A stretch of DNA of 44,024 nucleotides from Bacillota bacterium. Lineage in GTDB: Bacteria; Bacillota_I; Bacilli_A; Erysipelotrichales; Erysipelotrichaceae. The notes beneath the pieces were generated by a model that was not told the DNA's origin, did not search any database, and worked only from the letters and a program-made list of their open reading frames with translations. Position numbers and translations under genes: made by a program. The DNA lies in the NCBI GenBank assembly GCA_023249475.1, contig JAHFCO010000010.1, positions 1-44,024 of the forward strand, written 5' to 3'. Shown here piece by piece: positions 1 through 44,024 of the stretch (positions are counted from its first letter, which is position 1; each line of letters begins with the position of its first letter).

Positions 1-125
1 GAAGGGTCTCCGGTCAAAAGCGTATAGGCGATCAATACGATGAACCCCAACCCACCGATCGCAGCGCCTTTTCCTCCGCTTGCGGTACTTACACGACCGC
101 TGCCTGTTCTTCCTTGCGTACGCAT
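1..125 (-). CDS. Putative neutral zinc metallopeptidase, N-terminal fragment (runs off the window)
   Basis: Reading leftward from the ATG at 125-123, 41 codons stay open to the window edge. The visible residues are a short basic Arg/Gly/Ser-rich stretch, then a Gly-rich run and a hydrophobic segment (GLGFIVLIAYTLLTGDP). This matches the usual N-terminus of the YpfJ-type putative neutral zinc metallopeptidases, which begin with a Gly/Arg-rich tail followed by one membrane helix; their HExxH catalytic domain would lie outside the window. A purine-rich Shine-Dalgarno-like stretch (AAAGGATG) sits 5' of the ATG. The family call rests on this N-terminal pattern only and could be wrong; a short membrane-anchored protein of another family is possible. 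Confidence 0.5.
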   Translation of the reverse strand, partial: MRTQGRTGSGRVSTASGGKGAAIGGLGFIVLIAYTLLTGDP

Positions 126-158
126 GTCTTTACATCCTTTCCGTTTCTGCCTATCCAC

Positions 159-164
159 ATTGTA
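159..164 (-). promoter_or_regulatory. Candidate -10 box for the leftward metallopeptidase gene
   Basis: Read on the minus strand this is TACAAT preceded by TGA, an extended -10 (TGnTACAAT), about 34 bases before the ATG at 125. No convincing -35 hexamer was found at 16-18 bases, which extended -10 promoters tolerate. Confidence 0.45.
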
Positions 165-178
165 TCACTACTCTGCTT

Positions 179-208
179 TTTTCAGTGAATTAGTAATTGT
201 GCTATAAT
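179..208 (+). promoter_or_regulatory. Promoter for the rightward baeRF-to-SARP gene run
   Basis: TTTTCA at 179-184 and TATAAT at 203-208, 18 bases apart, with TG one base before the -10 (TGCTATAAT, extended -10). It lies about 55 bases before the start codon at 263 and back to back with the leftward promoter. No other strong promoter was seen before 7.3 kb, so the genes at 263-7279 may be one transcript. Confidence 0.6.
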
Positions 209-262
209 TAAGCCAAAGAATAGGCTAGTAGCGCTTTTGCGAATCGCGGAAGGAGGACGGGT

Positions 263-1387
263 ATGATACCAATCCGTAAAGCAGAAGTCGAAGACTTATT
301 GAAACATGAGCATCGTCCGTGCATCACCTTGGTGGTTTCGCCCGGTGTCAAGGCAGTCGGTTTAGCGACCGGAGTCGCCGCGTATCGCGCATTGGTCAGG
401 GATGCCTTGAAACAATGCGAACGATATCGTTTAGGACAGATCGAAGAAGAAGCGCTGTTTGAGCCCTTGAACGCGCTGGAAAAAGATACGCTCTTCTGGC
501 AGGAACACCAACATTCCGTTTTGATTTATCGCAGCGAGGATCTCTTCAGGGTGGAACACCGCATCGCGCAATGGGAAAGCCGTGCGATCGTCGATGATGT
601 CTTCCATCTACGCCATTTGGTCGCCGATCGGAACCTCGACGTGGACTACCATGTGTTGGTGGTCGCCAAGAATAAAGCCGAACTCTATCACGGAAGCCTG
701 GATGTGTTGGTCCTAGACGACGCCAAGCTTGTCCAATCGAAGAAAGAAATCACGGAAGCTTCCGACAACATGCGGCAGCAGTTCCACAGCGCCGCATCCC
801 CCGCCCACCGGGGATCGGGTTCCAACGCGTTCTATACGGGGGCGGGCGAAGACAACGACGAAGCCCGGCAAGATCAGATCCGGTATCTGAAAGCGCTGGA
901 CGGGGAAGTCGTCGCCGCGTTGGCCGGGTCCAGGGATCCCTTGGTGTTGGTCGGCGTCGAAGAGACGATGGCGCGTTATCGCAAATACTCAGATTATCCG
1001 AACGTGTCGCAGGAAACCCTGCGTTATCAAGAGGAATACAAAGACATCGCGAAACTGCACCGGGATACCTTGGAAGTGATCAAGAAAGAAGTCGGGGATC
1101 CCAAAGCCGAACTCGTGGCCAAGATCGACGAAGAGATCTATCATCCCGACGGGAAGGTCGTCGCGGGGTTGGAGAGCTTATTGGCCCGTGCGGAAGAAGG
1201 CCGGATCCAGAGCGTGATGATCGCGGTGGACCAGGAATCGATCCGCGGCTATTTCGACCCCGTTTTACTGAAGGTCGTCGAAGACGACCAGGGCGAAGAT
1301 CTCGTCGAACGACTGGTTCGCAAAGCATTGGATCAAGGCGCGTCCGTCTATAGCGCCCAGGAGACCCTCGCTTACTTACGATATTAA
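263..1387 (+). CDS. baeRF-type (bacterial archaeo-eukaryotic release-factor-like) protein
   Basis: The 374-residue soluble protein has the pattern of the bacterial proteins related to the archaeal/eukaryotic release factor eRF1 (baeRF families). The N-terminal third has 'CITLVVSPG' and a 'FWQEHQHSVLIYRS' stretch like the typical 'W..q.dGLalf' region. The middle has 'DYHVLVVAKNKAELYHG', like the eRF1 domain-2-like strand that reads out a ligand. The C-terminal part has 'LVLVGVEETMARYRK' and 'GLESLLARAEEGRIQSVMIAVD', like the eRF1 domain-3 fold. No GGQ peptide-release motif is visible. These proteins are thought to act on ribosomes or RNA, but the biochemical role is not settled. The start is supported by AGGAGG seven bases before the ATG. 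It is the first gene of the run leading into the pilus-like genes, with an 18-base gap to the next gene. Confidence 0.7.
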   Translation: MIPIRKAEVEDLLKHEHRPCITLVVSPGVKAVGLATGVAAYRALVRDALKQCERYRLGQIEEEALFEPLNALEKDTLFWQEHQHSVLIYRSEDLFRVEHRIAQWESRAIVDDVFHLRHLVADRNLDVDYHVLVVAKNKAELYHGSLDVLVLDDAKLVQSKKEITEASDNMRQQFHSAASPAHRGSGSNAFYTGAGEDNDEARQDQIRYLKALDGEVVAALAGSRDPLVLVGVEETMARYRKYSDYPNVSQETLRYQEEYKDIAKLHRDTLEVIKKEVGDPKAELVAKIDEEIYHPDGKVVAGLESLLARAEEGRIQSVMIAVDQESIRGYFDPVLLKVVEDDQGEDLVERLVRKALDQGASVYSAQETLAYLRY

Positions 1388-1405
1388 CAGAAACGGATAG
1401 GAAAC

Positions 1406-2326
1406 ATGCGACTGCGAAGAAGAAGGATGTGGATCCAAATCACAATCGGGGTAACGGTCATCGTCATTGCGGTGGCCGTTACGTTGCGTTTTGCCAACCC
1501 GCTGCGCTCCTATCCTTCCAAAGGGAAGCCGTCGCCGAAACCGACGATCCAGGACGTCCGTTTGCCCAGCCAGCCCGGAACCCGGGTCTATGAGAAAAGC
1601 GGCTACAGGATCGACTATAGCCATGCCGACCAAGGCTACATCAGCGTGATCGGACCGCAAGACGACAAAATCAAAAAAGTGCAGGTATTGTTCGACGGGT
1701 TCACCTATACCTATGACTTAGGGTCGGATCGCTATACGATCCTTCCGCTGCAGAAGGGGACGGGGGAGTACACCGTGCGGACGATGAGGAATACGTCGGG
1801 GAACGCCTATACGGTGACGGCGTCCACCGTGATCAGTGCCACCGTGGCGGACGACTTGACGATCTATCTGTATCCCAACCAGATCGTGGATTACGACCTT
1901 CAGACGCTGGCCGTCAATAAATCCTTCGAAATCACCCGGAAGGACGAGTCCGACATCCAACGCGTGCATACGATCTACCGCTATGTCATCGATTTGCTGA
2001 GCTACGACCAAGCCAAGGCGGATCGGGCGAAGGATGTCTTCATGCTTCCGGACCTCGATGAGACCCTGACCAGCAAGAAAGGCATCTGTTTCGACTATGC
2101 GGCGCTTATGACCGCGATGCTGCGGGTCCAAGGGATCCCGACCCGCTTGGTCACGGGGTATACGGACATCGCCTATCATGCCTGGGTCGAGATCTATCTG
2201 GTCGACACGGGCTGGATCAACCCCAAGATCTACTTCGAATCCAAGATCTGGAAACGGGTCGATCCGACCTTCGACGATTCGTTCGGGATTTATTTCGGGG
2301 AGTATCAGACGAAGTATACATACTAG
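1406..2326 (+). CDS. Membrane-anchored transglutaminase-like protein
   Basis: The 306-residue protein starts with basic residues and one membrane helix (about 9-29), so the rest should lie outside the membrane. Residues about 55-170 form a beta-rich region I do not recognise. Residues about 180-300 are a transglutaminase-like (papain-fold) core: Cys228 in KGICFDYAAL, His258 in AYHAWVEIYL and Asp286 in RVDPTFDD give the Cys-His-Asp triad in the right order and spacing. Such proteins cleave or cross-link peptide bonds at the cell surface or in the wall; the substrate here is unknown. It precedes the GspF-like gene by 15 bases, so it may be part of the pilus-like operon, perhaps acting on its surface products. 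That link is inference. Confidence 0.75.
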   Translation: MRLRRRRMWIQITIGVTVIVIAVAVTLRFANPLRSYPSKGKPSPKPTIQDVRLPSQPGTRVYEKSGYRIDYSHADQGYISVIGPQDDKIKKVQVLFDGFTYTYDLGSDRYTILPLQKGTGEYTVRTMRNTSGNAYTVTASTVISATVADDLTIYLYPNQIVDYDLQTLAVNKSFEITRKDESDIQRVHTIYRYVIDLLSYDQAKADRAKDVFMLPDLDETLTSKKGICFDYAALMTAMLRVQGIPTRLVTGYTDIAYHAWVEIYLVDTGWINPKIYFESKIWKRVDPTFDDSFGIYFGEYQTKYTY

Positions 2327-2341
2327 GAGGAGGGAAAAACA

Positions 2342-3373
2342 ATGGCGAAGAACAAGTTCCACAGCGACGAGGCGCTCCAATCCTTTTGTACACAAATCGG
2401 GTTGATCTACGATTCCGGTCTACCGATGGAGGATGGATTGCGCATGTTGGAAGACACGCGCGTCGAAATCGATGTCGATAAACTGGCGCAGAATCTCGGG
2501 AAAGCCGGAAAGCTTTCGTCCGCGATGGCGATGGACCCTGGGTTTCCGCCGGAGTTATTGCATGCGATGGAAGCGGCGGAAACGGTCGGACGCGAAGACA
2601 AAGTCGCCTTCAACCTTGCCAACCACTATAAACGCCAGGCCGAAACGAAACGGTTCCTCAACGACCTTCTCTTCATGCCGGTGTTGCTGCTCTCCGTCCT
2701 GATCGTCGTCATGGGGGTCTTGAGCTATGCGGTGCTCCCCGTCTTCCAGGAAGTCTACGCCAATCTCGGCGGGGTCGACAACGCCTGGACCGACCTGCTC
2801 TTGAACGGGGCGAAACTGGTCTCGGGGGTCGGATTGGGGTTGCTGGTCATCGTATTGGGATGGCTCTTGATCCACAGCGTCCGGTATGGACTCGGGATGG
2901 ACAGCGAAGACTTGACGGAAAAAATGCTGCGCTTCTTTCCCCAAAGCAAACGCCTGGCCGACCTTGCCCGTTTCAGTTTCATCGCCCAAGTCCTGCTTGA
3001 AGGCGGCGTGGAAGCCCGTACCGCCCTCAACCTTTCGATCGCCCAAGTCCCCGAGGGAAGACTCTTGGATTCACTTAAAGACACCGCAACGCAACTGGGT
3101 TCAAACGAGGGTCTCTATGAACTCATCACCCAAGCCCATATCTATCCGCCGTTGATGCAGAAGACGCTCAGTTTGGCGGCACGGGCGGGGAAAGTCGACC
3201 TGATGATGGAAGAAGTCAGCCGTAAAACGCAAGCCGATGCCGAACATAGCCTGGCGAAGACGCTCAACCGGGTCGAACCGATCCTGGTCATCCTCTTAAG
3301 CGCGTTCGTCAGCGCCGTTCTCTTCTCCCTTTTGATCCCGCTCTTGGGCATCATGTCCGTCCTGGGGTCGTAA
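2342..3373 (+). CDS. Type II secretion/type IV pilus inner-membrane platform protein (GspF/PilC family)
   Basis: The 343-residue protein has two T2SSF-type halves. The first (about 10-115) contains the typical 'DSGLPMEDGLRML' and 'AMEAAETVGREDKVAFNLANHYKR' patterns. The second (about 205-310) has 'FIAQVLLEGGVEARTALNLS' and 'LMQKTLSLAARAGKVDLMMEEVS'. Membrane helices lie at roughly 115-140, 155-180 and 310-335. Length fits the family (about 340-400). In pilus and secretion machines this protein is the inner-membrane platform driven by the cytoplasmic ATPase. The start is preceded by AGGAGGAGGG. The small pilin-like genes follow after one base and a PilT-like ATPase closes the set. Family assignment is firm; what the machine builds is not known. 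Confidence 0.85.
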   Translation: MAKNKFHSDEALQSFCTQIGLIYDSGLPMEDGLRMLEDTRVEIDVDKLAQNLGKAGKLSSAMAMDPGFPPELLHAMEAAETVGREDKVAFNLANHYKRQAETKRFLNDLLFMPVLLLSVLIVVMGVLSYAVLPVFQEVYANLGGVDNAWTDLLLNGAKLVSGVGLGLLVIVLGWLLIHSVRYGLGMDSEDLTEKMLRFFPQSKRLADLARFSFIAQVLLEGGVEARTALNLSIAQVPEGRLLDSLKDTATQLGSNEGLYELITQAHIYPPLMQKTLSLAARAGKVDLMMEEVSRKTQADAEHSLAKTLNRVEPILVILLSAFVSAVLFSLLIPLLGIMSVLGS

Positions 3374-3374
3374 A

Positions 3375-3665
3375 ATGAAACGCTTCCTTTGGATCCTGGG
3401 ATTCATCGCGTTGCTCTCGCTCGCGATCCCCGCGGCGGATCACCTTAAACAGGGCAATCTGGAAGAAAGACGGGTACGCACCGAAGAAGCCATCCAGCGT
3501 GCGCTCAACCTTTGCTATGCCCAGGAAGGGTTCTATCCCGCGAAACTTGATTATCTCTTGGACAACTACGGAATCGTCGTCGATTTCGACGACTATAGCG
3601 TCTACTATAAAACGATCGGTTCGAACATCCGTCCGGATGTCACCGTCTTTTTGAAGGGGGACTGA
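3375..3665 (+). CDS. Small pilin-like membrane protein
   Basis: Ninety-six residues: a hydrophobic helix right at the N-terminus (about 4-21), then a short soluble part with 'TEEAIQRALNLCYAQEGFYPAKLDYLL', which resembles the region after the N-terminal helix of type II secretion pseudopilins (the 'Y...G.YP..L..L' pattern). The usual prepilin peptidase site (Gly then Phe-x-x-x-Glu) is missing. It starts one base after the GspF stop and ends one base before the next ATG, so it is tightly coupled to the cluster. A structural subunit role is inferred from context and shape. Confidence 0.6.
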   Translation: MKRFLWILGFIALLSLAIPAADHLKQGNLEERRVRTEEAIQRALNLCYAQEGFYPAKLDYLLDNYGIVVDFDDYSVYYKTIGSNIRPDVTVFLKGD

Positions 3666-3666
3666 G

Positions 3667-4119
3667 ATGAACCGTCATGGCTATCGCAATCTCTTCATGT
3701 TGGTTCTAATCACGCTCTATGTGGCGGGGACGGGGTTCATCGTGCTTTACGGTGCCCGGTTTTATCGCGACATGGTCGCCCGATCCAACGAAAACCTGCA
3801 GATCCGGACCGCGTTCTCCTACTTCAACAACCGTCTGAAACAAAACGACGAACAAGGGAAGATCGAAGTGCGCGACGAATCGATCCTCATCTTCAAACAA
3901 GAGGAGAGTTTCATCCTGGTGTATGAAGAAGACGGATATTTGGTCGAACAGAACTCGCTCACCGATGAAATCATGGTCGGGGCGTCGCAGAAAATCGCAC
4001 GACTGAGCGACATTTCCTTCACGACGGACGGCAATACCCTCACCGTCACCTTCAGCGACGACCAGGGTGAAGAACACTCGATCACCTATACGTTGATGAG
4101 CGAAGGGGTGGTCTCATGA
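3667..4119 (+). CDS. Pilin-like membrane protein, DUF4860-like
   Basis: One hundred and fifty residues with a membrane helix at about 9-28, then a long helix continuing into a beta-rich C-terminal domain ('SFILVYEEDGYLVEQN', 'SDISFTTDGNTLTVTFSDDQGEEHSITYTL'). Clostridial proteins of this shape (DUF4860-like) sit in pilus/secretion gene sets and look like minor pilins. There is a Gly before the helix (residue 5), but the +5 position after it is Phe, not Glu, so standard prepilin processing is doubtful. It overlaps the next gene by four bases. The family match is from memory of the pattern. Confidence 0.55.
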   Translation: MNRHGYRNLFMLVLITLYVAGTGFIVLYGARFYRDMVARSNENLQIRTAFSYFNNRLKQNDEQGKIEVRDESILIFKQEESFILVYEEDGYLVEQNSLTDEIMVGASQKIARLSDISFTTDGNTLTVTFSDDQGEEHSITYTLMSEGVVS

Positions 4120-4541
4120 AACAGAAAAGCCTGTATTCCTTTTTCCTGGAAATCGTCTTCAGTCTGATCCTGCTGACGATCGCGACGATCGTCTCGCTGC
4201 TTTTGTTCGCCAACGCCGCGAAGATCGACCAAGCCAACAACGCAATCACCAAGATCACCAACGAGATGGTGAGATACAGCGAACGGCTTCGTTCAAGCGA
4301 CGATGCCTACCTCCTTTCGTTTTCCCCCGCCCAAAGCAGTGAAAAAGCGTACTTCTTCGGATATGACGCCAACGGGGAACCGGCGAAGGAGAAGGTCGTC
4401 TACCAACTCGCCGTCTACATCCAAAGCGAGAATTTCGGGGATCAGGCGTTAAGGAAATGCCGCTTGGAACTGGTCGACCTACGGGATGGAAGCATCGTGA
4501 CGGGTTGGCATGTCTCGACCTTGACGGAGGTGCAACCATGA
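4116..4541 (+). CDS. Minor-pilin-like membrane protein
   Basis: One hundred and forty-one residues: an N-terminal stretch 'SLYSFFLEIVFSLILLT' that recalls the 'GFTLIEVLFSLIIL' prepilin helix but lacks the Gly at -1, then one membrane helix to about residue 33 and an amphipathic helix. The C-terminal part is beta-rich and ends in 'LELVDLRDGSIVTGWHVSTL'. The ATG overlaps the previous gene by four bases and its own stop overlaps the next ATG (ATGA), so translation of the small subunits is probably coupled. Function as a pseudopilin is inferred from its place between a GspF and a PilT gene. Confidence 0.55.
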   Translation: MKQKSLYSFFLEIVFSLILLTIATIVSLLLFANAAKIDQANNAITKITNEMVRYSERLRSSDDAYLLSFSPAQSSEKAYFFGYDANGEPAKEKVVYQLAVYIQSENFGDQALRKCRLELVDLRDGSIVTGWHVSTLTEVQP

Positions 4542-4999
4542 AATCAAGAAGCGTCACCTTGTTCGGCTTGCCGACCTTATTGACGGTCTTCATCGTCATC
4601 ACCGTTCTCAGTTTCTCCACACTTAGTCTCCTAAGCGCGAACAGCGACCGCAATGCCTTGCGGCGAACGACCGGTCTGATCGCCACCTCGTATGCGATAT
4701 CGACGATGGCGGAGGAAAAACTCGCGTCATTAAGCGCCGAACTGTCCGAAATGATGGAAAATGAGCCGAATATCGACGAAGTGCTACCGTCTTTCTTGAA
4801 CAAACATCCGGAAATCACGTATAATAGTACAATAAGAACACTCGAATACACCCTTGAATTATCGATCCTTCGCTTGGATGTTAAACTCAGGGTAAACGAC
4901 ACCGGCGACAGTCCGCGTCTTACGCGCATCTCATACCGATTGACGACAGAAAACGGACAGGATTATTCCGAAAATGGGGATCCGGTTTGGGGAGGGTGA
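4538..4999 (+). CDS. Pilin-like membrane protein
   Basis: I place the start at the ATG at 4538, not at an in-frame ATG 81 bases upstream, because 4538 forms an ATGA overlap with the preceding stop and has GGAGG at the right distance. The 153-residue product has a membrane helix at about 8-33, then a charged helix and a beta-rich tail ('LEYTLELSILRLDVKLRVND'). No prepilin peptidase motif is visible. The protein is unrecognised at sequence level; its size, single N-terminal helix and position between the other pilin-like genes and the PilT-like ATPase suggest a minor subunit. Confidence 0.55.
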   Translation: MKSRSVTLFGLPTLLTVFIVITVLSFSTLSLLSANSDRNALRRTTGLIATSYAISTMAEEKLASLSAELSEMMENEPNIDEVLPSFLNKHPEITYNSTIRTLEYTLELSILRLDVKLRVNDTGDSPRLTRISYRLTTENGQDYSENGDPVWGG

Positions 5000-5000
5000 C

Positions 5001-6068
5001 ATGAAGATCCAAGAACTAGTGGCGGTCGCGATGGACAATAAGGCTTCGGACATTTTCATCGTCGCCGGCTGTCCGCTCTCCATCAAAGTCAACAATGAAT
5101 TACGACGGGTGAACGACATCAACATGAAACGCGAAGAGACCGAGCAGTTGGTCGATGAAATCTATGCCTTGAGCCTGCACCATACCAAAGCCAACCTGAC
5201 GGTCAAAGGGGACGACGATTTCTCTTTCGCGATCCCCAACGTCGCACGGTTCCGGGTCAACGTCTTCATGCAGCGGGGTTCGATGGCGGCGGTGCTGCGC
5301 ATCGTACGCTTCGACATCCCCTCGGCCAAGGAACTATCGATCCCCGAGGAAATCCTGAAGTTCTCCCGCATCAACAAAGGCTTGGTCATCATCAGCGGTC
5401 CGGCCGGGAGCGGGAAGTCCTCGACGCTGGCGGTCTTGCTGGATGAAATCAACCGCAGCCGCCATGCCCACATCGTGACCTTGGAAGATCCGATCGAATA
5501 CCTCCACCGCCATAACCTGAGCATCGTTTCGCAACGCGAGATCTCCTCGGATTGCGAAAGCACGGCGTCCGCCCTGCGCGCCGCCTTGCGGCAAGCCCCC
5601 GACGTCCTCTTCATCGGGGAAATGCGGGATTTGGAAACGATTTCCCTGGCGATGACCGCGGCCGAAACCGGCCACCTGGTCTTCTCCACATTACATACCC
5701 TGGGTGCCGCCAACACGGTCGACCGCATCGTCGACGTGTTCCCGCCCTTGCAGCAACAACAAGTCCGCGTCCAGTTGTCGATGGTATTACAAGCCGTCAT
5801 CTCCCAACAACTGTTACGCACCAAGGAAGGCAACCTGCTTCCCGTCTTTGAAATCATGACCAACGCCACCGCGATCCGCAACCAGATCCGCGAAGGCAAG
5901 ACCCACCAACTCAACAACACCATCGTCGCCTCCAGCGATGAAGGCATGGTGTCGATGGATAGCATGATCTTGGATTTGGTACGGAAGAACATCGTCGAAG
6001 AAACCGAAGCGCTGTCGCATAGTTTCGATCCTGCGATACTGAAGAAACGCATCAAAGAGATGCGCTAA
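5001..6068 (+). CDS. pilT: PilT-like type IV pilus retraction ATPase
   Basis: The start chosen is the ATG at 5001, immediately after the previous stop and preceded by GGGGAGGGTGAC; an upstream in-frame ATG would overlap the previous gene. The 355-residue protein has the PilT/VirB11-type secretion ATPase layout: N-terminal domain to about residue 115, Walker A GPAGSGKSS at 133-141, Asp box 'VTLEDPIEY', Walker B 'VLFIGEMRD', His box 'TGHLVFSTLHT', and 'AIRNQIREGK', the AIRNLIRE-type motif that marks PilT retraction ATPases. It would hydrolyse ATP at the GspF/PilC platform. No PilB/GspE assembly ATPase is encoded in this window, so either it lies elsewhere or this enzyme works both ways. Confidence 0.85.
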   Translation: MKIQELVAVAMDNKASDIFIVAGCPLSIKVNNELRRVNDINMKREETEQLVDEIYALSLHHTKANLTVKGDDDFSFAIPNVARFRVNVFMQRGSMAAVLRIVRFDIPSAKELSIPEEILKFSRINKGLVIISGPAGSGKSSTLAVLLDEINRSRHAHIVTLEDPIEYLHRHNLSIVSQREISSDCESTASALRAALRQAPDVLFIGEMRDLETISLAMTAAETGHLVFSTLHTLGAANTVDRIVDVFPPLQQQQVRVQLSMVLQAVISQQLLRTKEGNLLPVFEIMTNATAIRNQIREGKTHQLNNTIVASSDEGMVSMDSMILDLVRKNIVEETEALSHSFDPAILKKRIKEMR

Positions 6069-6082
6069 AGGGGGAGTGACTC

Positions 6083-7279
6083 TTGAGCTCGAAAGACCGT
6101 CCATTAATCGTTCGAATGTTTGGCGAACTGGGTTTTTCGTTTGACGTCAAGAAGGTCGACCTCAAAGATAAACTTGGCAAACATTTGATGTTGCTGCTGG
6201 AGTACCTGATCTACCACCGCGACCAGAACGTATCGAAAGAGAAGTTGATCGAAAACCTTTGGAGCGACAGCATGAACCCGGCGAGCGCATTGAAGTTCTC
6301 GATCTTTCGACTACGCCAGTTATTGGACGAGATCGACGAGTTGACCGGGGTGGAATGCATCAAGACCACCAAGAACGGCTATGCCTTCAACCCGGACCTA
6401 CCGCTTTGGGTGGACACCGAAGAAGCCGAAGCCATCTGGAAACAGATCAACGACGAAAACATCACGCGTGCCGAGAAACAGGAACTCCTCAAGAGGATCA
6501 TCGACTTGATCCCCCAACCCTTCCTGAGTTCCAGCACCGCGCAGTTGTGGACCTTGCCGGTCAGGGAATATTTCACCCACATCTACAACCGCAGCGTCCT
6601 CATGTTTTTGGAAGACTTGGAAATCGACCGGAAATTCGACGACGTCATGCAGGTTTCGCAAATGGCCCTGCGCATGGACCCGCTCAACGAAGAGTTCCAC
6701 TACTATTACCTGCTTGCGCTGATCGAGACGAAACAGTACCGTAAAGCGATCGAATACTATGAAGGCATCAACCGCCGTTTCTACAAGGAATACAACGCAC
6801 AGTTGTCCTTGCGCACCAAGTCCCTCTACAACATGATCCTTTCCCGCGAGGAAGTCAGCCATATCGGGATGGGGGAACTGCTGGAAACCCTGCAGGAAAA
6901 CAAGGAAGTCGAAGGTGCGTTCTATTGCGAACACGAAGTCTTCAAACGCATGTATCAAATCGCCTTGCGTACGGAAGAAAGATCCGACGAGAAAAGTTTC
7001 GTCATGTTGCTGGAAGTGAAAACGGACGAAAACGACCTGACCTTGCAGAAAACGATGGAAAGACTACGAGGCATCATCAACCAATCCTTACGCAAAGGGG
7101 ACATCTTCTCGCGGATGAACCCGACGCAGTTCATCTTGCTGCTGCCATGTAAAGTGGAAGAGAACGCGCACACGATCGCCAACCGGATCCGCACCTCCTT
7201 CCACAAGCACAACACCTCGGAAACCATCAAGCTCCACTACCATGTTTCACCGCTTCACAAAGAAGAAAAAACGGCGTAA
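6083..7279 (+). CDS. SARP/BTAD-type transcriptional regulator with a degenerate GGDEF-like tail
   Basis: It starts at a TTG (6083) behind a good GGGGGAG ribosome site, 14 bases after the PilT stop. Of 398 residues, about 8-95 form an OmpR/SARP-like winged helix ('LLEYLIYHRDQNVSKEKLIENLW', 'SALKFSIFRLRQLLDEI', ending in 'NGYAFNP'). Residues about 100-255 form a BTAD-like helical repeat domain ('ALRMDPLNEEFHYYYLLALIETKQYRKAIEYYE'). The C-terminal part (about 275-390) contains 'SLRKGDIFSRMNPTQFILLLP', which has the outline of a GGDEF domain without the GGDEF signature, so it is probably a non-catalytic module. It likely controls the pilus-like genes upstream, or itself; that is inference from position. 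Confidence 0.75.
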   Translation: MSSKDRPLIVRMFGELGFSFDVKKVDLKDKLGKHLMLLLEYLIYHRDQNVSKEKLIENLWSDSMNPASALKFSIFRLRQLLDEIDELTGVECIKTTKNGYAFNPDLPLWVDTEEAEAIWKQINDENITRAEKQELLKRIIDLIPQPFLSSSTAQLWTLPVREYFTHIYNRSVLMFLEDLEIDRKFDDVMQVSQMALRMDPLNEEFHYYYLLALIETKQYRKAIEYYEGINRRFYKEYNAQLSLRTKSLYNMILSREEVSHIGMGELLETLQENKEVEGAFYCEHEVFKRMYQIALRTEERSDEKSFVMLLEVKTDENDLTLQKTMERLRGIINQSLRKGDIFSRMNPTQFILLLPCKVEENAHTIANRIRTSFHKHNTSETIKLHYHVSPLHKEEKTA

Positions 7280-7332
7280 AACACGATAAATAAATCATTT
7301 TCCGAAAGTTATTCCAAATCTAACCGACCACT

Positions 7333-7373
7333 AACCGACGTCCTTGATAATACACTCAAGAAGTCGGTTTTTT
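7333..7373 (+). terminator. Intrinsic terminator after the SARP gene
   Basis: AACCGAC pairs with GTCGGTT, with an inner CTTGA/TCAAG stem, followed by a run of T. It separates the pilus/SARP run from the surface-protein genes. Confidence 0.6.
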
Positions 7374-7395
7374 ATTCTATGAAAGGGGCGGCCTA

Positions 7396-7851
7396 ATGCG
7401 CAAACATCTCGGATTCGTATCGAAAAGCGCGCTGGTCTTCACACTCCCCGCCTTTATGGTTCTCGAGACCAACGGAGTGTGGGTCTGGCTGACCTCGGTG
7501 CTTGGCATCGGCATTCTCTACGCGATCCTCTCACGCCACCGCAAAGAAGTACGGGCGGTCGTGGACAAGGTCGAACGAATGCCTGACGGCACCTACCTCG
7601 TGACCTGGGGTTACCTCAACCCGACGTCCGAACCTGTCCGTGTCCAACACGGGGAAAGTTGCCTGCTGGTCCACAGCGGGACGGCACTCCTCTTGTCCAA
7701 GGACATCCCGATCCACTTCGCCGCCGGGCGTCACCGCAACGTCATTCAAACCGTCGTGAAGGAAGACACCAAGATCGAATGGATCATCGGCAAGCAGCAT
7801 ACATCGGCTCAACCGAGGGAAACTACACCTCGGTTCCAAATGAATACCTAG
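7396..7851 (+). CDS. Small membrane protein with a WGY...GRH domain
   Basis: The 151-residue product has two hydrophobic stretches (about 9-23 and 27-46) followed by SRHRKE, then a domain of about 75 residues: 'GTYLVTWGYLNPTSEPVRV', 'HGESCLLV', 'HFAAGRHRNVIQTVVKEDTKIEWIIG'. The same pattern forms the C-terminus of the giant protein that starts 24 bases downstream ('GTITTTWGYLGPR', 'DESILEV', 'EFDRGRHENIFKTVSDKNAVIRWTI'). In other bacteria a similar WGY.NP / F.PGR.. / .V.W.L module occurs near the C-termini of surface proteins. Basic residues after the helix suggest the domain faces the cytoplasm. Function is unknown; a partner or processing factor of the giant protein is a reasonable guess. 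The ATG is preceded by GAAAGGGGCGGCC. Confidence 0.65.
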   Translation: MRKHLGFVSKSALVFTLPAFMVLETNGVWVWLTSVLGIGILYAILSRHRKEVRAVVDKVERMPDGTYLVTWGYLNPTSEPVRVQHGESCLLVHSGTALLLSKDIPIHFAAGRHRNVIQTVVKEDTKIEWIIGKQHTSAQPRETTPRFQMNT

Positions 7852-7875
7852 TTCAAGTCCTGAAAGGAGAACTGT

Positions 7876-10800
7876 ATGACGAATTTATTCAAGAAAGCAA
7901 TCGCATTATCCTTAGCCCTGTTGTTTGGCCTGTATGCCTCGGTCGCACCGCTTCACATCGAAGCCGTCGCGAGACCGGGCGACCCCGCCCAAGCAGAATT
8001 GATTTTCGATGTCCCCAAGTTCCTAGACCAATACAACGGGGGTGTCGAATACGTGCACAAGAACGTCTGGTCCCTGACGAAAACGGCGACCCCGACGACC
8101 TTGAACTTACTGCACGGTACGCAAGGTTCGGTCAACTTCGTTGTGACCGCGACCAAACAAACCACATCTTCCTTCTCGATCACCTACTATGTGTACATCG
8201 AGTATCCGACCCAGACCTTCGACGGCGACGTCGTCTTCGATCTACAAGCCGTCCTCTCGAATCCGAGCGGATCCAACGTGTTTGCGACGGAAACGGTCGA
8301 AGAAGACTATATCCTTCATGAAGGCGACATCTTGGCGCAGAATTACACGACAACCTTCACGTTGCCGGGCGACGCCAACGCCTCCATGTATTCCCCGATG
8401 AAGATCGCGATTACAATTTTGCCTCAAAACACCGCGGCTCCGCAGACCACGAAGTCCGCCGCGATCACCTTCAAAGGGGCTCCGTCGGACATCATCGACG
8501 AAATCCTGTATGTCGATGACGACATGTACGACAATCCTGCCAACGACCCGTACGACTGGATGTTCACCGATACCGGTAGCGTCAACTACAATAAGACGTT
8601 CTCGGCCGGCGCCATCGGTCAACAATCCTTCACCAATACCGTTACCGGTATGGGGAACGACGGCGGGACCGCCGGACCGGCCAGCGCGACGGTCATCGTC
8701 AACACGGTCAACGCGGCGCCTGTCGCCAACAACGACAACTACTCCGTCAATGAAGACACCCTGCTCAGCGTAGCGGCTCCTGGCGTATTATTGAACGACA
8801 GCGACCCCGACGGCGATGCGATCCATGCGGTATTGGTCAGCGGACCGGCCCACGGCGTATTGATGCTGAACGCGGACGGTTCCTTCACCTACATGCCGGA
8901 TCCGAACTTCTTCGGATCGGACAGCTTCACTTATAAAGTAAATGATGGCTTCGATGATTCCAACGTCGCGACCGTTTCGATCGATATCGGTTCGGTCAAC
9001 GATGCCCCGGTCGCCTTGAACGATGCGTATTCCATCAATGAAGACGGCGTACTCAGCGTCCCGGCGCTCGGCGTGCTTGGAAACGATACGGATACCGAAG
9101 GTTCCGCGTTAAGCGCATCCTTGGTCACCGGCGTCTCCCACGGGATCCTGGTATTGAATTCCGACGGTTCCTTCACCTACACCCCGAACGCGAACTACTT
9201 CGGAAGCGATTCCTTCACGTATCAAGCCAACGACGGACTCAACGATTCCAACATCGCGACCGTCACCCTCACCGTCAATCCGGTCAACGACGCGCCTGTC
9301 GCCGTCGATGACAACTATTCTACGGATGAAGACGTCGCCTTGGTCGTCCCTGCATTGGGCGTTCTCGTCAATGACAGCGACATCGAATCCGACATCCTAT
9401 CGGCGATCCTGGTTTCCGGCGTTTCTCATGGCGTCTTGGTCCTGAATGCCGACGGATCCTTCACCTACACCCCGAATGCGAACTACTTCGGAAGCGATTC
9501 CTTCACCTACAAAGCCAACGACGGCCAAGCGGACTCCAACACGGTCACCGTATCCATTACGGTCAGACCGGTCAACGACGCTCCGGTCGCGGTCGGTGAC
9601 ACGTATTCCATCGATGAAGACCAACCGTTGATCGTTACGCTACCCGGCGTACTGGCCAACGATTCCGACATCGAATCGGACATCTTGTCGGCGATCCTGG
9701 TCAGCGATGTCGCACACGGCACCTTGACCCTGAATGCCAACGGATCCTTTACCTACGTTCCGAATGCGAACTACTTCGGACCGGATTCCTTCACCTACAA
9801 AGCCAACGACGGCGCAGCGGACTCCAACACGGTCACCGTATCCATTACGGTCAATCCGGTCAACGACGCTCCGGTCGCGGTCGATGACAACTATTCCACC
9901 GACGAAGACGAACTTCTGGTCGTCGTACTGCCTGGCGTCTTGGGCAACGACACGGATGTTGAAATGAGCCTACTCACCGCGATTTTGGTCAGCGATGTCG
10001 CACACGGCACTTTGACCCTCAATGCGGATGGTTCCTTCAGCTACATGCCGGCTCCGAACTTCTTCGGATCGGACAGCTTCACCTACAAAGCGAACGACGG
10101 ATCCTTGGATTCCAACGTCGCGACCGTTACGATCAACGTCGGTTCGGTCAACGACGCCCCGGTCGCCGTGGATGATTCCTATTCCGTCGACGAAGACAAC
10201 GTCCTTACCGTCTTGAACCCCAACGGCGTTCTCGCCAACGATACCGACAACGACATGGATATCCTGCATGCCGTCCTGTTGGTCGACGTCGCCCACGGAA
10301 CCCTCGTCCTCAACATGGACGGTACCTTCACCTACACACCGGATGCGAACTACTTCGGACCGGATTCCTTCACCTACCAAGCCCATGACGGCTTAGCCAA
10401 TTCCAACGTCGCGACGGTCACCATCACGGTCAATCCGATCAACGATGCGCCGGTCGCCAATGACGACAACTATTCCACCGATGAAGATACGCTTCTCAAT
10501 GTCCCGCTACCCGGCGTCTTGGGCAACGACACGGATGTTGAAGGCAGCGTCTTGTCCCCGATCTTGGTCAGCGATGTCGCCCACGGCATCTTGACCCTCA
10601 ACGCGGACGGATCCTTCACCTATCTCCCCGCCCCGAATTTCACCGGCAACGATTCCTTCACCTATAAAGTGAACGACGGTACGGTGGATTCCAATGTCGC
10701 GACCGTAACCATCAACGTTGGCTCCGTCAACGATGCCCCGGTCGCCGTGGAAGACAGCTATTCCATCAATGAAGACACCTTGTTGACCGTCGCCATTCCG

Positions 10801-13113
10801 GGAGTCCTCGGAAACGACACCGACAACGACGGTGACATTCTCACCGTGACCTTGATTACCGACGTCGCCCATGGCACCTTGGTTCTCAATGCGGACGGAT
10901 CCTTCACCTACCTCCCGGCCGCGAACTACTTCGGACCGGATTCCTTCACCTACCAAGCGCATGACGGACTGGCGGATTCCAATATCGTCACCGTATCCAT
11001 TACGGTCAACCCGATCAACGACGCCCCGGTCGCGAACAACGACTACTATGAGACGGACGAAGATACCCCGATCACCATCCCGGCGCCCGGCTTCTATGCC
11101 AACGACGTCGACCCCGACAACCCGATCTACCACAACATTTACGTTTCCGGGAATCAGTTTGGCTCATTGTATGCGCCTTTCGACGGGAACGGAACCTTCA
11201 CCTACACCCCGGCGTTGAATTTCAACGGAGTGGCGGCGTTCTGGTATCAGATTACCGATGGCCAATACACTTCGCAAGCCTACATCTACATCACGGTCAA
11301 CCCAGTCAACGATGCCCCGGTCGCCCAAGACGATGCCTACATCATCGATGAAGACAACCCGTTGAGCGTTCCGGCAGCCGGCGTCATGGACAATGACTCC
11401 GATGTCGACGGACCCTCGCTGAATGTCTCCCTGTTGAGCGATGTCTCCAACGGTACCTTGGTCTTGAATCCGGACGGATCCTTCGAATACACCCCGGATG
11501 CGAACTTCAACGGTGTCGATTCCTTCACCTACACCTTAACCGACGGCACCTTGACCGATACGGCGACGGTCACGATCACCATCAATGCGATCAACGACGC
11601 GCCGGTAGCGGAAGACGATGCCTACTCCACCAACGAAGACGTAGAACTCGTAATCGTCGCCCCGGGTATCCTGGGTAACGACGTCGATGTCGATTCGATC
11701 TTCTCGATCGACAGCAACGGACAACCGGCCAACGGCACGGTCGTCGTACAACCTGACGGATCCTTCGTCTACACCCCGGATGCGAACTTCAACGGCGTCG
11801 ACTCCTTCGTCTATGAAATCACCGACGGAGAACACAGCGACACCGCGACGGTCACCATCACGGTCAACCCGATCAACGATGTTCCGAGTGCCGACGACAA
11901 GACGTTGACCGTTGCCGAAGGCGGCGCGGGAAGTGGCTTGTTCACCGGTTTGGATGCCGACGGCGATGTCTTGACCTTCAAGATCCTCACCCAACCGGCC
12001 AACGGTACGGTCAGCTACAACGCGACCACCGGAGCCTTCACCTACACGCATAACGGTGGCGAAACCACCAGCGATTCCTTCACCTACGCCGTCAACGACG
12101 GAAAAGTGGACTCCGCTGCCGCAACCGTAGCCATCACCGTAACCCCGGTCAACGATGCCCCGACCGCCGCAGGCGCGACGTACACCGTCCAGATCGGATC
12201 CGTATTCAGCCGTAACTTCATCCGCGGCGACGCCGATGGCGACCCGCTCACCATCAGTATCGTCAACGGACCGGACCGCGGTTCCGTCTCCATCGCCGGT
12301 GGACAGTTCACCTACACCCACGACGGCGTCACGCTCGACAGTGATTTCTTCACCTTCCGCGTCTATGACGGACAAGCCTATTCCCCGATCCGCACCATCC
12401 GCGTCAACTTCACCGCGCTGCCCTTTGTGAATACGGCGCCTGAAGTCGAAAACGCAACGTTTGAAACCGAATTCGAAACCGCATTGAATGAAACCGTCGG
12501 TGATTTGGGAAGCGACTTCGACAACGATCCGCTTACCTTCATCCTGGTGACACAAGCTGCGCACGGAACCGTAACGCTGAATGCCGATGGCACCTTCCGT
12601 TACGTCCCGGACAACGACTACGAAGGCGATGACAGTTTCACCTACAAGGCGAACGACGGTACCGACGATTCCAACATCGCGACCGTGACGATCACCGTCG
12701 GCGAAGAAATCATCGTCGATCCGGAACCGACACCTGAGGCGACCTTGCCGTGGTGGTGGTTGCTTGGATTGCTTCCGTTCCTCCTCTTCTTAATCCGCCG
12801 CCCGCGTCCCGAAGTCCAAGAAGTCACCCTCAATCCTGACGGAACGATCACGACGACTTGGGGTTACCTCGGCCCGCGTCTGATGCATAAAGATTACGAC
12901 CGCGACGAATCCATCCTGGAAGTCGTCTCCGGTGACGTCAAAGTGCTGCCTCCGGTTGAAAAAGTCCCGTACGAATTCGACCGCGGCCGTCACGAAAACA
13001 TCTTCAAGACGGTATCCGACAAGAACGCCGTCATCCGTTGGACGATCAAGAAGAAAGCCGAAGAACTCGACAAAGAATTGATCGAAAAGATGTTGAAGAA
13101 GAATCAGAAATAA
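7876..13113 (+). CDS. Giant cell-surface protein with 14 cadherin-like tandem-95 repeats
   Basis: This 1745-residue protein has a signal peptide (about 1-30, LFKKAIALSLALLFGLY). A unique N-terminal region (about 31-275) includes a DUF11-like stretch 'LTKTATPTTLNLLHGTQGSVNF'. Then come 14 repeats of about 92-97 residues, each opening with NDAPVA or a variant, then 'DEDxxLxVxxPGVLxNDxD' and 'DGSFTYxPxxNFxGxDSFTYKxNDG', the pattern of Cadherin_5/Ig-like tandem-95 repeats. Asp/Asn-rich turns suggest Ca2+ binding. After a Pro/Glu spacer a membrane helix (WWWLLGLLPFLLFLI) is followed by RRPRP and a WGY...GRH domain shared with the small gene upstream. Probably an adhesin or long surface fibre anchored by its C-terminal helix; no LPXTG sortase motif is present. 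AAAGGAG lies before the ATG. Confidence 0.85.
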   Translation: MTNLFKKAIALSLALLFGLYASVAPLHIEAVARPGDPAQAELIFDVPKFLDQYNGGVEYVHKNVWSLTKTATPTTLNLLHGTQGSVNFVVTATKQTTSSFSITYYVYIEYPTQTFDGDVVFDLQAVLSNPSGSNVFATETVEEDYILHEGDILAQNYTTTFTLPGDANASMYSPMKIAITILPQNTAAPQTTKSAAITFKGAPSDIIDEILYVDDDMYDNPANDPYDWMFTDTGSVNYNKTFSAGAIGQQSFTNTVTGMGNDGGTAGPASATVIVNTVNAAPVANNDNYSVNEDTLLSVAAPGVLLNDSDPDGDAIHAVLVSGPAHGVLMLNADGSFTYMPDPNFFGSDSFTYKVNDGFDDSNVATVSIDIGSVNDAPVALNDAYSINEDGVLSVPALGVLGNDTDTEGSALSASLVTGVSHGILVLNSDGSFTYTPNANYFGSDSFTYQANDGLNDSNIATVTLTVNPVNDAPVAVDDNYSTDEDVALVVPALGVLVNDSDIESDILSAILVSGVSHGVLVLNADGSFTYTPNANYFGSDSFTYKANDGQADSNTVTVSITVRPVNDAPVAVGDTYSIDEDQPLIVTLPGVLANDSDIESDILSAILVSDVAHGTLTLNANGSFTYVPNANYFGPDSFTYKANDGAADSNTVTVSITVNPVNDAPVAVDDNYSTDEDELLVVVLPGVLGNDTDVEMSLLTAILVSDVAHGTLTLNADGSFSYMPAPNFFGSDSFTYKANDGSLDSNVATVTINVGSVNDAPVAVDDSYSVDEDNVLTVLNPNGVLANDTDNDMDILHAVLLVDVAHGTLVLNMDGTFTYTPDANYFGPDSFTYQAHDGLANSNVATVTITVNPINDAPVANDDNYSTDEDTLLNVPLPGVLGNDTDVEGSVLSPILVSDVAHGILTLNADGSFTYLPAPNFTGNDSFTYKVNDGTVDSNVATVTINVGSVNDAPVAVEDSYSINEDTLLTVAIPGVLGNDTDNDGDILTVTLITDVAHGTLVLNADGSFTYLPAANYFGPDSFTYQAHDGLADSNIVTVSITVNPINDAPVANNDYYETDEDTPITIPAPGFYANDVDPDNPIYHNIYVSGNQFGSLYAPFDGNGTFTYTPALNFNGVAAFWYQITDGQYTSQAYIYITVNPVNDAPVAQDDAYIIDEDNPLSVPAAGVMDNDSDVDGPSLNVSLLSDVSNGTLVLNPDGSFEYTPDANFNGVDSFTYTLTDGTLTDTATVTITINAINDAPVAEDDAYSTNEDVELVIVAPGILGNDVDVDSIFSIDSNGQPANGTVVVQPDGSFVYTPDANFNGVDSFVYEITDGEHSDTATVTITVNPINDVPSADDKTLTVAEGGAGSGLFTGLDADGDVLTFKILTQPANGTVSYNATTGAFTYTHNGGETTSDSFTYAVNDGKVDSAAATVAITVTPVNDAPTAAGATYTVQIGSVFSRNFIRGDADGDPLTISIVNGPDRGSVSIAGGQFTYTHDGVTLDSDFFTFRVYDGQAYSPIRTIRVNFTALPFVNTAPEVENATFETEFETALNETVGDLGSDFDNDPLTFILVTQAAHGTVTLNADGTFRYVPDNDYEGDDSFTYKANDGTDDSNIATVTITVGEEIIVDPEPTPEATLPWWWLLGLLPFLLFLIRRPRPEVQEVTLNPDGTITTTWGYLGPRLMHKDYDRDESILEVVSGDVKVLPPVEKVPYEFDRGRHENIFKTVSDKNAVIRWTIKKKAEELDKELIEKMLKKNQK
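8710..12711 (+). repeat. Fourteen in-frame tandem repeats of about 288 bases
   Basis: Repeat units begin at about 8710, 8998, 9286, 9574, 9862, 10150, 10441, 10729, 11017, 11308, 11593, 11875, 12151 and 12430. Units 2-5, 7 and 8 are exactly 288 bases. Units 3, 4 and 5 share long near-identical DNA stretches, so they were recently copied or homogenised; units 12-14 have diverged most. Confidence 0.9.
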
Positions 13114-13123
13114 GGAATGAATC

Positions 13124-13149
13124 GGGCGCTTCGGCGCCCTTTTCTTTTT
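13124..13149 (+). terminator. Intrinsic terminator after the giant surface-protein gene
   Basis: GGGCGC, TTCG tetraloop, GCGCCC, then TTTTTCTTTTT. A textbook terminator 10 bases after the stop codon. Confidence 0.9.
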
Positions 13150-13162
13150 CATTCACGCACCT

Positions 13163-13191
13163 TGTTATGCGATGCACAAGAGAGTACAATG
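13163..13191 (+). promoter_or_regulatory. Promoter of the SPFH-lapA-like operon
   Basis: TTGTTA (13163-13168), a 17-base spacer and TACAAT (13186-13191), about 27 bases before the ATG at 13218. Confidence 0.75.
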
Positions 13192-13217
13192 AACTTATCC
13201 TAGAATGGAGGAAGATC

Positions 13218-15170
13218 ATGAATGATCTGATTATGTGGGCTAGCATCGCAGTGATCGCGCTTTTCGTCCTTTATCTGCTGATCTTTAAAATCTTCGGTCT
13301 ACGCGTCATCAATTCCAACGAAGTCGCCGTTGTCGAACAATGGTGGAGTTCCAAGGGGTCCTTGAAAGACGCAATCATCGCCTTGCACGGGGAAGCCGGT
13401 TACTCACCGGATCTGCTGCGTGGCGGGATACATTTCAAGTCCGTCCTCAAGTATAAAATCCATCGTTATCCTCTGATTACCATCCCCCAGGGACAAATCG
13501 CCTATATCTTCGCACGGGACGGCCATCCGCTGTCGCCGACCCAGACCTTAGGTCAGCTGATCCCCGAAGCCAACAATTTCCAAGATGTCCGCGGATTTTT
13601 AACCAACGGCGGACAAAGAGGTCCGCAACGCGGGATCATCCGTGAAGGGACCTATGCGATCAACTTGGCGCAATTCATCGTCATCACCCCCAACGACATC
13701 AAGATGATTTCCACGGGGAACCGCTCGGAACGCAATGAAATGGTGTCGATGCAACAGACCTTGGCGGCGCGTAAGGCGTTCCAACCGGTCATCATCATGG
13801 GGAATACCGAGAATACATCCGATTTGATGGGGATCGTGACCGTCCATGACGGTTCACCGTTGGACGAAGGCGAGATCATCGCCCCTTCCGTCGGTGAAGG
13901 ACACGCCAGCTATCAAGATCCGGAAGCGTTCTTGAAACTCGGCGGTCGACGCGGTAAACAACTTCAAGTCTTGACCGATGGTACGTATTACATCAACCGT
14001 CTCTTCGCGACGGTCGAATTCCGTCCCAAGACGGTCGTTCCCATCGGGTATGTCGGCATCGTCGTTTCCTTCTATGGGACCGAGGGCGTCGATACCACGG
14101 GTGCGGACTACCACCATGGCGAATTGGTCGCGCAAGGATCCAAAGGGGTCCTGGAGAAACCGTTAATGCCGGGTAAATACGCGTTCAACACGGATGCCGG
14201 GAAAGTCGTTTTGGTCCCGACCACCAACATCATCCTGAAGTGGAACAAAGCCGAAACCGGCGACCACAAGTACGACGAAAACCTGACCGAAGTCGACATC
14301 ATCACCAAGGACGCCTTCGAACCGGCCTTGCCGTTGTCGGTCGTCATGCACATCGACTACAAACAGGCGCCGTGGGTCATCCAACGTTTCGGCGACATCA
14401 ACATGCTGGTCAACCAGTCGCTGGACCCCTTGGTCAGCGCCTACTTCAAAGACGTCGCCCAGACCAAGACCTTGATCGAATTGATCCAGGAACGCTCCGA
14501 AATCCGCGAACGCGCGGTCATGGAAATGCGTGCGAAATTCGCCAAGTACAACCTCCAGTTGGAAGAAGTCCTGATCGGTACGCCGCGCTCCCCGGTCGCC
14601 GATGTCCAGATCGAAAACATCCTGACCCAGCTTCGTGAACGTCAGATCGCGGAAGAGAAGAAAGTCACCTACGGAAAGCAACAGGAAGCCGCCGAACGCG
14701 AAAAGAACTTGCGTGAAGCCCAGGCCGTCGCGGAACAACAAGGTACGCTGACACGTTCCAAGATCCAGATCGAAGTCGAACACAATACCGGTGCCGCCGC
14801 CGCGGCACGTGCCGAACAAGAGGCGAACCAGATCGTCGCGTTGGCGAAAGCGAATGCGACCAGGGTACGCGTCGAAGGGGAAGCGGAAGCTTCCAAGGAA
14901 TCCAACATCGGGTTGGCGAAAGCCCAGGCGATCGACGCCCAGGTTAAAGCCTATGGCGGAGCGGAATACCGCGTCATCAACGAAATCGCGGATAAGCTCG
15001 CCGATGCGATCAGCAACGCGACGGTGGACGTCGTCCCCAAGACCATCGTGAATTTCGGCGAAGCGCAAGGGAACGACAATTCGATCGTCTCCTCCTTGAT
15101 GAAACTACTGACACTTGAAAAACTAGGGGTCAAAGTACAAAACATCGAAGAAACCACCCCGAAGGAGTAA
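13218..15170 (+). CDS. SPFH/band-7 (flotillin-like) membrane protein
   Basis: I use the ATG at 13218, which follows GGAGGAAG and the promoter at 13163; the reading frame is open further upstream but would run through the terminator. The 650-residue protein has one N-terminal membrane helix (about 5-27), then SPFH-type beta/alpha segments ('LRVINSNEVAVVEQWW', 'LLRGGIHFKSVLKYKIHRYPLITIPQGQIAYIFARDG', 'VVPIGYVGIVVSFYG'). A long Glu/Ala-rich coiled coil follows (about 475-610, 'IAEEKKVTYGKQQEAAEREKNLREAQAVAEQQG'). It resembles flotillin-like scaffolds that form membrane microdomains, in a longer version common in some Bacillota. It is followed two bases later by a LapA-like membrane gene, so the pair probably works together at the membrane. 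Confidence 0.8.
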   Translation: MNDLIMWASIAVIALFVLYLLIFKIFGLRVINSNEVAVVEQWWSSKGSLKDAIIALHGEAGYSPDLLRGGIHFKSVLKYKIHRYPLITIPQGQIAYIFARDGHPLSPTQTLGQLIPEANNFQDVRGFLTNGGQRGPQRGIIREGTYAINLAQFIVITPNDIKMISTGNRSERNEMVSMQQTLAARKAFQPVIIMGNTENTSDLMGIVTVHDGSPLDEGEIIAPSVGEGHASYQDPEAFLKLGGRRGKQLQVLTDGTYYINRLFATVEFRPKTVVPIGYVGIVVSFYGTEGVDTTGADYHHGELVAQGSKGVLEKPLMPGKYAFNTDAGKVVLVPTTNIILKWNKAETGDHKYDENLTEVDIITKDAFEPALPLSVVMHIDYKQAPWVIQRFGDINMLVNQSLDPLVSAYFKDVAQTKTLIELIQERSEIRERAVMEMRAKFAKYNLQLEEVLIGTPRSPVADVQIENILTQLRERQIAEEKKVTYGKQQEAAEREKNLREAQAVAEQQGTLTRSKIQIEVEHNTGAAAAARAEQEANQIVALAKANATRVRVEGEAEASKESNIGLAKAQAIDAQVKAYGGAEYRVINEIADKLADAISNATVDVVPKTIVNFGEAQGNDNSIVSSLMKLLTLEKLGVKVQNIEETTPKE

Positions 15171-15171
15171 C

Positions 15172-15546
15172 ATGCAGCAAATCCGGTTTATCCTATTCGT
15201 CGCGTTGGCGATCCTGGTCGCATTGTTCGCGGTGCTCAATGCCGAAGCGATGTTGATCAACCTCGTGTTCGCGCGCTATCAAGTCTCGGCGTCGATCATC
15301 ATCCTGATCTCCGTCATGTTGGGATCCGTCCTGACGGTCCTCTTCGGATTATCGACACGGGTGAAGACCCATTTCCGTCAGCGTGAAACACGCAAACAGA
15401 TGGAAGCGATGCAGAAGCAACTCGACCTCACCGCCAAGACGCTGGAAACGGTGAAACTCAGCGAAGCGGGTTGGAAAGCGAAGTATGAAGAAGCCGTGAA
15501 GAAAGCGGAACAAACGACCATCGATCCGACAAAGAACCAGGGGTAA
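15172..15546 (+). CDS. LapA-domain (DUF1049-like) small membrane protein
   Basis: The 124-residue protein has two membrane helices (about 5-25 and 39-61) with 'FAVLNAEAMLINLVFARYQVSASIIILISVMLGSVLTVL', the pattern of the LapA domain, followed by a coiled-coil tail ('RKQMEAMQKQLDLTAKTLETVK') that should be cytoplasmic. In proteobacteria LapA takes part in lipopolysaccharide assembly; in Gram-positives the role is unknown. The Shine-Dalgarno GAAGGAG lies inside the end of the SPFH gene, so the two are co-translated. The stop codon lies inside the loop of the terminator hairpin. Confidence 0.7.
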   Translation: MQQIRFILFVALAILVALFAVLNAEAMLINLVFARYQVSASIIILISVMLGSVLTVLFGLSTRVKTHFRQRETRKQMEAMQKQLDLTAKTLETVKLSEAGWKAKYEEAVKKAEQTTIDPTKNQG

Positions 15547-15560
15547 CCCGGTTCTTTTCT
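15535..15560 (+). terminator. Terminator overlapping the stop of the LapA-like gene
   Basis: AACCAGGG and CCCGGTT pair with one mismatch around a GTAA loop, then CTTTTCTC. The TAA stop sits at the loop. Confidence 0.6.
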
Positions 15561-15590
15561 CTTGGATTTCACTTTTCGATTGAATGAAGG

Positions 15591-15619
15591 TTGTTTCATG
15601 GGAGAAATCTAGATACAAT
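15591..15619 (+). promoter_or_regulatory. Promoter of the nucleotidyltransferase gene
   Basis: TTGTTT (15591-15596), 17 bases, TACAAT (15614-15619), about 25 bases before the ATG at 15644. This rules out the longer reading frame that starts at 15584. Confidence 0.75.
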
Positions 15620-15643
15620 GAAGGCAAGAAGCGAGGATACCTT

Positions 15644-16552
15644 ATGCACGAACCAAGTCTAGTCATCTTAGCCGCCGGGATGGGAAGCCGTTATGGCGGA
15701 TTGAAACAAATCGACACCGTCGGGTCCAACGGGGAAAGCATCATCGATTTTTCGATCTACGACGCGATCATCGCCGGTTTCAAGAAAGTCTACCTGATCA
15801 TCCGACGCGAACATGAAGAAGCGTTCAAAGCCGCCCTTACCGACAAGATCGCCCGGTTCATCCAGGTCGAATTCGTATTTCAAGACCTCAACGACCTTCC
15901 CGCGGGATACGCGGTACCGGAAGGACGGGAAAAACCGTGGGGGACGACCCATGCCTTACTGGCGTGCCGCAACCAAGTCCACGAACCGTTCGCCATCATC
16001 AACGCGGACGACTATTATGGAAGGGATGCCTTTGAAAAGATCTACAATTTCCTTAAAAACGAAGTGAAGGACGATGCCTACGGAATGGTCGGATATCGAC
16101 TGGACAATACGTTGACCGACGCCGGGACCGTTTCGCGGGGCATTTGCGAAGTCGTGGACGGCGAGTTGAAAGAAGTGGTCGAGCGTTTGAAAATCGCACG
16201 GAAAGACGGCGGTGCGGCCTATACCGAAGACGGCGAGAACTGGACGAAACTCGCGGACGATTCGCTGGTTTCGATGAACTACTGGGGCTTCACCCCGAAA
16301 GTCTTTGAAACCGCACGACGTCGTTTCGATCTTTTCCTGGCCAGGTCGCTGGCCGGCAACCCGATGAAGTGCGAACATGTCCTTCCGACGATGATCGGTG
16401 AATGCCTGGAGGAAGGAAGTTTAACAGTAAAAGTATTATCCTCCGCCGAACGCTGGTTCGGTGTGACCTACCGCGAAGACAAACCCGAAGTCGTCGCGAT
16501 GTTGGCGAAAATGAAAGAAGACGGGAAATATCCCTTCGATCTCTGGAAATAA
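15644..16552 (+). CDS. Sugar nucleotidyltransferase family protein
   Basis: The 302-residue protein starts with 'PSLVILAAGMGSRYGGLKQ', the NTP-binding signature of the nucleotidyltransferase fold (as in GlmU, RfbA and choline-phosphate cytidylyltransferases). 'FAIINADDYYGRDAFEKI' supplies the metal-binding Asp pair, and 'GTVSRGICEVVDGELKEVVER' fits the sugar/acceptor region. It should transfer a nucleotide to a sugar phosphate or similar acceptor; the exact substrate cannot be read from sequence. The gene is monocistronic, with its own promoter and a shared bidirectional terminator with the leftward TraB-like gene. The upstream in-frame start at 15584 would precede the promoter, so I reject it. 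Confidence 0.75.
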   Translation: MHEPSLVILAAGMGSRYGGLKQIDTVGSNGESIIDFSIYDAIIAGFKKVYLIIRREHEEAFKAALTDKIARFIQVEFVFQDLNDLPAGYAVPEGREKPWGTTHALLACRNQVHEPFAIINADDYYGRDAFEKIYNFLKNEVKDDAYGMVGYRLDNTLTDAGTVSRGICEVVDGELKEVVERLKIARKDGGAAYTEDGENWTKLADDSLVSMNYWGFTPKVFETARRRFDLFLARSLAGNPMKCEHVLPTMIGECLEEGSLTVKVLSSAERWFGVTYREDKPEVVAMLAKMKEDGKYPFDLWK

Positions 16553-16576
16553 GAAAACAGGCGCATGCCTGTTTTC
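16553..16576. terminator. Bidirectional terminator between convergent genes
   Basis: A perfect 10-base stem GAAAACAGGC / GCCTGTTTTC around GCAT, with A- and T-runs on both sides, so it can end transcripts from both the nucleotidyltransferase gene and the leftward TraB-like gene. Confidence 0.85.
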
Positions 16577-16582
16577 TCTTGT

Positions 16583-17731
16583 TTAGTTGAAGATTTTGGA
16601 GAGGAGTTCGGCGGAAATCACGAACGTCCCGACCGTGGCGAAGAGGTTCGCGAAGACCACCACCATCAAGATCCGTAAGACACGGTTCTTCCAGAACCCT
16701 TTGAGGGAGGAGGCGTCGGTGTTGATCCGCAGGAAATCCTCGACCTTGGGTTTATGGACCCAGGCTTCCATCAACCCCGCGAACCAACCGGTGGCCAGAA
16801 ACGGACTCAATGCGCCAAGGGGCGCCATGACGAAGGCGGTCAGGATACTGAAGGGATGTCCCAGTGCGACCATCGTACCCAGGGCGGCGAAGCTCCCGTT
16901 GATCAAGATGAAACGGAGGATCGTATCCATCGCCAACGAAGGGACTTTCCATGCCGCCGCGACCAAGAGGACGACGAGAAGGGCGGGGACGATGTATTGG
17001 CTAAGTTTCGATAGGTTCGACTTCTTCGGAAGTTCAAGCAAAGGTTGCAGTTCATAGTCGTTGTGGAGGTTCTTCAGGATTCCCTGGACATGGGCGGCCC
17101 CGACCACCGCGACGATCTTCTTGCGCCGGCTGTGTTTCAGCGAGTAAGCCATCACGCGGTCGCGTTCATACACCAAGGTTTCGACGATGCCGGGGAACTT
17201 GCCCGAGAACTCGCTCATCATCGACGTGATCAAATCCCCTTGTTTCAGGTTCTCGATCTCGGCTTCCGAGATCTTTTCCGTATCGAAGGCGGAACCGATC
17301 AGAGCGACCAAGAGGTTCCATTTATCCAACCATCGCATCGAGCGCCAAATGCGCAGAAACGTGGTCTGGATGTCCCGGTCGATGCACTCCACTTTAAGAT
17401 TCAACTCCGTGGCGAGTTGGATCGCGGTCCGCATCTCTTCGCCGACCCGCACGTCCATCTGTTTGGCCAAACGGTCCTGATAGGATGAAAGGACGATGTT
17501 CGCCAACAGGAAACCGACCTTCTTCTGTTTGATGATCTGCGTGATATCCATCTTCTCCCAACTTTTCCCGTCGGTGAGCGCTTGATATCTGCCTTTGTCC
17601 AACTCGATCGCGATGGCGTCCGGTTGGACTTCTTCGACGACCCGGCGGACTTCGTCCGCGCTTTCCTGCGAGACATGGGCGGTTCCGATCAAGTAGATTT
17701 CTTTGTTTTCTAATACGATATGTTCGATCAT
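16583..17731 (-). CDS. TraB/PrgY-family membrane protein
   Basis: The 382-residue protein begins 'IYLIGTAHVSQESADEVRRVVEEVQPDAIAIELDKGRYQAL', the GTAHVS...ELD..R signature of the TraB/PrgY (Tiki/GumN-related) family. 'ECIDRDIQTTFLRIWRSM' and 'VAVVGAAHVQGI' complete the conserved domain (about 1-235). The C-terminal 140 residues contain four or so membrane helices. Enterococcal PrgY/TraB reduces activity of a self-produced peptide pheromone; distant relatives are metal-dependent proteases. Here a surface or peptide-processing role is possible, but the substrate is unknown. It is a single-gene unit with its own promoter (17753-17781) and the shared terminator at 16553. Confidence 0.8.
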   Translation of the reverse strand: MIEHIVLENKEIYLIGTAHVSQESADEVRRVVEEVQPDAIAIELDKGRYQALTDGKSWEKMDITQIIKQKKVGFLLANIVLSSYQDRLAKQMDVRVGEEMRTAIQLATELNLKVECIDRDIQTTFLRIWRSMRWLDKWNLLVALIGSAFDTEKISEAEIENLKQGDLITSMMSEFSGKFPGIVETLVYERDRVMAYSLKHSRRKKIVAVVGAAHVQGILKNLHNDYELQPLLELPKKSNLSKLSQYIVPALLVVLLVAAAWKVPSLAMDTILRFILINGSFAALGTMVALGHPFSILTAFVMAPLGALSPFLATGWFAGLMEAWVHKPKVEDFLRINTDASSLKGFWKNRVLRILMVVVFANLFATVGTFVISAELLSKIFN

Positions 17732-17752
17732 AGAGGCCTGCTTTCTTCCATC

Positions 17753-17781
17753 ATTATAGTGAAAGTGAAAACGAAGTGCAA
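17753..17781 (-). promoter_or_regulatory. Promoter of the TraB-family gene
   Basis: On the minus strand TTGCAC (17781-17776), 17 bases, TATAAT (17758-17753), 22 bases before the ATG. Confidence 0.8.
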
Positions 17782-17841
17782 ATGATTCTCGGTGCGTGCA
17801 AAATCCAAGGTTTCATGATACCCTAACAACAGGTGAAAAAC

Positions 17842-18570
17842 ATGAAAAGAAAACGTCCCCGCATCGCATTCTATACAACGTTGATCGTCATTCTGATCTT
17901 CTCGACCGTGATCTTTCTTGGCCGCTCCTATAAGCCCAGTCAGGAGGCGTTGGATGTCTATGACGCCGTCGATGTCGTGATCGAAGAGAATTCAAAGGAA
18001 ATCCTGGTTTCTTCGAAATCCGAAGGCAACGGGGTGGGTTTTTTGATTTATCCCGGCGGTTTGGTCGAACCCGAAGCCTATCTACCGTTGGCGCGCGAAA
18101 CCGCGCTACGATTCGATACGACGGTCGTCATCGTGAAGTTCCCGTTGAATTTCGCGTTTTTGGATTGGAAAAGCGGGATCCGCGTCATGGATCAACTCGC
18201 GATCGAACGCTGGGTCCTGATCGGGCATTCGTTGGGCGGGGCGTTCGGCTCGAAGTTGGCGCCGATCGATGCACGGATCGTCGGGACGGTGTATCTGGCA
18301 TCCTATCCGGCCGATGATCTGTCGGATGAAACCTATCCTTCCTTGAGTCTGAACGCCCAGTTGGATGCGGTCATGACGGAGGCCGATTTCGCCAAGAACC
18401 GCAAGAAATTCCCCGCGACCACCGAGTTCTATGTCATCGGAGGCGCCAACCATTCCCAGTTTGGAAGTTACGGCTTGATGCGCGACGACTCGGTCGCATC
18501 GATCACGCCGCTGAAGCAGCGGGAAATCATTCTCGATTTCATCGAGGACTGGCTAAGTTCCCTGCGCTAG
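17842..18570 (+). CDS. Membrane-anchored alpha/beta hydrolase
   Basis: I start it at the ATG at 17842 (AGGTGA eight bases upstream); a GTG nine bases earlier is possible. The 242-residue protein has a basic N-terminus and one membrane helix (about 8-27), so the catalytic part is probably outside. 'VGFLIYPGGLVEPEAYLPLARETA' contains the oxyanion-type strand, 'WVLIGHSLGGAFGSKLA' has the nucleophile elbow G-H-S-L-G with Ser as catalytic residue, and 'GGANHSQFGSYG' carries the catalytic His. This fits the alpha/beta hydrolase family often found as small secreted or anchored esterase-like proteins in Bacillota. The substrate is unknown. It is divergent from the TraB-like gene. Confidence 0.75.
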   Translation: MKRKRPRIAFYTTLIVILIFSTVIFLGRSYKPSQEALDVYDAVDVVIEENSKEILVSSKSEGNGVGFLIYPGGLVEPEAYLPLARETALRFDTTVVIVKFPLNFAFLDWKSGIRVMDQLAIERWVLIGHSLGGAFGSKLAPIDARIVGTVYLASYPADDLSDETYPSLSLNAQLDAVMTEADFAKNRKKFPATTEFYVIGGANHSQFGSYGLMRDDSVASITPLKQREIILDFIEDWLSSLR

Positions 18571-18593
18571 GGTTTAAAAAAAAGAAAATATGT

Positions 18594-18599
18594 TATAAT
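18594..18599 (+). promoter_or_regulatory. Extended -10 promoter of the cdaA-cdaR-glmM operon
   Basis: TGTTATAAT gives an extended -10 with a perfect TATAAT, 23 bases before the cdaA start; the -35 region is A-rich without a clear hexamer. Confidence 0.65.
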
Positions 18600-18622
18600 A
18601 AAACAGCCAAGGAGGACGCCAC

Positions 18623-19807
18623 ATGCTTAATTATCAAACCATACAAACGATAATTACCTTGCTTAGGATGTTTTTCGACATCCTGATCATGTGGATTTTG
18701 CTTTACTATACGATTAAACTCGTACGGAATAATTCGCGGACGACGCAGATTTTCAAAGGGATCTTCCTGATTCTGCTGGTCCGCGCTTTTGCGAATTTTT
18801 TCGGTTTACAGACGGTCGCGTGGGTGGCGGACATCTTTGTCACCTGGGGGTTTCTGGCCGTCATCATCATCTTCCAACCTGAAATCCGCGGATTACTGGA
18901 GAAACTCGGGAAAACGAGCATTTTCTCCCGCATTTCCACCTTGTCGGGCAATGAACGTGTGAAACTGGTCGAAGAGATCGAAAAATCGGTCGACCAAATG
19001 TCCGCGAGCCAGACCGGTGCGCTGATCACCCTTGAACAGGGACATTCCCTGAATGATTTCGTACATACCGGGACGATCTTGAATTCGATCGTCACCTCCG
19101 AACTCCTGACCTCGATTTTCGTCACGTCGACCCCTCTGCATGACGGCGCCGTCATCATCCAGGGGGACCGCATCGCCTGCGCCTCGGCGTATTTCCCGCC
19201 GACATCCCTGGATTTGCCGACCCGCTACGGGGCGCGTCATCGCGCCGCGATCGGAATCAGCGAAATCACCGATTCGATCACGATCGTCGTGAGCGAACAG
19301 ACCGGACGCGTCAGCGTCGCGGTCGACGGGAAGTTGACGACCATGACGAAGGAAAGCTTGCATGAGTTCTTAGAGAAACACATCCTGCATTCCGAGAAGG
19401 AACTGAACCCGATCCGAAAGAAAACGGAAGTTCCGGTGATCAAACTCGGCGAAAGCGGCCAGCCGGTCGAAAACGTCGGAACGATTGAACCGAGACGGAC
19501 GAGCCGCTTGGCGGAGCTGTTCAAGTTGGACGCCAAGCCGACGAAGCGAAAGAAACCGACCATCATCGAAATCAAAGCAGACGCCAAGGAAGAAGTCAAA
19601 GAACCCGTGAGCGACCAGGAACACCTGCTCGATGAATTGTTGGCGGATGCGACCCGGGTCCATGATCAACAAGACGAGAAGATCAAAGCCGAGGAGATCG
19701 TCGAAGTGATCCGGGAAAAGAAGACGAAGAAAAAAATCCAGACCGAATCGTTGGATCTTGAGGATAAGGGAACACTTTCCGACAAGGATAAGGGAGGTGA
19801 AGCCTAA
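18623..19807 (+). CDS. cdaA: Diadenylate cyclase CdaA (c-di-AMP synthase), with long C-terminal extension
   Basis: Makes c-di-AMP from two ATP at the membrane. Three N-terminal membrane helices (about 7-90) precede the DAC domain with DGA at 174-176 ('STPLHDGAVIIQGD') and RHR at 205-207 ('GARHRAAIGISE'), the two signatures that bind ATP and metal. CdaA proteins are usually about 270-280 residues; this one is 394. The extra 115 or so residues are highly charged and Lys/Glu-rich, with no recognised domain. AAGGAGG lies before the ATG. cdaR overlaps its stop by one base and glmM follows, the conserved operon in which CdaR and GlmM modulate CdaA. Function is certain; the role of the tail is open. 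Confidence 0.92.
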   Translation: MLNYQTIQTIITLLRMFFDILIMWILLYYTIKLVRNNSRTTQIFKGIFLILLVRAFANFFGLQTVAWVADIFVTWGFLAVIIIFQPEIRGLLEKLGKTSIFSRISTLSGNERVKLVEEIEKSVDQMSASQTGALITLEQGHSLNDFVHTGTILNSIVTSELLTSIFVTSTPLHDGAVIIQGDRIACASAYFPPTSLDLPTRYGARHRAAIGISEITDSITIVVSEQTGRVSVAVDGKLTTMTKESLHEFLEKHILHSEKELNPIRKKTEVPVIKLGESGQPVENVGTIEPRRTSRLAELFKLDAKPTKRKKPTIIEIKADAKEEVKEPVSDQEHLLDELLADATRVHDQQDEKIKAEEIVEVIREKKTKKKIQTESLDLEDKGTLSDKDKGGEA

Positions 19808-21174
19808 TGGCCAGACAAAGAGTGCAGAAGCAGAGTAAACCGCAGGAAGACAAACTGGAGTTGGCGAAAGCCATCGCGTCACAGAGCCAACGTGTCGCAC
19901 GTACCTATGAAAACATCGAAAACACCGTCATCCGGATCATCCGTTGGTTCAGCACGGCGTTCGACAAAGTGTTGTTCAACCGTTTCAGCAAGTCCGTCGC
20001 CTTGGTGTTGGCGATCCTGATGTATGTTTTCATCAACTATAACCTCGGGGAACTTTTCTTCGAGTCGCAGATCACGGCCGGCGGGAAGATCGATAACATC
20101 CCCGTGACCGTCATCGCCAACGACGAAGTCTATGAAATCTCCGGACTGCCGACCCAGGTCAACGCGTTGTTGGTCGGGGAGTATGCGGACATCCAGTTGG
20201 TCACCAACCAAAAAGCCTATTCCGTCGTCGCCGATTTGACCGGATTGGTCGAAGGCACGCATGAAGTCAATCTCAGTGCGAAGAATTTCTCGTCGCGCGT
20301 CGATGTCGTGCTGCAGCCTTCCACCGCCGTCGTCACCATCAAGAAGAAAATCTCCCAACAATTCAACGTCGGGTACGATTTCGTGAACACCGACAAAATG
20401 AACCAGGAGTTCGAACTCGGCGTCCCGACCTTCGAAACCACCGAAGTCATCATCCGCGCCTCCCAGTCGACCATCGAGAAAATCGGGAACGTCAAGGCGT
20501 TGATCGACGTCACCGGCGTCGACGCAAGCTTCAGTCAGGACGCGGTGTTGGTCGCCTATGACCAGCAAGGGAACCGCATGGATGTGGACATCATCCCGGC
20601 GTCCATCTATGCCACGGTCGTCGTCACCAACCCCAACAAGTCCGTTTCGGTCGTCATCATCCCGCAAGGGGAGATCCCCAACGGGAAGGCCATCGAATCG
20701 ATCGCGTTGGACCAGCAAGCGGTGACGCTCTATGCCTCCGAATCGATCCTGCAAACGATCGACTCCATCCAGATCCCCATCAACGTGACCACGCTGACGT
20801 CCGATACCGTTCAAGTGGCGGAAATCAATCTGCCCAGCGGCGTCCGTAAATCCAGCGTCACGCGCGTCAGCATGAACATCAAACTCGGCGACGCGGTGAC
20901 CCGCACGATCGAGAACCTTCCGATCGACTACCGCAACAACGTGAACGGGTATCAGTTCACGCTGGCGAACCCTTTGGAAGCCTATGCCAACGTCGATCTC
21001 TTCGGGACGCAGTCCAATGTGGACTCCATCACCGCGGACGACATATCCATCTACATCGACATGAAAGACGTGGGTTTGGGTGAACAAACCGTGACGCTCT
21101 ACATCGTCGGAACCAACAACCTTGTACGCTATACGATTCAAAAACAAACGATCGACATCATCGTCACAAAATAG
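19807..21174 (+). CDS. cdaR: CdaA regulator CdaR (YbbR-domain protein)
   Basis: The 455-residue protein has a membrane helix at about 61-79 ('SKSVALVLAILMYVFINYN') and then about four YbbR-type beta domains facing outside ('IDNIPVTVIANDEVYEISGLPTQVNALLVG' and similar later units). Compared with other CdaR proteins the helix is preceded by an unusually long basic cytoplasmic stretch of about 60 residues. CdaR binds CdaA in the membrane and tunes c-di-AMP production. Its ATG overlaps the cdaA stop (TAATG), so translation is coupled. Assigned from the YbbR pattern and the operon order cdaA-cdaR-glmM. Confidence 0.88.
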   Translation: MARQRVQKQSKPQEDKLELAKAIASQSQRVARTYENIENTVIRIIRWFSTAFDKVLFNRFSKSVALVLAILMYVFINYNLGELFFESQITAGGKIDNIPVTVIANDEVYEISGLPTQVNALLVGEYADIQLVTNQKAYSVVADLTGLVEGTHEVNLSAKNFSSRVDVVLQPSTAVVTIKKKISQQFNVGYDFVNTDKMNQEFELGVPTFETTEVIIRASQSTIEKIGNVKALIDVTGVDASFSQDAVLVAYDQQGNRMDVDIIPASIYATVVVTNPNKSVSVVIIPQGEIPNGKAIESIALDQQAVTLYASESILQTIDSIQIPINVTTLTSDTVQVAEINLPSGVRKSSVTRVSMNIKLGDAVTRTIENLPIDYRNNVNGYQFTLANPLEAYANVDLFGTQSNVDSITADDISIYIDMKDVGLGEQTVTLYIVGTNNLVRYTIQKQTIDIIVTK

Positions 21175-21182
21175 GGGGGACC

Positions 21183-22517
21183 ATGGGTAAATATTTCGGT
21201 ACGGACGGGATCCGCGGAAAAGCGAATGAAACACTGCGCGTCGAAACGGCGTTCGCGGTCGGACGCTATCTCGGATACGCGTTCTCAAAAGAAAAACACG
21301 GCAAGATTCTGATCGGGATGGACACGCGTCTTTCCTCGAGCATGTTCGAGGCGGCGTTGGCGGCCGGTGCGAGCGCATCGGGTGCGGACGTCTATTGCCT
21401 TAAGGTCGTACCGACCCCGGCGGTCGCCTATCTGACCGGGTTGGACGACTTCGACTGCGGGGTCATGATTTCCGCCAGCCACAATCCGTTCTATGACAAC
21501 GGCATCAAGGTGTTCAACCACCAAGGGGTCAAGATCAGCAACGATCTGGAAGCGGAGATCGAAGCCTTCATCGACCACAAGATCGACATCCCCTATGCGG
21601 AAGACGAGAAGATCGGCAGGGTGTTCGATTATCGCGAAGGGCTCAAACGCTATACGGACCATCTGAAATCGTTGTTTACGATGGACCTGAGCGAGATGAC
21701 CCTCGCGTTGGATACGGCCAACGGATCGGCGACGACGAGCGCCTACGAGGTGCTGACATCCTTCGGCGCCCATTGCATCGTCATCCATAACCAACCCGAC
21801 GGCATCAACATCAACACCCACTGCGGATCCACCCATCCCCAATCGCTCCAAGCCTTGGTGAAGGGTGTGAAAGCGAACCTCGGACTGGCTTTCGACGGCG
21901 ACGCGGATCGCCTGATCGCGGTCGACGAATCGGGGAACCTGGTGGACGGGGACAAGATCATCTACGCCTGCGGAGTCCATATGAAGGAACAAGGGCTCTT
22001 GGTTAAAAACAAGGTCGTGACCACGGTCATGGCGAACCTCGGGTGCTATAAGGCGCTGGAACGCGCCGGGATCGACTATGAACAGACCCAGGTCGGCGAC
22101 AAATACGTCTATGAATGCATGGTTCAAAACGATTACCAATTGGGCGGCGAACAATCCGGCCACATCATCTTCAAGCAACACGCCACCACCGGCGACGGCC
22201 TCCTGACGGCGTTGAAGCTTCTGGAAGTCATGAGCGCGAAGAAGCAAACGATCTCGAAGATCACCGAAGACCTGTACATTTATCCGCAACTCTTGAAGAA
22301 CGTGAAAGTGAAGGATAAGCAGAAAGCCTTGCACGACCAGGACTTGCTGGAAATGACGAAGAAGATCCAGGAAGAACTCGGGGATGAAGGCAGGATCCTG
22401 GTTCGTCCCTCCGGGACCGAACCGCTGGTACGCGTCATGGTCGAAGCCAAGACCGACGAACTTTGTGCGAAATATGTCGGACAATGCGTCGAATTGATTC
22501 AACACAAAGGAATCTAA
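21183..22517 (+). CDS. glmM: Phosphoglucosamine mutase GlmM
   Basis: Converts glucosamine-6-phosphate to glucosamine-1-phosphate, a precursor of UDP-GlcNAc for peptidoglycan. The 444-residue protein has the four-domain alpha-D-phosphohexomutase layout: 'GKYFGTDGIRGKAN' at the N-terminus, the active-site phosphoserine Ser99 in 'ISASHNPFYDNGIK', the Mg-binding loop DGDADR at 238-243, 'GGEQSGHIIF' for sugar recognition, and 'RPSGTEPLVRVMVEA' for phosphate binding. Length matches the family. A GGGGGG ribosome site lies before the ATG and the gene follows cdaR by eight bases. GlmM can also bind and lower CdaA activity in relatives. Confidence 0.95.
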   Translation: MGKYFGTDGIRGKANETLRVETAFAVGRYLGYAFSKEKHGKILIGMDTRLSSSMFEAALAAGASASGADVYCLKVVPTPAVAYLTGLDDFDCGVMISASHNPFYDNGIKVFNHQGVKISNDLEAEIEAFIDHKIDIPYAEDEKIGRVFDYREGLKRYTDHLKSLFTMDLSEMTLALDTANGSATTSAYEVLTSFGAHCIVIHNQPDGININTHCGSTHPQSLQALVKGVKANLGLAFDGDADRLIAVDESGNLVDGDKIIYACGVHMKEQGLLVKNKVVTTVMANLGCYKALERAGIDYEQTQVGDKYVYECMVQNDYQLGGEQSGHIIFKQHATTGDGLLTALKLLEVMSAKKQTISKITEDLYIYPQLLKNVKVKDKQKALHDQDLLEMTKKIQEELGDEGRILVRPSGTEPLVRVMVEAKTDELCAKYVGQCVELIQHKGI

Positions 22518-22542
22518 AAACAGTTCTCGCGAACTGTTTTTT
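22516..22542. terminator. Terminator between glmM and the convergent esterase gene
   Basis: AAAAACAGTTC, TCGC loop, GAACTGTTTTTT. The hairpin starts at the glmM stop and overlaps the stop codon of the leftward gene, and is symmetric enough to serve both. Confidence 0.85.
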
Positions 22543-23368
22543 ACTGAACGGATCCGGTCAGGGCGGATGCGAAACGCATCTGCCAGTACTTCTCATCGTG
22601 CGTATGCCCTTCAAACACAAAAAATTTCAAGTGGTTCTCGTCGAAGCCGACGGAACGCAAGGTATCATGAATCCTGCGGTTGGTTTCCACGTAGATCGCG
22701 GGGAAATCCGGTCGATCCGCATTGCTTGTCTCGTTGGTCCCGATGTCCATGTAGATCGTCATGGATTCATCGGCACCACAGTGAACGATGTGTGACGTCA
22801 TCGCCTCTTCGTTGAACCAGAACGCCCCTGAAAAACAAAGGACATGGCCGAAAATATCGGGTCGGGAGAGACCTGCCGCAAGGCTGATGTAGCCTCCCAT
22901 CGAACTGCCGCAAATCCAGGTATCTTTTTTATCGGGCCGTGTGTGAAAGCGTGCGTCGATATACGGTTTCAAGGTGTCGCAGAGGAAATCGATGTACTGG
23001 AAACCGCGACCTCCTAATTGGTCGTAATCAAGTGAAGCCATCCGGCCGATGTCCAGCAGCGCATCCAGGTCCTTCCCCGGCCAAGGGGAGTATTCGCTGA
23101 AACGCTCCATCCCGCCGTTGTCGATCCCGACCACGATCCTACCCTCGTACCCTTGACTCATCAGAGCCTCCAGTTCAAGATGAACGTTCCAGGGGTTTCC
23201 TCCCAACCCGTTCCTCCCGCCGTAGATGTTCTGCGCATCGTGCATATAGAGGACGGGATACCGTTTCCCGCTTGTTTCGTATCCGGGCGGAAGGTAGATC
23301 CGCAGCGTCCGCTTTCGATCCAATTGGGGAATTGCGAAATCATTGATGAAGATGATCGATCCTTGCAT
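22541..23368 (-). CDS. Esterase D-like alpha/beta hydrolase
   Basis: I start it at the ATG at 23368-23366, with AAGGAG just upstream; the frame is open 87 bases further but that stretch holds the promoter. The 275-residue protein belongs to the putative esterase family (as in esterase D and enterochelin esterase): 'RTLRIYLPPGYETSGKRYPVLYMHDAQNIYGG', nucleophile elbow 'WICGSSMGGYISLAAGL' with Ser, and 'FEGHTHDEKYW' with the catalytic His. Probably cytoplasmic, as no signal peptide is visible. The substrate is unknown; an acyl ester or siderophore-like compound is typical of the family. It is a single-gene unit. Confidence 0.8.
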   Translation of the reverse strand: MQGSIIFINDFAIPQLDRKRTLRIYLPPGYETSGKRYPVLYMHDAQNIYGGRNGLGGNPWNVHLELEALMSQGYEGRIVVGIDNGGMERFSEYSPWPGKDLDALLDIGRMASLDYDQLGGRGFQYIDFLCDTLKPYIDARFHTRPDKKDTWICGSSMGGYISLAAGLSRPDIFGHVLCFSGAFWFNEEAMTSHIVHCGADESMTIYMDIGTNETSNADRPDFPAIYVETNRRIHDTLRSVGFDENHLKFFVFEGHTHDEKYWQMRFASALTGSVQ

Positions 23369-23393
23369 GGTTTTCTCCTTGTTTTCTCCCTTT

Positions 23394-23399
23394 ATTATA
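23394..23399 (-). promoter_or_regulatory. -10 box of the esterase gene
   Basis: TATAAT on the minus strand, 25 bases before the ATG at 23368. No good -35 was seen. Confidence 0.5.
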
Positions 23400-23448
23400 A
23401 CGTTTTGCACGAACCTTTCGTATCCTGACCCAATCGTTTTCTTCTTCC

Positions 23449-23477
23449 TTTTCATTCAGGGGGGATTTTGGTAAAAT
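23449..23477 (+). promoter_or_regulatory. Promoter of the two-component/hydrolase/MurF operon
   Basis: TTTTCA (23449-23454), 17 bases, TAAAAT (23472-23477) with TG one base before the -10, 17 bases before the response-regulator ATG. Confidence 0.65.
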
Positions 23478-23494
23478 GAACGAGAGGTGATGTC

Positions 23495-24154
23495 ATGAAG
23501 CGCGTCATATGCGTCGTCGAAGATGAGAAAGACTTAAACGAACTCGTGAAGCGATATCTTGAAAAGGAAGGGTATGAAGTCCGATCCTATTTGACCTATG
23601 AACAGGCGGCGATGCATTGCAGCGACGACGATGTCCATCTTTGGGTACTCGACATCATGCTTGACGATAAGAGCGGTTTCGATCTGATCGAAGAAATCCG
23701 CCATCAGACCCGGGATGTACCCGTGGTTTTCATGTCGGCACGCGATAAGGAATTCGACCGGATCATCGGGCTGGAAAAAGGAAGCGATGACTACATCACC
23801 AAACCGTTCTCCCCGAAAGAACTGGTACTGCGCATCAACAACATCATGCGCCGTACCTACAAGGACACGGTCGAGAAGATCAAAGTCGACGGATACGAGA
23901 TCGACGAGGAACAACGCAAGGTGTTCAAGGCGACGGAAGAACTGGAACTCACGACCAAGGAGTTCGATCTATTGATGTTGTTCGTGCGTAACCGGGCGAC
24001 CGCGTTCAGCCGCGAACAAATTCTTAAGAGAGTTTGGGAAGTCAATTATTACGGCAGCGACCGCGTGGTCGACGACACCCTGCGCAGACTGCGCCGCAAG
24101 ATGCCGGATTTGAATATCCATACGATCTATGGATTCGGGTATCGCCTCGGATGA
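23495..24154 (+). CDS. OmpR/PhoB-family response regulator
   Basis: The 219-residue protein has a receiver domain (about 1-120) with acidic residues Glu9/Asp10, phosphoacceptor Asp53 in 'LWVLDIMLDDKSG', Ser/Thr switch 'VFMSARDKE' and Lys in 'YITKPFSPKEL'. A winged-helix DNA-binding domain follows (about 128-219): 'LELTTKEFDLLMLFVRNRATAFSREQIL', 'VDDTLRRLRRKM', ending 'IHTIYGFGYRLG'. It regulates transcription when phosphorylated by the kinase encoded next, whose ATG overlaps its stop. Co-transcription with the downstream hydrolase and Mur ligase points to a cell-envelope regulon; that is inference. Confidence 0.9.
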   Translation: MKRVICVVEDEKDLNELVKRYLEKEGYEVRSYLTYEQAAMHCSDDDVHLWVLDIMLDDKSGFDLIEEIRHQTRDVPVVFMSARDKEFDRIIGLEKGSDDYITKPFSPKELVLRINNIMRRTYKDTVEKIKVDGYEIDEEQRKVFKATEELELTTKEFDLLMLFVRNRATAFSREQILKRVWEVNYYGSDRVVDDTLRRLRRKMPDLNIHTIYGFGYRLG

Positions 24155-25533
24155 TGAAGAATCTTCGCAATTTCGTACGGGACCTTTCGCTCACCCAACA
24201 GTTGATGAGCGTGGTTTTGTCGTTCATCTTCCTCTTCAGTCTGTTTGTCATGTTGTTTCTGTCGGGGAACATCACCGAATTCGTAAAACAACAGATGTTC
24301 GGTATATTGCACCAAACCCAAGCCAACGTCATCTACAACTACCGCATGAACCTGCAGGGGAATGCGCTCTACGGCGCCAACGACCCCAACATCGTGCATG
24401 TCATCTTCTTCACCGACGATACGCGCGCCCCCCTCACCAATTCGACGACCACCTTGTCGAGCGAACTGATGGCGGAGCTGGAAGCCGCATCGAAACTCTC
24501 GACCTCCATCCCGCAGGACTATGTCGCCCAATCCTCGCCTGAAAACATGTACTATTCCTCCACGCGCATCAATTCGGACGCGGTGGTGGTCAGCATCATC
24601 GGGAACTCCTATACCAATCAATTCAAAGCCGCCCTTTTCAATTCCGTCATCAACATCATGTTGATCGTCGTCAGCGTCATCTTCATCCTGCTGTTGACCT
24701 GGGTCGGGTATCTGATCCATCCGTTAAACCAAATCCGCGTCTACATCGAAAAAGTCCGACGCGGCGAAAACCCAGAGCTTAAAGTGGACCGTCATGATGA
24801 GATCGGGGCGTTGGCGACCGCGCTTGTGCGGATGAACGAAGAGATCAAGCGTCAGGAACTACTCAAGGAAGAAATGGTGCAAAACATCTCGCATGATTTG
24901 AAGACGCCGATCGCGACCATCAAATCCTACGGCGAAAGCATCAAAGACGGGGTCTATCCCTATGAAACCCTGGAAAAAAGCGTCGATGTCATCATCGAAC
25001 ACGCCAACCGGCTGGAAAAGAAAGTCCATAGCCTGCTTTTATTGAACCGTATGGGGTATCTGGCATCCGAGGACAAACTTGAAAGCAAGGTCGACATGCG
25101 CGAAATCGTGGAGAAGGTGATCCAGTCGTTGAAAGTCGTACGGCCTGAAATCAAACTTCATACCGACCTTTCCTATTGTTTCTATACGGGAAGCGAAGAA
25201 CCGTGGCGCGTGGTCATCGAAAATCTATTGGAAAACGCACTGCGCTATGCGCGCAGCGAAGTCCTGCTTCAACTCTCCCCGAGCGAGTGTTCGGTTTACA
25301 ACGATGGTCCGCGGATTACGGACGATCGTTTGGAAAGTATCTTCAAACCGTATGAAAAAGGAACCGACGGCCAGTTCGGATTGGGCTTGACCATCGTCCA
25401 CCGTGTCGTCAGCGCCTACGGATTTACGATCCATGCCCAAAACATGGATGACGGCGTCCGTTTCGTCATCCGTCCCAAACCCGATCCCAAGAAAAAGAAA
25501 GCCGACGAAAAATCCGACGTCGGGAATCCGTGA
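24151..25533 (+). CDS. Sensor histidine kinase
   Basis: I place the start at the ATG at 24151, which overlaps the regulator stop (ATGATGA); an ATG directly after it (24154) is equally possible. The 460-residue protein has membrane helices at about 18-40 and 168-192 enclosing an extracellular sensor region of about 125 residues. A HAMP domain follows ('HPLNQIRVYIEKVRRGENPELKVDRHDEIGALATAL'), then a DHp domain with phosphorylated His248 in 'NISHDLKTPIATIKSYGESI', and a catalytic domain with N box 'ENLLENALRYARSE' and G box 'GQFGLGLTIVHRVV'. The tail is Lys/Asp-rich. Partner of the preceding regulator; signal unknown. Confidence 0.9.
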   Translation: MMKNLRNFVRDLSLTQQLMSVVLSFIFLFSLFVMLFLSGNITEFVKQQMFGILHQTQANVIYNYRMNLQGNALYGANDPNIVHVIFFTDDTRAPLTNSTTTLSSELMAELEAASKLSTSIPQDYVAQSSPENMYYSSTRINSDAVVVSIIGNSYTNQFKAALFNSVINIMLIVVSVIFILLLTWVGYLIHPLNQIRVYIEKVRRGENPELKVDRHDEIGALATALVRMNEEIKRQELLKEEMVQNISHDLKTPIATIKSYGESIKDGVYPYETLEKSVDVIIEHANRLEKKVHSLLLLNRMGYLASEDKLESKVDMREIVEKVIQSLKVVRPEIKLHTDLSYCFYTGSEEPWRVVIENLLENALRYARSEVLLQLSPSECSVYNDGPRITDDRLESIFKPYEKGTDGQFGLGLTIVHRVVSAYGFTIHAQNMDDGVRFVIRPKPDPKKKKADEKSDVGNP

Positions 25534-25537
25534 AACC

Positions 25538-26299
25538 ATGACAACGTTTAACTACGCAACGATGAACATTTCATATCGACAAGAAGGGCAAGGCAGGGAT
25601 GTCCTTTTCCTGCATGGTTGGGGGCAGAACCAAGAAATGATGGATCCGCACTTCCAACACATGAAAGATCGGTTCAGGGTCACGAACCTGGATTTTCCCG
25701 GATTCGGGAAGAGTTCGTTGCCGCCTGAACCCTGGGGGGTCGACGAGTACACCCGTTTTCTGGAAGATTTCATCCGGGAGCTCGGAATCGTCGAACCGAT
25801 CCTTATCGCCCATTCTTTCGGGGCGCGGGTCGCGATCCGCTATGCGGCACGCAATAAAGTCCGCAAGATGATCCTCACCGGGGCGGCGGGCTTGAAACCC
25901 AAACGCGGATTGGATTACCACCTCAAAGTCAAAACCTATAAAGTGGCGAAACACCTTTTCAAGTTCCCGCTGCTCAAACCGTATCAGGAAGCCATGCGGA
26001 AATTCTTCGGAAGCAGCGATTATCGCAACACCGACGGCGTCATGCGGGCTAGTTTCGTAAAGATCGTCAATGAAGACCTTCAGCCTTACCTAAAAGACAT
26101 CCATTGTCCGGTACTCTTGATCTGGGGGGAAAAGGACGACGCGACGCCGCTGTGGATGGCGAAGGTGATGGAGAAGGAAATCAAGGACGCGGGCTTGGTG
26201 GTCTTCGAGAACGACGGACACTTCGCCTACTGGAATCAACCGGATCGTTTCTTACGCATCGCGGATACCTTTCTAAAAGAAGATGAGGGAAAACTATGA
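25538..26299 (+). CDS. Alpha/beta hydrolase in the two-component/Mur operon
   Basis: The start is the ATG at 25538, four bases after the kinase stop. The 253-residue protein has the alpha/beta hydrolase fold: 'GRDVLFLHGWGQNQEMM' (oxyanion HGW), 'LDFPGFGKSSLP', nucleophile elbow 'LIAHSFGARVAIRYA' with Ser, acid in 'LIWGEKDDATPL', and His in 'ENDGHFAYWNQPDRF'. It is a soluble, probably cytoplasmic enzyme of the family that includes small esterases and meta-cleavage hydrolases. Its ATGA overlap with the membrane Mur ligase gene suggests a shared function in envelope metabolism, for example trimming or recycling a precursor; not shown. Confidence 0.8.
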   Translation: MTTFNYATMNISYRQEGQGRDVLFLHGWGQNQEMMDPHFQHMKDRFRVTNLDFPGFGKSSLPPEPWGVDEYTRFLEDFIRELGIVEPILIAHSFGARVAIRYAARNKVRKMILTGAAGLKPKRGLDYHLKVKTYKVAKHLFKFPLLKPYQEAMRKFFGSSDYRNTDGVMRASFVKIVNEDLQPYLKDIHCPVLLIWGEKDDATPLWMAKVMEKEIKDAGLVVFENDGHFAYWNQPDRFLRIADTFLKEDEGKL

Positions 26300-27882
26300 T
26301 CGAAGGAATGAAAATCGTCTTGTTCATCGCTTGGATCGCGCTGGTCGCGGTTCCCGGAAAACAAGCCTTGCATATGTTTCAGCAAAACCGTTATGAAATC
26401 CGCCGTTATCTTCCGTGGTTGAAGGGAAGGGCGGACCATCTGGCGAAAAACGCCTTTTTGGTCGTCCTCTTCTATCTTCCCTGGATCCTGCTCGCCTATC
26501 TTCAGGAAAATCTGATGACCCAAGTGTTGACGATCCTCTTGATTTCCGGGGTCGCCGCGTTCATGATCCGACGCGAACTGAAGATGAAATACATCAAGGA
26601 ACTCAACGTCACGGCACGCGTCAAACGCCAGATCCTGGTGCTCGCGATCCTCGACCTGATCCTCCTTTATCCATTGGCGTTGTTCGCTTCTTGGCGCGTC
26701 GCCGCGATCCTCTCGCCGGTCGTCATGATGATGAACTGGTTGGTGGTGGTCGTAATGGCGGCCATCACGTCGCCGATCGAAGATCTGGTCAAAAACCACT
26801 ACATTTCGCTCGCCCGAAACATCTTGAAGAAACATCCACGCTTGATCAAGATCGGGATCACGGGAAGCTATGGGAAAACATCGACCAAGAACATCCTGGA
26901 TGAAGTCTTGGGCGAAGCATATTATGTTTTGGCTTCTCCGGCCTCCTTCAATACCCCGATGGGCTTGACCATCACGATCCGCGAACAACTGAAATCGATC
27001 CACGATGTCTTCATCGCGGAAATGGGGGCGGACAAGGTCGGCGAAATCGACTTCCTGACCAAGTTCGTCCAACCGCAATACGGGATCGTGACTTCCATCG
27101 GACCTCAGCACCTCAATACCTTCAAGACCCTTGAAAACATCATCAACGAAAAGATGCGGATGATCGAGAACCTGCCCGTTTCCGGTGTCGGGATCCTCAA
27201 CAAAGACAACGAACACATCCGCAACTATCCCATCCGCAACACCTGCCGGGTTCTCTGGTACGGCATCGAGCGGGAAGACGTGGATTATCGCGCGATCGAC
27301 CTGCGCTATTCCCCCGAAGGGTCGAAGTTCACCGTCCGTTGCGCGGAAGGGGAATACCCCTTCGAAACGATCCTCCTGGGTCAGCACAACATCGCCAACA
27401 TCCTGGTTTCCGTCGCCTTGGGAAGAACCTTGGGCATTTCCTGGGAAAAGCTGCAGAAGGCCGTACGCCAGGTCAACTATGTCGAACATCGCCTGCAACT
27501 GAAGAAGATCAACGGGTACACCTTCATCGACAACGCGTTCAATTCCAATCCTGAAGGGTCGAAAATGTCGCTTGAAGTGTTAAAAGGCATGCCGGGCAAA
27601 CGCATCGTCGTCACTCCGGGGATGATCGAACTTGGCGACCAAGAGGACGCCCTCAACCGCAAATTCGGTTCGTACATGATCGGTTGCGCCGACGAAGTGA
27701 TCTTGGTCGGGAAGAATCAGACCAAGGCGATCCGCGAAGGACTCAAAGACGTCGGGTTCCCCGAGACGAGCATCCACGTGGTCGACACGGTCAAAGAAGC
27801 GTTCACGACGGTCTATGCGATCGCAAGCAAAGAAGATACGATCTTACTGGAAAACGATTTACCGGATGCCTTCAACCGCTGA
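26296..27882 (+). CDS. Membrane-anchored MurF-type Mur ligase
   Basis: The 528-residue protein has about 165 N-terminal residues with roughly four membrane helices, then a complete Mur ligase: ATP loop GSYGKTS at 190-196 ('KIGITGSYGKTSTKNIL'), 'FNTPMGLTITI', 'FIAEMGADKVGEIDFLTKFVQPQYGIVTSIGPQHLNTFK', 'GILNKDNEHIRNY', and C-terminal 'HRLQLKKINGYTFIDNAFNSNPEGSKMSLEVLKG'. The substrate-binding and NNTP-like pattern is closest to MurF, which adds D-Ala-D-Ala to UDP-MurNAc-tripeptide. Soluble MurF is about 450 residues and has no membrane part, so this is a fused form. Either it is the cell's MurF tethered to the membrane or a paralogue acting on a lipid-linked substrate. The ATG overlaps the hydrolase stop and the gene ends the operon. 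Confidence 0.8.
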   Translation: MIEGMKIVLFIAWIALVAVPGKQALHMFQQNRYEIRRYLPWLKGRADHLAKNAFLVVLFYLPWILLAYLQENLMTQVLTILLISGVAAFMIRRELKMKYIKELNVTARVKRQILVLAILDLILLYPLALFASWRVAAILSPVVMMMNWLVVVVMAAITSPIEDLVKNHYISLARNILKKHPRLIKIGITGSYGKTSTKNILDEVLGEAYYVLASPASFNTPMGLTITIREQLKSIHDVFIAEMGADKVGEIDFLTKFVQPQYGIVTSIGPQHLNTFKTLENIINEKMRMIENLPVSGVGILNKDNEHIRNYPIRNTCRVLWYGIEREDVDYRAIDLRYSPEGSKFTVRCAEGEYPFETILLGQHNIANILVSVALGRTLGISWEKLQKAVRQVNYVEHRLQLKKINGYTFIDNAFNSNPEGSKMSLEVLKGMPGKRIVVTPGMIELGDQEDALNRKFGSYMIGCADEVILVGKNQTKAIREGLKDVGFPETSIHVVDTVKEAFTTVYAIASKEDTILLENDLPDAFNR

Positions 27883-27899
27883 GTACTCGGCGGTTTTTT
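27874..27899 (+). terminator. Terminator overlapping the Mur ligase stop codon
   Basis: AACCGC pairs with GCGGTT, with an inner GAG/CTC, then TTTTTTA; the stop codon (27880-27882) lies in the stem-loop. Confidence 0.75.
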
Positions 27900-27923
27900 A
27901 TAGTCCAATCGACGCTTATGGGG

Positions 27924-27929
27924 TATAAT
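27924..27929 (+). promoter_or_regulatory. -10 box of the Nudix-ddl genes
   Basis: Perfect TATAAT 23 bases before the Nudix start at 27952; the -35 region is weak. It overlaps an in-frame ATG at 27928, which rules that codon out as the start. Confidence 0.55.
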
Positions 27930-27951
27930 GGAACGGAAGAGAGGCGATGTC

Positions 27952-28551
27952 ATGAACTGGGAAGAATTTACAAGCAAAGTCCTGAGCGTGGCGCGCATCG
28001 GGCTGAAATTCAGCACCGACCCCTTCGCCTTGGAAAACTATGAGGAGTTGGAGAAGCTGGCGATCGAGACCTTGAAGACCAACGTCGATCCTGACATCCA
28101 AACCAACATCTACGAGCGCGATATCTATCCGACCCCCAACGTCTCCGTCCGGGTGATCGTCTTCAACGATGACGGCGAGTTGTTGATGGTGAAGGAAAAA
28201 GACTTCCTGACCTGGTCCGTGCCGGGGGGATGGTGCGACGTCTTCGAGTCTTCCAGCGAAAGCGGAAGGAAGGAAGTCCTTCAGGAAACCGGCTATGAAG
28301 TGAAAATCGACCGCTTGTTGGCCGTATTGCAGCGGGAGAAATACAAGGAATACCGGACACTCATCAGCGAGTATGTCCATTACTATAGTGCGACGATCGT
28401 CGGCGGGGAAGCCAGGCCCAACCACGAGACCGTCGAAGTGAAGTTCTTCCCGGTGGACAAATTGCCGGAAGTCTCGCGAAAATCAAGTATGACCGAGATT
28501 CATAAAGCGTTGGCGGTTTACCGCAAGGAACGCGATGTCGATTTCGATTAG
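27952..28551 (+). CDS. Nudix hydrolase with NUDIX_N-type N-terminal domain
   Basis: The 199-residue protein has an N-terminal helical region (about 1-65) like the NUDIX_N domain of ADP-ribose-pyrophosphatase-type proteins ('ARIGLKFSTDPFALENYEELEKLA'). A Nudix domain follows ('TPNVSVRVIVFNDDGELLMVKEKDFLTWSVPGGWCDVFESS'). The Nudix box reads GWCDVFE, seven residues, then KEVLQETGY: the canonical REUxEExGU is changed to Lys at the first place and Gln at the first Glu of the EE pair, so metal binding may be altered. It would hydrolyse a nucleoside diphosphate linked to another moiety. AGAGG lies before the ATG. It is followed by ddl after 11 bases. Confidence 0.8.
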   Translation: MNWEEFTSKVLSVARIGLKFSTDPFALENYEELEKLAIETLKTNVDPDIQTNIYERDIYPTPNVSVRVIVFNDDGELLMVKEKDFLTWSVPGGWCDVFESSSESGRKEVLQETGYEVKIDRLLAVLQREKYKEYRTLISEYVHYYSATIVGGEARPNHETVEVKFFPVDKLPEVSRKSSMTEIHKALAVYRKERDVDFD

Positions 28552-28562
28552 GAGGGTGAACC

Positions 28563-29735
28563 ATGAAACTAAAAGTCGGAGTATTGTTCGGAGGCGCATC
28601 CGTCGAACATGAAGTAAGCATCATTTCCGCAAGCCAGGCGATGGCGGCGCTCGATCGGGAGAAATACGAGGTCGTCCCGGTCTATCTCAGTAAGCACCAT
28701 CAACTTTTCTCGTCCGAGAAATTCTTGGAAATCGAAACGTTCCGGGATTTGGAGAAAATCGAGAAGGGTTTCCCCCAGGTGTCGTTGGTCCGTGAAAAGT
28801 CCAAATATTTCCTCGTGCCGGTGAAACCATCGCTCTTTTCAAAGCCGATCGAGATCGACGTGATGATCCCGGTCGTCCATGGGACGCATTGCGAAGACGG
28901 AACCGTCCAAGGCTTGTTTGAAAGCGTCGGGATCCCTTATGCCGGTTGCGATGTCATCGCGGCGGCCGTGGGTCAAGACAAAGTGGTCATGAAACACATC
29001 CTTCAAAACTCGGGCATCCCGATCGTCGATTGGTTCTGGTTCTATCGCTACGAGTTCGAGCGATCGTCCAGCGAGTTCTTACTACGCGCGTCCGCGCTGG
29101 GTTTTCCCGTCGTCGTCAAACCGGCCAATCTCGGTTCTTCGGTGGGCATCACCGTCGCCAAGACCGAAGAAGAATTCATCGTCGCCGTCCGTGAGGCCTC
29201 CCGCTACGATGTGAAGATCGTCGTGGAGAAAGCCGTCACGAATCTTCGCGAAGTGAATTGTTCGGTGTTGGGCTTCGACAGCGAGATGAAAGCCAGCGTG
29301 CTGGAAGAAGTCCGCAAAAGCGATGAAATCCTTTCTTACGAAAACAAATACACCTCCGGATCCAAAGGATCCAGTAAAGGGATGGCTTCCGCATCCCGTA
29401 TCGTCCCTGCGCCTCTGAGTGAACATCAGACGCAGGAAATCCAACACTATGCCATTGAAACCTTTAGAGCTCTCGGCAGCAGCGGCGTCGCCCGCATCGA
29501 CTTCCTCCTGGATGAATCCGCCCATCGTGTCTATGTCAATGAAATCAACACGATACCGGGTTCTTTGGCGTTCTATCTATGGGATGCCAGCGGGATGGAT
29601 TTCACGACCTTGATGGACCAGTTGGTCAAGCAAGCCGTCGATCGGCAACGCATGCGCGAGAAGATGATCTTCTCGTATGACACCAATCTCCTCGCCTCCT
29701 ATAAAAAAGGGGTCAAAGGGGCCAAAGGTCGCTAA
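28563..29735 (+). CDS. ddl: D-alanine--D-alanine ligase
   Basis: Joins two D-Ala with ATP to supply the dipeptide that MurF adds to the peptidoglycan precursor. The 390-residue protein starts 'KLKVGVLFGGASVEHEVSIISA', has 'PVVHGTHCEDGTVQGLFESVGIPYAGCDVIAAAVGQDK', ATP-grasp 'FPVVVKPANLGSSVGITVAKTEEEF', and C-terminal 'GVARIDFLLDESAHRVYVNEINTIPGSLAFYLW'. The omega-loop region carries a Gly/Ser/Lys-rich variant ('YENKYTSGSKGSSKGMAS'), longer than in E. coli Ddl; it is not the VanA-type depsipeptide ligase as far as I can judge. AGGAGGGTGAACC precedes the ATG. Together with the MurF-like gene it shows that this organism makes peptidoglycan. Confidence 0.92.
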   Translation: MKLKVGVLFGGASVEHEVSIISASQAMAALDREKYEVVPVYLSKHHQLFSSEKFLEIETFRDLEKIEKGFPQVSLVREKSKYFLVPVKPSLFSKPIEIDVMIPVVHGTHCEDGTVQGLFESVGIPYAGCDVIAAAVGQDKVVMKHILQNSGIPIVDWFWFYRYEFERSSSEFLLRASALGFPVVVKPANLGSSVGITVAKTEEEFIVAVREASRYDVKIVVEKAVTNLREVNCSVLGFDSEMKASVLEEVRKSDEILSYENKYTSGSKGSSKGMASASRIVPAPLSEHQTQEIQHYAIETFRALGSSGVARIDFLLDESAHRVYVNEINTIPGSLAFYLWDASGMDFTTLMDQLVKQAVDRQRMREKMIFSYDTNLLASYKKGVKGAKGR

Positions 29736-29758
29736 ACGAGGGGAACCTCGTTTTATTT
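29735..29758 (+). terminator. Terminator at the end of ddl
   Basis: AACGAGG, GGAA loop, CCTCGTT, then TTATTT; it begins inside the ddl stop codon. Confidence 0.8.
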
Positions 29759-29778
29759 GGCAGGAAAGGAGAGTACTC

Positions 29779-31131
29779 ATGGAACCGATGAAGGACTACA
29801 CCACCCAAGAACTATCTCAACTGCTTCAGAATCGTCAATTCAGAATCCTCAGGGAAATCTTTGAAGAATACAACGTCGTCGACTTGGCCGCCTTGGTCGA
29901 CCGTATGCCGGTGGATGAGATCACGGCGCTGTTTAAAATCCTCCCCAAAGACAAAGGGGCGGAGCTTTTGTCCTACCTCGACCCCGACATCTTGGAAGAA
30001 TTGACGAACAATTTCACGGCCGCCCAGATCGGCGGTCTGCTTGAACATCTGTTCATCGACGACTTGAGCGACATCCTGAGCGAACTTCCCGACGAACTGG
30101 TCAAGAAGGTCCTTTCTTCCGCAACCCCCGAACAACGCTCCGACATCAACGCGTTATTAAGCTATAAGGAGAATTCCTGCGGATCCATCATGTCGATCGA
30201 CGTCGTCACGCTGAATCTCGGCGATAGCGTCAAAGAGGCGATGGCCACCATCAAGAAGCAAGGGAAGATGGCGGAAACCATCAACTGGTGCTATGTCGTC
30301 GATCCGAAAGGGAAGTTGATCGGCTATGTCTCTTTGAAAGACATCCTCTTTGCGAAAGACGACGCGATGATCGAAGAATTGATCGACTACGACGTACCGC
30401 AAGTCAAGACGGAGGACGATCAGGAGAAAGCCGCCAAACTGATTTCGAAGTACGACATCACGGCCATCCCCGTCACCGACTTGGAAGGCATCCTGCTTGG
30501 CATCATCACGGTCGACGACGTCTTGGACGTCGTGACGGAAGAAGCCACGGAAGACATTCAGAAAATGGCCGCCATCATCCCGTTGGAAGACTCCTATGTC
30601 GAGACGGGGATTTTCCCGATGTTCAAGTCGCGGATCACCTGGTTGCTTGTCCTCATGATTTCGGCGACCTTCACCGGGTCCATCATCAACGCGAATAACC
30701 AACTTTTGGTACATATCACGTCGTTAGCCATTTTTATACCGATGCTGATGGATACGGCGGGCAATGCCGGTTCACAATCCAGCACCATGGTCATCCGCGG
30801 CATCGTCGTCGATGACATGGGCGTCAAGGATTTCGTCAAAATCCTTTGGAAAGAACTGCGTGTCTCTTTCCTCGCCGGCGGCGTCTTGTTCGCCGTCAAC
30901 ACGTTACGCATCGGATTGTTCATGCCGGAAGTCGGCTGGACCCTGGCCTTGGTCGTCTCGGCCACGGTGTTCATCGTCATCACCCTGGCCAACCTGGTCG
31001 GCGGATTATTGCCCCTGCTCGCCCTTGCGATGAAACAAGACCCGGCCGCGATGGCCTCCCCCTTGATTACGACCGTCATCGACGCGGTTTCGCTGACCGT
31101 CTATTTCATGATCGCCGCGGCGGTCCTGTAG
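29779..31131 (+). CDS. mgtE: MgtE-family magnesium transporter (first of two)
   Basis: The start is the ATG at 29779 with AAAGGAGAG upstream; the frame is open into the end of ddl but that would pass through the terminator. The 450-residue protein has an MgtE N-domain of helical repeats (about 10-125), a CBS pair (about 135-255, 'TVDDVLDVVTEE'), the plug helix and five membrane helices (about 285-450). The conserved pore sequences are 'DTAGNAGSQSSTMVIRG' and 'KQDPAAMASPLITTVIDAVSL'. MgtE imports Mg2+ and the N/CBS domains close the pore when cytoplasmic Mg2+ is high. The second copy follows 15 bases after its stop. Confidence 0.92.
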   Translation: MEPMKDYTTQELSQLLQNRQFRILREIFEEYNVVDLAALVDRMPVDEITALFKILPKDKGAELLSYLDPDILEELTNNFTAAQIGGLLEHLFIDDLSDILSELPDELVKKVLSSATPEQRSDINALLSYKENSCGSIMSIDVVTLNLGDSVKEAMATIKKQGKMAETINWCYVVDPKGKLIGYVSLKDILFAKDDAMIEELIDYDVPQVKTEDDQEKAAKLISKYDITAIPVTDLEGILLGIITVDDVLDVVTEEATEDIQKMAAIIPLEDSYVETGIFPMFKSRITWLLVLMISATFTGSIINANNQLLVHITSLAIFIPMLMDTAGNAGSQSSTMVIRGIVVDDMGVKDFVKILWKELRVSFLAGGVLFAVNTLRIGLFMPEVGWTLALVVSATVFIVITLANLVGGLLPLLALAMKQDPAAMASPLITTVIDAVSLTVYFMIAAAVL

Positions 31132-31146
31132 AACATGGGGCGCACC

Positions 31147-32505
31147 ATGGAAAACAAACTGACATTCCTCGAACTTGAACAATTGGTGAAGGATCGCCGT
31201 TATCAAGCCATTCGCGACGCCTTCGACTATTACAACCTCGTCGACTTGACCAACCATGTCGAGAACCTCGACCTTAACGAGATCCTGCTTCTCTTCAAAA
31301 TCCTCCGCAAGGACATCACCGCGGAGATTTTCACCTATCTTTCCAGCGAAAAGCAGGAAGACATCATCACCTCGTTCACCGGTCCGCAGATCGCCGGGAT
31401 GCTTGAAAACCTCTATACCGACGACATCGTCGATTTCCTGGAAGAAATGCCGGCCAACGTGGTCAAACACATCCTCACCAACGCGACCGCCGAGCAGCGG
31501 GCCGAAATCAACCTGTTGCTGAGTTATCCCGAAGATTCCGCCGGATCGATCATGACGACCGATTTCGTCGAACTCAAAGCCAGCGATACCGTCAAGAAAA
31601 GCATTCAGAAGATCAAACAGCAGGGCAAAGTCGCCGAAACCATCAGTTACTGCTACGTGGTCGACATCAACCGCGTCCTCGTCGGTTCCATCAAATTGCG
31701 CGACATCTTGTTTGCGGATGAGGACGAACTCATCTCCGACCTGATGGACACCGACATCGTTTGTGTCACCACCACCGACGACCAGGAACACACGGCGGCC
31801 TTGATCCGAAAATACGACGTTTCCGTCCTTCCCGTCGTCAACAACGAATCCCGCCTGATCGGTGTCATCACCGCCGACGACATCATCGACGTCATCACCG
31901 AAGAAACCACGGAAGACATCCAGAAGATGGCCGCCGTCATCCCGACCTCCGATTCGTATCTTCGCACCGGGGTCTTGGAAATGACGAAAAGCCGGATCGC
32001 CTGGCTGTTGGTCCTGATGGTCTCCGCAACCTTCACCGGACTCATCATCCAGGGTTACGAAGTCCAACTCGCCTCCATCCCCGCTCTGGCCGCCGCCATC
32101 CCCATGATCATGAGCACCGGCGGCAACGCAGGGTGCCAATCCAGCACCATGGTCATCCGCGGCATCGCGATCGACCACATGCGCATCAAGGATTTCGGAC
32201 TCGTCCTTTGGAAAGAACTCCGTGTCTCTTTGGGAATCGGCCTTGTCCTTTTCGTGGTCAATTTCTTCCGTCTTTGGATCTTCATGCCCGGCGATACGCT
32301 GATGACGGATCTGGTCATCTCGTCGACCCTGTTTCTCACCGTCATCCTGGCGAATCTTACCGGCGGGATCCTGCCTCTTGTCGCCCTGGTCTTCAAACAA
32401 GACCCCGCGGCGATGGCTTCGCCGCTGATCACCACGATCGTCGACGCCCTGGCCTTGATCATCTACTTCAACCTTGCAATGGCATTCTTGGGGAATATGA
32501 TGTGA
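31147..32505 (+). CDS. mgtE: MgtE-family magnesium transporter (second of two)
   Basis: The start chosen is the ATG at 31147 with GGGGCG upstream; an in-frame ATG 12 bases earlier lacks a ribosome site. The 452-residue protein is a full-length paralogue of the upstream gene with the same order: helical N-domain, CBS pair ('TADDIIDVITEETTEDIQKMAAV'), five membrane helices, 'STGGNAGCQSSTMVIRG' and 'KQDPAAMASPLITTIVDALAL'. In the first pore motif Asp-Thr-Ala is replaced by Ser-Thr-Gly and Ser by Cys, so the two may differ in ion selectivity or gating. The CBS and membrane parts are close enough to show an old tandem duplication. The two genes are probably co-transcribed. Confidence 0.9.
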   Translation: MENKLTFLELEQLVKDRRYQAIRDAFDYYNLVDLTNHVENLDLNEILLLFKILRKDITAEIFTYLSSEKQEDIITSFTGPQIAGMLENLYTDDIVDFLEEMPANVVKHILTNATAEQRAEINLLLSYPEDSAGSIMTTDFVELKASDTVKKSIQKIKQQGKVAETISYCYVVDINRVLVGSIKLRDILFADEDELISDLMDTDIVCVTTTDDQEHTAALIRKYDVSVLPVVNNESRLIGVITADDIIDVITEETTEDIQKMAAVIPTSDSYLRTGVLEMTKSRIAWLLVLMVSATFTGLIIQGYEVQLASIPALAAAIPMIMSTGGNAGCQSSTMVIRGIAIDHMRIKDFGLVLWKELRVSLGIGLVLFVVNFFRLWIFMPGDTLMTDLVISSTLFLTVILANLTGGILPLVALVFKQDPAAMASPLITTIVDALALIIYFNLAMAFLGNMM

Positions 32506-32517
32506 GTATGCTATAAT
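32488..32517 (+). promoter_or_regulatory. Promoter of deoD, inside the end of the second mgtE
   Basis: TTGGGG (32488-32493), 18 bases, TATAAT (32512-32517) with TG one base before the -10 (extended), 24 bases before the deoD ATG. Confidence 0.6.
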
Positions 32518-32541
32518 ATTCGTGGAAATAGGAGAAAAAAC

Positions 32542-33252
32542 ATGCCAACACCTCACAATTCAGCTGTGTCCGGTCAAATCGCAAAGACCGTCCTGATGCC
32601 GGGAGATCCCCTCAGGGCGAAAATGATCGCGGAAACTTTTCTTGAAAACGTCGTGAAGTTCAACGATGTTCGCAATATGTTCGGCTATACCGGAACCTAT
32701 AAAGGCCATCCGATTTCGGTCATGGGATCGGGGATGGGGATGCCCAGCATCGGGATTTATTCCTTTGAACTCTATACCCAATACGGCGTCGAAAGCATCA
32801 TCCGCATCGGTTCGGCCGGAGCGTATACCGACCAAGTCAAACTCTATGACGTAATCCTCGCGGATAGCGCCTATAGCGAATCCAGCTTCGCATCGACGGC
32901 GTTCGGGTATCCCGAAAATGTCCAATACCCCGATCAAGAATTGACCCGACGTCTTGAAGACGCGGCGAAGAAACTGGGGATTCCGATGTCGAAGGGGAGA
33001 ATCCATTCCAGCGATGTCTTCTATCGCGGCACGGGATCGACGACCTTCCAGGAAATCTATCGCGACCATGGATGCGTCGCGGTCGAAATGGAATCCTTCG
33101 CACTCTTTGCGAATGCGCGCTACCTCAACAAGAAAGCAGCCTGCCTGGTAACGATTTCGGACTCGCTGGTCACCCATGAAGCGACCAGTGCCGAGGAACG
33201 TCAACTATCCTTCACCAAGATGATGGAAATCGCCTTGGAAATGGCGCTTTAG
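32542..33252 (+). CDS. deoD: Purine-nucleoside phosphorylase, DeoD type
   Basis: Cleaves purine (deoxy)nucleosides with phosphate to base and sugar-1-phosphate for salvage. The 236-residue protein has the hexameric (E. coli DeoD-like) form: 'VLMPGDPLRAKMIAETFLE', 'MFGYTGTYKGHPISVMGSGMGMPSIGIYSFEL', 'IIRIGSAGAY', 'HSSDVFYR', 'AVEMESFALFANA', 'TISDSLVTHEATSAEERQ'. The Asp in 'ISDS' and the phosphate-binding Arg/Gly-Asp residues are present. Length matches DeoD (about 235-240). TAGGAGAAAAAAC precedes the ATG and the gene has its own promoter. The small HMA-like gene follows after 12 bases. Confidence 0.94.
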   Translation: MPTPHNSAVSGQIAKTVLMPGDPLRAKMIAETFLENVVKFNDVRNMFGYTGTYKGHPISVMGSGMGMPSIGIYSFELYTQYGVESIIRIGSAGAYTDQVKLYDVILADSAYSESSFASTAFGYPENVQYPDQELTRRLEDAAKKLGIPMSKGRIHSSDVFYRGTGSTTFQEIYRDHGCVAVEMESFALFANARYLNKKAACLVTISDSLVTHEATSAEERQLSFTKMMEIALEMAL

Positions 33253-33264
33253 GCGGTAAATCCC

Positions 33265-33456
33265 ATGAAAGTGATCTTGATCGTACGCGATCTGAAGACC
33301 GAGGAAGATAAGGCGAAGATCGAAGAAGCCATGAACCAGACGAGGATCGATTTCACGGTCAGCCTGAACAATCATTGCGTTTCGATCGAAGGCGGAAACG
33401 ACTTGGTCTATACCGCGAAGACGGCGATCCGGGAAGCCGGATACACCGTCGAATAG
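33265..33456 (+). CDS. Small HMA-fold-like protein without the metal-binding CxxC
   Basis: Sixty-three residues whose predicted strand-helix-strand-strand-helix-strand order and ends ('VILIVRDLKTEEDKAKIEEAM', 'VSLNNHCVSIEGG', 'TAKTAIREAGYTVE') follow the heavy-metal-associated fold of copper chaperones such as CopZ, including the 'AIxxAGYxVE' ending. The metal-binding MxCxxC loop is missing and only one Cys remains, so it is unlikely to carry copper. AGGCGG lies before the ATG, and it ends before a strong terminator, so it is the last gene of the deoD unit. Function unknown. Confidence 0.6.
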   Translation: MKVILIVRDLKTEEDKAKIEEAMNQTRIDFTVSLNNHCVSIEGGNDLVYTAKTAIREAGYTVE

Positions 33457-33471
33457 ACTTACGAAGATACG

Positions 33472-33499
33472 ATTCAGCGGTCTCGGCCGCTGAATTTTT
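33472..33499 (+). terminator. Terminator of the deoD unit
   Basis: ATTCAGCGG, TCTCGG loop, CCGCTGAAT, TTTT. A perfect 9-base stem. Confidence 0.9.
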
Positions 33500-33510
33500 A
33501 ACTAAAGTAC

Positions 33511-33539
33511 TTGCGTTCAAATACGTTTCATGGTAACAT
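33511..33539 (+). promoter_or_regulatory. Promoter of the tRNA cluster
   Basis: TTGCGT (33511-33516), 17 bases, TAACAT (33534-33539) with TG one base upstream, 24 bases before the first tRNA. Confidence 0.65.
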
Positions 33540-33562
33540 AAAAAAGCGCTGAAAATGCCTTT

Positions 33563-33655
33563 GGGGAAGTACTCAAGAGGCCGAAGAGGTGCCCCTGCTA
33601 AGGGCATAGGTCGGGTTAAACTGGCGCGAGGGTTCAAATCCCTCCTTCCCCGCCA
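33563..33655 (+). tRNA. tRNA-Ser (anticodon GCT)
   Basis: Acceptor stem GGGGAAG/CTTCCCC closes with discriminator G and encoded CCA. The anticodon arm TGCCC-CTGCTAA-GGGCA has GCT at 33597-33599. A long variable arm, as required for serine tRNA, lies between the anticodon arm and the T arm (GAGGG-TTCAAAT-CCCTC). Total 93 bases. Confidence 0.95.
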
Positions 33656-33668
33656 TTTTCAAAAACAT

Positions 33669-33744
33669 GGTCCAGTGGTGTAGTGGTTAACATGCCTCCC
33701 TGTCACGGAGGAGATCGCGGGTTCGATCCCCGTCTGGACCGCCA
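33669..33744 (+). tRNA. tRNA-Asp (anticodon GTC)
   Basis: Acceptor GGTCCAG/CTGGACC, anticodon arm CCTCC-CTGTCAC-GGAGG with GTC, T loop TTCGATC, discriminator G and encoded CCA; 76 bases. Confidence 0.95.
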
Positions 33745-33749
33745 TTTTC

Positions 33750-33823
33750 GCAGGTGTAGTTCAATGGTAGAACGCGACCTTGCCAAGGTCGACACGGGGG
33801 TTCGATTCCCCTCACCTGCTCCA
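33750..33823 (+). tRNA. tRNA-Gly (anticodon GCC), used as integration site
   Basis: Acceptor GCAGGTG/CACCTGC, anticodon arm CGACC-TTGCCAA-GGTCG with GCC, T loop TTCGATT, discriminator T and encoded CCA; 74 bases. Its last 17 bases are repeated at 35154 and 35993, which marks this gene as the attachment site of the elements downstream. The gene itself is intact. Confidence 0.95.
33807..33823 (+). repeat. Attachment-site core, copy 1 (3' end of tRNA-Gly)
   Basis: The 17 bases TCCCCTCACCTGCTCCA here are repeated exactly at 35154-35170 and 35993-36009. They cover the 3' half of the T stem, the acceptor stem and CCA, the usual crossover region of tyrosine integrases at tRNA genes. Confidence 0.8.
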
Positions 33824-33832
33824 ATGTAATTT

Positions 33833-33857
33833 AGGCCCATTTGATGGGGCTTTTTTT
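33833..33857 (+). terminator. Terminator of the tRNA cluster
   Basis: AGGCCCA pairs with TGGGGCT with one G-G mismatch, then seven T. A very similar hairpin follows the third core copy at 36019. Confidence 0.65.
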
Positions 33858-33950
33858 GCTTTGAAAATGCATCTTTCTTACAGAATCATATAAAACAAAT
33901 CAAACATAAGTCCAGTCATTCTCGACCATCTATGCGAATCTTTCTCATGA

Positions 33951-33956
33951 TACAAT
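33951..33956 (+). promoter_or_regulatory. Extended -10 box of the element A gene
   Basis: TGATACAAT, an extended -10, 45 bases before the ATG at 34002; no clear -35. Confidence 0.45.
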
Positions 33957-34001
33957 ATTGGTGACATAAGAGTTAATCTCAAAACACAAGGAGGGGTTGA
34001 A

Positions 34002-34775
34002 ATGATTGCGCGAATCAAAAATAATGCAGAATTTATAAGAAAACGTCGACCTCTAAATTCAGGATATAAAGAAGAAGTTTGTTTAGGTGTTTATGCTGTT
34101 ATAGAGTCAAAAGGATTACTAAAAACACATAAAGACGTTTTGTCATATACAAATTTTGGCTTTTTGTATCTCAGTTTTGATGAGATAGAAATTGTGGACG
34201 ATTCTATTCCGAGTGGATGGATTGAAATGAATCAAAAAATGAAATCAGAGAGTAGCTATGAACCTGGAGTATGGAAATTCGATAGATATCTAGGACCAAA
34301 AGAGTTTATGGAGAATCCACGTTGTTTTCGGGATTTTATGATTAACGATTCATGTGACGAATTTTTTAGAGAGTATTTAAGAAAGAATGATATTATTCAT
34401 TCAGGTGGCTTTTGCCCCAACGCTATCTTGAAATTGAGTTCTTCGCTAGATATTTTGGAAGTTGAGAAAGTGATACAGGAAACAGCTTCATTGGAACTAC
34501 TTGACTATTCTCTCTACATTCAGCCAATCGGTCATGAAGAATGTTGGAAAAACTGCGCTAAGGTAATTGAACTCGCTAACGATCGAGACTTATATGTATT
34601 TGTTCCTAGACTCCTTGGGTGGATTAAGAATCTTGAAACGCCTGGTGCCAGGATTATTTTTGATCGATTGAGAAAAATGTCTCGAGATTCAATTCAAACC
34701 GACTTGTACAACGCAATGGAAATAGCTATTACCAAAAATAATCAGGTTTGGTTCGAAAATTTGATGAATATATAG
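34002..34775 (+). CDS. Unknown protein with DUF5071-like C-terminal part (element A cargo)
   Basis: The 257-residue soluble protein has no signal peptide. Its last 70 residues ('LYVFVPRLLGWIKNLETPGARIIFDRLRKM') resemble DUF5071-type domains, in which a 'W..D...PGA..I...L' pattern is typical; such small domains are common among immunity-like and orphan accessory proteins. The N-terminal part ('GYKEEVCLGVYAVIESKGLLKTHKDVL') is unrecognised. The gene is AT-rich, unlike the backbone, and has a strong AAGGAGGGG ribosome site. It is the only clear gene of the element. I do not assign a function. Confidence 0.6.
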   Translation: MIARIKNNAEFIRKRRPLNSGYKEEVCLGVYAVIESKGLLKTHKDVLSYTNFGFLYLSFDEIEIVDDSIPSGWIEMNQKMKSESSYEPGVWKFDRYLGPKEFMENPRCFRDFMINDSCDEFFREYLRKNDIIHSGGFCPNAILKLSSSLDILEVEKVIQETASLELLDYSLYIQPIGHEECWKNCAKVIELANDRDLYVFVPRLLGWIKNLETPGARIIFDRLRKMSRDSIQTDLYNAMEIAITKNNQVWFENLMNI

Positions 34776-35040
34776 TTTTTTTGTTAGTTAAGAACATTGA
34801 AGATACTTCAATTGAGGTCCTACATTTACTTCTCCTAAAAGCCACGATCCTAACAATCTTAAGATATGGTTATGAGTCGGTTACGGCTGCAATGAAATCG
34901 AATGAGATCATATGGGTTCTATGATAATCTAACCACAAAGAAACACATGTATAGGCATTAAATGCAACTAGACGAATGATTTGTGAACGCCAATCATCCG
35001 CTCCAAAATCTTGAGTATTCACTGTTTTAAATTTAATCGC
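34776..35040 (+). other. Gene-poor stretch of element A
   Basis: No gene of normal length. A second frame that overlaps the end of the upstream gene stays open to the TGA at 34922-34924. Read from a TTG at 34781 it gives 47 residues (about 'LLVKNIEDTSIEVLHLLLLK'), which look protein-like. It could be the remnant of a C-terminus lost to a frameshift, or chance. Confidence 0.35.
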
Positions 35041-35170
35041 TGACTATACAACTGACTATACAATTCGTTTATCAACTGAATTGAATAGAAGGAAACAAAA
35101 GGATTTGGGGTGATTTAGAGGAAATAATAAAGTTTGACACAAAAACAACTAAATCCCCTCACCTGCTCCA
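35041..35170 (+). repeat. Element right-end repeat, copy A (130 bp)
   Basis: It begins with TGACTATACAA twice (35041-35051 and 35053-35063), continues with an A-rich stretch and TGACACAAAAACAA, and ends with the 17-base tRNA core. It aligns without gaps to 35880-36009; by hand count about 110 of 130 positions match. The paired motif looks like integrase arm-binding sites beside a core site. Confidence 0.75.
35154..35170 (+). repeat. Attachment-site core, copy 2
   Basis: Exact copy of the last 17 bases of the tRNA-Gly gene, without the rest of the tRNA; junction between the two stacked elements. Confidence 0.8.
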
Positions 35171-35180
35171 GCCTAACAAA

Positions 35181-35206
35181 AAAGCCTCTCACGAGGCTTT
35201 TGTTTA
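35181..35206 (+). terminator. Terminator after core copy 2
   Basis: AAAGCCTC, TCAC loop, GAGGCTTT, TTGTTT. It is close to symmetric and could also end the leftward gene of element B (stop at 35221). Confidence 0.75.
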
Positions 35207-35220
35207 TTCATGGGACCTAA

Positions 35221-35793
35221 TTAGCATCCAAATGCAGAAATGTTCTCTCGAATGTAATGGGTAATTTTCTGACTTAGATCTATCTTATCCGAAACAGTAA
35301 TAAATTCATTCGTCAACACTTCCAGTGGATCGTCGTTATAGGACTCAATGAAACTTTCAATGGTTCCATCATCGAGGGCTTCGTACCTGCCTTTATTTCC
35401 GGAAACAATTTCTAGGGACTTCTGGATTAGTTGACTTAATTCGGGCGATTTAACTACTTCATACCCTTTCACACATAAATGAACATAGTGCTTTGTATCA
35501 TTAAAGTATACTTGATTCAAACCACCGTTCATCACTTCATTGTTTACCGTGTAACAGGAGTAAGCTATTTGAACAGGCTCGGGTAGTTTTGTTATCTCCC
35601 AATTCTCACTTGATAATTTGTTGAGAGTCCAATATAGCATTGCATCAAGTAGTTCATTGTTAGGTAATTTTGCAAAATCAGCTTTCGATATTTTGTTGAA
35701 TCGAAGTTCATTATCTTTGATATTGTTAAAGAATGCTTGCTCAATATCTGTCGGTTTTTTCTTCTTGGGTTTAATGAAATTGAGAAGTCCCAT
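35221..35793 (-). CDS. DUF4375 (DMP19-like) family protein (element B cargo)
   Basis: The 190-residue soluble protein matches the DUF4375/DMP19 pattern: 'YSCYTVNNEVMNGGLNQVYFNDTKHYVHLCVKGYEVVKSPELSQLIQKSLEIV', where 'NGG..Q.YFN' is the family signature. The Neisseria member DMP19 mimics DNA and binds a repressor; most members have no known role. The start has GAGG upstream. The gene is AT-rich, lies alone inside element B and points toward the tRNA. The N-terminal 'FIKPKKKKPTDIEQAF' is basic and differs from the core family. Function unknown; a role in host or phage control would fit its mobile setting but is speculation. Confidence 0.7.
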   Translation of the reverse strand: MGLLNFIKPKKKKPTDIEQAFFNNIKDNELRFNKISKADFAKLPNNELLDAMLYWTLNKLSSENWEITKLPEPVQIAYSCYTVNNEVMNGGLNQVYFNDTKHYVHLCVKGYEVVKSPELSQLIQKSLEIVSGNKGRYEALDDGTIESFIESYNDDPLEVLTNEFITVSDKIDLSQKITHYIRENISAFGC

Positions 35794-35879
35794 TAGTTAT
35801 ACCTCACTGAAACCATTGTATAACAAATCCCTATAATGTGGAGGAAAAAGTGGTTTTAAACCTCAATCAAAAAACTGCC

Positions 35880-36009
35880 TGACTATACAATTGACTATAC
35901 AATTTGTTAAAAAATCAAATTGAATGGAAGGAAATTGAAGGAATTGGGGTATTTTAGAGGAGATACTAATGTATGACACAAAAACAATTAAATCCCCTCA
36001 CCTGCTCCA
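35880..36009 (+). repeat. Element right-end repeat, copy B (130 bp)
   Basis: Second copy of the repeat at 35041-35170, with TGACTATACAA at 35880-35890 and 35892-35902 and the tRNA core at its end. Confidence 0.75.
35993..36009 (+). repeat. Attachment-site core, copy 3
   Basis: Exact copy of the last 17 bases of the tRNA-Gly gene. The sequence after it resembles that after the intact tRNA (AATGT, then AGGCCC...GGGGCT hairpin), so this may be the original chromosomal end of the tRNA gene pushed away by the insertions. Confidence 0.8.
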
Positions 36010-36018
36010 ATGTCATTC

Positions 36019-36042
36019 AGGCCCTTAAGATGGGGCTTTTTT
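36019..36042 (+). terminator. tRNA-type terminator after core copy 3
   Basis: AGGCCC pairs with GGGGCT with the same single G-G mismatch as the hairpin at 33833, then six T. Probably the original terminator of the tRNA-Gly transcript. Confidence 0.6.
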
Positions 36043-36251
36043 GTGTCGTGATGATTTCACAATTAGCTATTGCGTTTAAAAGTGATTTTTCATATATTTA
36101 TTGTAAGTATTGCCTGCACAGAGAGAAGTGTAAAAAGGTTGTAAACAGGTTTATAAATGGGAAAAGAGATTAACGAAAACATCTTCTATTGTTTTGATTG
36201 TAGATTAGCTTCAAATACCATTCAAACAAGAAAGATTGACACCAGCTTAAG

Positions 36252-37079
36252 GTGCAAAAGGGGAAAACACGATTGAATATTGAAGATATTCTGTCAGCCG
36301 GATATGAGATGAAAGCTGCTGAAAAGGGTAGTTGGAGAATATATGATGAAGAGAATCCCATACCTGGATATTTTGAGTTTGATTGGCTAAGCAGCCGGTT
36401 TCCCGATCTTTATCATGAATTTGCCATATCGACCATTGGACTAGTAAACAAACTACATACGATCATCGACTTCTCGGAGATGCATGTTTTGGATGTAGGA
36501 GCCGGGACCGGAAGATCTTCTATTGAATTATCGAAAAGAGCGAAAAAGGTCAATAGTACAGATGTCTATCGTTCGGTGATCAATTTTGGAAAAAATGAAA
36601 TACAAAGATTAGGCATTCAGAATATTGAATACACATATGGTGATCGTGATAAGCTTCCTTTCGCTGATAATAGCTTCGATGCTGTGATTTTTTCATGGGC
36701 TGAACCAAATTACATAGAAGCATATCGTGTGCTGAAGAATAATGGATATATTATTCAAATGGCATCCATACCTGAAGCGATATGTGGCGAGATAACCGAT
36801 GTCTTACATGGGACAAATAGTTATGATCAGAAAATATTCCTCTCAAGTTATCCTGACGAATTTGAACAAAGAGACAATACAGTCTTTTCAAGTATTCCGC
36901 TTGTTGGTTTGGTTGATGTACATCGCTTCACTTATTTGTCAAAGTATAAGTCAGTTGAAGAATTGGCATCAATTGTAGGCCGTCTTTATGGACCGAAAGC
37001 AAAAGAATATTTCACAACGCGTAAACAAGATACGTATTCATGGAGAAATGAAATACGAATCGGTCAAGTTCTGAAATAA
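36252..37079 (+). CDS. Class I SAM-dependent methyltransferase
   Basis: Up to 275 residues from a GTG at 36252; a TTG at 36273 (MNIEDILSAGYEM...) with AAGGGGA about ten bases upstream is an equally good start. Motif I 'MHVLDVGAGTGRSSIELS' binds SAM, 'KKVNSTDVYRSVINFGK' has the acidic residue after strand 2, and 'LPFADNSFDAVIFSWAEPNYIEAYRVLKNNGYIIQMA' covers motifs II-III. It fits the UbiE/Methyltransf_11 type acting on a small molecule; the substrate is unknown. AT-rich like the elements upstream, so possibly also acquired. Confidence 0.75.
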   Translation: MQKGKTRLNIEDILSAGYEMKAAEKGSWRIYDEENPIPGYFEFDWLSSRFPDLYHEFAISTIGLVNKLHTIIDFSEMHVLDVGAGTGRSSIELSKRAKKVNSTDVYRSVINFGKNEIQRLGIQNIEYTYGDRDKLPFADNSFDAVIFSWAEPNYIEAYRVLKNNGYIIQMASIPEAICGEITDVLHGTNSYDQKIFLSSYPDEFEQRDNTVFSSIPLVGLVDVHRFTYLSKYKSVEELASIVGRLYGPKAKEYFTTRKQDTYSWRNEIRIGQVLK

Positions 37080-37543
37080 AGGCTAGAGCTACTATATTTT
37101 GATTACAAAATGGATAAGAAGATGATCGAAGGAAACTTGAAACTACAGTCATCATCGAAAGAGTTCAAACCAGTTTTCATGGCCTAGATCCGACTGCGTT
37201 AGAATGAATGATCTTGTCGATCTTGAGCATTCATTTCTCTCTCGATTGGTCACCAAACATAGTGTTACGATATGTCCGTGTTACTGGAACGAGCGCACTA
37301 GAAGATTCTGAATATAGTGTTAAGATGACAGCACATTAAGAATAGTCCAAGTTGACAAAGGAAAGTTGAAGATGCGTTGTTTTTTAGTTCGAAATCACGG
37401 GTTGGATACGTCGGATCGACAGATCAAACCCGTTTTTTATTGTAGAAAAACCGATACAAATTCTTCAAAGAGATGAAAAATCACATCCTCAATTCTCTCA
37501 AAAAAAACACGGTTTACCCCCGATTTCCTCTAAATCCAGAGTT
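37080..37543. other. Intergenic region, no gene seen
   Basis: About 460 bases without a plausible reading frame, AT-rich, holding one terminator-like hairpin at 37397-37438. It may contain decayed element DNA. Confidence 0.5.
37397..37438 (+). terminator. Terminator-like hairpin
   Basis: ACGGGTT and AACCCGT pair around a 23-base loop, followed by six or seven T. It could end the methyltransferase transcript or separate it from the downstream carbohydrate gene. Confidence 0.5.
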
Positions 37544-37559
37544 TACGAAAGCGTTTTCA
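37544..37559 (+). promoter_or_regulatory. Possible LacI/CcpA-type operator
   Basis: ACGAAAGCGTTTTCAC is a near-palindrome that matches the catabolite-responsive-element consensus WTGNNARCGNWWWCAW except at two outer places. It lies about 40 bases before the -35 box of the carbohydrate gene. Control by a sugar-responsive LacI-family regulator is plausible. Confidence 0.45.
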
Positions 37560-37600
37560 CAAAACTCTCATTTAACTCGCGTACTATCGCCGTAAACCCA

Positions 37601-37629
37601 TTGCTCTTTCAAAAATGGCACTATATAAT
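37601..37629 (+). promoter_or_regulatory. Promoter of the carbohydrate-enzyme gene
   Basis: TTGCTC (37601-37606), 17 bases, TATAAT (37624-37629), 43 bases before the ATG at 37673. Confidence 0.75.
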
Positions 37630-37672
37630 CGGTTTAGTAGGGATACAAGATCCATGAGAGAGGATAACCATC

Positions 37673-40600
37673 ATGAAACCAAATCGTTTATTCTTCGGAA
37701 GTGCGACACTGAACGATGAGCGTAAAAATGTTTCGCTTGATACAGTGACGATAAACAAAGAATCCTTCTTTAAGATTGAAAACTATGATCAAATGAGTCC
37801 GTTCTTTATGACGGTCGTGAGCGATGTTGATCACTGGATGTTCTTTTCCAGCACGGGTGGATTGACTTGTGGTCGAAAAAACGCAGAGTCCGCATTATTC
37901 CCATATGATACGGATGACAAGATCCATGACAGTTTTGAAACGACCGGTTCCAATACCAACATCATCGTTTCCAAAGACGACAAAGATTTCTTATGGCAAC
38001 CCTTCTCGAGGCATAATAGCAATGTCTATATGATCACCCGGAATCTATATAAAAATACGATCGGCAACAAGGTCATGTTCGAAGAAATCAACCTTGATCT
38101 GGAAGTTGCCTTTACCTATACCTGGAAAAACAGCAATGTCTTTGGCTTCATCAAAGAGTCAAGCATCGTCAACCTGGGTGAGAAAACGGTCACGGTCAAA
38201 GTCTTGGATGGGATTCGCAATATACTGCCTTACGGGGTCAACACTTCTCTACAAACCTCGTTGAGTACGCTGCTTGATGGTTATAAGCGTTGCGAGCTGG
38301 TTGAAAGCGTAGGCTTGGGGATCTTCAATCTGAGTTCGATCCTGACCGACAGAGCCGAACCCAGTGAATCGTTGAAAGCCACGACGGTGTGGTCCAAGGG
38401 ACTGGATCATCCGCAATACCTTTTGTCCGAACAACAAGTCGAAGCTTTTTCCATGAATCACGGCATCGAAACAGAAGTCGATGTGAAGGGCAGACGAGGA
38501 TCTTATTATGTTGCGGATTCGATTCAACTGAAGGGTCATGCGTCCAAAACCTGGATCATCGTTGCCGAACTGAATCAAAGCGCGGTGGATGTCGCTAAAC
38601 TCATCAAAGCGCTGACCGAGAATCAATCCTTGGTGGACGACGTCAACACGGATGTCTCCAAGGGCGATTTCAACCTCAAGAAACTGGTCTTCAGCGCCGA
38701 CGGATTTCAATTCACGGCCAACAAGAAAGCCAGCTACCGACATTTCTCCAATACGCTATACAACATTATGCGCGGTGGAGTCTATGCGGACGGTTATAAC
38801 ATCGAACGAGATGATTTCAAGGCTTTTGTCCATGTCTGGAACAAAGAAGTTTATGCTCAACAATCCGCTTTCATCGATGAACTGCCGGCAACGATCGACT
38901 ATAACGAACTGTTGAAACGCATTGCATCGTTGAACGACAGTGATTTTGAGCGCTTGCTACTTGAATACTTACCACTGACCTATAGCCGCCGACATGGGGA
39001 TCCGAGCCGTCCATGGAACCGGTTCAGCATCGAGGTCATCAAAGAAGACGGTAGCAGGAATCTGAACTTTGAAGGGAACTGGCGGGATATCTTCCAAAAC
39101 TGGGAAGCCTTGTCGCTGTCCTATCCGGAATATACCGAAAGCATGATCGCAAAATTCGTCAATGCTTCCACGGCCGACGGATATAACCCGTATCGGATCA
39201 CGAAAAACGGTTTGGACTGGGAAGTCCTGAACCCGCATGAACCCTGGTCGAATATCGGATACTGGGGGGATCATCAAATCATCTATCTACTCAAATTGAT
39301 GGAGTTATCCAAAGCCTACAATCCTCAGAAACTCACTGATTACCTGCACAAAGACATCTTCGTGTATGCCAATGTGCCCTATCGGATTAAAGGCTTCGAT
39401 GCCTTGGTTGACGATCCGAGGAACAGCATCGATTATGATTTCGCACTTGAAAAAGCCATTCATCAGAAGACGGCCGTTCTTGGGTCCGACGGGAAGCTGA
39501 TCGCGATGAACGATCAGATCTATAAAGTCAACCTGATGGAGAAATTGCTGGTTACCCTGTTGGCCAAGCTCTCCAACTATGTCCCCGAAGGCGGCATCTG
39601 GATGAACACGCAGCGTCCGGAATGGAATGATGCGAACAATGCCTTGGTCGGTAACGGGTTATCGATGGTTACCTTGTATTACATGCATCGTTTCCAAGCT
39701 TTTTTGGATCAACTGATCGATGATGTATCATGGGATTCGACGGAGATTTCCGTCGAAGTGCTTCGCATGTTTCAAGATACCGCCAAAGTCTTCGAAGACA
39801 ATCAACAACATCTTGGCGCCCCGATCTCGGATGAAGTCCGCTTCGACATCGTAAAAGCCTTGGGCAAGATCGGTGAGAATTATCGGCATACCCTTTATAC
39901 ACAGGGTTTCAGCTCAAAGAAGGCCGCACTCTCCATCGCCGACTTGAAGGCCTTCATCGAACTGACCATGAAGCACTTGAAGGATTCGATCAAAAAGAAC
40001 AAACGTGAAGATGGTCTGTATCACTCCTATAACCTGATTCGATTCGACAGAGGGCGTTGCAGTATTTCCCATCTCTATGAGATGTTGGAAGGTCAAGTGT
40101 CCGTGATGAGTTCAAAGGCGTTGGATGCCCAGGAGAGTTTGGCGGTCCTCGAAGCGCTCAGAAACAGTTCGGTTTATCGAAAAGATCAGGACAGCTACAT
40201 GCTGTATCCCAATCGCGCACTTCCGCGCTTCCTTGAGAAAAATATCATCCCGGAAGCTCTAGTGATGTCTTCGTTTGTGTTGAAAGAAGAATTGAAGCAC
40301 AACCGCACCCGCTTCATCGAAAAAGATGTCTACGGGAAATATCATTTCAATGGCCGGTTCAGAAACGGATACGACATTGAAAGAGCGCTCAAGGAAACGA
40401 AAGAGTATAAAGACGAAGATATCAGCCAAGTCAAAGAAATGTTCTCGGAATTGTTCAATCACCATGCCTTTACGGGTCGTTCCGGGACATTCTACAAGTA
40501 TGAAGGGCTAGGATCGATTTATTGGCACATGGTGTCGAAACTGGTTTTGGCAACGCAGGAAACCTTTGAGGATGTCTATTCCAAAAAAGGCATGAATGAA

Positions 40601-41107
40601 GAAGCAATCGCCCTGATGAACGGTTACAGGGCGTCTAAAAAAGGTCTTGGGGTGGAAAAGACACCGGAGCTGTACGGAGCTTTCCCGACCGATGCGTATT
40701 CCCATACACCGTTGTTTTCCGGAGTCCAACAACCGGGCTTGACGGGTCAGGTCAAAGAAGACTTCATCTCCCGCTTTGGTGAACTTGGGGTGATCGTTAA
40801 GAAAGGTATTGTTCATTTTGATCCGGTACTATTGGAGAAATCTGAGTTCTTAACCGAGAAGCAAGCCTGGGTTTTACCGAGAGACAAGCACGAATCCCGA
40901 ACAATCTGGTTGAATCCGCAACAATTGGGATTTACCTTCTGTACCGTCCCGGTCATCTATACCTTATCGGACCAAAAGAAAATCATAGTGACCGCCAAAG
41001 ACGGGACCGTGAATGAATTTAAAGGAGCGTTGGATCTTGAAACCAGTCACAGCCTGTTTATCCGAGATGGCAAGATCGAAAGAATCGAAGTGTTTTTAGA
41101 AGCCTAG
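37673..41107 (+). CDS. Cellobiose-phosphorylase-like (six-hairpin) carbohydrate enzyme
   Basis: The 1144-residue cytoplasmic protein has no signal peptide. Residues about 1-330 form a beta-sandwich-like N-terminal part ('DHWMFFSSTGGLTCGRKNAESALFPYDT'). The centre has an alpha/alpha-barrel pattern with 'NFEGNWRDIFQNWEALSLSYPEY', 'NIGYWGDHQIIYLLKLMELS' and 'EGGIWMNTQRPEWNDANNALVGNGLSMVTLYY', which recall COG3459-type proteins and the GH94/GH149/GH161-like phosphorylases of similar length (about 1100 residues). The last 100 residues are a small beta domain. It probably processes an oligosaccharide or glycan by phosphorolysis or hydrolysis; I cannot name the family or substrate. AGAGG precedes the ATG. 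It is isolated, with its own promoter, possible operator and terminator. Base composition lies between backbone and islands. Confidence 0.7.
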   Translation: MKPNRLFFGSATLNDERKNVSLDTVTINKESFFKIENYDQMSPFFMTVVSDVDHWMFFSSTGGLTCGRKNAESALFPYDTDDKIHDSFETTGSNTNIIVSKDDKDFLWQPFSRHNSNVYMITRNLYKNTIGNKVMFEEINLDLEVAFTYTWKNSNVFGFIKESSIVNLGEKTVTVKVLDGIRNILPYGVNTSLQTSLSTLLDGYKRCELVESVGLGIFNLSSILTDRAEPSESLKATTVWSKGLDHPQYLLSEQQVEAFSMNHGIETEVDVKGRRGSYYVADSIQLKGHASKTWIIVAELNQSAVDVAKLIKALTENQSLVDDVNTDVSKGDFNLKKLVFSADGFQFTANKKASYRHFSNTLYNIMRGGVYADGYNIERDDFKAFVHVWNKEVYAQQSAFIDELPATIDYNELLKRIASLNDSDFERLLLEYLPLTYSRRHGDPSRPWNRFSIEVIKEDGSRNLNFEGNWRDIFQNWEALSLSYPEYTESMIAKFVNASTADGYNPYRITKNGLDWEVLNPHEPWSNIGYWGDHQIIYLLKLMELSKAYNPQKLTDYLHKDIFVYANVPYRIKGFDALVDDPRNSIDYDFALEKAIHQKTAVLGSDGKLIAMNDQIYKVNLMEKLLVTLLAKLSNYVPEGGIWMNTQRPEWNDANNALVGNGLSMVTLYYMHRFQAFLDQLIDDVSWDSTEISVEVLRMFQDTAKVFEDNQQHLGAPISDEVRFDIVKALGKIGENYRHTLYTQGFSSKKAALSIADLKAFIELTMKHLKDSIKKNKREDGLYHSYNLIRFDRGRCSISHLYEMLEGQVSVMSSKALDAQESLAVLEALRNSSVYRKDQDSYMLYPNRALPRFLEKNIIPEALVMSSFVLKEELKHNRTRFIEKDVYGKYHFNGRFRNGYDIERALKETKEYKDEDISQVKEMFSELFNHHAFTGRSGTFYKYEGLGSIYWHMVSKLVLATQETFEDVYSKKGMNEEAIALMNGYRASKKGLGVEKTPELYGAFPTDAYSHTPLFSGVQQPGLTGQVKEDFISRFGELGVIVKKGIVHFDPVLLEKSEFLTEKQAWVLPRDKHESRTIWLNPQQLGFTFCTVPVIYTLSDQKKIIVTAKDGTVNEFKGALDLETSHSLFIRDGKIERIEVFLEA

Positions 41108-41168
41108 AGCGAGTTCAGAGGATCACCCGAGCGTAATCCATACCAATCCCTCTTCAGTCTCAAGAATC

Positions 41169-41203
41169 AAAGGGCAGGACAATCCAGGTTGTCCTGCCCT
41201 TTT
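41169..41203 (+). terminator. Strong terminator after the carbohydrate-enzyme gene
   Basis: AAAGGGCAGGACAA, TCCAGG loop, TTGTCCTGCCCTTTT: a 14-base perfect stem with T-run. Confidence 0.9.
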
Positions 41204-41820
41204 GTGGACTAAGCAGTTCACTTTTTGCTCTGTCATTTTTAGGATTTCTTCAAAATGATACGAATCTTCAACCATAGAGACGAAGAGCTGATGTGAATCG
41301 TTCACAGCAAGAAAATATGAAGCAGAATAGTGTACATCAGGGAAAGATGTCTCGCAAGAAGATAATGTTAGGCGACGGATAAGGATTTTTCAATACGCAA
41401 AATCTTCCGCCGATGCAATTATCTTTAAGCGTCCCATCTTTTCGATACAGATCGCAGAATATGAAAAATTTATCGGCATTTTGAATGAGAAAAAGGGATA
41501 CATAAGTTTCTTCCACCGACGTTGTTCATCCGCATCTTGCTCCTCAGAAATTATCTATTCTATTTGCCAAAAACAAACGGAATACTTCCATCTTGACGCA
41601 GTAGAGAAGCGGTTTGAATGAATCTCGAGAATCTTATTGTCGTTTGAAGTAACCGTTCAAGAAAATGGTTGAGAGTCATAGATTTACTTCAAGTTAGCGA
41701 CTATTTTTCCAATAGTGAAAGAATGCCAGACGTAAAAGACGTACTTTGAAAGAGAGTGATAAAGTTTCATTAATCGTACACAAAATCTCGTTATTGACTC
41801 CTAAATCGTGCGTAAAAGGG

Positions 41821-41850
41821 TTGTATTTCTGTGTGTAACGGAACTATAAT
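41821..41850 (+). promoter_or_regulatory. Promoter of a possible small RNA
   Basis: TTGTAT (41821-41826), 18 bases, TATAAT (41845-41850). No reading frame with a ribosome site follows before the terminator about 80 bases downstream. Confidence 0.55.
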
Positions 41851-41856
41851 ATGAAT

Positions 41857-41951
41857 GTAAATAACGAATGGAAGCGATCAACACGAGAATGTATGTGGAC
41901 GCTTGTTCTCGTAGTTAGCCAATAGCGTAACCGGCCAAGTAGCCGGTTTTT
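41857..41951 (+). ncRNA. Candidate small RNA of about 95 nt
   Basis: The predicted start lies 7 bases after the -10 box. The transcript would contain a hairpin ACGAGAA/TTCTCGT (41883-41889 with 41906-41912) with a 16-base loop, then a single-stranded part and a terminator AACCGGC-CAAGTA-GCCGGTT-TTT. I could not match it to a known riboswitch class. It could be a trans-acting small RNA or a leader whose downstream gene has been lost. Confidence 0.4.
41929..41951 (+). terminator. Terminator of the candidate small RNA
   Basis: AACCGGC, CAAGTA loop, GCCGGTT and a T-run. Confidence 0.75.
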
Positions 41952-42034
41952 ATATTTTTGGGAAGTACGTGTTGAGCCCCAATCCTAGACTCAACGACAA
42001 GACGTTACCATCATGGATGCTTTCTCATAGACTA

Positions 42035-42067
42035 AGGCAATAAAAACCAGAGTTGATTTTATTGCCT
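42035..42067. terminator. Terminator-like hairpin
   Basis: AGGCAATAAAA pairs perfectly with TTTTATTGCCT around an 11-base loop, then CTTTAT. No gene ends nearby on either strand, so it may be a relic. Confidence 0.45.
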
Positions 42068-42326
42068 CTTTATAGTCTGAATTATGGTTTACCGTCAACC
42101 ATCCAAATGAAAGGGGGTAGCAAATTTTAGGAAAGTGAGTGACAAAACTATTCAGAAGAGAATGATATTTCTCTAGTTTTGGTTTTTTAAGTATAGGCTA
42201 ACGATAAACTGCTCATTGTTAGGGTAAAAGCTAGTGTTTCGATTATCAAGTCATTTCATTTATGGAGTCCATACTTTCTTCGATTGCGGTTTGAAGATTA
42301 AACAAATAGAAAGAAAGGGATGAAAT

Positions 42327-44024
42327 TTGACTCGAACGCGAAGCTCACGATTGGTCATCGGAATTTTCTTAGTTCTTTCGATGATATTTGCGTTTGTATT
42401 TTCATCGATTACAGCAAATGCAGCAGCCGAAATCGACTTGATGGCTAATGGCTCCAGTGCAACGGTTAATGGTGCAGTTTGGGAGAATCTTGTTCCCCAC
42501 ACCTCAGCAACGGGCACGGGTACCTTCCATTCTTTCCTGAGAGTTCAAAATAATGGTACGGAAAGAGGGTATAACCACGGCCTAAGCGATGCACAATTTG
42601 ATGAAAAGACCAGTTTTACGGATCCAATGTTATTAAGTAACGTTCCCACTGTCGAGTACGCAGGTGCGATGTATCGTGAATTCCAACTCGACATAAATGA
42701 GAATGATGACAACATTAGCATGGATCGATTCCAAGTTTGGTTGACAAACACTGAGAATCTGCTAAATTACGACATTACAACGTATAGTTTTGGTTCAGAT
42801 GCGCGAAAAGTTTATGATTCCGTAGGATACATACTAAAACTTGCTGCAACGGGCGGTAGCGGAAAACGCGAATATCGCGTGTTAATTCCAGTTGCAGCAT
42901 TTGCAAATGCAACTGAAATGTATGTAGTATTGTTTACAGAGCATGGAATAACCTATTCTACCTCGGATGGATTTGAAGAATGGGGAGTTGAAAAACAAAC
43001 CGAAACCCTACCGTCAATCGATGTAGTCAAGACAGCATTAACTACAAGTCTTGCTGAACCCGGTGGTTGGGTAACGTACAAGGTTGATATCTTGAATACA
43101 AGCGATTCAACCGATCCGATTACGATTAATAGCCTAACGGATGTCGTTGAAGGAGGAACACCCTTCAACATTTCCGGAATCATCTATAATGATCAAGCCT
43201 TAACCCTACCTACAGCATTCCCGTTCACGATTCTCTCTGGCGCCACCAAGACGGTGTACTTCCGCCAAATGGTGACTGGGGAACCTAGAACGGTACTCGA
43301 TGTTGTAACGGCATCTGGCGTTGATGATGAAAACCTGCCTGTGAGTGATTTTGATGATGCCTCTGTTACTGTGACGAATGTATTACCAATAATCCAAGTT
43401 ACGAAAACAGCAACGCCGACATCCGTTATTGAAACAGGCCAAGATGTATTGTTTACATTTAACGTCCACAACTTAAGTATCGAACCGGTCACCCTCACGA
43501 GTTTGACTGACTCGGTATACGGCACCCTGACGGGCGATGCGGACTGCGAAGTCGGCACCGTGCTCGCGGCGGGAGCCAGCTGTGAATTCTCGTTTACACG
43601 TTGGGTCGAAGGGGACTACTCCGGACCGGATCACGTCGACGTCTTCACCGCACACGCGGTCGACAATGACGGATCGGACGCCCACGACGACGACGATGCG
43701 ACGGTCGACTTCAGCAATGTCCTCCCGAGTATCGAAGTCACCAAGACAGCCAACCCGACGATCGTCCCGGAAACCGGCGGCAACGTCCTCTTCACGTTCA
43801 CCGTCAAGAACACGTCCACCGAAGAACCGGTATGGATCACCAGTTTGACTGACTCGGTATACGGCACCCTGACGGGCGATGCGGACTGCGAAGTCGGCAC
43901 CGTGCTCGCGGCGGGAGCCAGCTGTGAATTCTCGTTTACACGTTGGGTCGAAGGGGACTACTCCGGACCGGATCACGTCGACGTCTTCACCGCACACGCG
44001 GTCGACAATGACGGATCGGACGCC
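42327..44024 (+). CDS. Secreted repeat protein, DUF11-like domains (truncated by window end)
   Basis: Starts at a TTG (42327) with AAAGGGA seven bases upstream; 566 codons are open to the window edge. A signal peptide is clear (basic TRTRSSRLV, then IGIFLVLSMIFAFVFSS, ending near ANAAA). Residues about 40-225 form a beta-rich N-terminal domain I do not recognise. From about residue 230 come repeats of about 100-115 residues with 'VTKTATPTSVIETGQDVLFTFNVHNLS' and 'LTSLTDSVYGTLTGDADCEVGTVLAAGASCEFSF', the shape of DUF11-type surface repeats; paired Cys in each unit may form a disulfide. The first 1.1 kb is AT-rich, then the GC content rises sharply. Likely a surface or wall-associated protein with more repeats beyond the window. 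Confidence 0.8.
   Translation, partial: MTRTRSSRLVIGIFLVLSMIFAFVFSSITANAAAEIDLMANGSSATVNGAVWENLVPHTSATGTGTFHSFLRVQNNGTERGYNHGLSDAQFDEKTSFTDPMLLSNVPTVEYAGAMYREFQLDINENDDNISMDRFQVWLTNTENLLNYDITTYSFGSDARKVYDSVGYILKLAATGGSGKREYRVLIPVAAFANATEMYVVLFTEHGITYSTSDGFEEWGVEKQTETLPSIDVVKTALTTSLAEPGGWVTYKVDILNTSDSTDPITINSLTDVVEGGTPFNISGIIYNDQALTLPTAFPFTILSGATKTVYFRQMVTGEPRTVLDVVTASGVDDENLPVSDFDDASVTVTNVLPIIQVTKTATPTSVIETGQDVLFTFNVHNLSIEPVTLTSLTDSVYGTLTGDADCEVGTVLAAGASCEFSFTRWVEGDYSGPDHVDVFTAHAVDNDGSDAHDDDDATVDFSNVLPSIEVTKTANPTIVPETGGNVLFTFTVKNTSTEEPVWITSLTDSVYGTLTGDADCEVGTVLAAGASCEFSFTRWVEGDYSGPDHVDVFTAHAVDNDGSDA
43500..43682 (+). repeat. Perfect 183-bp direct repeat, copy 1
   Basis: Identical by eye to 43842-44024, at a distance of 342 bases (114 codons), in frame within the surface-protein gene. 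Confidence 0.85.
43842..44024 (+). repeat. Perfect 183-bp direct repeat, copy 2 (reaches the window end)
   Basis: Identical to 43500-43682 up to the last base of the window, so the real repeat may be longer and repeated again beyond it. Confidence 0.85.

Follow-up and report, generated by a model that had tools for sequence, protein, structure and literature searches.

Organization of the tRNA-Gly(GCC) locus

The window, that is, the whole stretch of 44,024 nt that was analysed, contains a tRNA-Gly(GCC) gene with tRNA-Ser and tRNA-Asp genes ahead of it. The last 17 bp of the tRNA-Gly gene, TCCCCTCACCTGCTCCA (the core), were found in three exact copies on the forward strand, starting at 33807, 35154, and 35993, as the original prediction had claimed. 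There was neither another exact copy on this strand nor a copy on the reverse strand in the window, in which approximately 5e-6 occurrences of TCCCCTCACCTGCTCCA would be expected by chance. The three copies delimit two tandem segments of 1347 and 839 bp, here called cassettes c1 and c2, and analysis of open reading frames bore out that each segment has one clear gene and that neither encodes a recombinase. The coordinates of all features are given in Table 1.

Table 1. Features of the tRNA-Gly(GCC) locus and of cassettes c1 and c2 (positions in the window).
Feature	Position	Strand	Remarks
tRNA-Gly (anticodon GCC)	33750–33823	+	Target gene; ARAGORN
Core copy 1	33807–33823	+	3' end of tRNA-Gly and left boundary of c1; exact repeat
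Cassette c1	33824–35170	+	1347 bp, 34% GC; between core copies 1 and 2; missing from the empty site of G001
c1 left end	33824–33858	+	Intrinsic-terminator-like hairpin without P-arm sites; 35 bp aligned to the native flank of G001
c1 cargo gene	34002–34775	+	257-aa orphan protein; single clear ORF of c1
Vestigial tRNA-Gly(TCC)-type core	34989–35005	+	Just upstream of the c1 arms; counterpart in phage G063
c1 right end (P' arm type)	35040–35170	+	Core copy 2 included; 83–85% to c2 right end and phage G063 attP
c1 direct arm-type sites, two copies of TGACTATACAA	35041–35051, 35053–35063	+	-112/-100 from the core
Core copy 2	35154–35170	+	Exact repeat
Cassette c2	35171–36009	+	839 bp, 35% GC; between core copies 2 and 3; missing from G001
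c2 cargo gene	35221–35793	-	190-aa DMP19-like protein; PF14300, E = 1.6e-16
c2 right end (P' arm type)	35879–36009	+	Core copy 3 included; 83–85% to c1 right end and phage G063 attP
c2 direct arm-type sites, two copies of TGACTATACAA	35880–35890, 35892–35902	+	-112/-100 from the core
Core copy 3	35993–36009	+	Distal boundary of the array; exact repeat
Native flank	36010–36052	+	Like the sequence directly after tRNA-Gly(GCC) in G001

A sharp drop in base composition had also been noted at the tRNA gene. The GC content indeed fell from 54% ahead of the tRNA to 34–35% in the cassettes, but it remained at approximately 37% onward to about 37350, and the composition edge therefore does not mark the edge of the array. 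The native flank beyond core copy 3 showed 93% identity with that of G001 over 61 bp, core included. Just beyond the array, low-GC DNA of approximately 1.3 kb, which is extra relative to G001, contains a methyltransferase gene (275 aa, 36252–37079). We considered 36053–37349 as a third cassette and rejected it, because it has neither a distal core nor a right end.

The 257-aa protein of c1 had no match in Pfam, PHROG, PADLOC, or NCBIfam, no relative among the viral contigs, and no plasmid match. In 273 genomes of the family there were weak partial matches at most, and structure prediction gave a mean pLDDT of 36, too low to be of use. The DMP19-like protein of c2 had no relative among the viral contigs and no PDB match by sequence.

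Conserved right ends with arm-type sites at fixed spacing

The common end of about 130 bp that had been suspected proved to be real: 35040–35170 and 35879–36009 showed 85% identity over 131 bp, and each begins with the two direct copies of TGACTATACAA. Between the right ends of c1 and c2, none of the 39 positions in the arms and the core differed, compared with 20 of the 92 positions elsewhere (Fisher p = 0.0008). In most of the other right ends found, the arms stood at the -112/-100 offsets seen in c1 and c2. When 50 cores were examined, an arm was located at -100 in 19 and at -112 in 15, and other offsets were nearly empty. An alignment of 13 right ends, taken from several genomes and phages, had no gaps over 131 columns and showed a mean pairwise identity of 0.90 in the arms, 0.91 in the core, and 0.52 elsewhere. 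The right-end sequence model R1 matched in 8 of the 273 family genomes. The right ends of some relatives had degenerate or single arms. One in G288 (L199:4704–4822) had its arms at -102/-90 in place of -112/-100, a shift of 10 bp or about one helical turn.

Another right end, with TGACCATACA arms and the core CCTGTTGTCGGCACCA, was observed on contig C27 of G001 (L195:1984–2118), which suggests yet another tRNA target. The viral contig L091, in which triple arm-like motifs stand behind a different integrase, was set aside, since it has no tRNA-Gly core and carries unrelated phage genes. Pattern matches in Paenibacillus, Neisseriaceae, Bacteroidales, and others were likewise set aside; five of them were examined, and the arm-plus-core architecture was present in none.

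Empty sites and related cassettes

The original prediction had called for an empty site in a relative and for sites with one or other cassettes. Both were found, and other or variable cassettes proved abundant at this tRNA gene and at further ones. In G001, which belongs to the same genus as the window (Erysipelotrichaceae bacterium UBA12416; contig C41, DOUE01000044.1), the site at tRNA-Gly(GCC) is empty, and ATGTCATTCAGGCCC..., the sequence that follows position 36009 in the window, stands directly after the tRNA gene. A cleaner pair of empty and filled sites was provided by another genus. G284 has one core and an empty site, and G288 has two cores; identity between their flanks is 97% on one side and 95% on the other. 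In the filled site, a 2045-bp cassette without an integrase has been inserted precisely between the core copies. The insertion is site-specific and accompanied by duplication of the core.

In the genomes compared, mostly MAGs with broken arrays, we found 17 bounded cassettes of 348–7352 bp at tRNA-Gly(GCC), tRNA-Gly(TCC), and tRNA-Ser(GGA). Besides c1 and c2, the 12 tRNA-Gly cassettes were those of G001 (4062 and 3641 bp), G288 (the 2045-bp cassette and others of 1602 and 348 bp), and G026 (3748 and 1141 bp), and single cassettes of G061 (1613 bp), G066 (3149 bp), and G287 (1548 bp). The 3641-bp cassette of G001 carries a bacteriocin-type operon with an ABC exporter and a DUF1430/bact_immun_7tm-like protein. 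G026_c2 and G288_d1, cassettes from different genomes, share an 81-aa gene at 82% identity. The cassettes at tRNA-Ser(GGA) in G026 (1531, 1868, 7352, 2247, and 2881 bp), some of which have other right-end types, belong to a parallel family with the core TCTCATGTCCTCCGCCA in G026, G001, and G288 (L236, L237, L055, and L200). Where arm sites were found in this family, they read TGACCATACAA, one base off TGACTATACAA, and stood in the same -112/-100 geometry. One cassette of the family contains a vitamin B6 operon of the PdxS/PdxT type together with transporter genes.

A search of the 17 cassettes with an integrase HMM detected no integrase (best E = 0.55), and the positive controls scored 1e-53 or better. 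In the 12 tRNA-Gly cassettes, tblastn comparison with seven phage sequences gave no match, and there was neither a phage gene nor internal phage sequence. What these cassettes had in common with the phages was the ends alone, up to 181 bp on the right and approximately 140 bp on the left. The longest stretch, that between c1 and G063, reached through the vestigial second core.

Temperate phages with the same attachment ends

Temperate phages emerged from a pattern scan that covered viral contigs and species genomes. In these phages, the 131-bp end was located beside an integrase gene, as had been anticipated. The right ends of c1 and c2 correspond to the P' arm of a temperate-phage attP, with 83–85% identity to that of G063 (IMG/VR 3300025600_000074). 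The attP of G063 and G064 contains the same arms and core, and beyond these come a terminator, a further pair of arms, and the integrase gene; the P arms of the phage left ends lie at +58/+69 or +70/+81. The integrases are of 355–369 aa (355 aa in G063, at L092:12499–13566, and in G064) and contain PF00589 and an N-terminal PF14657 domain (Arm-DNA-bind_4). G063 carries a terminase gene as well as the integrase gene, and its core fits tRNA-Gly(GCC). More generally, the nearest att ends were those of temperate phages, in which genes for terminase, tail, and repressor proteins are present. Integrase-bearing elements were found behind tRNA-Gly(CCC) in G060 and behind tRNA-Gly(GCC) in G065, and their integrases showed 82 and 81% identity, respectively, with that of G063. 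G064, the integrase of which showed 57% identity with that of G063, and a prophage of G288 use tRNA-Gly(TCC).

The genome to which the window belongs (G000, 96% complete) encoded no G063-type phage integrase. Its PF00589 proteins were two Xer-like recombinases, which matched the phage integrase weakly (E = 3e-7 and 1.6e-4).

In both c1 (34989–35005) and phage G063 (L092:13887, reverse strand), a vestigial TCC-type core stands upstream of the GCC-type right end and may be the record of a switch in integration specificity. An accessory cluster adjoins the right end of phage G061 (L141:3468–8312) and encodes a DUF4238-Pers-like protein, an AAA ATPase, and an MT-A70-like methyltransferase, a possible defence cargo. 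A protein of the tRNA-Gly(TCC) prophage of G288 (L241:10538–11980) matched the PADLOC model DitA (E = 1e-149). Within the larger tRNA-Gly elements of G060 (L138:13737) and G061 (L141:3237), tRNA-Ser-type cores with left-arm sites were observed, so these elements are nested or composite.

Left ends of the cassettes

Unlike the phage left ends, those of c1, c2, and the cassettes G061_c, G066_c, G287_c, and G288_c had no P arms; left arms were present in some cassettes of relatives (G001_t3 and G288_d1). The first 35 bp of c1 matched the native flank of G001 position for position (score 50; best internal control 30). The left end of G288_c gave a 67-bp match to the spacer between tRNA-Gly(GCC) and tRNA-Gly(CCC) in G026 (56 vs 26), and those of G061_c and G287_c matched the flank beyond their own array. 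For the left end of G066_c, there was no host-flank match. Because the left ends of several cassettes match host tRNA flanks, these cassettes probably originated by aberrant excision that circularised prophage attR together with adjacent host DNA. In its simplest reading, this suggests that some cassettes are P'-core-B' circles produced by aberrant excision across attR.

Positions 1–652 of c2, which comprise the core, the terminator, and the DMP19 gene, were collinear with the DNA behind tRNA-Gly(CCC) of G288 and G284, where a DMP19 homologue lies at an equal distance from the tRNA gene. The collinearity yields to the P' end at position 709 of c2. A search of G284 for the decayed remains of a right end beyond the DMP19 gene was negative. 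The DMP19 gene in these two genomes, which has no right end there, may be native host DNA, which would make it the donor, or it may be a decayed cassette.

Many integrases require both arms. Since P arms are missing from the left ends of c1 and c2, both copies may be one-way elements or may already have lost their mobility.

Proposed mechanism and alternative explanations

The sequence comparisons support the proposal that these are non-autonomous cassettes, and their movement by an integrase encoded elsewhere would take place in trans. We consider it probable that c1 and c2 are minimal non-autonomous att cassettes, which phage integrases would have inserted in trans and which would have accreted in tandem. 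Each cassette would consist of one gene flanked by tRNA-Gly cores and a phage-type P' arm with two arm-binding sites. The tyrosine integrase of a temperate phage, supplied in trans, would bind the arm sites and join the core of the cassette, presumably in a circular intermediate, to the 3' end of tRNA-Gly or to the core of a resident cassette. Repeated insertions would give a tandem stack in which the tRNA gene remains whole and is given its terminator by the left ends of the cassettes. Some cassettes would have formed when aberrant excision circularised the attR of a prophage with the neighbouring host DNA. A wider version of this scheme, which we regard as doubtful, is phage-driven gene capture, in which aberrant excision at attR would unite the P' arm of a prophage with a neighbouring host or phage gene in a one-armed P'-core-B' circle, and such circles would be inserted repeatedly behind tRNA genes by the integrases of resident or incoming phages, resulting in integron-like single-gene arrays without attC or a dedicated integron integrase.

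The ends of the cassettes are clearly of phage origin, and phages of the G063/G064 type might instead have integrated serially and then decayed until nothing but their att ends and a single accessory gene close to attR was left, in which case c1 and c2 would be scars and not mobile units. This would be the classical route of CIMEs, in which deletion precedes accretion. Phage G061 does have accessory genes beside its right end, the homology of c1 to G063 spans 181 bp and includes the vestigial second core, and P arms are missing from several cassettes, all of which fit such decay. This explanation is weakened by the missing internal phage sequence and the host-type left ends: no phage gene, internal phage sequence, or integrase remnant was present in the 12 tRNA-Gly cassettes, and several left ends fit host flanks and not phage left ends, which simple deletion would not yield. 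Furthermore, the cargo includes whole operons atypical of phages, such as the bacteriocin operon with its ABC exporter in G001, and the insertion polymorphism is clean at approximately 96% flank identity. We therefore judge prophage scars to be unlikely.

Catalysis might also be assigned to the host rather than to a phage, with a XerC/D-like protein or the 448-aa tyrosine recombinase of G000 moving the cassettes as in Xer-exploiting elements; the Xer-like proteins were, after all, the sole PF00589 proteins found in that genome. However, the recombination sites are not dif but the 3' ends of tRNA genes, combined with arms of the phage type; phages encode cognate arm-binding integrases beside identical sites, and the host proteins resemble the phage integrase weakly, as described above. 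A role of these recombinases thus appears very improbable. Hardly credible is the explanation that homologous recombination simply duplicated the 3' end of the tRNA gene in tandem and that unrelated genes lie between the copies. A duplication of this sort would yield direct repeats after the tRNA gene, but it is contradicted by the comparison of empty and filled sites, in which foreign DNA was gained; moreover, the segments are unrelated apart from the 131-bp end, and the arm spacing is fixed across genera.

Insertion of the cassettes by phage integrases would, if confirmed, mean that the integrases of temperate phages are general cassette recombinases in Erysipelotrichaceae, and that single genes and short operons spread with approximately 130 bp of attachment DNA. 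The cargo spread in this way would include bacteriocin operons, DMP19-like and orphan proteins, and sensor and vitamin genes. In related bacteria, similar cassette arrays stand at further tRNA genes, and small genes therefore appear to travel on borrowed phage integrases. Because the cassettes have no hallmark gene, they are missed by standard mobile-element finders; the fixed arm geometry offers a simple search handle for them, and the one-armed ends offer a way to test the minimal attP that an integrase needs.

Comparison with known systems

The cis-mobilizable elements (CIMEs) of Streptococcus, of the ICESt1/ICESt3 type (PMC5704250), resemble c1 and c2 in several respects. In scans with Pfam, PHROG, and NCBIfam, c1 and c2 also had no integration or transfer genes, and they are bounded by cores and arranged in tandem behind the target gene. 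However, CIMEs keep the parental attL and attR, whereas in c1 and c2 the core at the left end is not accompanied by P-arm sites. In addition, CIMEs derive from ICEs or IMEs, whereas the cassette ends described here belong to temperate phages; no ICE or IME with a right end of the c1/c2 type was found in the collections scanned. The cassettes also differ from CIMEs in their size of 0.35–7.4 kb, in their content of mostly one to four genes, and in left ends that are partly host flank.

Arrays of core-flanked cargo behind an RNA gene are likewise known from the ssrA islands of Dehalococcoides, of which McMurdie and colleagues reported 15 without an integration module (PMC3146451). Those islands involve a serine recombinase (DsiB), a tmRNA target, and reductive dehalogenase operons, with no phage-type arms described (PMC3146451), whereas the targets here are tRNA-Gly and tRNA-Ser and the candidate helper integrases are tyrosine recombinases. 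Conceptually, the cassettes are similar to CALINs, which are integron cassette arrays without an integrase (PMC11389934), in that single-gene cassettes stand in arrays and would be mobilised by an integrase encoded elsewhere. They are set apart by the architecture of their boundaries, which are tRNA cores and double-stranded direct arm sites at fixed offsets and not attC. With the phage satellites compared, namely PICI, PICMI, and tycheposons (PMC10803314, PMC11389934), they share the location at tRNA genes and would share the dependence on temperate phages; in contrast to these satellites, c1 and c2 carry no integrase, regulator, or packaging gene, and 839 bp is far below satellite sizes. Neither c1 nor c2 contains the phage genes that would place it among prophages or their remnants.

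A limited search of the openly searchable literature brought up no account of comparable single-gene cassettes with phage att ends. The suggestion that they form a distinct cassette-accretion system was nevertheless too strong, since integrase-less, core-flanked islands that accrete behind an RNA gene have already been described (PMC5704250, PMC3146451). What is unusual in the present case is the minimal one-gene size of the cassettes, the phage origin of their ends, and the missing P arm.
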